From Candidatus Poseidoniaceae archaeon (GTDB lineage Archaea; Thermoplasmatota; Poseidoniia; Poseidoniales; Poseidoniaceae): a stretch of DNA of 47,528 nucleotides. Position 1 is the first letter of the stretch; each line of letters opens with the position of its first letter. The stretch is taken from contig JASLKC010000021.1 of assembly GCA_030747785.1 (NCBI GenBank), positions 1 to 47,528 of the forward strand, in the 5' to 3' direction. The position numbers and the translations under genes were made by a program. The notes under the pieces were generated by a model, which did not search any database, was not told the origin of the DNA, and worked only from the letters and a program-made list of their open reading frames with translations. This document shows, in pieces, positions 1 to 47,528 of the stretch.

Positions 1-2
1 GG

Positions 3-710
3 CCTGCAGTCCACGTAGAATACGGCCTCCCTACTGCGATAAATGCTGGTGACGCTATGTTAGCAATTGCATTCGAAGCAATGGCAGTGGCTGAAGGAAT
101 TGAAAATGAGCAATTACCATTCTTGGTCAAGAGAATTGGAAGAATGGTCCGAAGAGTTTCCGAAGGACAGCAACTCGACATTGAGTTCGAAGACCGCCTT
201 GCGGTTAGTGAGGATGAATATCTAGAGATGATTCGAGGAAAAACAGCGGTTATGTTCCTTACATGTGCTGAGGTCGGAGCTCATCTTGCAGGTGCAGATG
301 AGGAAGTCATTGCTTGTATGCATGATTGGGGACTCGCTGTAGGAATGTGTTTCCAATTGATGGATGATTTGATCGATGTACTCTCAGATTCTGAAACTCT
401 TGGTAAGCCAAGTGGTAGCGATGTAGCTCAAGGAAAAAGGACACTGATGGTCATTCATGCACTATCTCAATCCTCGAGTCCTGCTAAGGATGACCTTCTT
501 GCGGTTCTAGGTAAGAATGAATCCGCCACACCTTCAATGGTCGATGCAGGACACAGAGCACTCGAAGAATTGGGCTCAATAGATTATGCTCGCCGTAAGG
601 CTGAGGCATACCATAGAGAAGCACATGCATGCTTAGATCGTCTAACTGAAGGCCCAGCGCTTGTAGCGCTTAGGGAGTTAACTGATTTCCAATTACAACG
701 TATTAGTTGA
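3..710 (+). CDS. Polyprenyl (geranylgeranyl/farnesyl-type) diphosphate synthase, 5' end missing
   Basis: The gene runs in from before the window; the open frame is already coding at base 3, so the start codon and the first Asp-rich motif are outside. The visible 235 residues begin with a stretch like P-A-V-H-V-E-Y-G-L-P and then INAGDAML, which is typical of trans-prenyl diphosphate synthases. The second Asp-rich motif is present as MDDLIDVLSD, followed by G-K-P-S-G-S-D and a K-R-T-L-M helix. These enzymes condense isopentenyl diphosphate with allylic diphosphates; in archaea they make the C15-C25 chains of ether lipids. Chain length cannot be judged because the residues before the first motif are missing. 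Its 3' end overlaps the convergent MOSC gene by 18 bases. Confidence 0.9.
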   Translation, partial: PAVHVEYGLPTAINAGDAMLAIAFEAMAVAEGIENEQLPFLVKRIGRMVRRVSEGQQLDIEFEDRLAVSEDEYLEMIRGKTAVMFLTCAEVGAHLAGADEEVIACMHDWGLAVGMCFQLMDDLIDVLSDSETLGKPSGSDVAQGKRTLMVIHALSQSSSPAKDDLLAVLGKNESATPSMVDAGHRALEELGSIDYARRKAEAYHREAHACLDRLTEGPALVALRELTDFQLQRIS

Positions 711-1169
711 TACAATTGAAATCGCTTCGCCGACAGAAAGAGTCCCCTCTTGAATTACTTCAGCATACCATCGTGTGCGGTTTGGGATTATCCGGTGCGA
801 AAATATTGCGTAATTATTGTCGATGAAAGAATCTTGAATTGTTCTGCAGGGAGTTGCATCTCTGGTAATTCTTAGAGTAACATCTGATGTTTTCAATACA
901 GTTCCTTCTTTCAACTCATCTCTGTCGATTCCTCGAATCAGAAGATTCTCACCAGTCGTACCACCATCTATGGGGTGGCCTTCTGCCTGGAGTTCTTCCA
1001 TAATTTCGGTGCACAGTAAACATACAGCGCGTTGTGGCCCACCGTGAGATGCACGGTCATTTTGCTTATCACCGATACAACCTTCATTCGTAACTCCTAA
1101 TGAATCAACGCTTGCTTTAGGCACGCCGCCATTCGGGGCAGAAAAAAGGCCCACAATTGAGCCAGTCAT
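693..1169 (-). CDS. MOSC-domain protein
   Basis: This is a 158-residue, single-domain MOSC protein. The family signatures are visible: GDKQNDRASHGGPQRAV near residues 33-49, a TTGENLLIRG stretch near residues 70-80, and the conserved cysteine in DATPCRTI near residue 108. MOSC domains occur in molybdenum-cofactor sulfurases and in stand-alone proteins thought to handle sulfur or Moco; the exact substrate of the short forms is not established. It starts 5 bases after the EF-2 stop codon on the same strand and its GAGTG ribosome-binding site lies inside the EF-2 gene, so it is probably cotranscribed with EF-2. Its end overlaps the convergent prenyl synthase gene. Family assignment is firm, function is not. 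Confidence 0.85.
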   Translation of the reverse strand: MTGSIVGLFSAPNGGVPKASVDSLGVTNEGCIGDKQNDRASHGGPQRAVCLLCTEIMEELQAEGHPIDGGTTGENLLIRGIDRDELKEGTVLKTSDVTLRITRDATPCRTIQDSFIDNNYAIFSHRIIPNRTRWYAEVIQEGTLSVGEAISIVSTNTL

Positions 1170-1174
1170 CTATT

Positions 1175-3382
1175 TCACTCTGCGTAGTAGGATTCCGGGT
1201 TAGGATCGGGCTTGAGTCCCTTCCTGGTTCGGATTTCACCGACTACCTTAGCGAATAATTGCGGAGGCAGTATCTCGAATCCAATGTTTTCGGAGTTCCA
1301 TATCGCACGTCCTTGGGATGCTGCTCTGATGTCATTGGAGAAACCAAAGGTTTCTGCAACAGGCAAAGTACCGATGACTGTAGTTACATCGCCATCAGAT
1401 GGCATGTCTTCGATGATTCCACGTCGATTAGAAATTTCACGGGTGACCTGGCCGAGCCAATCATTTGGTACGCTAACATGTGAGCGCTGCATTGGCTCCA
1501 TAATGACGGTACGTGCTCGAAGCATTGCACCTTTGATTCCGTTTCGAACCGCTGGAATAGTTTGTGCTGGTCCACGGTGAATTGCATCTTCGTGGAGTTT
1601 TGCATCTACTAGGCGAACCATCATTCCCATGACTGGTTCATCAGCGATTGGTCCCTTCTTACAGACTTCATTGAAAGCCTCGATAATGAGTTCACGAGTC
1701 TCGTGAAGTCCTTGGATACCTTTGGTATCATTGACTAGAACATTTGTTCCGAAAATCGAGTAAATCTTTCGCATCTTATCTTTGTCCATGCCTAATTCAC
1801 CGAACTTACGACCTATTTCCTTAGCATCGTTAGGGCGAACGTTTCCATTACCAAAGTGACCATCACGTAGTGCGGCTACTACCTCTGCAGGTAGTGGCTC
1901 ACATTCCATCATGAATCTGTTGTGACGATTTGGCGACTTGCCTTCAAAGCGGTTACCTCTATTGTTGCCTTCGACAGATTCTCTGTAAACGACAATTGGT
2001 GGACTAACCTTGACCTTGATACCTTGCTCCTCTTCTATTCTATATGTTGTAATCTCAAGGTGCAATTCACCCATACCTGCGAGAAGCGCTTCACCAGTTT
2101 CCTGATTTGTGCTTACTTGCAAGGAAGCATCTGCTTTTGCTAGGGAGCGAAGTGCGTCGATGAATTTTGGTAGATCTTTCATACTCTTAGGCTCGACAGC
2201 AACAGTGACCACAGGGTCAGAGTAGTGACGAATGGCCTCGAACGGAGTGAATTCATTATCACGAGAAAGGGTGACACCAGCAGCAGCGGAACGAATTCCG
2301 GTGATTGCTGCAATGTTTCCAGCTACAACAGTTGGCACGGTAATTCTATCTCCACCGACCATCATACTGACTTGTTGTACACGCTCTGACTTTGCACCAC
2401 CGATGGCATAAACTTGCTCACCTTGGCTAATTGAGCCTGAGTAAATACGTCCTACAGCAACTTCACCAGCATGTGGATCCATCCATATCTTAGTGATCAT
2501 CATTGCGAGTTCTGCTTCTGGATCGCAGTTAACCATTGCCTTTCCAATTGGACTTTCAAGATCTCCAGTCCAGATATTAGGGATACGATATGGCTGTGCT
2601 TCAACAGGGCCTGGCAACTTACTTACTGCCATATCGAGTAGAACTTCGTGCACAGGAGCCTTGCTTGCAAGTTCCTTTTGCTGTTCGTTATTACAATACT
2701 CGAAAATATCCGTGAAAGAAATACCGGACTTTGCCATGTATGGGACGGTTATGCCCCAGTTGTGGTAAGCGCTACCGAAAGCTACGGTTCCATCGCCGAC
2801 AGAGACTTGCCATGCTTTCTTCATTTCTTCAGGTGCAAATTGGCGAATCAATTTGTTAACCTTGGTGATAGTCTCCTTGAATCGCTCCATCATGTCTTCA
2901 GGAGTAACTTGTAATTCATTGATCAATCGGTCGACCTTGTTAATGAATAGAACAGGCTTGACCTTTTCCTTGAGTGCTTGTCGAACCACAGTCTCAGTTT
3001 GAGGCATTGGTCCTTCAACTGCACAAGCGAGGATGAAACATCCGTCAACTGCACGCATAGCACGGGTAACGTCGCCACCAAAGTCAACGTGCCCTGGTGT
3101 GTCAATGAGATTGATGAGGTAATCCGTTCCGTCGACTTCGTGCACCATTGATGCCGATGCCGCGTTAATGGTAATTCCACGTGCGCTCTCTTGGTCATCG
3201 AAATCTAGAACTCTACTTTTTCCAGCGAGTTCTTCACTCATCATTCCAGCACCTGCAATCAGGTTATCGGAGAGAGTTGTCTTTCCGTGGTCAATGTGAG
3301 CTGCGATGCATAGGTTACGAATTTGAGGTAGGATATGCATTACCTCAGTCGCCTTCTTGATGTTGTCTTCTTTACGGCCCAT
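1175..3382 (-). CDS. fusA: Translation elongation factor EF-2
   Basis: This is the 735-residue archaeal GTPase that moves tRNA and mRNA through the ribosome. The G domain shows AAHIDHGKTTLSDNL (G1), RGITI (G2), DTPGHVDF (G3) and NKVD (G4). Domain IV carries DAKLHEDAIHRGPAQ, the archaeal/eukaryotic diphthamide loop; the modified histidine should be about residue 602. Length and motifs are full-size, with no break. The ATG is preceded by an AGGTGA ribosome-binding site 6 bases upstream. It follows a desaturase gene by 105 bases instead of following S7 directly, and a perfect hairpin lies in that gap. Dph6, a diphthamide-pathway enzyme, is encoded at 14840-15490. Confidence 0.98.
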   Translation of the reverse strand: MGRKEDNIKKATEVMHILPQIRNLCIAAHIDHGKTTLSDNLIAGAGMMSEELAGKSRVLDFDDQESARGITINAASASMVHEVDGTDYLINLIDTPGHVDFGGDVTRAMRAVDGCFILACAVEGPMPQTETVVRQALKEKVKPVLFINKVDRLINELQVTPEDMMERFKETITKVNKLIRQFAPEEMKKAWQVSVGDGTVAFGSAYHNWGITVPYMAKSGISFTDIFEYCNNEQQKELASKAPVHEVLLDMAVSKLPGPVEAQPYRIPNIWTGDLESPIGKAMVNCDPEAELAMMITKIWMDPHAGEVAVGRIYSGSISQGEQVYAIGGAKSERVQQVSMMVGGDRITVPTVVAGNIAAITGIRSAAAGVTLSRDNEFTPFEAIRHYSDPVVTVAVEPKSMKDLPKFIDALRSLAKADASLQVSTNQETGEALLAGMGELHLEITTYRIEEEQGIKVKVSPPIVVYRESVEGNNRGNRFEGKSPNRHNRFMMECEPLPAEVVAALRDGHFGNGNVRPNDAKEIGRKFGELGMDKDKMRKIYSIFGTNVLVNDTKGIQGLHETRELIIEAFNEVCKKGPIADEPVMGMMVRLVDAKLHEDAIHRGPAQTIPAVRNGIKGAMLRARTVIMEPMQRSHVSVPNDWLGQVTREISNRRGIIEDMPSDGDVTTVIGTLPVAETFGFSNDIRAASQGRAIWNSENIGFEILPPQLFAKVVGEIRTRKGLKPDPNPESYYAE

Positions 3383-3439
3383 GCTGAATCACCTGACTCT
3401 CGTCGCCCTTCGCCACCTTCAAGGGGTTTATGAAATCGA

Positions 3440-3454
3440 CTCCCCGTAGGGGAG
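3440..3454. terminator. Perfect GC-rich hairpin between desaturase and EF-2
   Basis: CTCCCC and GGGGAG form a perfect 6-base-pair stem with a GTA loop. It lies 33 bases after the desaturase stop codon and 58 bases before the EF-2 start. On the minus strand it is followed by GTCGATTTCATAAA, which is only weakly T-rich and could instead contain a TATA-like element for EF-2. It may end desaturase transcripts, or it may sit in the EF-2 leader or promoter; sequence alone does not decide. Confidence 0.45.
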
Positions 3455-3487
3455 GATATTCGCTGTGCTGGTCTGATTGTAAGTAGT

Positions 3488-4630
3488 TCAGGCCATACTT
3501 ACAATGCCAATATTCATCTCCGCAAATATGGCCTTCATGTCCCGATTTAGTGTTTCAAGTCTAACTCTCATTTCAGAAATTCTTACTTTGATAACTTCCT
3601 TGGAATTTTCCATTGCTACTTTGAGGTCTTCTTTCGCCTTATGTATCTCAAACATACATGTTCGTAGAGCATCTCGACATTGATTGTGACGTTTCTCAAA
3701 TAATGTCGTATCAACATTTTCCTTTGCCAACATTTCCTTGCAACGTTTGAATTGGGTATCGATTTTGGCTATTTCTATGGAGTGCTTTGGCGTACGCTTT
3801 AGATTGGATTTTAGATGCACTAATCGGAATGCATTGATCCACCACTTTGAAGGGTCCACATGGAACCACTTGTGGCCATTTCGGTAATCGGCCTGGAAGG
3901 TGTGGTGGAAGTTATGGTATCCTTCACCGAAGGTTAAGAAGGCTAACCAGAATGAGTCACGGCTCGAGTTATCATCTGAATATGGCTGAGTTCCCCAAAT
4001 ATGTGCAGCAGAATTAATCAAAAATGTGCCATGATGAACAAATACAGTTCTTGCGAGTCCTCCCCATACAAAGCAACCTACTGCAACGGCGAGTCCACCC
4101 CACAGATAGCCTAGCAGAGCAGGTAGTACAAATCCAGATAATGCGCCAATTAGGAAAATATTCCTATGTTGCCAGCGTAGTATTTTACTCGCGTTTAAAT
4201 CTTTTACATTTGCAAAATCATTTGAATGAATATCTTCGTCTATCATTACCCACCCCATATGGGAATACCAGAACCCACGAGATGCGCTATATGGGTCTTC
4301 TAATGAATCGGTTTTTCGGTGGTGGTTACGGTGGTCGCTTGACCACTCGATTACCGAGTTTTGGAATGCCCCTGCTCCAAATATTGCATAGAATAGAACA
4401 AGAGGCCAACTCGCATCATGTGACCGATGACTGAATAGTCGATGATATCCTACAGTAATTGAGAGGCCACAAGCAAAATACATTGCAATAAAGATGACAA
4501 ATTCTCCCCATCCTGGCGGCCCGAGATAGAGCCAATGTGCAATGATGCCTACTACGGCGAAAAATGGAACCAATACTAGAAAACTTGAGTTCAGCCAGTT
4601 GATTTTTGAAAGACTCCCTACCTCGTCCAT
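3488..4630 (-). CDS. Delta-9-type fatty acyl desaturase with C-terminal coiled coil
   Basis: This 380-residue membrane di-iron enzyme has all three histidine boxes of the acyl-CoA/acyl-lipid delta-9 desaturase family: HRLFSH (63-68), HRNHH (100-104) and HNFHH (239-243), plus the typical NSAAHIWGTQPY segment (206-217). Hydrophobic segments lie near 15-35, 42-60, 76-95 and 155-195. Such enzymes use O2 to put a cis double bond into a saturated acyl chain. Residues about 285-370 are an added charged helical region with Lys/Glu heptads, probably a coiled coil, not part of the catalytic core. The gene sits between S7 and EF-2, where archaea normally have nothing. Inverted repeats on both sides suggest its own control. 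A fatty-acid desaturase in an ether-lipid archaeon is unexpected, and transfer from bacteria is likely but inferred. Confidence 0.93.
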   Translation of the reverse strand: MDEVGSLSKINWLNSSFLVLVPFFAVVGIIAHWLYLGPPGWGEFVIFIAMYFACGLSITVGYHRLFSHRSHDASWPLVLFYAIFGAGAFQNSVIEWSSDHRNHHRKTDSLEDPYSASRGFWYSHMGWVMIDEDIHSNDFANVKDLNASKILRWQHRNIFLIGALSGFVLPALLGYLWGGLAVAVGCFVWGGLARTVFVHHGTFLINSAAHIWGTQPYSDDNSSRDSFWLAFLTFGEGYHNFHHTFQADYRNGHKWFHVDPSKWWINAFRLVHLKSNLKRTPKHSIEIAKIDTQFKRCKEMLAKENVDTTLFEKRHNQCRDALRTCMFEIHKAKEDLKVAMENSKEVIKVRISEMRVRLETLNRDMKAIFAEMNIGIVSMA

Positions 4631-4654
4631 ATCGAGCGCGTTTTAACGAACCCT

Positions 4655-4704
4655 CTTGACCATATGGGTCAAGTGATATTGTCAGCAGTACCTTTTGGGA
4701 CAAT
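4655..4704. promoter_or_regulatory. Two adjacent inverted repeats between S7 and the desaturase
   Basis: The 80-base gap holds two perfect inverted repeats. CTTGACC (4655-4661) pairs with GGTCAAG (4667-4673) around a 5-base centre, and ATTGTC (4678-4683) pairs with GACAAT (4699-4704) around 15 bases. Read on the minus strand, the second comes first after the S7 stop codon and could mark transcript termination. The first lies 25 bases before the desaturase start, where a repressor site would be expected. No factor can be named. Confidence 0.4.
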
Positions 4705-4710
4705 ATGTAA

Positions 4711-5349
4711 TCAGCGAGCACTTGAAGCAATGCGCTGAACTTCTTCTTTCTTCGCAACAGCGAAGGAAGTAACGTCTCCCTTGGAAGCCTTGGATAATTC
4801 ATTTACAATACATTGCTTCAGGGTGCGCTTGGACTTGGATGTTCCTTGCTGAGCACCCTTTGCAAGATTTGCAAGTGCTACATCTAGGCGTCGTGACGGA
4901 GAACTGTCAACAGCCTTTGGTTGGGATACTGCACCGAATTTGATTCGAGTGATCTCTTCCATTGGAGCTGCAAAGCAGATAGCATCAACAAGTGCCTGTA
5001 GTGGATTTTCTCCACTTCGCTCTCCAATTTCATCAAGCGCTTCTTCGAAAGCCTTCATTGCACCTTGCTTCTTACCGGTATATTTGCCAGTACGCATGAG
5101 TTTGTTGATGAAACGCTCGACGACGGATAGGCGCGCCTTTCCAAACCAAGCGTTAGCATGACGGCCACCAGTATGAGGTGTGCCTACGGTGCTGAGGTTG
5201 ATGTATGGTGCAAGTCCAGGGTCTCGACAGACCACTGTAGCTGCATCGTACTTACCGAAAACGAGAGTTCCAATTCCTGCGATAGGACGCACCGGAGGGG
5301 CTTCCTCTTCTGCTTCCTCTGTGGTGGTGACTTCTTCTTCTTCACTCAT
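4711..5349 (-). CDS. rps7: 30S ribosomal protein S7 (uS7)
   Basis: The protein is 212 residues when started at the ATG at 5349, which gives MSEEEE and has a GGAG ribosome-binding site about 8 bases upstream. The open frame reaches back to 5568 but that part overlaps S12 and is not S7-like. The core is recognisable from GRHANAWFGKARLSVVERFINKLMR-type sequence (about residues 70-95), followed by the helix starting NPLQALVDAI and the basic GAVSQPKAVDSSPSRRLDVA region. S7 binds the 3' domain of 16S rRNA and contacts the exit-site tRNA. An acidic N-terminal extension of about 25 residues, rich in Glu and Thr, precedes the core. It lies 13 bases after S12 in the str operon. Confidence 0.96.
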   Translation of the reverse strand: MSEEEEVTTTEEAEEEAPPVRPIAGIGTLVFGKYDAATVVCRDPGLAPYINLSTVGTPHTGGRHANAWFGKARLSVVERFINKLMRTGKYTGKKQGAMKAFEEALDEIGERSGENPLQALVDAICFAAPMEEITRIKFGAVSQPKAVDSSPSRRLDVALANLAKGAQQGTSKSKRTLKQCIVNELSKASKGDVTSFAVAKKEEVQRIASSAR

Positions 5350-5362
5350 CTGAATTTCTCCA

Positions 5363-5791
5363 TCAACGGACTGGCTTCTCTTTTCGGCCACGGACCATCT
5401 CATCGAGTGAGACGCCATTGACCTGAATGACCTTGTATCGGACACCGGGGATATCTCCATAGGAACGTCCCATGCGGCCACCGATACCTTCGACCATGAC
5501 CTCATCGTGTTCGTCGATGAAGTTGATTGCACCATCACCAGGTGCGAATGCTGTGAGTTTGTTACCATTCTTGATCAATGCAATCTTCACAGCCTTACGA
5601 ATTCCAGAATTTGGTTGCTTTGCTTCGATACCGACCTTTTCGATGACGATACCTGTTGCTTGAGTTGAACCTGCAAGCGGGTCGTGGCGTGCACGAGATT
5701 TGAGCATACGCTTCTTGTAACGTCGATCTGACCACCTAAACTTTTGACGGTCCTTTGCCATCTTGCTACCTGCGAACAGTCCACGTCCCAT
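5363..5791 (-). CDS. rps12: 30S ribosomal protein S12 (uS12)
   Basis: This 142-residue protein shows the archaeal/eukaryotic (S23-type) S12 pattern: basic N-terminus [19 protein letters not shown], then [20 protein letters not shown], which contains the [13 protein letters not shown] decoding-site loop, and the [14 protein letters not shown] segment near the end. S12 lines the decoding centre. It is the first gene of the minus-strand ribosomal operon here, with GGAG-type ribosome-binding sequence upstream of the ATG. S7 follows after 13 bases. Rpl30e, NusA and RNA polymerase genes that often precede S12 in archaea are not next to it; a divergent UbiD gene is. Confidence 0.97.
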
Positions 5792-5906
5792 GTATTACAC
5801 TCCAGTGAAGCAACTTGCCGACCTACCTCCCCTATTTCATGATGCCGATGAAAAAGGAGCCTACAAATAGCACACAGCAAAGCATTCTTGGCGTGCCAAT
5901 GTTCAT
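5792..5906. promoter_or_regulatory. Divergent promoter region between S12 operon and UbiD-family gene
   Basis: This 115-base gap separates two divergently read genes and must hold the promoter of the S12-S7 operon and probably that of the UbiD gene. On the minus strand I see the ribosome-binding site GGAGTG close to the S12 ATG and an A/T-rich patch (complement of ATGAAAAAGGAGCC, around 5845-5860) that could carry a TATA element. No clear inverted repeat was found. Precise elements cannot be fixed by eye. Confidence 0.5.
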
Positions 5907-7196
5907 GTGGATTCTCCTTTACGAAGGGGTATGGCCTTCAGAGATTTGCTCGGGGCGGCACGCGTCATAAGCGAGCCTACCAGCGTACTGCATGGTATCT
6001 TTGATGCATCATTCGCTTCTGGTCATGAATTATTATTATTTGACAATGTGATTGAAGCCCCTTCGCATAAAGTGGCGGTAAACCTACTGACTCGACCACG
6101 TTTATGTGAGGCACTTTCTATTGCGCCGGAGGACTTTATTGACCTACTTTGGTGGGCGATGAGCAATCCTGAAGATCCTGAAATGGTAACGGATGCAGCC
6201 GTTCTTGAATGCCGACAAAATGAAGTTGACATCACATTATTTCCCATCCCTCATCATTGGCGAGAAGACCGGGGAAGATACATGTCGGCTAGTGTGATTA
6301 TTGCTGAATACGATGGAGTTCGTAACATGAGTTTTCATCGTCAATTTCTTCGCGACCCCTCACATGTAGTGGCAAGACTAGTCCCACGCCATCTTAGAAC
6401 GATGACAATGTCCGCTCGCGAAAAAGGCGAAAAGGTACCAATCGCAATAATCAATGCTCCAGATCCTGTGGTTCTTTTAGCCGCAGCAATGTCTTTTGAT
6501 CATAATTTTGATGAATTGTCAATCGCCGCTGCATTGCACAATAAAATTCATGGTCGCAAATTAGAATTGGTAACTCTACCCAATGGAATTTCGGCTCCTG
6601 CAAATGCAGAGTATGTCATGTGGGGCTCGATTACCACAGAAGATGATGATGAAGGCCCATATGTTGACATCACTGGGACCGTAGATGAAGTGCGCCAGGA
6701 GCCGGTTATCGAGATTGATGGAGCCTCTCATCGAATGAATCCGATATTCCATGCATTGATACCTGCCGGGTCCGAGCACAAGACACTCATGGGACTTCCA
6801 AGGGCGCCAACAATCAAAGATGCGGTGGGTAAGGTGTGCGAATGCCTTGATGTTCACATGACAGAGGGCGGCGGAGGATGGCTTGCTGCTGTTGTGAAGA
6901 TTAGAGTCAATGCTGAAGGAGATGGCCGTCGTGCAATCGAAGCCGCTTTAGCGGGTCATCGTTCGATGAAAATGGTGACAATTGTCGATGAGGATATCGA
7001 TATTACCGACCCTGTGCGAGTAGAATGGGCTATGATGACTCGTTGGCAACCGGATAGCGATTCAATTATATTGAGCGGTCAGAAAGGAAGCAGTTTAGAT
7101 CCTTCAAGAAATGGAGATGGTCTTACTGCAAAGATAGGCATCGATGCAACAATTCCGTGGGGAGCGGATAAGAAACCGTTCACCTCGGTTCAGTGA
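5907..7196 (+). CDS. UbiD-family prenyl-FMN-dependent decarboxylase (possible anhydromevalonate phosphate decarboxylase)
   Basis: The protein is 429 residues from a GTG at 5907; an ATG eight codons later (MAFRDLL) is an equally good start. The UbiD core is clear: DITLFPIPHHWREDRG, then N140-x4-R145 (NMSFHR), H162 and E203 (FDELSIA), which match the residues that hold metal and prenyl-FMN in UbiD/Fdc1. The motif usually read as AExxxEG is AEYVMWG here, with Trp239 where a Glu is normal, and EGPFGE is EGPYVD. In archaea a short UbiD homologue decarboxylates trans-anhydromevalonate 5-phosphate in the modified mevalonate pathway. That role would fit the nearby prenyl synthase but is inference. 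UbiX is not in the window. Confidence 0.88.
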   Translation: MDSPLRRGMAFRDLLGAARVISEPTSVLHGIFDASFASGHELLLFDNVIEAPSHKVAVNLLTRPRLCEALSIAPEDFIDLLWWAMSNPEDPEMVTDAAVLECRQNEVDITLFPIPHHWREDRGRYMSASVIIAEYDGVRNMSFHRQFLRDPSHVVARLVPRHLRTMTMSAREKGEKVPIAIINAPDPVVLLAAAMSFDHNFDELSIAAALHNKIHGRKLELVTLPNGISAPANAEYVMWGSITTEDDDEGPYVDITGTVDEVRQEPVIEIDGASHRMNPIFHALIPAGSEHKTLMGLPRAPTIKDAVGKVCECLDVHMTEGGGGWLAAVVKIRVNAEGDGRRAIEAALAGHRSMKMVTIVDEDIDITDPVRVEWAMMTRWQPDSDSIILSGQKGSSLDPSRNGDGLTAKIGIDATIPWGADKKPFTSVQ

Positions 7197-7205
7197 GGGA
7201 TTCAC

Positions 7206-8177
7206 ATGGACAGTGCAAGCGTCCTACAGCATCCAAGGCGCAATCTTGGTTCACGCCATAGGTCGCAAGCGGACCGTTTCGTCAAGTTATCTCAAAAGGA
7301 CCCTGCTCGGAAAGCTGAGAGCCTTGCATGGGCCGAACAAAACGCTCAGCAAGCCGTTCTATATGATTTCACAGACGAGAGAAATTGGCGATGTTTAACC
7401 AATGTGAAGAAGTTGAGAATGGATGAAGAAGGAATGGCACTTGTGCTTGAGGACTTATTCGTCGTTCTTGGTCGTGATTCAAATCAGTTGGACCAATTGA
7501 AGGGAATCGACCATCTCGCTCTTGGTCAAGAACTCCTTGAGGCTGCTTTCATCACAGATTCATTAGAACCTGATAATTGGTATTCTTCACTTAGTGAGGG
7601 GGACCTGGAATCATTTAGTGAACGCTGCCAACGTCTTGATTTCACCGATCAAAGAGCCAATATCATTTATGGAAGGCGCCTCGAACGTCTCCGCAGTGAA
7701 GGAAATGAAGAATTATTCATTAAATTGGTTAAGCATTTACTCGCCCATAGGCCAGCAAATCACGAATTATGGATGGAATTGGGGCGTCTTCATGAAAGAA
7801 GAAATGAGATTGATCAAGCTTGGTTATGCTATGACCACGTCCAACAAATAATGCCAACAAAATCTGTGCGTGATGAATTCCTTTCACGCCTGAAAGGTGC
7901 AATGGATGGAGAGGAAGCAAGGCCTTGGTCCGGTCCTTCACTTGAAACGCGTTCTGATTTCCTCGATAGAATGAAGGTATTATCCTCAACCGTTACCGAA
8001 GTTCCAATTCAAGAGCCGGTCGAAGAGGAGGAAATAGTTGATTTAGATTTGAAGCGACTTCAAGATTTGATTGCTGCTAAAGAAGGCGCTGAAGCATTTT
8101 TCCTTGCAAGGTCATTGCTTACCAGTGGTGAAACTTGGGCTGCAGAGTGGATGGAAAAGGCGAAGGAATTACTCTGA
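7206..8177 (+). CDS. Helical-repeat (TPR-like) protein of unknown function
   Basis: I do not recognise a specific family. The 323-residue protein is soluble and mostly helical. Residues about 60-230 look like degenerate tetratricopeptide-type helices, best seen in NHELWMELGRLHERRNEIDQAWLCYDHVQ (around 190-220), where W-x2-L-G-x2-H and A-x3-Y spacing resembles a TPR. A linker with a Glu-rich stretch (PVEEEE, near 272) precedes a last helical pair. It starts 9 bases after the UbiD stop with an AGGG ribosome-binding site 7 bases before the ATG, so it is likely cotranscribed with UbiD. Its end overlaps the convergent helical protein by 9 bases. Confidence 0.75.
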   Translation: MDSASVLQHPRRNLGSRHRSQADRFVKLSQKDPARKAESLAWAEQNAQQAVLYDFTDERNWRCLTNVKKLRMDEEGMALVLEDLFVVLGRDSNQLDQLKGIDHLALGQELLEAAFITDSLEPDNWYSSLSEGDLESFSERCQRLDFTDQRANIIYGRRLERLRSEGNEELFIKLVKHLLAHRPANHELWMELGRLHERRNEIDQAWLCYDHVQQIMPTKSVRDEFLSRLKGAMDGEEARPWSGPSLETRSDFLDRMKVLSSTVTEVPIQEPVEEEEIVDLDLKRLQDLIAAKEGAEAFFLARSLLTSGETWAAEWMEKAKELL

Positions 8178-9206
8178 ATATTCAGGTAAAGTCATCATTT
8201 CGCTTAAGCGGTCCGTCCATATTTCCGCACTATCATCATCTACACAAGAAGAGCATAGTGCTGCTAGCATGGCATCCTCTATTTGTGCGGGGTTGTTCAA
8301 TAAATCCGCAAATAAATCTACTCTATCTAATCGCTTAGCAAGCATTAGCAAAGCGCGTAAATCTGGTCTCTCCTCACCCGAATACCCCTCTGTGGTATTC
8401 TGAATACACCACTCTAGAACTCCATAGACATCCTCGGGATGAACTGCTAGCGTATGTGCTTCATCATCTATCGATCTTGGACTGGCAGCTAAGACCTGGT
8501 CGGCCATGCGCTCAGCTTTCTCATCGATGAAATTTGATGATACTTCGACAAATATTGCACCGCTTTCTACCGCCAATTCAACTTGCTTGGCAATCATAGA
8601 GTGGGCATGGGCATTGAATGCATTTCTTGCAGCATCATACATGTGTCCAAATCCAAGATATATTCTAGCAGCCTGTAGCCTAGAAATCGCTACAGTTTCG
8701 TGAGCATGCCCACCATGTCTACTTATTTCTCCATGTACTTGGAGTGCCATCAAGGATTCATCAACAGCAAGATGGAATGCGGCTTTATTGAGTAATGAAA
8801 TATCGTGGTCCCTACTTGCTTTTGCTACTGATTTAAGCCTAGTTTCCGCCCATGCGAGGTCATCACGTGCGCCTTCAGTATCTCCTTGCTCGAAGAGCAC
8901 TAACCCTCTTTCCATACGGAGTCGCCCTTCTAATGCTAAATCTCTAGTTTCAGGATTTCTAGCAATTTCTAAGGCACTCTCAATTTTTTCGAGTGAAATA
9001 GTTCCATCTATTCTCGCACTTACTAGTTCTAGAGTAGCAGTTTCAGCCTCACTCATTCTATCTGCGAGAAACTCGACGATGTCACTGCCCATTAGAAGAC
9101 CGAGTTCTGCTACTCCAAGCCAACTTGTCCAACCCATTTTCTCTAGGAGTGGCTCAAGTTCTCTTTCACCATCATCATAAGCATGAATAATTGATTCAGG
9201 ATTCAT
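8169..9206 (-). CDS. Helical-repeat protein of unknown function, end of the exosome-proteasome gene string
   Basis: This 345-residue protein has no membrane segment and is nearly all helix. Residues about 55-215 contain repeats of TPR-like spacing, for example RLRMERGLVLFEQGDTEGAR (95-114) and RLQAARIYLGFGHMYDAARN. A specific family is not recognised. Its ATG overlaps the stop of the DHH phosphoesterase gene (ATGA), which points to translational coupling and a place in the same transcript as prefoldin and Pcc1. The C-terminal half holds scattered cysteines (CIQN, CSSC) with no metal-site spacing. A scaffold role is possible but only guessed from the fold. Confidence 0.75.
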   Translation of the reverse strand: MNPESIIHAYDDGERELEPLLEKMGWTSWLGVAELGLLMGSDIVEFLADRMSEAETATLELVSARIDGTISLEKIESALEIARNPETRDLALEGRLRMERGLVLFEQGDTEGARDDLAWAETRLKSVAKASRDHDISLLNKAAFHLAVDESLMALQVHGEISRHGGHAHETVAISRLQAARIYLGFGHMYDAARNAFNAHAHSMIAKQVELAVESGAIFVEVSSNFIDEKAERMADQVLAASPRSIDDEAHTLAVHPEDVYGVLEWCIQNTTEGYSGEERPDLRALLMLAKRLDRVDLFADLLNNPAQIEDAMLAALCSSCVDDDSAEIWTDRLSEMMTLPEYSE

Positions 9207-10174
9207 GATGACCGCCTCTTTATTCCGGCTAATATATTGATGAATGCGCTTTCTGCAGCAACGCGTTCACAACGGCCACTCCATCCTGCAGCACCATCGT
9301 GTCCGCCACCATCTCCTCCAAGTTTTTCAGATAATTTCTCCATCAACCTTCCGAGATGCACTCCCTCGATTGTAGACGATCTTGGTGCTCTTGCAGTAAG
9401 ACGAGTTTCTCCATCACGATTACGGCTGACAAGTGCTACTTCAGCCCCAGCTTGAACAAGTAATCCAGCGACTCTACCTTCGTGAATCCCAGCGTAAGTA
9501 TGCACTAGGTTCCAGGAGCCAGCATCGGTCATCTGATTTCTTCCTAATGCTTTCATTATCGCTCCACGGTCACTTGCAGTCATGGAGTCCTGTTGTATTT
9601 CTTCAATGAATTCTTGGTATTCAAATCCAGCGCTGTCCATCATGTTAGCACCTGCTTGCAAAGAATCAGCATCCGCATGTTTGAATCTAGCAGTATCTGT
9701 TATCAATCCGGCGAGAAGCAATTTTCTAACTTCATCAGAAAGTGATTCTGGAGAGTATTTTTGTAAATATGAAAAAATTATCTGTGTTGTAGAGCGAACT
9801 GGAATTCTGAATTCTAAATCGCTATCAGAGAATTCCCAATCACATGTATCGTGATGGTCGATTACGCAGATTGGTATTCCCTCGGGTATCTTTACGCCAG
9901 TTTGGCTCTCTGCAGCAGCATCTACGATAATTATTCCACCAATGTTATTGGGCCACGATGGAGTTTCCGAGATCTTCCTAAATGGAGCTCCAGTTTCTTC
10001 GCATAATCGTGCTGCAAGCCTTCCAAGATGTAGCCCACATGCCATCAGGGATGGATGTGAGGATGCAAGTGCGATTGCGGAACCGATTGTATCCATGTCG
10101 CCATTACGTCCAGTAAGTACAGGAACTGCACCACGAGATATGGCTCCATCAATCCAAGCCTTGAGTTGGTCCAC
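9203..10174 (-). CDS. DHH/DHHA1 family phosphoesterase
   Basis: The 323-residue protein has the DHH superfamily metal-site motifs: DMDTIGSA (26-33), IIIVDAAA (81-88), VIDHHD (104-109, the namesake DHH) and GLITDT (156-161). The C-terminal DHHA1 domain ends with GGDGGGHDGAAG (286-297), the glycine-rich substrate loop. Members are RecJ-like or nanoRNase/pAp phosphatase-like enzymes hydrolysing phosphodiesters with Mn2+. The single short DHH-DHHA1 layout favours the small NrnA-like group over RecJ, though the substrate is unknown. The start is a GTG at 10174, supported by a GAGGG ribosome-binding site 7 bases upstream; it lies 3 bases after the prefoldin stop. DHH genes commonly follow prefoldin beta in euryarchaea. 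Confidence 0.92.
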   Translation of the reverse strand: MDQLKAWIDGAISRGAVPVLTGRNGDMDTIGSAIALASSHPSLMACGLHLGRLAARLCEETGAPFRKISETPSWPNNIGGIIIVDAAAESQTGVKIPEGIPICVIDHHDTCDWEFSDSDLEFRIPVRSTTQIIFSYLQKYSPESLSDEVRKLLLAGLITDTARFKHADADSLQAGANMMDSAGFEYQEFIEEIQQDSMTASDRGAIMKALGRNQMTDAGSWNLVHTYAGIHEGRVAGLLVQAGAEVALVSRNRDGETRLTARAPRSSTIEGVHLGRLMEKLSEKLGGDGGGHDGAAGWSGRCERVAAESAFINILAGIKRRSS

Positions 10175-10177
10175 CGT

Positions 10178-10486
10178 TCATCCCTCTAGTGCCGCCTTAA
10201 GTTGGTCATAGGTGGAAATTAGTTCGGCTTCTTTTGCTGAAATTGTCTTTAGTGCTTCCTTTAATTGTTCTAGAGTTGATTCTAAATCCAGTTTCAACTG
10301 TTCTCTATCTTCAACTTCAACCAATACGGCACCCATTTGACGATGCAGTGCTAGATCCTCAGGTTGAGAATCCACAGCCGCAATAGTTCCTTCTAATTCA
10401 CGAACTTGTGCATTGATCTGTGCGACTTGTTGGCGCGCGTTTTGCACTTCTGCGACAACCATTTGCAATGCCTGTGCTTGTTCCAT
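10178..10486 (-). CDS. pfdB: Prefoldin beta subunit
   Basis: This 102-residue protein is two long amphipathic helices with a short beta hairpin between, the layout of prefoldin beta. Key stretches are QALQMVVAEVQNARQQVAQI (N-terminal coil), the turn region GAVLVEV and the C-terminal coil from LKLDLESTL to DQLKAALEG. Prefoldin holds unfolded chains and passes them to the thermosome. I place the start at the ATG at 10486, six bases after a GAGGG ribosome-binding site; the ATG two codons earlier touches that site. It lies 12 bases after Pcc1 in the exosome gene string, its usual place. Confidence 0.9.
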   Translation of the reverse strand: MEQAQALQMVVAEVQNARQQVAQINAQVRELEGTIAAVDSQPEDLALHRQMGAVLVEVEDREQLKLDLESTLEQLKEALKTISAKEAELISTYDQLKAALEG

Positions 10487-10498
10487 TATCATCCCTCA

Positions 10499-10717
10499 TT
10501 ACACGGTGGTTGAAGAATCCATCACATCGATTACCCTTCGGGCGATTACGAGTGATCTCATCCTGGTATTCCAAATCGCACGAATATCACGTGCTCTGGG
10601 TTCTTGTAAATCCATGGTGAATGAATCACCATCTAGACTGATTTCTTGTTCAGTCGAAAGACTAGCAGCCAATGAATTAGCGTGTGGAGAATCCACCCTC
10701 AGGCGGATAGCCCACAT
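10499..10717 (-). CDS. pcc1: KEOPS complex subunit Pcc1
   Basis: The protein is about 72 residues. The helix ARDIRAIWNTRMRSLVIARR followed by VIDVM matches the Pcc1/CTAG signature, where Pcc1 has an alpha helix with N-[ST]-x-[LM]-R. KEOPS makes the threonylcarbamoyl (t6A) mark on tRNA with Kae1, Bud32 and Cgi121; Pcc1 is the dimerising subunit. I favour the ATG at 10717, which has GGAG 8 bases upstream. A GTG at 10726 would overlap the L37Ae stop codon and add three residues. Its place between L37Ae and prefoldin beta is standard for euryarchaea. The short length and modest similarity leave slight doubt. Confidence 0.82.
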   Translation of the reverse strand: MWAIRLRVDSPHANSLAASLSTEQEISLDGDSFTMDLQEPRARDIRAIWNTRMRSLVIARRVIDVMDSSTTV

Positions 10718-10722
10718 TTTAC

Positions 10723-11082
10723 TCACTCCTCTTCGTCGATCTCGCCTGCAACAAGTGCACGCTCGTATTCGACGGCAGCCTGTTGTGCGATATATGCCAT
10801 ATCAGCGGTGGTTGCACCTTCTGCATTACGACGAATGATTCTGTTATTGGTGTCAGATGCACGGGTATAGGGTTCCCATGCTCCACCAGCGAAGGTATGT
10901 CCACACTTGCCACAGGACCAGATGCCCACCGACTGGCGAGCTACCTTGCGGTACTGGCATACCGGGCAGGTATACTTGGAATTCTTCTTCTTCAATGCCA
11001 TGCCTGCATTGCGGCGTACACTGACACCATAGCGTGCGCCAAAACGACCGGTAATGCCTGCCTTTTGTGTTCGCTTTGCCAT
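10723..11082 (-). CDS. rpl37ae: 50S ribosomal protein L37Ae (eL43) with long acidic tail
   Basis: The protein is 119 residues from the ATG at 11082, which sits 7 bases after AAGGAGG. The first ATG (11088) is too close to that site. The family core is clear: MAKRTQKAGITGRFGARYG, then a zinc ribbon C-P-V-C ... C-G-K-C around a 16-residue loop, and GHTFAGGAWEPYT. L37Ae is a zinc-binding large-subunit protein. Archaeal copies usually end soon after the ribbon, at about 75-95 residues. Here about 35 more residues follow, helical and ending in GEIDEEE. The stop overlaps the region of the Pcc1 GTG. Confidence 0.95.
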   Translation of the reverse strand: MAKRTQKAGITGRFGARYGVSVRRNAGMALKKKNSKYTCPVCQYRKVARQSVGIWSCGKCGHTFAGGAWEPYTRASDTNNRIIRRNAEGATTADMAYIAQQAAVEYERALVAGEIDEEE

Positions 11083-11084
11083 GT

Positions 11085-11867
11085 TCATTCCTCCTTGGAG
11101 TTGACGAGAGCAGCGAGTTCAGCACAGCGGGACTGTGCGACATCGAGGATCTCAGCGAATTCGGCCGGCGTGAAAGTTCCCTTTAACCCCTTCTGAAGGG
11201 AATGCAGATGTCCCTCATCACCTAAGGTGATGTGGATCCTCTCATCTCCACCGAGTTCTTCCTCGTCATTAGCATCGAGAACATAGCGTCCACCAACACG
11301 GGTAAAGGAACACATTGTTGGTGTCATTGAAACTGCTAATGGGTAATCCTCTCCGATGTCAAATCTTTCAGCAGGAACAGTAGAAGTTCGCAGTGCTGCG
11401 ATGGCACCAAGTGCACATGCATCGAAGATATTTCCCTTATCGGAAAGTACGTGGATATCAATCATCACTCCGAGAACCTTCTCGCCAGGGATGATACAAA
11501 GAGCATCCATATCGATACATCCCGACTCACGAATACCACGGTCAACAACTCTTCCGAGTTCGATTGATTGTGGTGAAGGGGGTCCAGGTTCATACTTTCG
11601 TCCAGCGACTGGGCGGAGTTCTGCTCCACACATCAGTGAACCCTGTGCGGGGCGGTCTGGCCATGGAGTTCGAACTTCGAACTTTACTCCAGCATAGATA
11701 ATTGTGTCACCCCAAGTTACCTTTGCACTACCTTCAGCATTGTAGAGGCAGTCGGTCTCTAGGGTAATATCACGTGAATCCCAACGGCCACGGCCGTCGA
11801 TTCTTTGGTCAGCCTCTGCGAGTTTTGCTAACTCTTGGCGCAGTAGAGAAGGAACAAGTTCGACCAT
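11085..11867 (-). CDS. rrp42: Exosome subunit Rrp42
   Basis: This 260-residue RNase PH-fold protein is the non-catalytic partner of Rrp41 in the exosome ring. It has the N-terminal helix followed by RIDGRGRWDSRDITLET, the strand pair around GSAKVTWGDT, and GAELRPVAGRKYEPGPPS. Rrp42 lacks the catalytic Asp of Rrp41 but its arginines line the RNA path; the R-D-x-R-D-I stretch and the VDRGIRES helix are present. I start it at the ATG at 11867, which shares one base with the Rrp41 stop (TGATG); the codon before is TTG. The end overlaps the first L37Ae ATG region, and the L37Ae ribosome-binding site lies inside this gene. Confidence 0.95.
   Translation of the reverse strand: MVELVPSLLRQELAKLAEADQRIDGRGRWDSRDITLETDCLYNAEGSAKVTWGDTIIYAGVKFEVRTPWPDRPAQGSLMCGAELRPVAGRKYEPGPPSPQSIELGRVVDRGIRESGCIDMDALCIIPGEKVLGVMIDIHVLSDKGNIFDACALGAIAALRTSTVPAERFDIGEDYPLAVSMTPTMCSFTRVGGRYVLDANDEEELGGDERIHITLGDEGHLHSLQKGLKGTFTPAEFAEILDVAQSRCAELAALVNSKEE
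11090..11096 (-). promoter_or_regulatory. Shine-Dalgarno AAGGAGG deciding the L37Ae start
   Basis: On the minus strand the sequence reads AAGGAGG, then ATG at 11088 after one base, then a second ATG at 11082 after 7 bases. Only the second has workable spacing, so L37Ae begins MAKRTQ, as in its relatives. The site lies within the end of rrp42, which suggests coupled translation. Confidence 0.8.
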
Positions 11868-12604
11868 CAAGCCTCACCTCCGTTCTTCTCTTCATAGCGG
11901 CGCTTGAGGGCATCTACCATGAGTACATGAATTTCTTTTGCGGCCTTCATATTGTATTCAAGGCAGGTGTTGAATTCTTCGACCGAGAGGTCGCCATCCA
12001 TCTGAAGGAATGCGATTTCACCGGTTGTTGGTAGGATTCCCATGGGCAAATCTGCCTGTCCATAGTTATCCTCTGCTTTGTCGAGGTCAAGAACGACAAT
12101 ATCCTCGACCTTTCCACTTGCAACACCGACGATTAGATCTCTCATTGGTATTCCAGCATCTGCAAGAGCAACTGCTGCTGCTGTGATTCCGACACAACGA
12201 GTTCCTGCTTCAGCAGCTAGAATCTCGATTTCGACACGAATCTTTGAACGTGGGTAACGCTCGACTAGAACTACAGATTCTAGAGCTTCAGCGGTGACTT
12301 TGCTAATCTCTCGTGAACGGCGATTGTATCCAGGGCGGATTCTATCGCTTGTAGAGAATGGTGCCATATTGTATCGGACGTCTATTACAGCGCGGTCTTG
12401 ACGCTGAATCTTACGTGGATGTGCTTCCATTGGACCATATACAGCACAGACTGCTACGTTGAGTCCGTGTTTGACCCATGCTGAACCATCAGCAGCAGGT
12501 AAAACCCCAGCCTCAACTTCGACTTCTCTCATTTCATCGATAGCACGACCATCTAGTCGACTACCGTCTTCGTTTAGTAATTGTATATCTCCGTATCCAC
12601 CCAT
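11867..12604 (-). CDS. rrp41: Exosome catalytic subunit Rrp41
   Basis: This 245-residue protein is the phosphate-dependent 3'-5' exoribonuclease subunit of the archaeal exosome. RLDGRAIDEMR opens the RNase PH domain. GYNRRSREIS places R95 and R96, expected to bind RNA and phosphate, and EDNYGQADLP places the catalytic D185. It forms a hexamer ring with Rrp42, capped by Rrp4. The ATG is 8-10 bases after a GGAGGTG ribosome-binding site and shares one base with the rrp4 stop. The order rrp4-rrp41-rrp42 is the classic archaeal exosome operon. Confidence 0.97.
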   Translation of the reverse strand: MGGYGDIQLLNEDGSRLDGRAIDEMREVEVEAGVLPAADGSAWVKHGLNVAVCAVYGPMEAHPRKIQRQDRAVIDVRYNMAPFSTSDRIRPGYNRRSREISKVTAEALESVVLVERYPRSKIRVEIEILAAEAGTRCVGITAAAVALADAGIPMRDLIVGVASGKVEDIVVLDLDKAEDNYGQADLPMGILPTTGEIAFLQMDGDLSVEEFNTCLEYNMKAAKEIHVLMVDALKRRYEEKNGGEA

Positions 12605-13296
12605 CAGGCAACACCTCCTGGTGCATCATTCATGATTGCCTCAAGCGAGGCATCAAAGGTAGCCCTGTGGCCACCATTGCGAACTAGGTCGAGGACCTGC
12701 CGCATGAAGGAGACGCCAGCAGCATCTCCATCAACCCATACTCTGCCGTTTTCTCCCACAATAATGCGGCAGTCACTAGCTTCTTTCAGGGCTCTAAGAG
12801 TTGAATCTCCATCACCACGTAGGCGGGAGATATGGTTCATGCTAATCTCGGACATCATTCCTTCCTTTAGACGGCGAAGTCCGACACCTTTCATGGTGAG
12901 TACGACATTGTGGGCCTCATCGACCTCTTGGACACGAGCGAGCATGACATCGCCAACATCCATGTGGATGCGGGCTGCACCGAACTCGACCTTCCATGGG
13001 GCAAGAGACATCGGTAGTAATCCATTGAATGGACCATTGACATCTGCGAACCATAAATTGTTGCGCACACTCTCTACGACTCCTATTACAAGGTCGCCAG
13101 ATCGTGGCATGTATGCAGCATTAATCGGGTCAACCGATACTGTGCCGTTTAGTTCCTTAACCCACCCGAGTCGGGTGGCTATGATATTCTCTCCCTGTGA
13201 TAGGGTTCCTGTTCCTGCTCGTACTCCGGTGGAGGCCCCGATGGCCTCACCAGGAGTCACTAGGCGCAGCTCGGCGCCTGTTTCCGCTCCTGACAT
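12604..13296 (-). CDS. rrp4: Exosome cap subunit Rrp4
   Basis: Started at the ATG at 13296, which has GGAG 8 bases upstream, the protein is 230 residues, the normal archaeal length. An upstream ATG at 13332 in the same frame has no such site. The N-terminal strand LVTPGEAIG, an S1 domain (about 58-135, with GDLVIGVVESVRNNLWFADV) and a KH domain (about 140-205, with RIIVGENGRVWVDG) are in the family order. Rrp4 caps the exosome ring and brings in RNA and the DnaG subunit. Translational overlap with rrp41 is a single base. Confidence 0.95.
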   Translation of the reverse strand: MSGAETGAELRLVTPGEAIGASTGVRAGTGTLSQGENIIATRLGWVKELNGTVSVDPINAAYMPRSGDLVIGVVESVRNNLWFADVNGPFNGLLPMSLAPWKVEFGAARIHMDVGDVMLARVQEVDEAHNVVLTMKGVGLRRLKEGMMSEISMNHISRLRGDGDSTLRALKEASDCRIIVGENGRVWVDGDAAGVSFMRQVLDLVRNGGHRATFDASLEAIMNDAPGGVA

Positions 13297-13359
13297 TCTT
13301 TTGTCTCCGGTCCGGCCGACCCGCCAACCCATGATAAAGCAGCCGATTGAAGGTAATGC

Positions 13360-14046
13360 TCAGAGTTCCTTCACTTCACTTCCGTGTGCAGCACCTTTCA
13401 CCTTTCCAATAAGGCTTTCAGCCATGCCCGGAGGGCATTCGATAATACAGGCCCAATCGCCATTTGATAACCACTCTTCTTTGTCTAAGAATGTACGAAG
13501 AAATTTGCTGACTGCACCATAGCCTGAACCGGGCACACGAAAAGCAATTCTTGCTGGTTCAAATGAAAGAGGAATCAATGGCCTGAGTGCTTCAATCGCT
13601 TCCTTGACCTGAACCTCTAATCGCTTGAATGGATCAATGGAGAATCTACTTTCCTCCAGTGCGAGTTCAATTCGAGTAAGAGGATGTGGTGTTTTTGCTC
13701 TTGGATCAATAGCAGTAGAGTGAATCTCGTGAATAATTTTCTGCTTTTTCTCATCGACCATAGATTTACGTTGATTAGTAGTTAGTTGGATGCTACCCTT
13801 TTCGAGAATCTTAGTGGCTATTTCAGTAATATCCTGAGTACCAAATGTATTCTCAATCGCCTCTTCAGTAGGGCGGTCGCCGCCCCTAGCATCATGCCAA
13901 ACTTCGTCTGTAGCAAGAAATTGATCAATATTGACATCACTAGGGTTGGCTTTGAATTTGTCAACCAATTCGGGGTCGCAAAGAACTTCGAAACGCTTGC
14001 CGCCGTACTCCCATCGAGCAAGGACAGCAGCGTCTAGGCTTACCAT
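13360..14046 (-). CDS. Ribosome maturation protein SBDS (Sdo1)
   Basis: The protein is 228 residues from the ATG at 14046 (MVSLDAAVLARWEYGGKRFE), the family-typical N-terminus; a GTG four codons earlier overlaps the psmA stop. Domain I (1-90) includes the FANPSDV-like and DARGGDRPTEEAI segments, domain II (95-165) the helix LTTNQRKSMVDEKKQKII, and domain III (170-228) a ferredoxin-like fold around IAFRVPGSGYG. SBDS, with an EF-2-like GTPase in eukaryotes, frees eIF6/aIF6 from the 60S/50S subunit. It lies between the proteasome alpha subunit and the exosome, as in many euryarchaea, but the RNase P protein genes often found there are absent. Confidence 0.95.
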   Translation of the reverse strand: MVSLDAAVLARWEYGGKRFEVLCDPELVDKFKANPSDVNIDQFLATDEVWHDARGGDRPTEEAIENTFGTQDITEIATKILEKGSIQLTTNQRKSMVDEKKQKIIHEIHSTAIDPRAKTPHPLTRIELALEESRFSIDPFKRLEVQVKEAIEALRPLIPLSFEPARIAFRVPGSGYGAVSKFLRTFLDKEEWLSNGDWACIIECPPGMAESLIGKVKGAAHGSEVKEL

Positions 14047-14054
14047 GACCCAGT

Positions 14055-14777
14055 TCACTCCTCAAGTGGCTTGAGTCTGTCGATTTGCTTGTTGACTTCA
14101 GAACGGTCTAAGATACGGTATCCCTCACCATCGATAACTGAAACTTCAACAGCATCACGATTAAGTTCCTGATCGTTAGCATTACGGAGAGCTTCAAGCC
14201 CAAGTTTCATCGCAGCATTGAGTGTCAGATTCTTTTTCCAATTCTTCTCAAAGTATTCGATAACGGTATTGCGGCCACTACCAATAGCTCCTGCATGATA
14301 GGATTGGTATGCTCCAGAAGGATCGGTCTCAAACAAATGAATTCCATTATCATCAACGCCGCCAATTAGCAAAGCAGTACCAAATGGCCTCGAACCGCCA
14401 TATTGAGTAAATGATTGCTTAAAGTCACAAATTTTCTTTGTTAAGATATCAACTGGTACCGATGCAGCATAAGTGATTCTGTTGATTTGCGCTTCTACTC
14501 TTGCACGTGCAACTAATTGGCGTGCATCTGCAACCAGGCCTGATGTAGCGATTCCTACATGTCCATCGATTTTGAACATCTTCTCGATGGATTCTGGAAT
14601 AATCAAGCGGCTAGCGATTCTCTTATCGCAGACCAATACTACACCCTCGCGAAATTTCAATCCCGCAGTGGTCGTACCTCTCTTTACAGACTCTCTCGCG
14701 TATTCTACTTGGAATAAACGTCCGTCTGGGCTGAAGGTTGTAATTCCGTGGTCATATCCTCTACCGCTGGGTTGCAT
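14055..14777 (-). CDS. psmA: 20S proteasome alpha subunit
   Basis: This 240-residue protein has the alpha-subunit N-terminal signature YDHGITTFSPDGRLFQVEYA, including the gate residues that open to C-terminal tails of PAN or Cdc48. GTTTAGLKFREGVVLVCDKR and GGSRPFGTALLIGG follow in the expected places. Alpha subunits form the outer, non-catalytic rings. An AGGTG ribosome-binding site lies 6 bases before the ATG. It opens the minus-strand superoperon psmA-SBDS-rrp4-rrp41-rrp42. The beta subunit is not in the window. Confidence 0.97.
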   Translation of the reverse strand: MQPSGRGYDHGITTFSPDGRLFQVEYARESVKRGTTTAGLKFREGVVLVCDKRIASRLIIPESIEKMFKIDGHVGIATSGLVADARQLVARARVEAQINRITYAASVPVDILTKKICDFKQSFTQYGGSRPFGTALLIGGVDDNGIHLFETDPSGAYQSYHAGAIGSGRNTVIEYFEKNWKKNLTLNAAMKLGLEALRNANDQELNRDAVEVSVIDGEGYRILDRSEVNKQIDRLKPLEE

Positions 14778-14839
14778 GTGTGCACCTATGCCCGCTGTCT
14801 AGGCCGGGGTCTTATCAACCTTGGTGGGGTGGGGCTACC
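14778..14839. promoter_or_regulatory. Divergent promoter region between psmA and Dph6
   Basis: These 62 bases separate two divergent starts. A weak A/T-rich core (TTATCAA on plus, TTGATAA on minus, near 14812-14819) is the only TATA-like element I see and could serve psmA. The plus-strand GGTGGGGTGGGG just before the Dph6 GTG may act as its ribosome-binding site. Confidence 0.4.
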
Positions 14840-15490
14840 GTGAAGGTCGCAGTTCTATCTAGTGGTGGTAAGGACAGCACAGCAGCATTATGGTGGGCTC
14901 AGTGCAAAGGATGGGAGATTAGTCACCTCATCACTATGATAGTTGAGGGCGACGATTCATGGATGTTCCAGATTCCTGGCACATCACTTGTGGAACAACA
15001 AGCTAAGTTATGTGAAATCGAGTGGGTATCCGTACCAACTATGGGAATTGCTGAAGAGGAAGTTGGAGATCTTGAGAAGGTTCTTTCTTCTTTGGAATTA
15101 GATGGTATTGTTGCGGGGGCACTTAGGTCAGATTATCAGAAGACTCGGATTGAATTAATGTGCGAGCGCCTGCAAATCAAATCATTCACCCCACTTTGGC
15201 ATCAGCCGAGACTAATACACATGCGAGGATTGGTCGAAAATGGATTTGAAGTGATGATTACCGGAGTTTCTAGCGAAGGACTAACCAGTGAATGGTTAGG
15301 TCGTATCCTCACTCCTGAATATCTAGTAGAATTAGAGTCTCTTGCAGCGAAATATAGATTTCATGTAGATGGTGAAGGTGGGGAATATGAAACCTTGGTT
15401 ATTGCCGGACCACACATGAATGGCCGCCTTGAAGTTGAATTCATTTCCCATTGGGATGGTGTTAGAGGTCACCTCGAATTCACAAGGTGA
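14840..15490 (+). CDS. dph6: Diphthine-ammonia ligase-type ATP pyrophosphatase (Dph6)
   Basis: The 216-residue protein starts at a GTG giving VKVAVLSSGGKDSTAAL; the PP-loop SSGGKDS binds ATP. Upstream in-frame residues are not family-like. Further family features are EQQAKLCEI, GIVAGALRSDYQKTR (about 93-107), FTPLWHQ, GFEVMITGVSSEGL and GEGGEYETLV, the long Dph6/MJ0570 signature. The enzyme completes diphthamide on EF-2 by amidating diphthine with ammonium. Its substrate EF-2 is encoded at 1175-3382. PurB begins 45 bases downstream on the same strand, so the two may share a transcript. Confidence 0.93.
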   Translation: MKVAVLSSGGKDSTAALWWAQCKGWEISHLITMIVEGDDSWMFQIPGTSLVEQQAKLCEIEWVSVPTMGIAEEEVGDLEKVLSSLELDGIVAGALRSDYQKTRIELMCERLQIKSFTPLWHQPRLIHMRGLVENGFEVMITGVSSEGLTSEWLGRILTPEYLVELESLAAKYRFHVDGEGGEYETLVIAGPHMNGRLEVEFISHWDGVRGHLEFTR

Positions 15491-15535
15491 AGGTCCGCGG
15501 AATGTTCATGACCTCCGCACATGGGGCCTTACAAC

Positions 15536-16885
15536 ATGGCATTCTGTCCACTCGACTACCGCTACGGCTGTCAGGACTTCAAAGAGATATGGTCCGAACT
15601 CGGCCGCCACCAGCGCCAACTCGAAGTTGAGAGGGCACTAATATGGGCTCATATGCAGATGGGAAGAGTTTCTGCTGATGATTATGCAATCGTAGAAAAG
15701 ATTGCAGTTCCTTCCATTGTCACCAAGGAAAGGGTGAGTGAAATCGAGGCGGAAACACGTCATGATATCATGGCCCTCACCAAGGCGATGGCCGAAGCAG
15801 CAGGTGAGGCTGGCTGGTGTATTCATCTCGGTGCGACTTCCAATGACATTGTCGATACAGCTGTAGCGCTTCAGTTAAGGGATTCAATGATTCTTCTACG
15901 AGAGCAATTATGCAATTTGATTGCTGTTACAGCGGATCTTTCAGAAAGAGAAAGAGACACTGTCATGTTGGGACGAACCCACGGTCAAGCAGCAGTACCC
16001 ATTACATTTGGACTGAAGGCTGCAGTTTGGGTAGATGAGATGCGCCGTCAACTCATACGTTTGGATGAAGCCTCTCCCAGAATTGCAGTTGGAAAGTTCC
16101 TCGGCGCAGTTGGAACCGGAGCAGCCCAAGGTGAAGGCGCACGAGAATTGCAGAACCTAATCCTCACGCATCTCGGTCTTGGAGTACCACTTGCAACTAC
16201 TCAGGTCGTAGGCAGAGACCGCTATGTCGAATATGTTTCCTGGCTTGCTAATGTCGCATGTACTTGCGAGAAGGTATTACAGGAAATTCGAAATCTTCAG
16301 CGCAGCGAAATCGCAGAGGCAGGAGAAGGATTCGATATCAAGAAACAAGTCGGCTCATCGACTATGGCACACAAAAAGAATCCAATCAAGAGCGAGAATG
16401 CATCGGGCCTTGCTAGAATTGTGCGCTCATTCATTATTCCAACTTATGAAAATGCATTATTGTGGCATGAAAGAGATTTAGCAAATTCCAGTAGTGAGAG
16501 ATTTACTCTCTCCCACGCATCTGCACTATGTGAGGATGTTATCGCTAAGACTGCAAATGTGTTGACCAATCTTTGGGTAGACTCCGATAGAATGCTAGCC
16601 AACATCGCCAGCCAAAAGGGCCTGGTTATGGCTGAAAAGGTCATGATTGACCTAGTCGCACATGGAATCGGCAGAGATGAAGCACATGAAATTCTACGTA
16701 GTGCTTCCTTTGAAGCCATTGAAAGCGGTGAAGAATTAATTGATGTATGTTCGCGAACTCCTGCAATTACTGCTTGTTTTAATGCTGAAGATCTTGAAGT
16801 TATGTTTGACCCAGCGAATCACGTAGGAGTATCTGGTGAAATTGTCGATGAAGCGGTCGCATTAGCCCGCGCAGCAATTGAGTAA
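15536..16885 (+). CDS. purB: Adenylosuccinate lyase
   Basis: From the ATG at 15536 the protein is 449 residues and begins MAFCPLDYRYG, as in archaeal PurB; an ATG five codons earlier is also open. GRTHGQAAVPITFG carries the catalytic general-acid histidine region and the fumarase-superfamily signature GSSTMAHKKNPIKSE gives the flexible serine loop (about residues 278-292). PurB splits fumarate from SAICAR and from adenylosuccinate in purine synthesis. The length is normal and the frame is intact. The stop lies two bases from the convergent membrane-protein gene. Confidence 0.96.
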   Translation: MAFCPLDYRYGCQDFKEIWSELGRHQRQLEVERALIWAHMQMGRVSADDYAIVEKIAVPSIVTKERVSEIEAETRHDIMALTKAMAEAAGEAGWCIHLGATSNDIVDTAVALQLRDSMILLREQLCNLIAVTADLSERERDTVMLGRTHGQAAVPITFGLKAAVWVDEMRRQLIRLDEASPRIAVGKFLGAVGTGAAQGEGARELQNLILTHLGLGVPLATTQVVGRDRYVEYVSWLANVACTCEKVLQEIRNLQRSEIAEAGEGFDIKKQVGSSTMAHKKNPIKSENASGLARIVRSFIIPTYENALLWHERDLANSSSERFTLSHASALCEDVIAKTANVLTNLWVDSDRMLANIASQKGLVMAEKVMIDLVAHGIGRDEAHEILRSASFEAIESGEELIDVCSRTPAITACFNAEDLEVMFDPANHVGVSGEIVDEAVALARAAIE

Positions 16886-16887
16886 TA

Positions 16888-17355
16888 TTACTCTGAAGTT
16901 TCAATTCTCTCTTTCTCGAGAGACTCGGCTTGAGACATTGCTAACCTTACCAAAATAATTGCTATCCCTGCACTTAGAGTGAAGGCAATTCCTACTGTTT
17001 GACTCATATTGTACCATAATAGAATTACACCTCCTATGGAGAAGTAGGCAATAACTTGGCATAAAGCCGATAATCTCTGAAGAATAATATGTGAATTGGT
17101 TCCAATAGCTTCTGAGTATTCGATAACATATGTATGAATCATGAAATAAACCGCCTGGAAGGGAAGGCAAATTGCAATAAAAATTAGAGCAATTTCTCTA
17201 AAATTTTGAGGGTCTTTATTCTGTTCAATTCCTTGAAACAGCATTACCGCTGTATTAGTACCTAGTAAGGCGGCCATTATCGTCCAGCGCTTATCAGTAA
17301 AACTGGCCTTTGCCAACTCTACCTCGAGCTCGGATTCATCTAGTTGTGGCCCCAT
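16888..17355 (-). CDS. Small four-helix membrane protein, unknown
   Basis: A 155-residue protein with four predicted membrane helices, at about 24-42, 54-74, 92-112 and 118-137, and charged ends (DESELEVELAK at the start, ESLEKERIETSE at the end). I recognise no family. It is alone on the minus strand between PurB and the next small membrane protein; no ribosome-binding site is obvious before the ATG, so it may be leaderless. Composition and length are consistent with a real gene. Confidence 0.7.
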   Translation of the reverse strand: MGPQLDESELEVELAKASFTDKRWTIMAALLGTNTAVMLFQGIEQNKDPQNFREIALIFIAICLPFQAVYFMIHTYVIEYSEAIGTNSHIILQRLSALCQVIAYFSIGGVILLWYNMSQTVGIAFTLSAGIAIILVRLAMSQAESLEKERIETSE

Positions 17356-17425
17356 CCAAACACCGTTCGTATTGGTGAAGGGTTTCTATGTTGTGTATGA
17401 TGAATAGGTCAAGAAGCATGGTTGC

Positions 17426-17650
17426 TTAGAACATCTGAATTGCGAGAATTATGCCACCAGTTAATGTTGCAGTTACCATTAGTAAGACAATCATCATGTG
17501 AGGACCATATTGATTCTTATCTTCAAGTGCAGTTCCAAGAACTCCATCTTTTGCTACTGCTGCAAGCATTCCACCTTCGACTTCATCAAATTGTGGAAGT
17601 GGTCGGCGGGGAATTCTTTCCCCGTCAATTAGTACACTTACGTCGCCCAT
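17426..17650 (-). CDS. Small C-terminally anchored protein, unknown
   Basis: The 74-residue protein has a soluble N-terminal part of about 48 residues (starting MGDVSVLIDGERIPRRPLP) and one membrane helix at about 52-72 ending right at the C-terminus. That is the layout of a tail-anchored protein, which would be a natural client for the Get3-like ATPase encoded at 39801. The family is not recognised. A 7-base inverted repeat, CCCATAT/ATATGGG (17646-17652 and 17675-17681), spans its start and the gap to the divergent CBS gene. Confidence 0.6.
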   Translation of the reverse strand: MGDVSVLIDGERIPRRPLPQFDEVEGGMLAAVAKDGVLGTALEDKNQYGPHMMIVLLMVTATLTGGIILAIQMF

Positions 17651-17726
17651 ATACTGCCTATGGGGGGATGGGTCATATGGGTTGTTATGCGCAATTGCTA
17701 TGCCCTATGCCCTTTGTATCGATTTC

Positions 17727-18278
17727 ATGCAGGAGCCAACTGTATCCGATATGAGTATTGCTGATGAGCATATTGTAGTTGGACCAAAGGCAACTGTCGT
17801 GAGTGTTGCCTCACAACTTTCAACTGATTCTGGTATTGCAGTTCTTGTAAAAAAGAAAGGTGGAAATGAAATTCAAGGAGTAGTCACGGTAAGGGATATT
17901 CTTTCGATAATCAGTGAAGGAAAAAATCCTAGCAAGATGAAAGTTGCGAAGTTAATGCGTACAAATATCATCGCTTTAGACAGTAAAACCCATCTTTCCA
18001 AAGCCCTTGACGTCATGCTTGCAAAGAGACCGGATGCTCTGATAATTGTAGATGCGAACGGCGACTTCAAAGGTTACTTCTCACCGTCGGATTATCGTGA
18101 TGCAACACGTAGACTAGAAGCGCATCAACTGATGAGTGTGCGATTAACACGATCAAAGAAAGTAATTGCTAAGGCTGCAGCTGAGGAAGATCCCCCCGAT
18201 GAATTGCTCGATCTACTACTCGGAGGAAATGATGATGATACCGATGCGGATGAATTACTCAGCAATATCACTCTATGA
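17727..18278 (+). CDS. CBS-domain pair protein
   Basis: From the ATG at 17727 (MQEPTVSDM) the protein is 183 residues with two CBS domains, about 5-65 (ending GVVTVRDILSII) and 70-130 (KVAKLMRTNIIALD to GYFSPSDYRDA). Each shows the hallmark G-x-[VF]-[TS]-x-x-D. CBS pairs bind adenine nucleotides and switch partner proteins. A basic helix (VRLTRSKKVIAKAA) and an acidic tail (DDDTDADELLSN) follow. The frame extends 15 codons upstream with no better start. The RecA/KaiC-like gene follows after 35 bases and may be the partner. Confidence 0.82.
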   Translation: MQEPTVSDMSIADEHIVVGPKATVVSVASQLSTDSGIAVLVKKKGGNEIQGVVTVRDILSIISEGKNPSKMKVAKLMRTNIIALDSKTHLSKALDVMLAKRPDALIIVDANGDFKGYFSPSDYRDATRRLEAHQLMSVRLTRSKKVIAKAAAEEDPPDELLDLLLGGNDDDTDADELLSNITL

Positions 18279-18299
18279 GAATCCTCATCTACCATTGAC

Positions 18300-18307
18300 A
18301 AGGAGGT
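18300..18307 (+). promoter_or_regulatory. Strong Shine-Dalgarno AAGGAGGT
   Basis: AAGGAGGT lies six bases before the ATG at 18314. It is one of the few full-length ribosome-binding sites in the window and fixes the start of the RecA/KaiC-like protein. Confidence 0.8.
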
Positions 18308-18313
18308 AATTTC

Positions 18314-18883
18314 ATGACATCATGGTCTCATGAACTAAATGGACAATCAATTCACTTGGCAGTTGAAGGTTCATGCGGTGGGACAACTATTGGTCTACAA
18401 TTGGCGCGACAAGTGATCGAAAGCGGCGGACGAGTAGTCTGGGTTGCGCCAGAGATGCCAGATGGCCTCAGATTTTCACAAATATTCGATGAGATACCAC
18501 TTGTCGCTTCTTCGAGATTTCATGCTATGAATCTCGTAGGAGCCTTAGATATCGCATTTAGTGAATTGAAAAGGGCAACATCGGCACTACCTGGGGTTGA
18601 ACTTGTCGTATTGGATGATTACTGTCCCGATAGTGGGCGCATGCCGAAAGACGTAATCGAAGGAGTAAATTCTTTGATAGCAGATGTGACTTGGGCTACC
18701 TTGTTGATTTCTAAAGGTGGCGAATCTATGGATGATGCTCCCCTAAGAGCTAGGGGTGCTAAGGAATTACAAGTGGATACTATCTGGCTTTTAACCCGTC
18801 CCGGAAGTGATTCAAAACGCATAATGCATCTCGATGATGAGAAATTCAATCTGCGCCTTACTGAGGCGGGGTTTGAGGAATAA
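18314..18883 (+). CDS. RecA/KaiC-like P-loop-fold protein lacking the Walker A lysine
   Basis: The 189-residue protein follows the RecA/KaiC/RadB pattern: a strand then EGSCGGTTIGLQLARQVIES (18-37) where the P-loop should be, VVWVAPEMP as the next strand, VELVVLDDYCP (95-105) as the Walker B, and WATLLISKGGE as the sensor strand. The loop is shorter than GxxxxGK[TS] and has no lysine, so ATP hydrolysis is doubtful. It may be a regulatory or structural relative, as with inactive archaeal KaiC-like proteins. The start is fixed by a strong AAGGAGGT. It follows the CBS gene by 35 bases. A specific family name is not secure. Confidence 0.7.
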   Translation: MTSWSHELNGQSIHLAVEGSCGGTTIGLQLARQVIESGGRVVWVAPEMPDGLRFSQIFDEIPLVASSRFHAMNLVGALDIAFSELKRATSALPGVELVVLDDYCPDSGRMPKDVIEGVNSLIADVTWATLLISKGGESMDDAPLRARGAKELQVDTIWLLTRPGSDSKRIMHLDDEKFNLRLTEAGFEE

Positions 18884-19120
18884 TCACTCTTCTTCGCCGA
18901 GCAAAGCAGCCATTTCTTCAAGCGCTTCTAGGCTTGGTTCATCGAACTGCTCGGGCTTTTTTGCCGCTCCATCCATAATATCTGCACCAGCAATTGCAGG
19001 TTCAGCATCCGCCTTAGCTTGTGCTAGATTTGCCCTGCCTCTATTTGTCAAGAACCATAGCATTCCAACGAAAGAAATCGCTGCAACAATGGAAGTAATC
19101 TCTGTAGTAGTAAGGCCCAT
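18884..19120 (-). CDS. Small N-terminally anchored protein, unknown
   Basis: A 78-residue protein with one membrane helix (about 5-25, from TEITSIVAAISFVGMLWFL) near the N-terminus, then a basic patch NRGRANLAQ and an acidic, Ala-rich soluble tail with a final helix around LEALEEMAALLGEEE. The family is unknown. The stop codon is directly adjacent to the convergent RecA-like gene. It lies 33 bases beyond the TiaS end, on the same strand, downstream of it. Confidence 0.6.
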   Translation of the reverse strand: MGLTTTEITSIVAAISFVGMLWFLTNRGRANLAQAKADAEPAIAGADIMDGAAKKPEQFDEPSLEALEEMAALLGEEE

Positions 19121-19153
19121 GTTTCATTCGCAACCACTTGAGACCTTTACCGT

Positions 19154-20284
19154 TTATGCTCCCCAGTCCAATGGCCTTGCCAAATGTCTTCTAGAATCAG
19201 ACGGCGGTTCTACCCACCCAGTAATCGGAATCTCTCTATCGGTTTGGGTCCACGTATCCTCCATAATCGACTTACAAACGGAACAACGAATTCCCTGACT
19301 AGAACCCATGGACTTCATTCTCTTTCCACAACATAGAGGCCTCTCACGCGATGTAGATTCTAGGACTTTTAGCAGTTCTAAGTGCCACATGCCTTCGAAT
19401 AACAATCCATTGAATTGGATTTTATCACCAACATTCAACCATTGTGCAATAGTATTGACCTCGCCTCCTTGTTTGAAGGCAAGAATAGAATTGTTGATTT
19501 CAATATGTCCTCCTTTCATCTCACGTAAGTCGTTAACGACAGTTTCCATTTCCGACTGCAGATGGTCACCACTTGCCTGATTGGTCACGAAAATCCGATG
19601 GGCACTAATTTTACCAGTTCCCTCTGCCTCAATCAAGATCTTAGCAGCCTTCTGTGCTGTGAGTAAGTCTCTTGCTCTCACTCCAAACATCACTGGACAT
19701 GCGCCCCTCGGAGCGATTAATCCCCTCTTAGTGCGAGGGTCGCGGCAAAGGAATGTACCCCCCATAGAATCGACTTCAGTGAGGGCTTGCTCTGAAACTA
19801 TTCTTTCACCATCTCTCCAGGCAATACCCTCCCAAGTGACATTATTTTCACGCCATGCACAAGCAGCCGCAGCACCGATTCTCCCATGGCCGCCCCATTG
19901 AATACCGCCTTCGATGAATGATGTTTCACCACGTACAGCATTCCAGTAGTGTTCCTCATCAGGTTGTTTGTCGAATAGTACCATGCCAGGGTCTGCTGGA
20001 TGTTGGTCACGTTCGTTATGATTTGATGAACTTACAGTACCTGCTAATGGAGCAATATGGTCATCCCAATAATCGTCCAACCATTCGACAATTCCTTCTT
20101 CGGGATGGATTTCGACAGAAAGTGCAGCATTTCCACGGGTCCTTCGCGCAGCAAATGGCCACAATCTAACCAATCTTGGTTCACCATGTGAACAAGGCAA
20201 TGCTTCCAATAATTTGTGGAACTCGAATGTAGTACACCCTCCTTCGAGGTGATCAGTATCATCGAGACCTAACCACATATTCAT
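19154..20284 (-). CDS. tiaS: tRNA(Ile2) 2-agmatinylcytidine synthetase TiaS
   Basis: This 376-residue archaeal enzyme converts C34 of the tRNA-Ile CAU anticodon to agmatidine, so that it reads AUA. The N-terminus WLGLDDTDHLEGGCTT is the family hallmark (kinase-like TCKD domain). HGRIGAAAA and the FGVRARD segment form the ferredoxin-like part. An OB fold follows (about 270-320), then a C-terminal zinc ribbon with CCGKRM and CSVCK (about 330-352). The ATG overlaps the stop of the phosphatase gene upstream (ATGA at 20281-20284), so the two are coupled. Length is a little below the usual 400-430. Confidence 0.93.
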   Translation of the reverse strand: MNMWLGLDDTDHLEGGCTTFEFHKLLEALPCSHGEPRLVRLWPFAARRTRGNAALSVEIHPEEGIVEWLDDYWDDHIAPLAGTVSSSNHNERDQHPADPGMVLFDKQPDEEHYWNAVRGETSFIEGGIQWGGHGRIGAAAACAWRENNVTWEGIAWRDGERIVSEQALTEVDSMGGTFLCRDPRTKRGLIAPRGACPVMFGVRARDLLTAQKAAKILIEAEGTGKISAHRIFVTNQASGDHLQSEMETVVNDLREMKGGHIEINNSILAFKQGGEVNTIAQWLNVGDKIQFNGLLFEGMWHLELLKVLESTSRERPLCCGKRMKSMGSSQGIRCSVCKSIMEDTWTQTDREIPITGWVEPPSDSRRHLARPLDWGA

Positions 20285-20880
20285 CCCACTGGATTGAAGA
20301 GGTCTCCTTCATCCCCTTCTAGAATTCTATCGATTACGCTTGCAAGTCCTAAGTTTTCGTTTACTTTGAATAAACGGGCCCCTACTGCCCAACCTGCACC
20401 CATATCTGAATAACGGTCACCAACCATCAGGTCAAGAGGATGTATTGGTTTGGGTTTTTCACCCCACCAGTCTAGACTTGTATGTGAAACATCTCTGATG
20501 ATTTCGCTCGCTTCATTTAGCATTCCTGGATGGGGCTTACGACAACGACAACGGTCACGATATCTATGTGGGCATGAGAGGATGACATCGATGACTCCCA
20601 ATTCCTCTTGGAGCGCTGAATGGACCTCAGTGAGTACTTCAGGACCCCACTTGCCACGCATTACAGCTGATTGATTTGTTGTAATAACTATTCTATATCC
20701 CGCCTCACGCAGGGATTGAATTGCATCTGAAGTACCTTCGAGAATAACGAGTTCTTCCTTTGAATTAATGTATTCAGGAGATCCGATATTTAGAACTCCA
20801 TCCCGGTCTAAGAATGCAATTGCGCCATTCCAGTCCGCGTCCATTGGAGGCAGGTTGATCTCGACAAGCGGCCCCTCCAT
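20281..20880 (-). CDS. HAD-family phosphatase, GmhB/histidinol-phosphatase-like
   Basis: Started at the ATG at 20880, the protein is 199 residues; the frame runs to a TTG at 20907. HAD motifs are FLDRDGVLN (about 23-31, nucleophile Asp and acid Asp), TTNQSA (motif II) and GDRYSDMGA (motif IV). A zinc loop, CPHRYRDRCRCRKPHPGM, is typical of GmhB-type D-glycero-D-manno-heptose 1,7-bisphosphate phosphatases and of the histidinol-phosphatase half of HisB. In an archaeon it could serve sugar-nucleotide synthesis for surface glycans or histidine synthesis. It overlaps TiaS by 4 bases. Confidence 0.87.
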   Translation of the reverse strand: MEGPLVEINLPPMDADWNGAIAFLDRDGVLNIGSPEYINSKEELVILEGTSDAIQSLREAGYRIVITTNQSAVMRGKWGPEVLTEVHSALQEELGVIDVILSCPHRYRDRCRCRKPHPGMLNEASEIIRDVSHTSLDWWGEKPKPIHPLDLMVGDRYSDMGAGWAVGARLFKVNENLGLASVIDRILEGDEGDLFNPVG

Positions 20881-20955
20881 ATTACCCCGAGAGAGGAACT
20901 GGTTCAAGTCTATTCAGGCGAAGGACTTAGGAGAATTGCTATCTGCGAAGTATTC

Positions 20956-21882
20956 ATGGCGACCGATTTATTTGTCGATAGGTCCGTCGCAACCATTCTA
21001 GGTGCTATCGGATTATTGCTCCTAGGTGCGGCTTGGAAATCACGAAGTGGCCGTCTAGAACCAATCGCACCAATCGGCTGGCTGCTAACCGGTTTTTACT
21101 TCTTTAATGAGACACCATTCTATCTTGCCAAAGAGGATCCAGTACTCATGGTGATGAGTGCAGCCTGCTTACCTGGAGCGATTGCTATTGCCATGTGGGA
21201 GCGTAAGGAAAATAACGAAAGTCAAGTGAAAGCACTTCGCTGGTTCAGAGGTGCGATTTTCGCTGCAGGATTCCCCTACCTTCTGATTGCCCATGTACCT
21301 TGGCTCAGTGTATTGGCAATCTGGTTTGTTGCATGGCAATCTGGCCTATTCCTGCAATGGAGTGGTTCTGGAGAGATTCAGCTTGGTGAGACATATGTAC
21401 AGTATGCTGATGGAACTACTGTTGAATGGAGCGCATGGGAGGGCAATCGCTGGTTTCTCACCGAAGAGATGTCAGAATATTCATTCTCCACTGAATTATT
21501 AGGGGCAGATGGTACATCGATAGGAATTAGTTTCGTTCTAGCTTGTACAGCAATCCAGAGCATGATTATCTTCGTTGGAGCAATTTCAGTTCTTGAGGTT
21601 AGCTGGAAAATGAAATTCCGTGCGCTACTGATTACACTACCACTGATTCACATACTCAATTTATTCCGCAATGCTGGCTTGATATGGTTGCAGGGTGTTT
21701 ATGTCGATTGGAGATATCTCGGATTTACAATTTTTGAATTTGGCCACGCATATGCATCTAGAGTGGTATCATTGGGAGCAATGTTCCTTCTCGCCCTAGT
21801 ATTATTCGATATGTTGCCGCAAATGCACAGACATGTGCTTACTCTACTCCGTCCACTCGGCTTGTCACCGGGTAAGCGTTAA
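20956..21882 (+). CDS. Archaeosortase/exosortase-family membrane protease-transpeptidase
   Basis: A 308-residue protein with about eight membrane helices. The family triad is visible in order: C197 in FVLACTAIQS, R238 in LNLFRNAGLIW and H264 in FGHAYASR. Archaeosortases cleave C-terminal sorting signals of surface proteins and attach them to lipid; the thiol is the nucleophile. A roughly 35-residue soluble loop (about 140-175) precedes the Cys helix, as in larger exosortases. The gene faces the giant surface protein and overlaps its end by 4 bases. That protein has a 60-residue tail after its last helix, so it is not an obvious substrate. Likely targets are elsewhere. Confidence 0.85.
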   Translation: MATDLFVDRSVATILGAIGLLLLGAAWKSRSGRLEPIAPIGWLLTGFYFFNETPFYLAKEDPVLMVMSAACLPGAIAIAMWERKENNESQVKALRWFRGAIFAAGFPYLLIAHVPWLSVLAIWFVAWQSGLFLQWSGSGEIQLGETYVQYADGTTVEWSAWEGNRWFLTEEMSEYSFSTELLGADGTSIGISFVLACTAIQSMIIFVGAISVLEVSWKMKFRALLITLPLIHILNLFRNAGLIWLQGVYVDWRYLGFTIFEFGHAYASRVVSLGAMFLLALVLFDMLPQMHRHVLTLLRPLGLSPGKR

Positions 21883-24800
21883 TCGAAGAGATCCTGTACT
21901 GTTACGCTTTCAGAAGGTACTTCGACCGGTCCAAGGTCAAGCACTGGTGGAACGATGGTGTCATTACTCGAGTCGTCAATACCCAACATGCTATCCTGCA
22001 TTCGCTCCATTCTCTTCTCATCTTCCCATGGGGTTGAAGTGGACTGGCGACCAGTTCGTCCGCTGGCCATCATGTAACCGAGAATTGTAATGAGTACAAC
22101 ACCCAAAATACCGGCCGTAGTATAGATAATATCATTGGGAACCGATGCGATAATATCGGAATTATCTCCAACTCCATCACCATCGGTATCTACAGATTCA
22201 GTAGGGTCATCTGGGAATTCATCCTGTGCATCTGGCGTTCCATCGCCATCTCTGTCAAAGGCATCAAATGTGGTGCTGCAGGCTAAACTTTCGCGATTTA
22301 CTTCATTGGAATCGATAAATAGGTCGCCATTTCGGTCAACTGCGAAAAGGTCAAACTCATTCTTCCAAGCAACATTGCTCATTTGTTCAATGCTAACTCT
22401 ATCCGAGCCAAACTGCTCCCAGATTCCAGTAAATTCATTATCGCATGAGCAAACCTCTTGCTTTACCTCAGCTACCTCAATTACCCCATCATCATTAAGG
22501 TCGATTTCATCGAACATGTCTTCTGTATCTCCAGCTTCGTCACGTGTAATATCACCATCTTTGTCAACATCGAATTCCTCGAAGAATTCTAGCGCTATTT
22601 CATCACAAGGGATGATAACAACATCTCCGGGGTCAGGGTCGGGGTCTGGCCCAGGTCGCGGGAAGTCGAATTCTTCCCAAGTTGCAATAATACCTATGTC
22701 GTCAATATCGGATTGTGCAGTGAGTGTGATATCTATGCGGCCTTCGCCAAACCACCAGAATAGGTTCTGATTTGGCCCCTCTCCATCGTCCTCAGGCTCA
22801 AATTGACGACCCATGCCGCCACCTTCGAAGATGATATCATCTCCACCTTCGTAGTCTGAAATTAGTAGAACGTCTCCCTCTCCACCCCATGTATTGATTT
22901 GGATATCAGTTGCACTATCCTCAATTTCGATAAAGAAATACAATTCATTTCCTTCAGGTGCGATAATTCCTTCAACCGCTTCATCGTTGAAGAGTTGTAT
23001 TGGCTCTCCATCATATTCCCAAACATATCTATCGGCAAAAGATGCAGTAATAGTTACTGCACTGAATGAATGTTCAGAACCAAGTAGAATATACCAACGT
23101 CCCGGAGTGGGATCGTTGAATTTGATACTATCACTAGCGCCAGGTGCTGCAGAGTGCTTGTCATGTGTTGTCCATGTAGGATAGGACTCAAGTCGCATGA
23201 ATAGCGAGGCATCTCCATCTCCACCATCAAGGTCAACTTCTAGCCTTTCAGTATCGGTTGGAGTATCGATGTAGAACCACTGGTCTAGGCCTTCATAGCC
23301 CGAAAGTGGCCCATAGCCCACTCCAGCAGTCAATTCAATTGCGGCTTCAGGAATTGTATTATCTGGAGCGAATGTGAAATCAGCAATAATCGTAACTTCT
23401 TTGCAACCTCTCCACGAACTAATTGCTACGTAATAGATGCCAATTTGGGCGTCGAAAATATTTACCTGTTCATCATTACCCATATTGGATGAATAATCAG
23501 AAGTAGGCTGTTCACGCCCATTTGGTGCGTTTACAACATCGTTTATCCATCCGCCATCATTTGTGTTAGGAAGTACCTTCCAAGCAATACCCAAATCGCA
23601 TTGTCCATTTCCGCCATATGTTCGGACTTTCAGATTTGAAAGATTCTCAGTTACATCGACATAGTAGTAAGTTGGTCCATTCTGGTTCGATGCACCTTGG
23701 CCTGTTACTGCGATTCCATTATTCAGTTGAGTCAATTCCTCAAGTGGTGGTGGCTGTGGTGCTTCTTCCCAATAAGCATGGATATCCATATCTTCAAAAC
23801 CTACATCGCTTCTAATAGTCATCCACCAGATTCCTTCAGTTGGCCATTCCCAAGTACCATATGAATAAAATCCGTATGAATAGAAATTCTCGGAAGTATC
23901 ATCATGATCCCATTTTGTAGGAATATGGTCTACAGCGAAATAGATTTCAACTTCAGGAAATTGTCCATCATCTTCGTCAAATAGACCACCTGAATATGCT
24001 TCTATCGAGAGATAATTTGTATTCTCTGGTATCTTCATGAAGAAGAGCAGGGTATCTCCCGCTTCAGCGCTTATTGGGTCGGCAAATTCACCGCTAAATA
24101 ATTCCACAGCTTGAGCAACAATTGTTCCATCTGGCATAACCCATGCAGCACCTGATATTTCCCCAAGACGGGTGATTTGGTCCTCAGTAGCCCATCCCTC
24201 ACCTTCAGGGAAGTTCCATTCTGAGAGAATACCTGATTCAGTTGTAATGATTACATCATCCAATAATCCGCGTAAATGGTTACAATCACAGCCAGCACCC
24301 ATTCGTCCAATGAATAATTCATCACAATCAGCACCGGATTGAAAACAATCATTTGAACCAAAGTCTCCAGCAGGAATGTGCGAATCTTCTAAATCAATTA
24401 GACCAGATGATATATTGTCGATGAAAAATTCACCGCCAAATTCGTTTTCGTTATCATTATCGATTACTACCTTGACATGTGTCCATGTATTTTCAACAAT
24501 TGTTCTGTTAGAGGTAGGGTTAGCTGCCATCGCATATTCATTGGAATAGGCTAAGTAGCCATCATTGAGGTATAAGCCCCATCCATAATCACCATACATT
24601 GTAATGAATTGAATTCCAGTTACATCAGGTATGTTCACCCATGCTTCTATCTCAATGTGACCTGTTATCTCAGGAAAATCTTCGCCGATAATTACGTAAT
24701 CATCTATCCCATCGAAACGTAGCGCGAAATCTGCGCCTTCACCGACTTCTACCACTCCGTAAACAGGGAAGTATTGGGGGTCGTCTTCGAGATCATTCCA

Positions 24801-25250
24801 AGACCCTGGTTCAATTTCACCCATATTTGTTCCAGCGATATGGACATAATCTTCATCATCACCAGAAGTTGCAGGCTGGTCAATACCCCATGAACGGTAG
24901 AGGAATGGTTGGCCATCATGCCAGCGGAATTGTCCTTCTTCTCCCTTATCTGAGAGTCCGGTCCATAGATGCCGCCTTTGTTCTTCATTTACAGCAAAGG
25001 TATCGAATAACCAGTCATTCTCTTCCGCATCATTGATTGTTACTAGGAATCCATCAAGTCCGCGTGCAGCATCTGCAGCATCTGACCAACTACTATCTGA
25101 TAGCAGGTAGTAAGTGTGGTTATTTGCTGGATTTACCACCGTTTCCAAAATGATAATTCCCTCTTCAGTTTGCGCTGAGGATGGAGATACCATTGGACTT
25201 GCAGTCATAAACAGCAAGCAGGCCAGAACGAGCAGTACCTTACGGTTCAC
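21879..25250 (-). CDS. Giant secreted, membrane-anchored protein with C-type lectin, LamG, PPC-like, EF-hand and TSP3 modules
   Basis: From a GTG at 25250 the protein is 1123 residues and begins with a signal peptide (VNRKVLLVLACLLFMTASP, cleavage likely near SSAQ). The frame is open back to 25316 without a better N-terminus. In order I see a C-type lectin domain (about 35-175, with WTGLSDKGEEGQFRW and GSWND), a LamG-like domain (175-380, ALRFDGIDDYV), four PPC-like beta repeats (to about 870), a DPDPDP linker, EF-hand loops (DVDKDGDITRDE, DLNDDGVIEVAE, DRNGDLFIDSNE) and TSP3 repeats (DRDGDGTPD, DTDGDGVGD). A membrane helix (about 1038-1059) and a 60-residue cytoplasmic tail end it. It likely binds Ca2+ and glycans at the cell surface. 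Confidence 0.9.
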   Translation of the reverse strand: MNRKVLLVLACLLFMTASPMVSPSSAQTEEGIIILETVVNPANNHTYYLLSDSSWSDAADAARGLDGFLVTINDAEENDWLFDTFAVNEEQRRHLWTGLSDKGEEGQFRWHDGQPFLYRSWGIDQPATSGDDEDYVHIAGTNMGEIEPGSWNDLEDDPQYFPVYGVVEVGEGADFALRFDGIDDYVIIGEDFPEITGHIEIEAWVNIPDVTGIQFITMYGDYGWGLYLNDGYLAYSNEYAMAANPTSNRTIVENTWTHVKVVIDNDNENEFGGEFFIDNISSGLIDLEDSHIPAGDFGSNDCFQSGADCDELFIGRMGAGCDCNHLRGLLDDVIITTESGILSEWNFPEGEGWATEDQITRLGEISGAAWVMPDGTIVAQAVELFSGEFADPISAEAGDTLLFFMKIPENTNYLSIEAYSGGLFDEDDGQFPEVEIYFAVDHIPTKWDHDDTSENFYSYGFYSYGTWEWPTEGIWWMTIRSDVGFEDMDIHAYWEEAPQPPPLEELTQLNNGIAVTGQGASNQNGPTYYYVDVTENLSNLKVRTYGGNGQCDLGIAWKVLPNTNDGGWINDVVNAPNGREQPTSDYSSNMGNDEQVNIFDAQIGIYYVAISSWRGCKEVTIIADFTFAPDNTIPEAAIELTAGVGYGPLSGYEGLDQWFYIDTPTDTERLEVDLDGGDGDASLFMRLESYPTWTTHDKHSAAPGASDSIKFNDPTPGRWYILLGSEHSFSAVTITASFADRYVWEYDGEPIQLFNDEAVEGIIAPEGNELYFFIEIEDSATDIQINTWGGEGDVLLISDYEGGDDIIFEGGGMGRQFEPEDDGEGPNQNLFWWFGEGRIDITLTAQSDIDDIGIIATWEEFDFPRPGPDPDPDPGDVVIIPCDEIALEFFEEFDVDKDGDITRDEAGDTEDMFDEIDLNDDGVIEVAEVKQEVCSCDNEFTGIWEQFGSDRVSIEQMSNVAWKNEFDLFAVDRNGDLFIDSNEVNRESLACSTTFDAFDRDGDGTPDAQDEFPDDPTESVDTDGDGVGDNSDIIASVPNDIIYTTAGILGVVLITILGYMMASGRTGRQSTSTPWEDEKRMERMQDSMLGIDDSSNDTIVPPVLDLGPVEVPSESVTVQDLFD

Positions 25251-25340
25251 AACTAATGGCCCTTCAAACTCGTTATTGAACCCTATGGGTTCATGCCATT
25301 TAGGAAAATTAGGCAATATCGGTATTGGAAACGATTTTTT

Positions 25341-28300
25341 TCAGCGTTTTCTTTTGCCACCGATACGCAATTCAGTCTTCAGCGGCATCTGATGTTCCCA
25401 TGCAAATTCTTTGACAACTCGCCAACCTTTTTCCGAACCCTCATAATCGGTAACATCGATTATTTTGTCTCGTGTATTAGCTTTGAATGCGGCTACTGGC
25501 TCAGCATTTCTGAAGACCAAATATGCACTTCCAAATCCAAACTTTTGCTTAAGCACATCGGCAAAGTATGGAGAGATTGGATCACTTGGAGGCAGGACAA
25601 AATCTCTGATAGGAGGGACATTCTTGGCTTCCTCTAGTAGGTCCTTTCGACCCCAACACACCTCATGTAGGTCTTGAATTAAGAATCCCTTAATCAGAGT
25701 ATCATCCTCTTCGAACTCGGTAAGAATCGCCTTCAATTCTTCAGGCTTAAATGGCGTACCAGATAGACGCGTGAATTGCTTTAGAGTGATAACAGGATAA
25801 TCAGAAACTAATCTCCGTAGATATTCTCTTCGAAGAATAACTGAATCTAGGCCTTGGCGTGGATGTACTGCTCTAAATCCGCCACGATAATCCTGTACAA
25901 GATGTCCTGAACGAATTAGCGGTTGAATCAGTTTCCGGAAAGCAGCACGTTTCATTGCGTGTCTTTCCATGAATAGATTAGGATCAGAATTATTTGAAAA
26001 GAAATCAATAATATCCAACAATTCCTCATCGGCTTCTTGTCCACGAATTGCAAGCAGAGTTGAAAAGTGGTCATATGAAGCCCATACTTGGTGCCCACGT
26101 AAATTAATTCCCTGATGTAGACGATGCGCACTCGCCATATTTTTGAGTCCTACGCGGTACAACTCAGACCGTCCTCTTAACCCAAAGTCATCCCTAACTT
26201 CCTGCACGCTTCCAAGTGCCTGGATTTCATTTTCCTTTCGTGAATTTTGGTGGAGGTGGTGACGATGGAACAAAGCCCTCTCTGCAATTTCACGTGGCTG
26301 AGGGTCAACTATCCCTCCGCGAATCATTCTCTCACCAGCTAATTTGAATCCAATTCCTTCAAGCGCAAGGCGCGTATCATCATCGAGGCTGGTTACACTT
26401 TCACCATTGAAATTTGTCAGAACTGCAACATCTACCAACTGGTCCGAATGATTGTCAAGCAATCTCTCAAACGCCTCACAGAATTCATCGAGGTACGCAT
26501 ATGGGATGTGCATATCTTTAATCTCAAGGTAATCATTTACCTTGAACATCAATACCTTTCCAACAGGATCTACCCCTTTGAAAACGGGAAGATACCACCC
26601 TCTGTCCAATATACCTCGAACCTCCCAAATGAATCGAGAAACATAGGGGTCAGATTGGGTTAGAATTCGTAAGCAACGGTCCTCTCTTTGAGGTGAAGCA
26701 AGTTTAGCAACCTCAGATGGCATTACGTAGAATGCCTCGGGCTCAGGAACGAGAGCCATTACTTTGGAAATACGCCCTTGATTTTCCAAATTCTTCAGTG
26801 CAATTGCCAATTCCTCTACGGACCTAGAAACATAATATCGCAGGGTGAAAGCCTTGACTGGACCCATTCTCTCAATTACCTTCTCAAGAGCATCCTCGAA
26901 GTCCATTCCCTCATAGACATCGATAACGCGGTGGAAGAGCGACAATCTCCGTCTACGACCAACTACGTCCTCAAATTGCTTGACAACACATAGTTGACGC
27001 TCTAGATTAGCAAGGGCATTCTTTAGGTCACGTTGGAGGGATTTGTGTTCTTCCCCCCTAGGGAAATCAGCTAGTATCTCCTGGCGTGTGAGGTTTTCAC
27101 CCGCTGGTATCTTTTCAAGGATCAACTTCTCCATTTCACCTAGCCATGGTTCAGGCTTTAGACCAAGTAGCATTGGAAGATTATTCATTGTAGTATAGCC
27201 GATTCTATTGTGTAATAGCCTACCCATCAACACATCAGAATCCAATTGTAAATCCTTCCAATCGGCATACCTGAAACCATCTACGCGGTACAACATTTCC
27301 TGCTGTTTTTGGAAGAGAATATGCTTGTTAAATGCTGCGAATCCATCAGAATGTTGCTCGAAAGATTTGGCCATTACCATACTCTGTACCCAACGATATT
27401 CCACAACATCATCTTCGCCACCTGTGATTCGATGTTCGTCGACCTTGAGGATAAATTCGGCTTCATCAGTCTGGGTGAAGAAACCAACAGAAATTACATT
27501 GCGCATCTCCAGTTCGTGCAGAATACTTTCAATTTGCCCACTAGGGAAAGGAAGGCGTTTATTGAGGTCCTCTCCTCGCGCTGGACCTTCAGAACCTAGC
27601 ATTTCGATAATCTTGACCCGTAATGCTTCATGGGGGTCGGAGATGCGCTTTTCTTCCCATTTCGTTGGTTTTAATTTATCGAATTCTATCGCTACCTTGT
27701 AGGTAATTCCCTTAGTGTATAGTTCTCTAACATCGTCAACATCCTTACCGCCATGCATGGCGATACAACCGAGACTACCATGGATTTCAGCCATGTATTT
27801 AGTAAACCATTTATCATCTAATTCGGCCATTCCAGTTCCTGATAGCTTAGTAATCTCACCTTCTCTGGCTAATTGCTCTATCCATTCTGCAATAGTGTCG
27901 TGGCTGATACCCTCTAGTTTATCTTCATAGAGTGGATTATCCCATTCTCTATTCAAACCGCCACCTTTGGTCATTAAATTGAGTAATGAACTAGCATCTG
28001 TTGGCCGTGGGACTTTACTCGAATAGTAGTCTTTGAGTTGCTCATCAGTCAACTCTGTTGCAAGGGAGCGACTACCGAGTAGTCTGCGAAGAACTTCAGG
28101 GTCGATGTCCTTCACTAAGAAAGCCCTAGTCTTCATCGAGAGGAGGTCTTCGAATGTTGACATATACAGGCTCATACCAAGCCTTGAAGGAACTGCGACC
28201 TTAGTATGAACAATTCGCGCTTCACCGGATTTCGAAGATTCTAGGAATTCTGTAAGACTAGTAAGGTCGATATCACCAAAGAGAATCTCTGACTTTGCTT

Positions 28301-30623
28301 CCTTAATCAGAAGTGAATCCTCGATTGAGCGATGGCGAGTCAGCAATGCATCTGCACGTTGCTGGAATTGTTGTGGACTGATTTCCTCTGCTCCAATCCG
28401 TTTGGGTATGATCATCGACCTACCTGCAACCTCTCTAAACCTCTTAGCAAAGATCTGTGTATTGACAATATAGCGTTCGATGACAGAGATGTGGTCATTA
28501 TTTGCAAATGCCCGATACATTTCCCCCGGGTCAACCTCCTTACTCGTCTTGATAAGGAGGCCATTTTCATCGAAGGAGAGTTCGATTACTGCAATGCCAT
28601 CGGCTTCGGCAAGACCTGCCATAAAGTAACCCAAAGCAGTGTTGAATCCTCTTCCACGGCAGGAAGTAATGAGGTATGTTGGCATCCCGCCACTCATCAC
28701 TTGTTCGACGAGAAGACGGTTTTGATCTGGCACTTGGAATGAATCAAGTGTGTGTTCCTCAAGATGTCGTGCAATTGTATTGGCAACTTCAGCTCCTAGG
28801 CCATATGCATCACGTAAAATCAACCGAGGGTCCATTTGCATTCTTAATGCCGTAACACAATTGCCCAATAAGTTCAGCAATGCACCTGATAATTCTCTTG
28901 AACGAGACCTAGCTTCTCCAGACCAAGAGGGTACAGTAGGCCGATAACCAGTTACTGAATTGACATTTACTCTTGTTCCTTGGATATTGGTTACACGGTA
29001 TGTGGAACCACCTAATAGAATTACATCGCCACCTCTGAGATTAGCTACGAATGATGAGGATAGTTGTCCAAGAATACTACCTTCAGCATTGAATACGAGA
29101 TAGGAATTATCAGGTGCAATTGTACCGACATTTGTATAGTAAATCATGCGCGAATATCCGCGCTTTCCATACAGGTTTTCTTCCCAATCAATCCATACTC
29201 TCCTTTCTTCTTCTAACATATCGAGAACTTCGATAAATTCGTCGTAGGGGAGTGTGCGATAGGACCAGGTATTCGTTACAATTTCGAATGCTTCATCGAT
29301 ATCTCTCTCATTGATAATAACTAGGCCAATCAGGAATTGTGCTAATACATCGAGTGAATTTTGAGGGAAATCAAGCAAATCCATTTCACCGGTTTGAATT
29401 GCTGATTGCAATGCTGCCAATTCAAGTAAATCATCTACACTTGATGGCAAGAACCTTGCTCTAGGTATGCCTCCAACATGGTGGCCTGCACGTCCGATAC
29501 GTTGTAGTGCAGTTGCAATATCTCCTGGTGAACCAATCTGTATTACCATGTCCACTGAACCGATATCAATACCCATCTCCAATGAAGAAGAGGTCACGAC
29601 AGCACGAAGGTGGCCTAATTTCAGTTTTCTTTCCACATCCAAACGGATTCTCTTATCCATGGAACCGTGGTGTCCTGCTACCAGTTCCCCGAGAAATGGC
29701 CGAAGTTTCTGTACAAGAGTTTCAGTCATTTTTCTAGTATTAGCAAATACGAGAGTAGTCGTGTGTGCGCTAATTAAATCCGCAATCATATCGACATTCA
29801 TTTCAAGAACTTTCATCACTGATAATTCACTAAATTTCGGTGAGCACAAAATAATGTCAAGATCCAATTCTCTTGCACCGCTAATCTTTGCAATTTTTAC
29901 AGTTTGAGCATTATCTCTAGATTCTCTATCATCGCTGGCTACAAGATACTCTGCTACTGTCTCAAGGGGTTCCATCGTTGCAGAAATTCCAATTCTCTGT
30001 ACAGGTTCTTGTAAGATGGTATCCAAGAGACTCATAGTCAATGCAAGATGTATTCCGCGCTTTGTAGGCACAAGAGAATGCATCTCGTCAATAATCAACC
30101 ATTCACAGTTAGAAACGATTGGCTGGAATCGGGGTGAGGAGATAGCAATGGCCATACTTTCAGGAGTTGTAATGAGAATATGAGGTGGTTTACGTAGCAT
30201 CTTCTGACGCTCGGATTGAGGAGTATCTCCTGTGCGAAGTCCAACTCTAATTTTTTGAGCACGATCTGGTAGATACTTATCTTCTATTTCGGTTAATGGA
30301 CCAATGAGATTGCGTTGAATATCATTGGCTAGTGCCTTAATCGGAGAGATGTAAATGCAGTGCACTTTTTCTTCGAGTTCTCCAGCTAGTGAAAGGCGAA
30401 CTAATTTATCGATAATAGTCAGGAATGCAGTTAGAGTTTTTCCAGAACCAGTGGGAGAACACAGCAGTAAATGCTCTCCAGCCATTATCGCAGGAATCGC
30501 TAATTTCTGGGGCTCGGTAAAATCCGGAAATTTATCCTTAAACCAATTACGAACGGGCTGACACAAACGCTCTAACAGCACCTCAGTATCATGAAGTGTT
30601 TCTAGATACTCTATGTTCGCCAT
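25341..30623 (-). CDS. lhr: Lhr-family DNA/RNA helicase, full-length type
   Basis: At 1760 residues this is far longer than most archaeal Lhr (about 850-950) and longer than bacterial Lhr (about 1500). Helicase motifs: Q motif region (33-40), Walker A SPTGSGKT (56-63), DEMH (179-182), SAT (214-216), TSSSLEMGID (344-353) and QRIGRAGHH (374-382). A winged-helix and DEAD/H-associated region follows to about 900, then a second large region that matches the place of the Lhr C-terminal domain. Lhr proteins unwind RNA:DNA hybrids and act in repair. The frame is unbroken. A small palindrome lies 8 bases before the ATG. No operon partner except perhaps the upstream ferredoxin. Confidence 0.94.
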   Translation of the reverse strand: MANIEYLETLHDTEVLLERLCQPVRNWFKDKFPDFTEPQKLAIPAIMAGEHLLLCSPTGSGKTLTAFLTIIDKLVRLSLAGELEEKVHCIYISPIKALANDIQRNLIGPLTEIEDKYLPDRAQKIRVGLRTGDTPQSERQKMLRKPPHILITTPESMAIAISSPRFQPIVSNCEWLIIDEMHSLVPTKRGIHLALTMSLLDTILQEPVQRIGISATMEPLETVAEYLVASDDRESRDNAQTVKIAKISGARELDLDIILCSPKFSELSVMKVLEMNVDMIADLISAHTTTLVFANTRKMTETLVQKLRPFLGELVAGHHGSMDKRIRLDVERKLKLGHLRAVVTSSSLEMGIDIGSVDMVIQIGSPGDIATALQRIGRAGHHVGGIPRARFLPSSVDDLLELAALQSAIQTGEMDLLDFPQNSLDVLAQFLIGLVIINERDIDEAFEIVTNTWSYRTLPYDEFIEVLDMLEEERRVWIDWEENLYGKRGYSRMIYYTNVGTIAPDNSYLVFNAEGSILGQLSSSFVANLRGGDVILLGGSTYRVTNIQGTRVNVNSVTGYRPTVPSWSGEARSRSRELSGALLNLLGNCVTALRMQMDPRLILRDAYGLGAEVANTIARHLEEHTLDSFQVPDQNRLLVEQVMSGGMPTYLITSCRGRGFNTALGYFMAGLAEADGIAVIELSFDENGLLIKTSKEVDPGEMYRAFANNDHISVIERYIVNTQIFAKRFREVAGRSMIIPKRIGAEEISPQQFQQRADALLTRHRSIEDSLLIKEAKSEILFGDIDLTSLTEFLESSKSGEARIVHTKVAVPSRLGMSLYMSTFEDLLSMKTRAFLVKDIDPEVLRRLLGSRSLATELTDEQLKDYYSSKVPRPTDASSLLNLMTKGGGLNREWDNPLYEDKLEGISHDTIAEWIEQLAREGEITKLSGTGMAELDDKWFTKYMAEIHGSLGCIAMHGGKDVDDVRELYTKGITYKVAIEFDKLKPTKWEEKRISDPHEALRVKIIEMLGSEGPARGEDLNKRLPFPSGQIESILHELEMRNVISVGFFTQTDEAEFILKVDEHRITGGEDDVVEYRWVQSMVMAKSFEQHSDGFAAFNKHILFQKQQEMLYRVDGFRYADWKDLQLDSDVLMGRLLHNRIGYTTMNNLPMLLGLKPEPWLGEMEKLILEKIPAGENLTRQEILADFPRGEEHKSLQRDLKNALANLERQLCVVKQFEDVVGRRRRLSLFHRVIDVYEGMDFEDALEKVIERMGPVKAFTLRYYVSRSVEELAIALKNLENQGRISKVMALVPEPEAFYVMPSEVAKLASPQREDRCLRILTQSDPYVSRFIWEVRGILDRGWYLPVFKGVDPVGKVLMFKVNDYLEIKDMHIPYAYLDEFCEAFERLLDNHSDQLVDVAVLTNFNGESVTSLDDDTRLALEGIGFKLAGERMIRGGIVDPQPREIAERALFHRHHLHQNSRKENEIQALGSVQEVRDDFGLRGRSELYRVGLKNMASAHRLHQGINLRGHQVWASYDHFSTLLAIRGQEADEELLDIIDFFSNNSDPNLFMERHAMKRAAFRKLIQPLIRSGHLVQDYRGGFRAVHPRQGLDSVILRREYLRRLVSDYPVITLKQFTRLSGTPFKPEELKAILTEFEEDDTLIKGFLIQDLHEVCWGRKDLLEEAKNVPPIRDFVLPPSDPISPYFADVLKQKFGFGSAYLVFRNAEPVAAFKANTRDKIIDVTDYEGSEKGWRVVKEFAWEHQMPLKTELRIGGKRKR

Positions 30624-30630
30624 TTATTTT

Positions 30631-30644
30631 TCACGCCTGCGTGA
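30631..30644. promoter_or_regulatory. Operator-like palindrome before the Lhr start
   Basis: TCACGC-CT-GCGTGA is a 14-base inverted repeat with 6 matching base pairs on each side. It covers the place where a ribosome-binding site would be, 8 bases before the Lhr ATG. It could be an operator or a hairpin that masks initiation. No regulator is identifiable. Confidence 0.35.
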
Positions 30645-30683
30645 CTGGAAAGCGTACGTAGGCAGATGATAAGGATTGTTATT

Positions 30684-30992
30684 TCACACTGAGGAAATAC
30701 CTTCTGGGCCCCAGCGAATTACAATTTCAGTAGAGGGGTGTTCACCAGGGTTAAGCAGGGGTGATTGTTTCGAACTCAATGGGATGACTATCTCATGCAG
30801 TGCATCGGTTGGGCATGAGCCAATACATGAAAGGCAACCCACACAAGCCTCATCTCTCACGATTATTGGGCGTTTTTTGAATCCGGGTGGGCACTGTAAT
30901 AGTGGTAAAAGGGCCTCAAATGGACAATGGGGGATACAAAGGTCACAACCCGTACAATCTTCGGCGGTTATAGCAACCATCGCCTGACCCAT
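30684..30992 (-). CDS. 2[4Fe-4S] ferredoxin
   Basis: A 102-residue protein with two cluster motifs: CTGCDLCIPHCP (about 15-26) and CVGCLSCIGSCP (about 51-62). The spacing between them, with an insert holding QCPPGFKKR, is longer than in clostridial ferredoxins and has one extra Cys (34). After the second motif comes a roughly 40-residue tail without cysteines. It probably carries electrons for a 2-oxoacid or similar oxidoreductase; no partner enzyme is in the window. The start at 30992 is the first of two ATGs (MGQAM). It is transcribed toward Lhr, 60 bases away, and away from GlyRS. Confidence 0.9.
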   Translation of the reverse strand: MGQAMVAITAEDCTGCDLCIPHCPFEALLPLLQCPPGFKKRPIIVRDEACVGCLSCIGSCPTDALHEIVIPLSSKQSPLLNPGEHPSTEIVIRWGPEGISSV

Positions 30993-31069
30993 GGTTTTGG
31001 GTGGAAGGTTCCCCTTTTTTCAGGTTGTGGAACAGGTTTGCTCATGTACCCCCTCTGTAACGCAGGTGT
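30993..31069. promoter_or_regulatory. Divergent promoter region between ferredoxin and GlyRS
   Basis: These 77 bases separate divergent genes. A run of seven T (plus strand, near 31014-31020) gives an A/T-rich core, and GTTCC (about 31007-31011) pairs with GGAAC (about 31029-31033) around it. AGGTG just before the GlyRS ATG may be its ribosome-binding site. Exact promoter boxes cannot be assigned. Confidence 0.35.
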
Positions 31070-32740
31070 ATGGATGATTTCTCGGCAGAGCGCTTGAGCC
31101 GCCTGACTGGCATCCTAAAACGTCGAGGAGTAATTCTCCCTGCTTTCGAAATTCATGGTGGAGCCGCAGGCCTGTATGATTTTGGCCCCGTGGGTGGAAG
31201 ATTGCGAAATCGTGTTAATCAGACATGGATTGACCACTGGTTATCTCTTGGAAATATAGTGGAGATTAGTTGCCCTACTGTAACTCCATACGCCGTACTA
31301 GAGGCGAGTGGCCACGTAGGTGAATTCAGTGATTTCTTAACGGAATGCAAAGCTTGCGGGGAAGCCAGCCGTGCCGATCACTTGGTCGAGGATTTACATT
31401 CAAACCCCGATTCCTTACCAAAGGAAAAACTCGAAGAATTATTACAATCCTCAAATCCACCATGTCCTTCATGCGGTGAGTGCGGATGGGGAGCAGTCGA
31501 AGCACAGAATTTGATGTTCAATACAAAAATTGGAACAGGGTCATCTGGACGGCAGGGTTTCCTTAGACCTGAGACTGCACAGGGAATGTTCACTTCGTTC
31601 TCATCGATTTATCGCCACTTCCGTGAACGTCTTCCCTTTGGCGCTGTTCAGACGGGTAAAGGATACCGCAACGAGATTAGCCCGCGCCAGGGAATGATAC
31701 GCCTACGTGAATTCAATATGGCTGAATTGGAATATTTCATCGACCCCGAGATTGAACCTATTCACGATTTTTCTGCATGGACTCAACCTGTAACCTTGAT
31801 CGCCGATGGTGGAAAAGAATCTATGAACACAATTGGGGAAGCAGTAGAGAAGGGAATAATTCGCCATCCCACTGTTGGATATTTCATGGGATGGACCATG
31901 GATTTCCTCCTCAAAGTAGGAATTAACCCTGATGGTTTGAGGTTCAGACAACATGAATCGGATGAGATGGCACATTATGCACAGGATTGCTGGGATGCAG
32001 AGATTCTTGGCTCTTATGGCTGGGTTGAATGTGTAGGTATTGCTCATCGTGGATGTTATGATCTTGAATCCCATGAGAAGGCTACTGGTCAACGCCTTAG
32101 AGCATGGCGCACTTTCCAAGAACCTAAGAGCGTTGAAATCGACGGATGGACAATTGATGGCGCTAAGGCTGGACCTGCATTCCGTGCGCTTGCAGGGAAG
32201 GTAAAGGAAGCCATAGAGGGATTGGATTCAACTGCATCTTTCCCTTTGACTCTCAATATTGATGGAACCGATGTTGAGGTTCTCGATGAACATGTTAAGC
32301 GTAGGCAATTCACTGATAATCAAACAGGAGAATGGTTCATTCCTCATGTTGTTGAGCCCGCATTTGGTATCGACCGAATAATTTGGCACCTTCTTGATCA
32401 CTGCTATGAAGAAACTGATAAAGGCGGTGAGAATTACTCTTATCTTCGTCTTCCTTCTTCTGTAGCACCTGTAGATGTATGCGTATTACCGCTCTATGAA
32501 AAAGACGGCATGGGTGAACTTGCGGCAACAATCCATCGCGACCTTTGCTCCAAACCAGGGATTGTTTCAATTTTCGATGCTAGCGGTTCCATAGGTCGAA
32601 GATATGCTAGAGCAGATGAGATTGGAGTGCCGTGGTGTATCACTGTTGACCACGATTCTCTCAAGGATGGAACTGTAACTTTGAGGTCGAGAGATGATGG
32701 TTCTCAAACTAGGGTTGGAATCTCTGATTTACCCTTCTAA
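31070..32740 (+). CDS. glyS: Glycyl-tRNA synthetase (alpha2, archaeal/eukaryotic type)
   Basis: This 556-residue class II synthetase charges tRNA-Gly. RRGVILPAFEIHGGAAGLYDFGP is split across the N-terminal family signature (19-41). A Cys-rich insert CKACG...CPSCGECGWG (about 95-145) is the zinc-like module of this group. Motif 2 is in YRNEISPRQGMIRLREFN and motif 3 in AFGIDRIIW. The C-terminal anticodon-binding domain begins near VAPVDVCVLPL. The ATG has an AGGTG site just upstream. RfcL follows 40 bases later. The ProRS gene is elsewhere in the window, on the other strand. Confidence 0.97.
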   Translation: MDDFSAERLSRLTGILKRRGVILPAFEIHGGAAGLYDFGPVGGRLRNRVNQTWIDHWLSLGNIVEISCPTVTPYAVLEASGHVGEFSDFLTECKACGEASRADHLVEDLHSNPDSLPKEKLEELLQSSNPPCPSCGECGWGAVEAQNLMFNTKIGTGSSGRQGFLRPETAQGMFTSFSSIYRHFRERLPFGAVQTGKGYRNEISPRQGMIRLREFNMAELEYFIDPEIEPIHDFSAWTQPVTLIADGGKESMNTIGEAVEKGIIRHPTVGYFMGWTMDFLLKVGINPDGLRFRQHESDEMAHYAQDCWDAEILGSYGWVECVGIAHRGCYDLESHEKATGQRLRAWRTFQEPKSVEIDGWTIDGAKAGPAFRALAGKVKEAIEGLDSTASFPLTLNIDGTDVEVLDEHVKRRQFTDNQTGEWFIPHVVEPAFGIDRIIWHLLDHCYEETDKGGENYSYLRLPSSVAPVDVCVLPLYEKDGMGELAATIHRDLCSKPGIVSIFDASGSIGRRYARADEIGVPWCITVDHDSLKDGTVTLRSRDDGSQTRVGISDLPF

Positions 32741-32780
32741 CTACTCAATGTTCAAAGTCCATCGACGAGGACATGTGCAC

Positions 32781-34286
32781 ATGGTGGCGAGCGATTGGAC
32801 TGAGCGCCACCGCCCACAGAGCGAAGTAGAACTCGAAGGGAATGAGCTTCAACGTCGGAAAATTAGGACTTGGTTAGATGAATGGCAGGCTGGAAAACCA
32901 TCTAAGCCGGGCTTGCTACTAGTAGGCCCACCAGGTGTTGGAAAGACCTCAGTAGCTAGAGCAGTCGCAGCAGACCTCGGTTGGAAAGTCATCGAACTAA
33001 ATGCTTCAGATGCTAGAAACGCCACTGAGATACGTAGGGCTGCCACTCATGCATCTACGCATGGCTCCTTATTCATGACCCCGGGTAGTCCTCCTCCGCG
33101 TACACTAATTTTACTCGATGAAGTCGACCACCTCTCTGGGGGATTACGTGCTGCAAATGAAAACAGAGTAAAGGCATCAATTCTCGGAGAGGATGAAACA
33201 GGGTCTAATGCATTGAAAGGAGATAGTGGCGGCAAGGCTGAACTTCTGAATCTATTATCGGCAACAAAGCAGCCAGTTATTCTCGCTTGTAATGACATAA
33301 TGGGCTTGTGGGGTAAGACTTCGTCAAACTGGCGTAGTGCCAGAGATAGATTCTCAAAACACTTGGTCAAGGTTATATTCGAGAGAGTAAGTAATGAAGC
33401 ATTGAGAAGAATCGCTCTTAGAGTTCTAAAGGAAGAGGGTTTTACCGCAGATCCTGAAGCTCTAGATCACTTGATTTCAAACAATCCGGGCGACCTTAGA
33501 GCATTAGTACGTGATTTGCAGGTAATGTGTTCACAATCCGACGGAAATATCAGCCGTACAATGGTGATAGACAACCTCCACACCGGTATGAGGGACACCT
33601 CGGTAGAAATTTTTCCCGGCCTTGAGCAATTATACAAAGCGAGAACCGCTGAAAAAGCAGTAGAAATTTCGAGGAATCTCGATAAAAGTCCCGATGATTT
33701 AGTTGCATGGATATCATGGAATAATGGAGCAGTCCTCAATAACTCTCAGGCTATACGTCGCGGCTCTAAAGCACTATCGTTAGGAGATTGTATGCTCACA
33801 TCTCGCTACCGCAATACCGCACACCGTTCATGGTATTGGGCCGCAAATCTTTCGAGTCTTGCTGCTACTGTTACAATGCCTACTCCCATTGAGGGAAGTA
33901 GGATTTATTGCTCCTATCCTGGATTCATGCGTCATGGTTCAGGCTGGATCAGAAAAAGTATTGTTGAGAGATTAACCGAAACGTGTGGATGTTCTAAGAA
34001 GGCGGTAAGAGAGGAATTATTGCCATCTCTTGTCGCAATCCAATCAGTAGATGGAGAGGACTTTTCTACATCGCTTGCACTATCATTATCAGCAGAAGAA
34101 CATGTGGCAATATGTGGCCTTAAAGCATCCCTTAAATCTACCAAGACTCTCATGGAGAGGTATTCTTCTGAGTTGGAAGAATTAGATTCGCCCACAATTG
34201 TTGAACCAAAAATTACTACCAGGGTAGAAGAGGTTGAAGTCGAAGAAGAAACGAGTGCAGCTAAAGGTCAGAAAACACTGTTCTGA
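32781..34286 (+). CDS. rfcL: Replication factor C large subunit
   Basis: From the ATG at 32781 (MVASDWTERHRP) the protein is 501 residues. The longer frame would overlap GlyRS and lacks the RFC box II start. AAA+ motifs: Walker A GPPGVGKT (49-56), NASD, Walker B LILLDEVDH (about 109-117) and the sensor LACND. The N-terminal WTERHRP is RFC box II. A lid, a long C-terminal helical region and an acidic stretch end in GQKTLF, which resembles a PCNA-interacting (PIP) box. RfcL with RfcS loads the sliding clamp. RfcS is not in the window. Confidence 0.95.
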   Translation: MVASDWTERHRPQSEVELEGNELQRRKIRTWLDEWQAGKPSKPGLLLVGPPGVGKTSVARAVAADLGWKVIELNASDARNATEIRRAATHASTHGSLFMTPGSPPPRTLILLDEVDHLSGGLRAANENRVKASILGEDETGSNALKGDSGGKAELLNLLSATKQPVILACNDIMGLWGKTSSNWRSARDRFSKHLVKVIFERVSNEALRRIALRVLKEEGFTADPEALDHLISNNPGDLRALVRDLQVMCSQSDGNISRTMVIDNLHTGMRDTSVEIFPGLEQLYKARTAEKAVEISRNLDKSPDDLVAWISWNNGAVLNNSQAIRRGSKALSLGDCMLTSRYRNTAHRSWYWAANLSSLAATVTMPTPIEGSRIYCSYPGFMRHGSGWIRKSIVERLTETCGCSKKAVREELLPSLVAIQSVDGEDFSTSLALSLSAEEHVAICGLKASLKSTKTLMERYSSELEELDSPTIVEPKITTRVEEVEVEEETSAAKGQKTLF

Positions 34287-35900
34287 TCACTTTCGTTCAA
34301 TCTTCTCAAACAAATCCTTCATCAATTTAACCGAGGCCCTATCTGGTGCTTCTCTTTCCTCTCTCGCCCATGTGCGTGGGTGTAGTAATAGGAGAGCAGT
34401 CATCAATTCAAGACGGCCAAACCACATCAGTACCGATGTGATGAGCAATGAGGGGGTTCCCATGCTCGCCCAGGTATTTGTTGGACCGTACTCGCCTAAA
34501 GCAGGTCCAGTATTACCCAGTGATGATGCGACTACTGAAACAACTGATTCAAAATCAGAATCGGGCATAAGCATTGCAAGAATCACACATGATAATGCAA
34601 ATAGGCCAGTCCAGACGAATAGCATACCAATAATCAGGCCCAGCCTATCGCGTTCGACGACTTCCCCATTCATTCGAATTCTAAGAATCCTTCTTGGTTG
34701 TGAAATTCTTCCAATCTCTCTCCATGCGACCTTGAATGCTAAGGTAACTCTCAGCATTTTCAAACCACCACCAGTAGAGCCAGCACATGCACCAATAATC
34801 ATTAGCAAAAAGAGTAGTACATGTGTGACTACGGGCCATTGCATATAATCAGCAGAACCATATCCAGTAGATGTACCAATGGACACTACTTGGAAAATTG
34901 AATCACGAAAACTATCTTCCATTCCGCGTTGTACAATTAATGTGATGAAAACAAAGAGGGTGATTATTACTAACATGTAAACCCAATTACGAGCTTCCTG
35001 ATCACCATACACCTTGTCCCACTGTCTCTCCCAAGCAAACCAAATTAGTGTAAAATTAATTCCAGCAAGCAGCATAAATACGATAATTATTGACTCGATT
35101 ACCGCTGAATCATAATAGGCAATTGAGGCATCATGAGTGGAAAATCCTCCGGTTGGCATTGTTGTTAAGCCGTGATTAATCGCATCGAAAATCGTCATAT
35201 CTCCAACGCCCCATAGGAGCAATATTTCCATTAGAGTTAGCAGAATATAGATTGTCCATAATGCAATAGCAGTTTGTTGTAATTTAGGCCTAAGTTTCGA
35301 TAAAGAAGGGCCGGTTAATTCCGCACGGGCCAGAGCCATTCCTCCGCCAAGAACTCTCGATAATAGCATGAGCCCGAGCATTATGATTCCCATGCCACCT
35401 AGCCATTGAGTGGATGATCTCCAAAGCAAAATTCCCCGTGGCTGTGAATTGATACAGTCAATAGTAGAGGGGATGCAATTTGGGCTCATTGAAGGCTCTA
35501 TAACAGTAGCACCAGTAGTTGTGAATCCCGACATTGATTCAAACCATGAGTTTACAAAACCTCTTCCAATGTCTGCCATCGTAGAACCATCGGTAAATGG
35601 ACCATGAAATACTCCACCTAACCAGAAAGGTAGACTTCCAACAAAGACTGCTACGGGCCAAGCTAATGCAACAGCTGCAAATGCCTCACGGTCCCTCAAT
35701 CTATCTTTAGTGTCACTTCGAACGCCAACAGAAAGAAATGTACCGCCAATTACTCCAGAGAAAACCGTAGGTAGGAAAAAGGCTACCATTGCGGTATTGA
35801 TACCATCTAACCACCATGTAATGACAAAGCTGAACGCCAATGGCACAATCATCGCTACCATCGTCCAACCGACGATTAATGCTAGGACATCTCGACGCAT
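34287..35900 (-). CDS. trkH: Trk-type potassium uptake channel subunit TrkH
   Basis: The protein is 537 residues from the ATG at 35900; the frame extends to a TTG inside trkA, which I reject. It has ten or so membrane helices arranged as four M1-pore-M2 units. The four selectivity-filter loops show TTTGATV, PTGGFST, TSTGYGS and LGNTGPA, each with the key glycine. TrkH conducts K+ (or Na+) and is gated by a cytoplasmic TrkA ring, encoded 7 bases upstream. A soluble tail of about 20 residues follows the last helix. Such a pair helps ion balance in a marine cell. Confidence 0.94.
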   Translation of the reverse strand: MRRDVLALIVGWTMVAMIVPLAFSFVITWWLDGINTAMVAFFLPTVFSGVIGGTFLSVGVRSDTKDRLRDREAFAAVALAWPVAVFVGSLPFWLGGVFHGPFTDGSTMADIGRGFVNSWFESMSGFTTTGATVIEPSMSPNCIPSTIDCINSQPRGILLWRSSTQWLGGMGIIMLGLMLLSRVLGGGMALARAELTGPSLSKLRPKLQQTAIALWTIYILLTLMEILLLWGVGDMTIFDAINHGLTTMPTGGFSTHDASIAYYDSAVIESIIIVFMLLAGINFTLIWFAWERQWDKVYGDQEARNWVYMLVIITLFVFITLIVQRGMEDSFRDSIFQVVSIGTSTGYGSADYMQWPVVTHVLLFLLMIIGACAGSTGGGLKMLRVTLAFKVAWREIGRISQPRRILRIRMNGEVVERDRLGLIIGMLFVWTGLFALSCVILAMLMPDSDFESVVSVVASSLGNTGPALGEYGPTNTWASMGTPSLLITSVLMWFGRLELMTALLLLHPRTWAREEREAPDRASVKLMKDLFEKIERK

Positions 35901-35907
35901 TTTGGGT

Positions 35908-37323
35908 TCACACCTTGAACTTCCTCTCCAAGTCTTCAACTCGGTCAGGAGGAAGGAAAATCGTTAATCGATCACCCTCTAAAAGTGGTTTATTTGGCGA
36001 AGGGCGCAAAGTCTCCCAATCACCTTCAGGATTCCTTCTCTGAATGAAGGAAACCTTACACCAATCTGGGAGTGAAGCCTTTGCTAGTGTTTTGTTCACG
36101 AATTTGGCCTTTGAAGTCACTGGCATGGAAATTCCAACAACATCAGGTACGCTAGACAATATAGCGTATGGGCCGGGTAATTCAGAATGGATCTTTCCAA
36201 TGATACTGTCGACTGCTACGCGTTTAAGGTCAACTGCAAATGTTATCCCCATTCTTTTAACCACGCTGACTAAGTCCGCTTCGGATAATATCAGGCCAGT
36301 CCTTTCCACACCCATATCGCTAGCAAGAAGCACTGAAGCGATTGAAGCATGATCATTATCCAATGCTGCAATGGCAATATGATGAGATGAAATTTCAATC
36401 TCAGACAATAATTCCTTGTCGAGATGGTCTCCATGAATAATTTCAAATTTTCTATCCTTTGCGATGTTTGAACCAGCGAGATTGTTTGCCTTCTGCAGAT
36501 CCCTTTCGACCAACGTCACGCTACCTCCGGCCTGTAGCCAAGCACTTGCCAAACGCTTCCCTACTAATCCAGCACCAAAAATAGCAACCTTTGGTTTATC
36601 AGGGAAATCTACTGCTTCATGGCCAAAGATTCTCAGGATTCTATTGAAGGAAGATTCTCCAGCTGTTGCAATAGCAATACGGTCTTTCGGTAGAATTTGG
36701 TCATCAGCACCTGGTACCTTACCGGGCTCACCATCGCGTTTGAGGCCTACAATTAGAGGCATACCACCCTCGACCTTTGCTCCGGATTCACGCAATGTTC
36801 GATGAACTACTCCAGTTGCATTAGCAGTAACATCTAATTCAACAATAAAAGCATCAGCTTGGAATGGAATAACTTCTGAAAGAGACGATGAACGCAATCC
36901 ACTCATCAATCGTTCAATTGCACCATCAACAGGATGTATGACCTTGTCTACACCAGTCCATTTTGAAAGAGTTCCTGCCTTCGCTTCTGCCATGAAAACA
37001 GGGTCGCGAACCCGACAAATTGTCAATAATTTGCCTTTACCTTTTGTCGCCACTTTATGAGCATGTTTTGCAAGAGCACATGCGAGGAGATTTCTCTCAT
37101 CGGCATCAGTAGCAGCAACGAATACCTGGGCGTGTTCTATGCCTGCTTCTTGCATCTTTTTCCTATCGGTGATGTCACCGTGTAGAACTAGGACATCTAG
37201 GCCTTGCGCATTCTTTACTGCACGTGAATCATTGTCGACTAATACGACATCCTTGTCTTCATTTCTAAGAGCCTTTGCCAGTTCGGTACCGACACGGCCT
37301 CCACCTCCAATAATTATCCTCAT
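35908..37323 (-). CDS. trkA: TrkA potassium uptake regulator with two RCK units
   Basis: Started at the ATG at 37323, the protein is 471 residues and begins MRIIIGGGGRVG, a Rossmann nucleotide-binding loop. GGAGGAGA lies 7 bases upstream and decides against the ATG seven codons earlier. Two RCK halves each have an N (NAD(H)/ATP-binding) and C domain; the second starts near PKVAIFGAGLVGKRLA (about 240-255), and FVAATDADERNLL and IAIAALDNDHASI mark the conserved strands. TrkA binds TrkH and gates it. It overlaps the transglutaminase-like gene by 4 bases (ATGA) and precedes TrkH by 7, so the three form one operon. Confidence 0.94.
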   Translation of the reverse strand: MRIIIGGGGRVGTELAKALRNEDKDVVLVDNDSRAVKNAQGLDVLVLHGDITDRKKMQEAGIEHAQVFVAATDADERNLLACALAKHAHKVATKGKGKLLTICRVRDPVFMAEAKAGTLSKWTGVDKVIHPVDGAIERLMSGLRSSSLSEVIPFQADAFIVELDVTANATGVVHRTLRESGAKVEGGMPLIVGLKRDGEPGKVPGADDQILPKDRIAIATAGESSFNRILRIFGHEAVDFPDKPKVAIFGAGLVGKRLASAWLQAGGSVTLVERDLQKANNLAGSNIAKDRKFEIIHGDHLDKELLSEIEISSHHIAIAALDNDHASIASVLLASDMGVERTGLILSEADLVSVVKRMGITFAVDLKRVAVDSIIGKIHSELPGPYAILSSVPDVVGISMPVTSKAKFVNKTLAKASLPDWCKVSFIQRRNPEGDWETLRPSPNKPLLEGDRLTIFLPPDRVEDLERKFKV

Positions 37324-38882
37324 GAGAGTCTCTCCTCCAGCCATTTGTTATTCCAAGTTCCACCATTTATGTCGGCAGAACCTATGGTACTAAATTCCCG
37401 AGTTCGTTCAAGATATGATGACATCGAACCTCCCGAATAATATCCATCTACTGTTTCCCAAGATGAATCAGGTGTTTCAACCCAGTCGATATACGCGGTA
37501 GGGGTATGGACAAGCCACTTGCGATTAACAACATCAACCGATCCTTCAATAAAGCAAGTTTCCAAAATAATAGAACGGCTTTCACACCAATCGGTTGACA
37601 GTGGTATCATGACATATGCCCATCCATGTCCTTCCCACATGGAATAACTTGTATCGGTTAAGGCACCAAATACATACCATGTTGGAACGTCCTTAGTCCT
37701 TAATATCGACATGAATGCATTTGACTGCTCGTCACAATCTCCTAGGCCTTCTGCAAGACACTGTTCTCCCCCTCTGGCTACAATTGGCGCAGCAACATCA
37801 TATGGGATATTTGTATTCAACCAATCGAACGTTGCTCTTGAAAATGCATAGACATTGTCTTGTAATTCCGCAGGTAATCCCGCTTCGATACTGGCCGCTA
37901 CTTGGGCTACAGTCAATGCATTGGGACTTCCATCGATTGCCCAATTACTAGGGGGTTCACCCATCGAACGGTCATACCATTTCTGCTGCGACCCAAATGT
38001 ACTATCTCGCACACCACTTCCGCGCTCAGATATTTCGTCAAAGGATCCGGACCGATCTACGCTAACACCGTCAGACTTACCATTGATTTTGGAGTCCATT
38101 CGAGTAGAATGCCACCATGTATGTGTAGTTGAAGTGAGTTCTACTTGGAAATCAATAGTTGTCGACTGCCCAGCAGCAAGAGAATATTCAACCCGGACAC
38201 AAGCACCGTGGGGGCAGTAGTCTTGAGTTGAGCCTTTACTCGGCCACCATACCAGATTGCCTGCAGAGGTGGTAACTGCCTGTGATTTCGACTTATGAGG
38301 GGTACCGTCATGAGGAATAGATATCGATTCACCATCGATTAACAAAACCATTGAATGTACCCTTTGAATTTCGAATTTAGACTCACTATCACCGTTTTGA
38401 TAGGCAAAACCAGCGGCACCGATCTCGTTACTAGTTACATTTGATGGAATTGGTATCGATTCGCGCAAAGTACCAATATTCGACGAATGAGTGTTTACCA
38501 ATTCGATACTTCTCTCTATCGTATAATCGGCTTCCAATGGATAGACTTGGTAAGGTGCAAGGCCTTCCATTGCATACTCTTGCATTTCAGCCCATTGAGC
38601 TAGAACATATTCCCTGGCATCGGGGTTAATGAAAATAAATGCAACTAGGGCTAACATCGCAAGTTGGTGCAAGCGATTTTTTCTCCTAGTCTTCTTCCTC
38701 TTCGGAGATGCTGTCGCTTGAACTGGAGCCTTTCCATGCTTCGCCTTGCGAGTTGAACCTCTGCTAAATTCGCCTCTAGCTCTAGCATCCATGCCAGAGG
38801 CTCCGCTAATTACTCTACCACAACTGTAGCAGATAGAATCACCCGGGAGGGTGGTTGCGCGACAAAATGGGCAAGACCCCAT
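37320..38882 (-). CDS. Zinc-ribbon, membrane-anchored transglutaminase-like protein
   Basis: From the ATG at 38882 the protein is 520 residues. The N-terminus holds a zinc ribbon (Cys 4, 7, 18 and 21: CPFC and CYSC), a strongly basic linker (KRKKTRRKNR) and one membrane helix (about 74-89). The remaining roughly 430 residues should be outside the cell. A transglutaminase-like core lies at about 340-455: C383 in GLGDCDEQSNAF, H419 in EGHGWAYV and a candidate Asp in HTPTAYIDW. Such folds act as proteases, peptidases or crosslinkers. The topology puts a metal-binding head in the cytoplasm. It starts the Trk operon and has a hairpin 19 bases before its start. Confidence 0.86.
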   Translation of the reverse strand: MGSCPFCRATTLPGDSICYSCGRVISGASGMDARARGEFSRGSTRKAKHGKAPVQATASPKRKKTRRKNRLHQLAMLALVAFIFINPDAREYVLAQWAEMQEYAMEGLAPYQVYPLEADYTIERSIELVNTHSSNIGTLRESIPIPSNVTSNEIGAAGFAYQNGDSESKFEIQRVHSMVLLIDGESISIPHDGTPHKSKSQAVTTSAGNLVWWPSKGSTQDYCPHGACVRVEYSLAAGQSTTIDFQVELTSTTHTWWHSTRMDSKINGKSDGVSVDRSGSFDEISERGSGVRDSTFGSQQKWYDRSMGEPPSNWAIDGSPNALTVAQVAASIEAGLPAELQDNVYAFSRATFDWLNTNIPYDVAAPIVARGGEQCLAEGLGDCDEQSNAFMSILRTKDVPTWYVFGALTDTSYSMWEGHGWAYVMIPLSTDWCESRSIILETCFIEGSVDVVNRKWLVHTPTAYIDWVETPDSSWETVDGYYSGGSMSSYLERTREFSTIGSADINGGTWNNKWLEERLS

Positions 38883-38900
38883 CACAACCAACCCTGAACC

Positions 38901-38927
38901 GTCCCTCCATGAAGGTTATGTAGGGAC
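38901..38927. promoter_or_regulatory. Imperfect hairpin upstream of the transglutaminase-Trk operon
   Basis: GTCCCT (38901-38906) pairs with AGGGAC (38922-38927), extended by CAT/ATG after one mismatch, with a GAAGGTT loop. On the minus strand it lies 19 bases before the ATG at 38882, so it could be an operator or a leader hairpin. The gap also has a CGCG-TGAG-CGCG repeat near 38946-38957, perhaps the end of the upstream gene's transcript. Confidence 0.4.
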
Positions 38928-38993
38928 ATGAAAGTGATATTCTCTCGCGTGAGCGCGCGTAAATTAACTTTAGTAAGGCGAATAAGTAACTAC

Positions 38994-39722
38994 TTACTCT
39001 TCTTCTTTGACCTTTGCTCTCGATTTGTCTGCCCAGATTCTCCTAAGGCGCCTACGTGCAGGGCTAGGGACAGCAGCCCATACCCATTCAGTCGACTGTT
39101 TTTCAGCCAGTAATAATGGCGGGATTACAAATATCCATGCAATTGGAGTTATTACTGCATAATACAGTCCATTGATCAAGACAACCAGCCACACAAGGGT
39201 CTTGATTACAGCTTTCCATCTCTTGTCCATCAACATTCCATATCCATGATAACAGAATACAAGAGCATGTGCGCGTGGAGAAAATAATGCTACAGCGATA
39301 ATTGAAAATACTAATTCAATGCCAACAGGATAAATTTGGAGCATTCTCAAAATGAGGAACATTGAGATCATTCCACCTACAGCAAGTCCGAGCGTCCAAC
39401 CGCTTGTTGGTTGAGACCCAGTACGTCGAACTCTCTCTCTTCTTAGCATCATATGCACTCCAATTGCCAATATTAAGCAGATAACAACCAAGTTAGAAAT
39501 CGATGAGTTCTCCATCGAATTTGTAAGATATGGAATGAGCATGAAGTAATCACTTAATGCGCCATATAGGCCACCGATGAGAATTCCCCAAAACATCATG
39601 CTCCAAGCAGTGGGGAGATCGTAGAATCCAGAATAGCGAGTCATTACACCACGCCATCCAAGACCCATGCCGATTAGTGCAACAATGGATGCAATCTGGA
39701 ATAGGATTGCATCACTCGCCAT
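38994..39722 (-). CDS. Multi-pass membrane protein, unknown
   Basis: From the ATG at 39722 (MASDAILFQ), with GAGGG about 7 bases upstream, the protein is 242 residues with six or seven membrane helices (about 5-25, 38-58, 75-95, 108-128, 134-158, 172-206) and a basic C-terminal tail (RRRLRRIWADKSRAK). I recognise no family. It lies 111 bases before the transglutaminase gene on the same strand, with a hairpin between, and divergent from Get3. The open frame to 39749 uses a TTG and is less likely. Confidence 0.7.
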   Translation of the reverse strand: MASDAILFQIASIVALIGMGLGWRGVMTRYSGFYDLPTAWSMMFWGILIGGLYGALSDYFMLIPYLTNSMENSSISNLVVICLILAIGVHMMLRRERVRRTGSQPTSGWTLGLAVGGMISMFLILRMLQIYPVGIELVFSIIAVALFSPRAHALVFCYHGYGMLMDKRWKAVIKTLVWLVVLINGLYYAVITPIAWIFVIPPLLLAEKQSTEWVWAAVPSPARRRLRRIWADKSRAKVKEEE

Positions 39723-39772
39723 ATAGCGCCCTCTAAGCCTCCTATTCAAGTGGATTGTGGCATCGAGGGGTT

Positions 39773-39796
39773 CAAGGGCAACCGATGAAGCCCTTG
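39773..39796. promoter_or_regulatory. Perfect inverted repeat just before the Get3 start
   Basis: CAAGGGC (39773-39779) pairs with GCCCTTG (39790-39796) across a 10-base loop, ending four bases before the Get3 ATG at 39801. No ribosome-binding site is seen, so the mRNA may be leaderless, in which case this would be a promoter-region operator. Otherwise it would be a translation-blocking hairpin. Confidence 0.4.
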
Positions 39797-39800
39797 TGCT

Positions 39801-40967
39801 ATGGCGCGACTCCTCTTGTTCGGCGGTAAAGGAGGAGTTGGTAAGACTACGACTTCATCTGCTACCGCTGTAGCCCTTGCAGATGCTGGTCTACGGGTCT
39901 TACTTGTCAGTAGTGATCCGGCACACAGCACCTCGGATAGCTTAGGAGTCGAACTCGGCCCTACCCCCACTGAAGTGAAGGAAGTTCCAGGTCTATTCGG
40001 GTTAGAACTTGACCCTGAGGCCAGAATATCGGATTACATTCCGAAATTAAGTGAATCCCTAGGGCCATTAATGGGTGGGGATGAACCCGATCTGAATGCC
40101 TCGGAAATGGTATTACCTGGCCTAGATGAAGCAATGGCTTTCGATGAATTACTCAAGCATTTGGAAAACCCCTCATGGGATGTAGTAGTCTTTGATACAG
40201 CACCTACGGGCCATACACTTCGCTTCTTAGCTCTACCAGAAATAATAGAGAAGTGGTCTTCTAAAATTATCAAACTTCACCGAATGACTGGCGGCATTAG
40301 AGCAATGATGTTTGGAGCGAAAGATGGGGAGAAAATGCGTGTTGAACTCGAAAAATTCCGGCGTCGTGTATTACATGTGCGCAGAATTCTTTCCGACCCT
40401 GAACTTACCAGATTTACCTTAGTTACAATACCGGAAAAAATGGGAGTAAATGAGACTGTTAGAGCATATGAAGCGCTAATCGACTTCGATTTACCCGTTA
40501 GTGGCTGTGTAGTAAACAGGATCACACCAGAACTCGACCATCCATTCATCCAAAGACGTATTGAAGGTGAAAGAAATCATATTGATTCACTAAAAGAAGC
40601 CCTTCCTGCATTGGATTTTACCGAAATTGAACTCAGAGATTCTGATGTTCATGGAATTGACTCTCTTAGAGAGATTGGGTCTTTAATGCACGGTAATATA
40701 GAATTGGAAGAGGGGTTAGGTCCATTCAAAATCGGGCTTGGGCTAGAGGCTAGTAGAGGCACTTGGAAAGATGGCGATATTGTCTACCTTCATCTGCCTG
40801 GAATAGATCGTGAAGACCTATCGCTTCGAAGTGAGGATGGCACCCTATTCGTCGGAGTCAATGAAAGGGAACATCCTGTTCAGTTTGACCGCCCTGCAAA
40901 GGCGAGTGAGGTCAAAGCAAAACTAGAGGAAGACATCTTACGACTAACATTCCCTGTAAGGGAATGA
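39801..40967 (+). CDS. Get3/ArsA-family targeting ATPase with HSP20-like C-terminus
   Basis: This 388-residue SIMIBI ATPase has the deviant Walker A GGKGGVGKTTT (8-18), switch I DPAHSTSDS (39-47) and switch II DTAPTGHTLR (132-141). Eukaryotic Get3 and archaeal Get3 move tail-anchored proteins to the membrane; ArsA exports arsenite. There are no ArsA-like paired cysteines and no Get3 CxxC for zinc; the only visible Cys is in SGCVVNR. The Met-rich helical insert lies near 150-190 (HRMTGGIRAMMFG). Residues about 305-388 form an ArsA_HSP20-type beta domain. The SRP54 gene follows after 39 bases, so membrane-protein targeting is the better call than arsenic resistance. Confidence 0.88.
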   Translation: MARLLLFGGKGGVGKTTTSSATAVALADAGLRVLLVSSDPAHSTSDSLGVELGPTPTEVKEVPGLFGLELDPEARISDYIPKLSESLGPLMGGDEPDLNASEMVLPGLDEAMAFDELLKHLENPSWDVVVFDTAPTGHTLRFLALPEIIEKWSSKIIKLHRMTGGIRAMMFGAKDGEKMRVELEKFRRRVLHVRRILSDPELTRFTLVTIPEKMGVNETVRAYEALIDFDLPVSGCVVNRITPELDHPFIQRRIEGERNHIDSLKEALPALDFTEIELRDSDVHGIDSLREIGSLMHGNIELEEGLGPFKIGLGLEASRGTWKDGDIVYLHLPGIDREDLSLRSEDGTLFVGVNEREHPVQFDRPAKASEVKAKLEEDILRLTFPVRE

Positions 40968-41006
40968 GCCGTTGGGTTCAAACCACATGCACTTGTCGCC
41001 GATTGC

Positions 41007-42371
41007 ATGGCACTCGAGGGTCTATCGAGAGGTATCTTCTCTGCACTCGGGTTATTGAAGAGCAAAAGAAAGCTCGACGAAGCGGAACTAAAGGATATGT
41101 TACGCTCGTTACGAAGGGCTCTCCAAGAAGCGGACTTCAACGTTCGTCAGACAAAGGAAATCACTGACCGCCTTGAGAATCGTATGCGAGAAGAAGAGGC
41201 TCGGCCAGGCGTTAATCTCCAAACTCATGCAATGAACATCCTGTACACAGAACTTGTGAGGATGCTCGGCCCTAGCAGAGAGGTTAGACCCCATCAATCA
41301 ACTATCTTGATGGTAGGGCTGTACGGAAATGGAAAAACTACTACTACGGCAAAATTGGCAGAGTGGTATCGTCGAAGGCACGGTGTAAGAGTCGCGGTTA
41401 TCGAGGCCGACGTACACCGTCCGGGCGCTTACAATCAATTATCGCAATTATTGGAAGATTCAACCGTGGAGGTATATGGTGAACCGGATAATACCGATGC
41501 CGTCGAGATTGTTAGAAATGGTCTGAAGGCAAACGCCGCTGCAGATTTAGTCATCATTGATACTGCGGGGCGTCACAAACTCGACCAGGAACTCGTTGTA
41601 GAACTCGAGGATATTGCTGAAATTGCAAATGCAAATGAGCGGTTTCTTGTAATCGACGCACAGGTAGGTCAATCCGCTGGTCCAGTTGCGGCCAATTTCC
41701 ATGACTTAGCAGGTGTTACTGGAATTGTAATCACCAAATTGGATGGTACAGCACGTGGTGGTGGAGCGCTCTCAGCAGTTGCAACTACTGGTGCACCAGT
41801 GATGTATATAGGAACTGGAGAGAAAGTATCCGATCTTGAGAAATTTGAGTCAGACCGCTTTATCTCACGCCTTCTTGGCATGGGTGATATCAAGGGACTA
41901 ATCGACCTTGCACCAGAAGATATGGACGAGGAGGAGGCTATGCGCCTCACTCAAAGAATGATGAGTGGTCGCTTTACTCTCAACGATATGTATGCTCAAA
42001 TGGAAATGATGTCAAAGGTTGGAACTATTGACAAATTACTCTCATTCCTACCATCGGGAATGTTTGGTGGAATGGGGGCTATGGGTAAGGCTCAGAAAGA
42101 GGCTATGCAAGGAAACTTAGACCGCTACCGAGTCATTATGGATTCCATGACGAACTGGGAAAAAGATGAGCCTGCCAAAATCAAAGCTGAGAGAATTAGT
42201 AGAGTTGCAAGAGGTTCAGGTGTCCGAGAAAAGGATGTACGCGAACTAATCGCTCAGTGGAATCGCTCACGAAAGATGATGAAGGGTATGAGTGGAAATA
42301 GGAAACTCAACAAACAAATGAAGCGCATGATGCGAGATACCGATATGGATCTCGAAGGCTTCGAAATGTAA
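41007..42371 (+). CDS. srp54: Signal recognition particle GTPase SRP54
   Basis: This 454-residue protein has the N domain (1-95), G domain with GLYGNGKTTT (104-113), DTAGR (185-189) and TKLDGTARGGG (243-253), and a Met-rich M domain (about 310-454) with FGGMGAMGKAQ and the RNA-binding SGVREKDVRELI helix-turn. G1 is usually GLQGSGKTTT, so Tyr and Asn replace Gln and Ser here. SRP54 binds signal sequences and 7S RNA, then docks with FtsY. No strong ribosome-binding site precedes the ATG. It is followed by the convergent ProRS gene after 2 bases. Confidence 0.96.
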   Translation: MALEGLSRGIFSALGLLKSKRKLDEAELKDMLRSLRRALQEADFNVRQTKEITDRLENRMREEEARPGVNLQTHAMNILYTELVRMLGPSREVRPHQSTILMVGLYGNGKTTTTAKLAEWYRRRHGVRVAVIEADVHRPGAYNQLSQLLEDSTVEVYGEPDNTDAVEIVRNGLKANAAADLVIIDTAGRHKLDQELVVELEDIAEIANANERFLVIDAQVGQSAGPVAANFHDLAGVTGIVITKLDGTARGGGALSAVATTGAPVMYIGTGEKVSDLEKFESDRFISRLLGMGDIKGLIDLAPEDMDEEEAMRLTQRMMSGRFTLNDMYAQMEMMSKVGTIDKLLSFLPSGMFGGMGAMGKAQKEAMQGNLDRYRVIMDSMTNWEKDEPAKIKAERISRVARGSGVREKDVRELIAQWNRSRKMMKGMSGNRKLNKQMKRMMRDTDMDLEGFEM

Positions 42372-42373
42372 TG

Positions 42374-43912
42374 TCAGTAGGTTTTGGCCAGTAGGACTCG
42401 TCGAGTTGTAGGCTTGCCTGACATGAAACAAGGGCGCTCTTCAGAATACGGCTCTGTAGCATCTCCAAGGAAAGAAAGACCTGTAGTCCGCTCGATTGTC
42501 TCCGCATGAGAATCTGTACCGTCAAAGGCCATTTCGTATATCTTTCCATCTTCAACAGCACCTAAATCCGTCAAAGGTTGAATCACATCACTGGAATGTG
42601 AGTTTGCACGTTCGCGTAATTCATTCGCAATTTCATTGAGAACAATATTACATTGAGCCACAATATCATCCATCGGCAGTGGTTTCTTTCCACCAGTACG
42701 TAGAGCGGCAAATGCCGTCCCGTTTTCAATGTCTCTCGGTCCAATATCAAGGCGAAGAGGTACACCTTTAATTTCCCAATCGAAATACTTCTGTCCCGCA
42801 CGAATATCTCTGCTATCGACCTTGACTCTTAAGCCGGCAGATTTGAGAGTGTTAGCAATTTCTTCAGCCTTACCAATAGTATCGACATCAGAGTTCTTGC
42901 GAATCATCGGACAAATTACAATCTGGAAAGGTGCAATGGCAGGAGGCATAATCAAACCATTATCATCACCATGCATGCCTACTATTGCTCCAAGTAGCCT
43001 CTCAGACATCCCATAGGTAGTCTGGTGGCAATGCTGTTGCTGAGCATCTAGATTCTCATAGGTGAGGTCGAATGCTTTTGCCCACTGGTCACGATAATGG
43101 TGGCAAGATGCAACTTGTAATGTGCGACCATTAGGCATTATTGCATCAATAGCGATTGTATACCATGCGCCAGGGAAGGTATCCCATACGGGGCGTTTCG
43201 CTTTGATGACAGGTAGGCATAAATCATGCATTAAATTATCAACAATTTCTAGGTCCTGTGCAATCTGTCTACTTGCACAATCCTCGTCGACATGAGCTGT
43301 ATGTGCTTCGAAAAAGTGAATTTCACGTACTCTGATAAACGAACGAGTTTGTTTAGTTTCGTAACGGAAAGTGTTGACCATTTGGTATACTTTTAGTGGT
43401 AAATCCTTGTGTGATCGAACCCAAAGTGGAAACATCGTATACATTGCAGTCTCCGATGTTGGACGCAAGAACATTGGAATATCCAAGTCGTTCTCACCCG
43501 CGTGTTTTACCCAATATACTTCCTTCATGAAGCCGCCTTCTTCTTCCTCACCTCGCAAATCATCAGGGTCTACGCCCTCTTCTCTCGCCCTCTTCAAGCG
43601 AGCAACTAGGGCGTTTTCCTTTTCCAATAGGTTCTCAGGAATCAGTAGTGGGAAGTTAACTTCCTCATGATCTGTACGCTCCATCTCCGCATGGGTCAAG
43701 GAATCGATAAGTCGCATGGTTTTCCACCCATACGGCCTCCATACATCCATTCCTTTGATTGGGTATCTCTTATCCACAAGTTCGGCTGCTTCGACAATAA
43801 ATGGGTACCACGCGTTGAAATCATCCATCTTGGATGGAATCCCGCGCTTGGCTTTCCCGCCTGCCATGTATCGAGCCTCCATTGGAGGCTGTTCATCAAG
43901 ATGCCGACTCAT
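42374..43912 (-). CDS. proS: Prolyl-tRNA synthetase (archaeal/eukaryotic type)
   Basis: A 512-residue class II synthetase with the archaeal/eukaryotic form (no editing insert), a C-terminal zinc-like extension and a terminal Tyr. LRPTSETAMY and NTFRYETKQTRSFIRVREIHF cover motif 2; the anticodon domain starts near APFQIVICPMIRK. The protein ends GKPTTRRVLLAKTY, with the conserved last Tyr. The first 25 residues are extra compared with many archaeal relatives, and the start at 43912 overlaps the stop of the upstream small membrane protein by 4 bases, which implies coupled translation. A start at MDDFNAWY is also possible. Confidence 0.95.
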   Translation of the reverse strand: MSRHLDEQPPMEARYMAGGKAKRGIPSKMDDFNAWYPFIVEAAELVDKRYPIKGMDVWRPYGWKTMRLIDSLTHAEMERTDHEEVNFPLLIPENLLEKENALVARLKRAREEGVDPDDLRGEEEEGGFMKEVYWVKHAGENDLDIPMFLRPTSETAMYTMFPLWVRSHKDLPLKVYQMVNTFRYETKQTRSFIRVREIHFFEAHTAHVDEDCASRQIAQDLEIVDNLMHDLCLPVIKAKRPVWDTFPGAWYTIAIDAIMPNGRTLQVASCHHYRDQWAKAFDLTYENLDAQQQHCHQTTYGMSERLLGAIVGMHGDDNGLIMPPAIAPFQIVICPMIRKNSDVDTIGKAEEIANTLKSAGLRVKVDSRDIRAGQKYFDWEIKGVPLRLDIGPRDIENGTAFAALRTGGKKPLPMDDIVAQCNIVLNEIANELRERANSHSSDVIQPLTDLGAVEDGKIYEMAFDGTDSHAETIERTTGLSFLGDATEPYSEERPCFMSGKPTTRRVLLAKTY

Positions 43913-44457
43913 CTACGCAACGCGATGATGAATAGCAGGGCACTTGCGACAACCGCAATATAATCAGGGATGCCCATTGTTGGGAATGCATGAGACCAAC
44001 CAAGGTGGTTATCCAATTCCCAAATCGATGCCCAATTTATTCTAGTCATACCATCGACGCATTTGTCAGTAGCGCACATATTTCCAAATAGCATTCCGAA
44101 TACTCCGAAAATATTTGCAATTGAAATTACTAGTGAGGCAAAACTGAAGAGTTTGAGTTTACCTCTTCCGCCTTTCGAACTGGGTTGACTATCTGGGATT
44201 AGCGATAGAGAGGGAAGGGGCAAAGGGGTAGAACCAGGAACAACCTCGACCATGCTCATCAAACTAGGTGTTGCGCCATCGGCACCAGCTAATTCGGGCA
44301 ATCCTGTAGCAGCACTTGGCTTAACAGGGGTAATCGGCTCAATTGAAAGACCAAAAATACGTTCAGCAAGGCTGGATAGCATTGGATCTGAAGCAATTTC
44401 TGCCTCATCAATATCGCCATCAAGTAGACGCTTTACCTTGTCATCTCTGGCCGGCAT
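43909..44457 (-). CDS. Membrane protein of unknown function upstream of ProRS
   Basis: Started at the ATG at 44457, eight bases after GGAGG, the protein is 182 residues; the ATG two codons earlier touches that site. It has a soluble N-terminal part of about 95 residues with a short acidic opening and a Pro/Ser-rich linker (VVPGSTPLPLPSLSL). A membrane helix (about 102-122) follows, then a loop with two Cys (CATDKC) and a last helix (about 162-180). No family is recognised. The layout suggests two helices with a 40-residue outside loop that may be disulfide-linked. It is coupled to ProRS by a 4-base overlap. Confidence 0.7.
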   Translation of the reverse strand: MPARDDKVKRLLDGDIDEAEIASDPMLSSLAERIFGLSIEPITPVKPSAATGLPELAGADGATPSLMSMVEVVPGSTPLPLPSLSLIPDSQPSSKGGRGKLKLFSFASLVISIANIFGVFGMLFGNMCATDKCVDGMTRINWASIWELDNHLGWSHAFPTMGIPDYIAVVASALLFIIALRR

Positions 44458-44511
44458 CACCATCTCCTCCAGAAGAGGCTTCCGCGGGGCTTACCTATCA
44501 ATAGTATGGTT

Positions 44512-45171
44512 TCAAGCATTTCCCGCCGCTTCGACCTCAGCCCAATCTCTCATGAAGCCATCAAGGCCCTTATCAGTGAGCGGGTGGCTGATTAGTTGCT
44601 TGAAAATCTTAGTAGGCATAGTAACTGTATGTGCTCCGAGTTGCATACATGCAAGAACGTGAGTCGGGTGGCGAATGGAAGCCGCTAGAACTTTTGTAGT
44701 GACGCCGTAATTATCCCATGTAGCCATAATTTCCGCAATCAATGCCATACCATCGGACCCAGTATCATCTATGCGACCTATGAACGGAGAAACATAAGTT
44801 GCTCCAGCCTTAGCGGCCATCAAGGCCTGAGATGCAGAAAATACGAGAGTGACATTTGTCTTTATTCCAGCAGCCGTAAGAATTTTGGTTGCAGCCAGAC
44901 CTTCAGCAGTACAAGGAATCTTGATGATTACATTGTCTGGGAGATCAGCCTTCAATGCCTTTCCTTGCTCAACCATACCTGCGGTATCAAGAGCTGTTAC
45001 CTCTGCAGAAATTGGCCCAGAACATATCTCAGCAATTTCTGCTACTACTGTTTTGAAATCCCGCCCGCTCTTTTTGATTAGGCTAGGATTTGTGGTGACG
45101 CCGTCGAGGATTCCCCAGGCGGCAATTTCTCTAATTTCGTCAACATCGGCGGTGTCCAGAAAGAACTCCAT
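44512..45171 (-). CDS. tal: Transaldolase of the small (FSA-like) class
   Basis: From the ATG at 45171 ([13 protein letters not shown]) the protein is 219 residues, the length of small transaldolases and fructose-6-phosphate aldolases. The Schiff-base lysine is K84 in IIKIPCT; TTNPSL (26-31) and [11 protein letters not shown] are family motifs. Two positions separate activities: E57 in SAEVTA and F129 in SPFIGR match transaldolase (Glu/Phe), where E. coli FSA has Gln and Tyr. So transaldolase is the better call. It follows the transketolase halves by 26 bases and together they make a non-oxidative pentose phosphate operon. Confidence 0.92.
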
Positions 45172-45197
45172 GTTACTTGGCGGGCATAGGGGGTGCT

Positions 45198-46136
45198 TCA
45201 ATCCTTCCGCAGAATTGCCCTCTTTGCTGCAGCCACAATGTGACGGGCATTGATTCCCATCAATTCCAACATTTCATCGGCCTGTCCAGATTCTCCAAAC
45301 CGATCTGGAACTCCAACTCTCTCCAATGGCACGGGTGTTGTTGACATTAGGTGTTCAGCAACAGCGCCTCCAAGTCCACCGATAATAGAATGGTCTTCGG
45401 CAGTAACAATAGCACCGCATGTCGCTGCCTGTGAATCTACAAGAGCGCCGTCGAGAGGTTTGATTGTATGCATGTCTACTACACTGGCTGAAATTCCTTC
45501 TGCAGCAAGTGCATCAGCTGCTGCTAGAGATTCACTCACCAATACTCCACATGCAATAATCGCAACATCTGTACCATCGCGCAAGGTAATTCCTTTGCCG
45601 ATTTGGATTTCTGATTCTCTACCATCGTAGAGAACAGGAGTTTTATTGCGCGCGGTACGCATGTAAGAAGGCCCTCCTAACGCTGGGAGTTGCTTGGTAA
45701 GTTCCCGTGTAGAAACATCATCACAGGGATGCATGACAACGACATTTGGTAGAGTTCGATAAATCGCAAGGTCCTCGATCGATTGCGCAGATGAACCATC
45801 GGTTCCAGTGTGGGTGCCACCATGCGAGCCACAAAGATGTACGGCTAGGTTTGGACGAGCCACTCCATTTCGCATTTGTTCGAAGGCACGCTCTGTAAAT
45901 ATTGCAAAGGTACTCGCAAATGGAATAAATCCACTGGAAGCGAGTCCGGCGCCAACAAGAAGCATGTTTTGTTCACTAATTCCACACGAAACTGTTCGCT
46001 CAGGGTATGCTTTCCTGAAATGTAGGGATTTGGTAGACTTCCCGAGGTCAGCCTCTAGAACTACTACTCTATCATCATCTGCGATATCCAATAATGCCTG
46101 ACCATAGCCATCTCGTGTAGCAGCCATACGGGTCAT
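45198..46136 (-). CDS. tktB: Transketolase, C-terminal subunit
   Basis: The 312-residue protein holds the pyrimidine-binding and C-terminal domains of transketolase. Family features are [14 protein letters not shown] (19-32), [15 protein letters not shown] (about 52-66), [11 protein letters not shown], the [15 protein letters not shown] loop and the ATG-to-end TKC domain starting near [12 protein letters not shown]. It pairs with the thiamine-pyrophosphate subunit encoded just upstream; the two genes overlap by 4 bases (ATGA). Separate halves are common in archaea and some bacteria. Confidence 0.94.
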
Positions 46137-46951
46137 GCAGTCACCCCCAATTCGGATAATGCTTGAGCTAATTGCTCATCAGAAGGCGCAGCCCCGTGGA
46201 ATGCAGGATTGTTTTCCATGAATGAAACACCCTTGCCTTTCACAGTATTTGCAACAACAACCGCAGGTCGGTCAGTGATTGTGTCCATCCACTCGATAGC
46301 GTCGACAATCTCAGACATATTGTGTCCATCTATTTCTTTTACAGCCCAGCCGAAAGCACTCCACTTTGCTGGAATATCGAACATTCGCATCTGAACTTCA
46401 CAGAAATCATCATTCTGAATTCGATTTCTATCGACGAATACCTTGAGATTGCCCAGTTCGTGGTGAGCCGCTCCCATTGCAGCCTCCCAGATACTTCCTT
46501 CCTGTAATTCACCATCTCCTAGCATAACATATGCATTCCTTTGGCTACCTTCAATTCGGGCTGCAATAGCACAACCCATTCCAAATGAAAGTCCCATTCC
46601 AAGGGAGCCTGCACTGAAATCAACGCCAGGGCACCACTTCATGTCAACATGGCCTTGGCAAACTCCGCCAAGGACTCGATAAGATTCTAAATCCGCATGT
46701 GAAATGAATCCCATCTCAGCAAGTAACGCATACATACCGGGTGATGCATGTCCTTTTGATAGAATAAAACGGTCCCGATCTGTCCAATTAGGCTCGTTGG
46801 GATTAACTCGCAGGCGACGTCCGTATAGTGCACTTAGGATGTCTATTTCAGAGAGTGAACCTCCTGGATGTCCCGCTTGGGCACGATGTGTCATTCGGCA
46901 GATTTCTACACGACACCTACGTGCCATGTCCTCAAGTTCATCAATACTCAT
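46133..46951 (-). CDS. tktA: Transketolase, N-terminal (thiamine diphosphate) subunit
   Basis: From the ATG at 46951 (MSIDELEDMARR) the protein is 272 residues; the frame reaches back three codons to a TTG. HRAQAGHPGGSLSEIDILSALYG (21-43) is the N-terminal signature, the thiamine-diphosphate motif is GDGELQEGSIWEA to DRNRIQNDD, and KGHASPGMYAL is present. The enzyme moves two-carbon units between sugar phosphates. It opens the operon tktA-tktB-tal. A perfect inverted repeat lies 22 bases before its start. Confidence 0.94.
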   Translation of the reverse strand: MSIDELEDMARRCRVEICRMTHRAQAGHPGGSLSEIDILSALYGRRLRVNPNEPNWTDRDRFILSKGHASPGMYALLAEMGFISHADLESYRVLGGVCQGHVDMKWCPGVDFSAGSLGMGLSFGMGCAIAARIEGSQRNAYVMLGDGELQEGSIWEAAMGAAHHELGNLKVFVDRNRIQNDDFCEVQMRMFDIPAKWSAFGWAVKEIDGHNMSEIVDAIEWMDTITDRPAVVVANTVKGKGVSFMENNPAFHGAAPSDEQLAQALSELGVTA

Positions 46952-46972
46952 TTCGGACAAAGAAACCCCTAC

Positions 46973-46989
46973 CGGGTTTGTTCCCTCCG
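46973..46989. terminator. Inverted repeat between the OPT gene and tktA
   Basis: AAACCC (46973-46978) pairs with GGGTTT (46984-46989) around CTACC. It is 23 bases after the OPT stop codon on the minus strand and is followed by TTTCTTTGT-like sequence, so termination of the OPT transcript is likely. It also lies 22 bases before the tktA start and could act there instead. Confidence 0.45.
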
Positions 46990-47012
46990 ACTATGGCCTT
47001 TCATCGTTTTGT

Positions 47013-47528
47013 TCAAGTTCGAGGTGGAGTGAATACACCTTTCAGTCTAGTCAACGCATCACTGAGTACATTGATGAAGTCGTTTAGGAGGTTTCCTTTG
47101 CGCGGTAGAGCTCTTGAGGCGAGAACTATGAATACCGCAACAAACCATCCAAAGAACAAGAGTGACATCGTGCTACCAAGTGTGCCTCCAACAAGTTTGG
47201 AAGGATCTAAACCAGCGACGATGAATATGGCCAACAAGACTCCCATCAGTGACTCTCCAGCAATGAATCCCGCACCTATCAATACCCCGCGGTCCTGCAC
47301 TTCTTGGACTGCATTCTTTGCTTCGGGCGAAGGTTCGCCTTCGAGTGTACCATCAATTCTCAGTCGAGCACCTGAAAGTAGTACGTGGGAAATTATTCCG
47401 CCACCAATAATTGGTACGGAAAGATAGAGTGGCAAATATATTCCAATTGCGACACTCATTACTGGCATCTTTAGGCGTACTAGAATTACTGCGATTACTG
47501 CACCTAGGAGCACCATTTGGAGGTTTAG
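47013..47528 (-). CDS. OPT-family oligopeptide transporter, C-terminal part (5' end missing)
   Basis: The frame continues past the window edge without a stop, so only the last 172 residues are visible. Four or five hydrophobic segments are seen. The conserved OPT segment RGVLIGAGFIAGESLMG (about 50 residues after a loop with EPSPEAKNAVQEVQ) resembles the G-x-G-[LF]-I-A-G-E-x-x-x-G signature of the oligopeptide transporter family. Bacterial and archaeal members take up small peptides or metal-chelates with protons. The last residues (LTRLKGVFTPPRT) are soluble. The N-terminal half lies in the next window. Confidence 0.85.
   Translation of the reverse strand, partial: LNLQMVLLGAVIAVILVRLKMPVMSVAIGIYLPLYLSVPIIGGGIISHVLLSGARLRIDGTLEGEPSPEAKNAVQEVQDRGVLIGAGFIAGESLMGVLLAIFIVAGLDPSKLVGGTLGSTMSLLFFGWFVAVFIVLASRALPRKGNLLNDFINVLSDALTRLKGVFTPPRT

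Follow-up and report, generated by a model that had tools for sequence, protein, structure and literature searches.

Why does a complete membrane acyl desaturase gene lie between the genes for ribosomal protein S7 and elongation factor EF-2 in an archaeon, and what could its product do there? The question arises from the window, that is, the whole 47,528-nucleotide stretch of DNA analysed here, from a Candidatus Poseidoniaceae archaeon (source assembly of 1.83 Mb, 86% completeness). An earlier note on this DNA had read the gene order as S12-S7-desaturase-EF-2, and our ORF reading and profile searches give the same order on the minus strand, with coordinates and family matches in agreement (Table 1). 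Spacers of 80 nt and 105 nt separate the desaturase from S7 and EF-2, respectively. The account that we favor, with a probability of roughly 0.7, is that an acquired SCD-type desaturase became fixed at a tolerant site and desaturates the acyl chains of membrane lipids.

Table 1. Coordinates of the features discussed, in the window unless a locus (L) is named
Feature	Position	Strand	Remarks
Ribosomal protein S12	5363..5791	-	ORF and profile match
Ribosomal protein S7	4711..5325	-	conserved part, ~205 aa; longest ORF begins at 5568
Conserved block in the S7-desaturase spacer	4649..4672	-	TTGACC-CATAT-GGTCAA, then GAGGGTT; possible promoter/operator
Membrane acyl desaturase	3488..4630	-	380 aa; SCD-like first-desaturase with three His boxes
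Predicted C-terminal helix of the desaturase	3494..3706	-	71 residues (309-379), beyond the SCD1-aligned region
Conserved element upstream of EF-2	3383..3441	-	agtcgatttcataaacccc...gtcaggtgattcagc; putative promoter-like site and Shine-Dalgarno sequence
Elongation factor EF-2	1175..3382	-	TIGR00490, 1034 bits
PfaA-like 3000-aa fatty-acid/polyketide megasynthase	L142:483-7246, L143:4468-14942		FabI-like and PPTase-like neighbors
Unrelated ORFs at the S7-EF-2 junction, genus g10	L121:3776-4225, L123:3824-4552		

Judged from sequence comparison and structure prediction, the gene encodes a genuine, functional-looking membrane acyl desaturase of the SCD type. Its ORF is complete from ATG to stop, its product scores 59.6 bits against Pfam FA_desaturase (PF00487; gathering cut-off, 29.7), and its best phmmer match is mouse SCD1 (4ymk; E = 4.6e-45, residues 12-285). 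The nine metal-ligand histidines of the SCD type (H63, H68, H100, H103, H104, H210, H239, H242, and H243) and N206 are invariant in an alignment of 46 homologues, confirming the earlier reading of a complete desaturase with intact His boxes. An AlphaFold model (pLDDT 91.0, pTM 0.83) is matched by Foldseek to SCD1 4ymk with a TM score of 0.82 normalized by the target (E = 1.6e-17); the phmmer match and this predicted SCD1 fold are consistent with an intact delta-9-type enzyme, as had been proposed. The predicted C-terminal helix is also aligned by many bacterial homologues. Two other identities were considered and rejected: the DesA family NF049918 is the sole NCBIfam match, at 67 bits far under its curated cut-off of 400, and alkane 1-monooxygenase (AlkB) finds no place among the structure matches, which are to SCD1 entries only. 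The second PF00487 gene of the source genome (L001:1207-2199, contig C19) is likewise no paralogous desaturase; it is AlkB-like (8f6t, E = 1e-34), and AlkB-homologue matches occur in 23 of 32 Poseidoniales genomes.

A bacterial-type protein inside an archaeal MAG could point to an assembly chimera or contamination, and the earlier note had named absence from all close relatives as the sign of such an artifact. Homologues are instead present in 45 of 99 relatives searched. Among the loci, which were fetched for the best homologue-bearing relatives only, S7 adjoins the desaturase in 22 species-level genomes (the window's own genome included) from three genera and two families, namely, the window's genus g1, genus g6, and genus g17 of the other family. 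EF-2 follows directly in 21 of the 22, and in the remaining one the contig ends; genus g2 carries a variant in which the desaturase adjoins EF-2 and UbiD lies upstream. This distribution across genera indicates that the arrangement is real and old, and the scan of related genomes that had been proposed thus recovers the same insertion. Since the junction recurs in many independent assemblies and the archaeal sequences are monophyletic, we regard the probability of a chimera or contamination as negligible.

The gene is not confined to this site. In several genera it lies away from the EF-2 junction, next to genes for a mechanosensitive channel, SRP19, an aminotransferase, DNA polymerase B, a GDSL lipase, an OYE-type oxidoreductase, a nucleotidyltransferase, or a paa-like cluster, and these neighbors have no common theme and give no functional clue. 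SCD-like genes at E values up to 1e-30 are found in 35 of 293 genomes drawn from the phylum; those outside the order score lower, with matches that cover ~250 to 280 positions only. Several records call for separate mention: viral contigs (L154-L167) carry distant SCD-like desaturases (27-44% identity); desaturase records titled Rhodobiaceae (L028) and Akkermansia muciniphila (L055) look misbinned or mistitled, the former falling inside the Poseidoniales clade; and in one single-contig genome (G036:C1:825666-826621) the match is split into two stretches, possibly a pseudogene. Our search of the open-access literature yielded no report of this desaturase, and searches for acyl desaturases of Marine Group II (MGII; Ca. 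Poseidoniales) gave only the carotenoid desaturase CrtD.

Does the location carry meaning? The earlier note had suggested that the gene's place in a translation operon could link membrane tuning to growth; a link by way of co-transcription with S7 and EF-2 would fit the common strand, the short distances to both neighbors, and the order kept across genera. EF-2, however, keeps an upstream element of its own: the last 59 nt before the gene hold a TATA-like ATTTgATAAACCCC and the Shine-Dalgarno sequence AGGTGAT, the element is present in g1 loci both with and without the desaturase, and the last 70 nt have a mean identity of 86% among the desaturase-bearing g1 loci. The spacer before the desaturase is less conserved (mean identity, 51%), yet it contains its own conserved block, whose TTGACC-CATAT-GGTCAA is an inverted repeat (window 4656-4672) and a possible operator. 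A perfect hairpin, CTCCCC-TAC-GGGGAG, lies past the desaturase stop and just ahead of the EF-2 element (window 3440-3454). Also against coupling, the desaturase is elsewhere in other genera, has been lost with scars left behind, and is replaced in genus g10 by unrelated ORFs at the same junction (149 aa in one genome; 242 aa and membrane-like in another), neither with a Pfam match. The description "inside the operon" therefore stands as gene order; given the two spacers and the separate EF-2 element, it does not by itself extend to co-transcription, and we consider growth coupling improbable. We read the S7-EF-2 junction as a tolerant insertion site, and the place of the desaturase beside EF-2 is probably incidental.

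As the earlier note had proposed, we compared the desaturase with bacterial relatives: a quick tree groups 56 Poseidoniales-type sequences in a single clade (100, a starred branch) that adjoins sequences from Verrucomicrobiota, Elusimicrobiota, and Bdellovibrionota. From the root that we infer, a Poseidoniales ancestor would have gained the SCD-type membrane-bound first-desaturase, probably from bacteria, and the gene would then have settled for good in the gap that separates S7 from the upstream element of EF-2. The desaturase is under strong purifying selection, with dN/dS values of 0.045 to 0.071 in eight close pairs. Mapped on an EF-2 tree, its presence at the EF-2 site requires at least eight changes, five of them forced by starred branches. 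Some relatives have lost the gene and keep a scar of its 3' end: in a g1 locus without the desaturase (L114), ~50 nt match the desaturase 3' end and the downstream spacer (alignment score of 79; shuffled sequences reach at most 26), and shorter scars are found in L118 and L119 (scores of 41 and 39, against 24 and 26), while L115, L116, L117, and L127 show no scar above shuffled background. Two genomes of genus g11 (G043 and G209) have a g1-like copy, which in G043 does not lie at the EF-2 site, and this pattern suggests transfer between genera.

The earlier note had started from the premise that archaeal lipids are isoprenoid ethers. For Poseidoniales, a purely isoprenoid membrane is doubtful. 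Not one of 270 Poseidoniales MAGs has a gene for the enzyme of the archaeal glycerol backbone, and G3P dehydrogenase occurs widely (PMC6461757). Villanueva et al., as cited in PMC6962369, reported PlsC and a putative pathway for fatty acids, and waters dominated by MGII did not yield classical archaeal lipids (PMC6461757, PMC6962369). Our scans agree in that the G1P dehydrogenase family was absent from all six genomes scanned; GGGP synthase was present in all six, and a PlsC-type acyltransferase Pfam occurs in 32 of 32 genomes. A candidate source of chains was also found. The relative G025 encodes a ~3000-aa megasynthase with KS, AT, ACP (several), KR, and DH domains, which scores 974 bits against the PfaA model, just under the cut-off of 1010, and is flanked by a FabI-like gene before and a PPTase-like gene after it; the source genome holds the same FabI-like gene and the first 1991 aa of the megasynthase, at which point its contig ends. 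All 17 desaturase-positive genomes tested have a ketoacyl-synthase megasynthase, and the five genomes without one (G060, G061, G063, G065, and G068) all lack the desaturase, a co-occurrence with a chance of ~0.015 by simple counting uncorrected for kinship. Several relatives have the megasynthase without the desaturase, so that the desaturase is dispensable, which we count against our account; we do the same with lipidomics of MGII-dominated water, in which no abundant lipid of an unusual kind could be assigned to MGII (PMC6962369). The presence of the desaturase nonetheless suggests that fatty acids of the bacterial style really are part of Poseidoniales membranes.

The role of the enzyme is thus likely to be the desaturation of real acyl chains, the substrate for which the earlier note had allowed alongside an isoprenoid. 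For the latter, meaning a chain of isoprenoid or carotenoid type in an archaeal ether lipid, one could cite the retained GGGP synthase and the polyprenyl synthase gene close by (window 57-710). That prenyl-synthase gene, however, adjoins EF-2 whether the desaturase is present or absent, the bacterial homologues are 39-48% identical, and the genome has a source of straight acyl chains. The position of SCD1 Y104, which we take to be the chain-end residue, is also conserved (Y51), and with nothing found in its support an isoprenoid substrate seems to us very unlikely.

Which head group carries the chain is a finer question. Mouse SCD1 R151, R184, and K185, the residues that contact CoA in the SCD1 structures, correspond in the alignment to S98, D131, and E132 of the desaturase, so that the positive residues of an acyl-CoA desaturase are missing. 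Net charge at the three positions is 0 to -2 in 24 of 24 archaeal rows; the 22 bacterial rows span -1 to +2, and SCD1 has +3. The variation among bacterial homologues counts against our account. In the plant enzyme ADS1, loss of positive charge at the CoA site goes with acyl-lipid specificity (PMC5037126). The loss of these charges, mostly to acidic residues, favors an acyl-lipid over an acyl-CoA substrate, insofar as aligned residues and analogy can indicate it. Human SCD1 W262 (mouse W258), reported to keep the chain in place when delta-9 is desaturated (PMC5037126), is replaced by Phe, and cytochrome b5 (PF00173) as electron donor had no match in 18 incomplete genomes in a search confined to that family; both observations count against our account.

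Alternatively, the enzyme could act as an acyl-CoA desaturase on scavenged fatty acids bound for storage or degradation rather than for membrane lipids. Fatty acids are not usually desaturated in the course of their breakdown, and the CoA-site charges are gone, with acids in most places. On the other side stand the SCD1-like predicted fold, the fatty-acid degradation genes published for all genera (PMC6461757), and one desaturase (L041) that lies among genes for enoyl-CoA hydratase and 3-hydroxyacyl-CoA dehydrogenase, although a PaaA-like gene in that neighborhood makes it look like a phenylacetate cluster. We judge this alternative unlikely and retain the membrane-lipid reading. Under the latter, a di-iron centre and O2 would introduce a first cis double bond, probably at delta-9, into a C16-C18 acyl chain that is made by the PfaA-like megasynthase and FabI or is scavenged; the head group would more likely be a glycerolipid than CoA, and the double bonds would adjust how fluid the acyl-containing membrane lipids are. 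The more specific proposal that MGII builds acyl glycerolipids with the PfaA-like synthase and modifies them in situ by means of an acyl-lipid desaturase, as bacteria adjust fluidity, is tentative, and we hold it at somewhat less than even odds. If true, it would describe an archaeon with bacterial-style control of membrane fluidity. MGII are among the most abundant archaea of the surface ocean, and an acyl desaturase in this group bears on the question of the "lipid divide"; a conserved desaturase under selection that shares its genomes with an acyl megasynthase is independent genomic evidence for the importance of acyl chains to these cells.

Compared with known systems, the window protein resembles mammalian SCD1 (4ymk, 4zyo) in predicted fold, in the nine His and one Asn ligands, and at the Y104 position, and differs from it in the S/D/E and Phe replacements, in its long C-terminal helix, and in the lack of cytochrome b5 in the genomes searched. 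The bacterial long-form SCD-like desaturases (Verrucomicrobiota, Elusimicrobiota, Bdellovibrionota, and Gammaproteobacteria) mostly align over nearly the full length, C-terminal part included; they lie outside the archaeal clade, and the charge at their head-group site is more varied. With the plant ADS1 acyl-lipid first desaturases, likened here by published description, the protein shares both the family and the lost positive charge at the CoA site.
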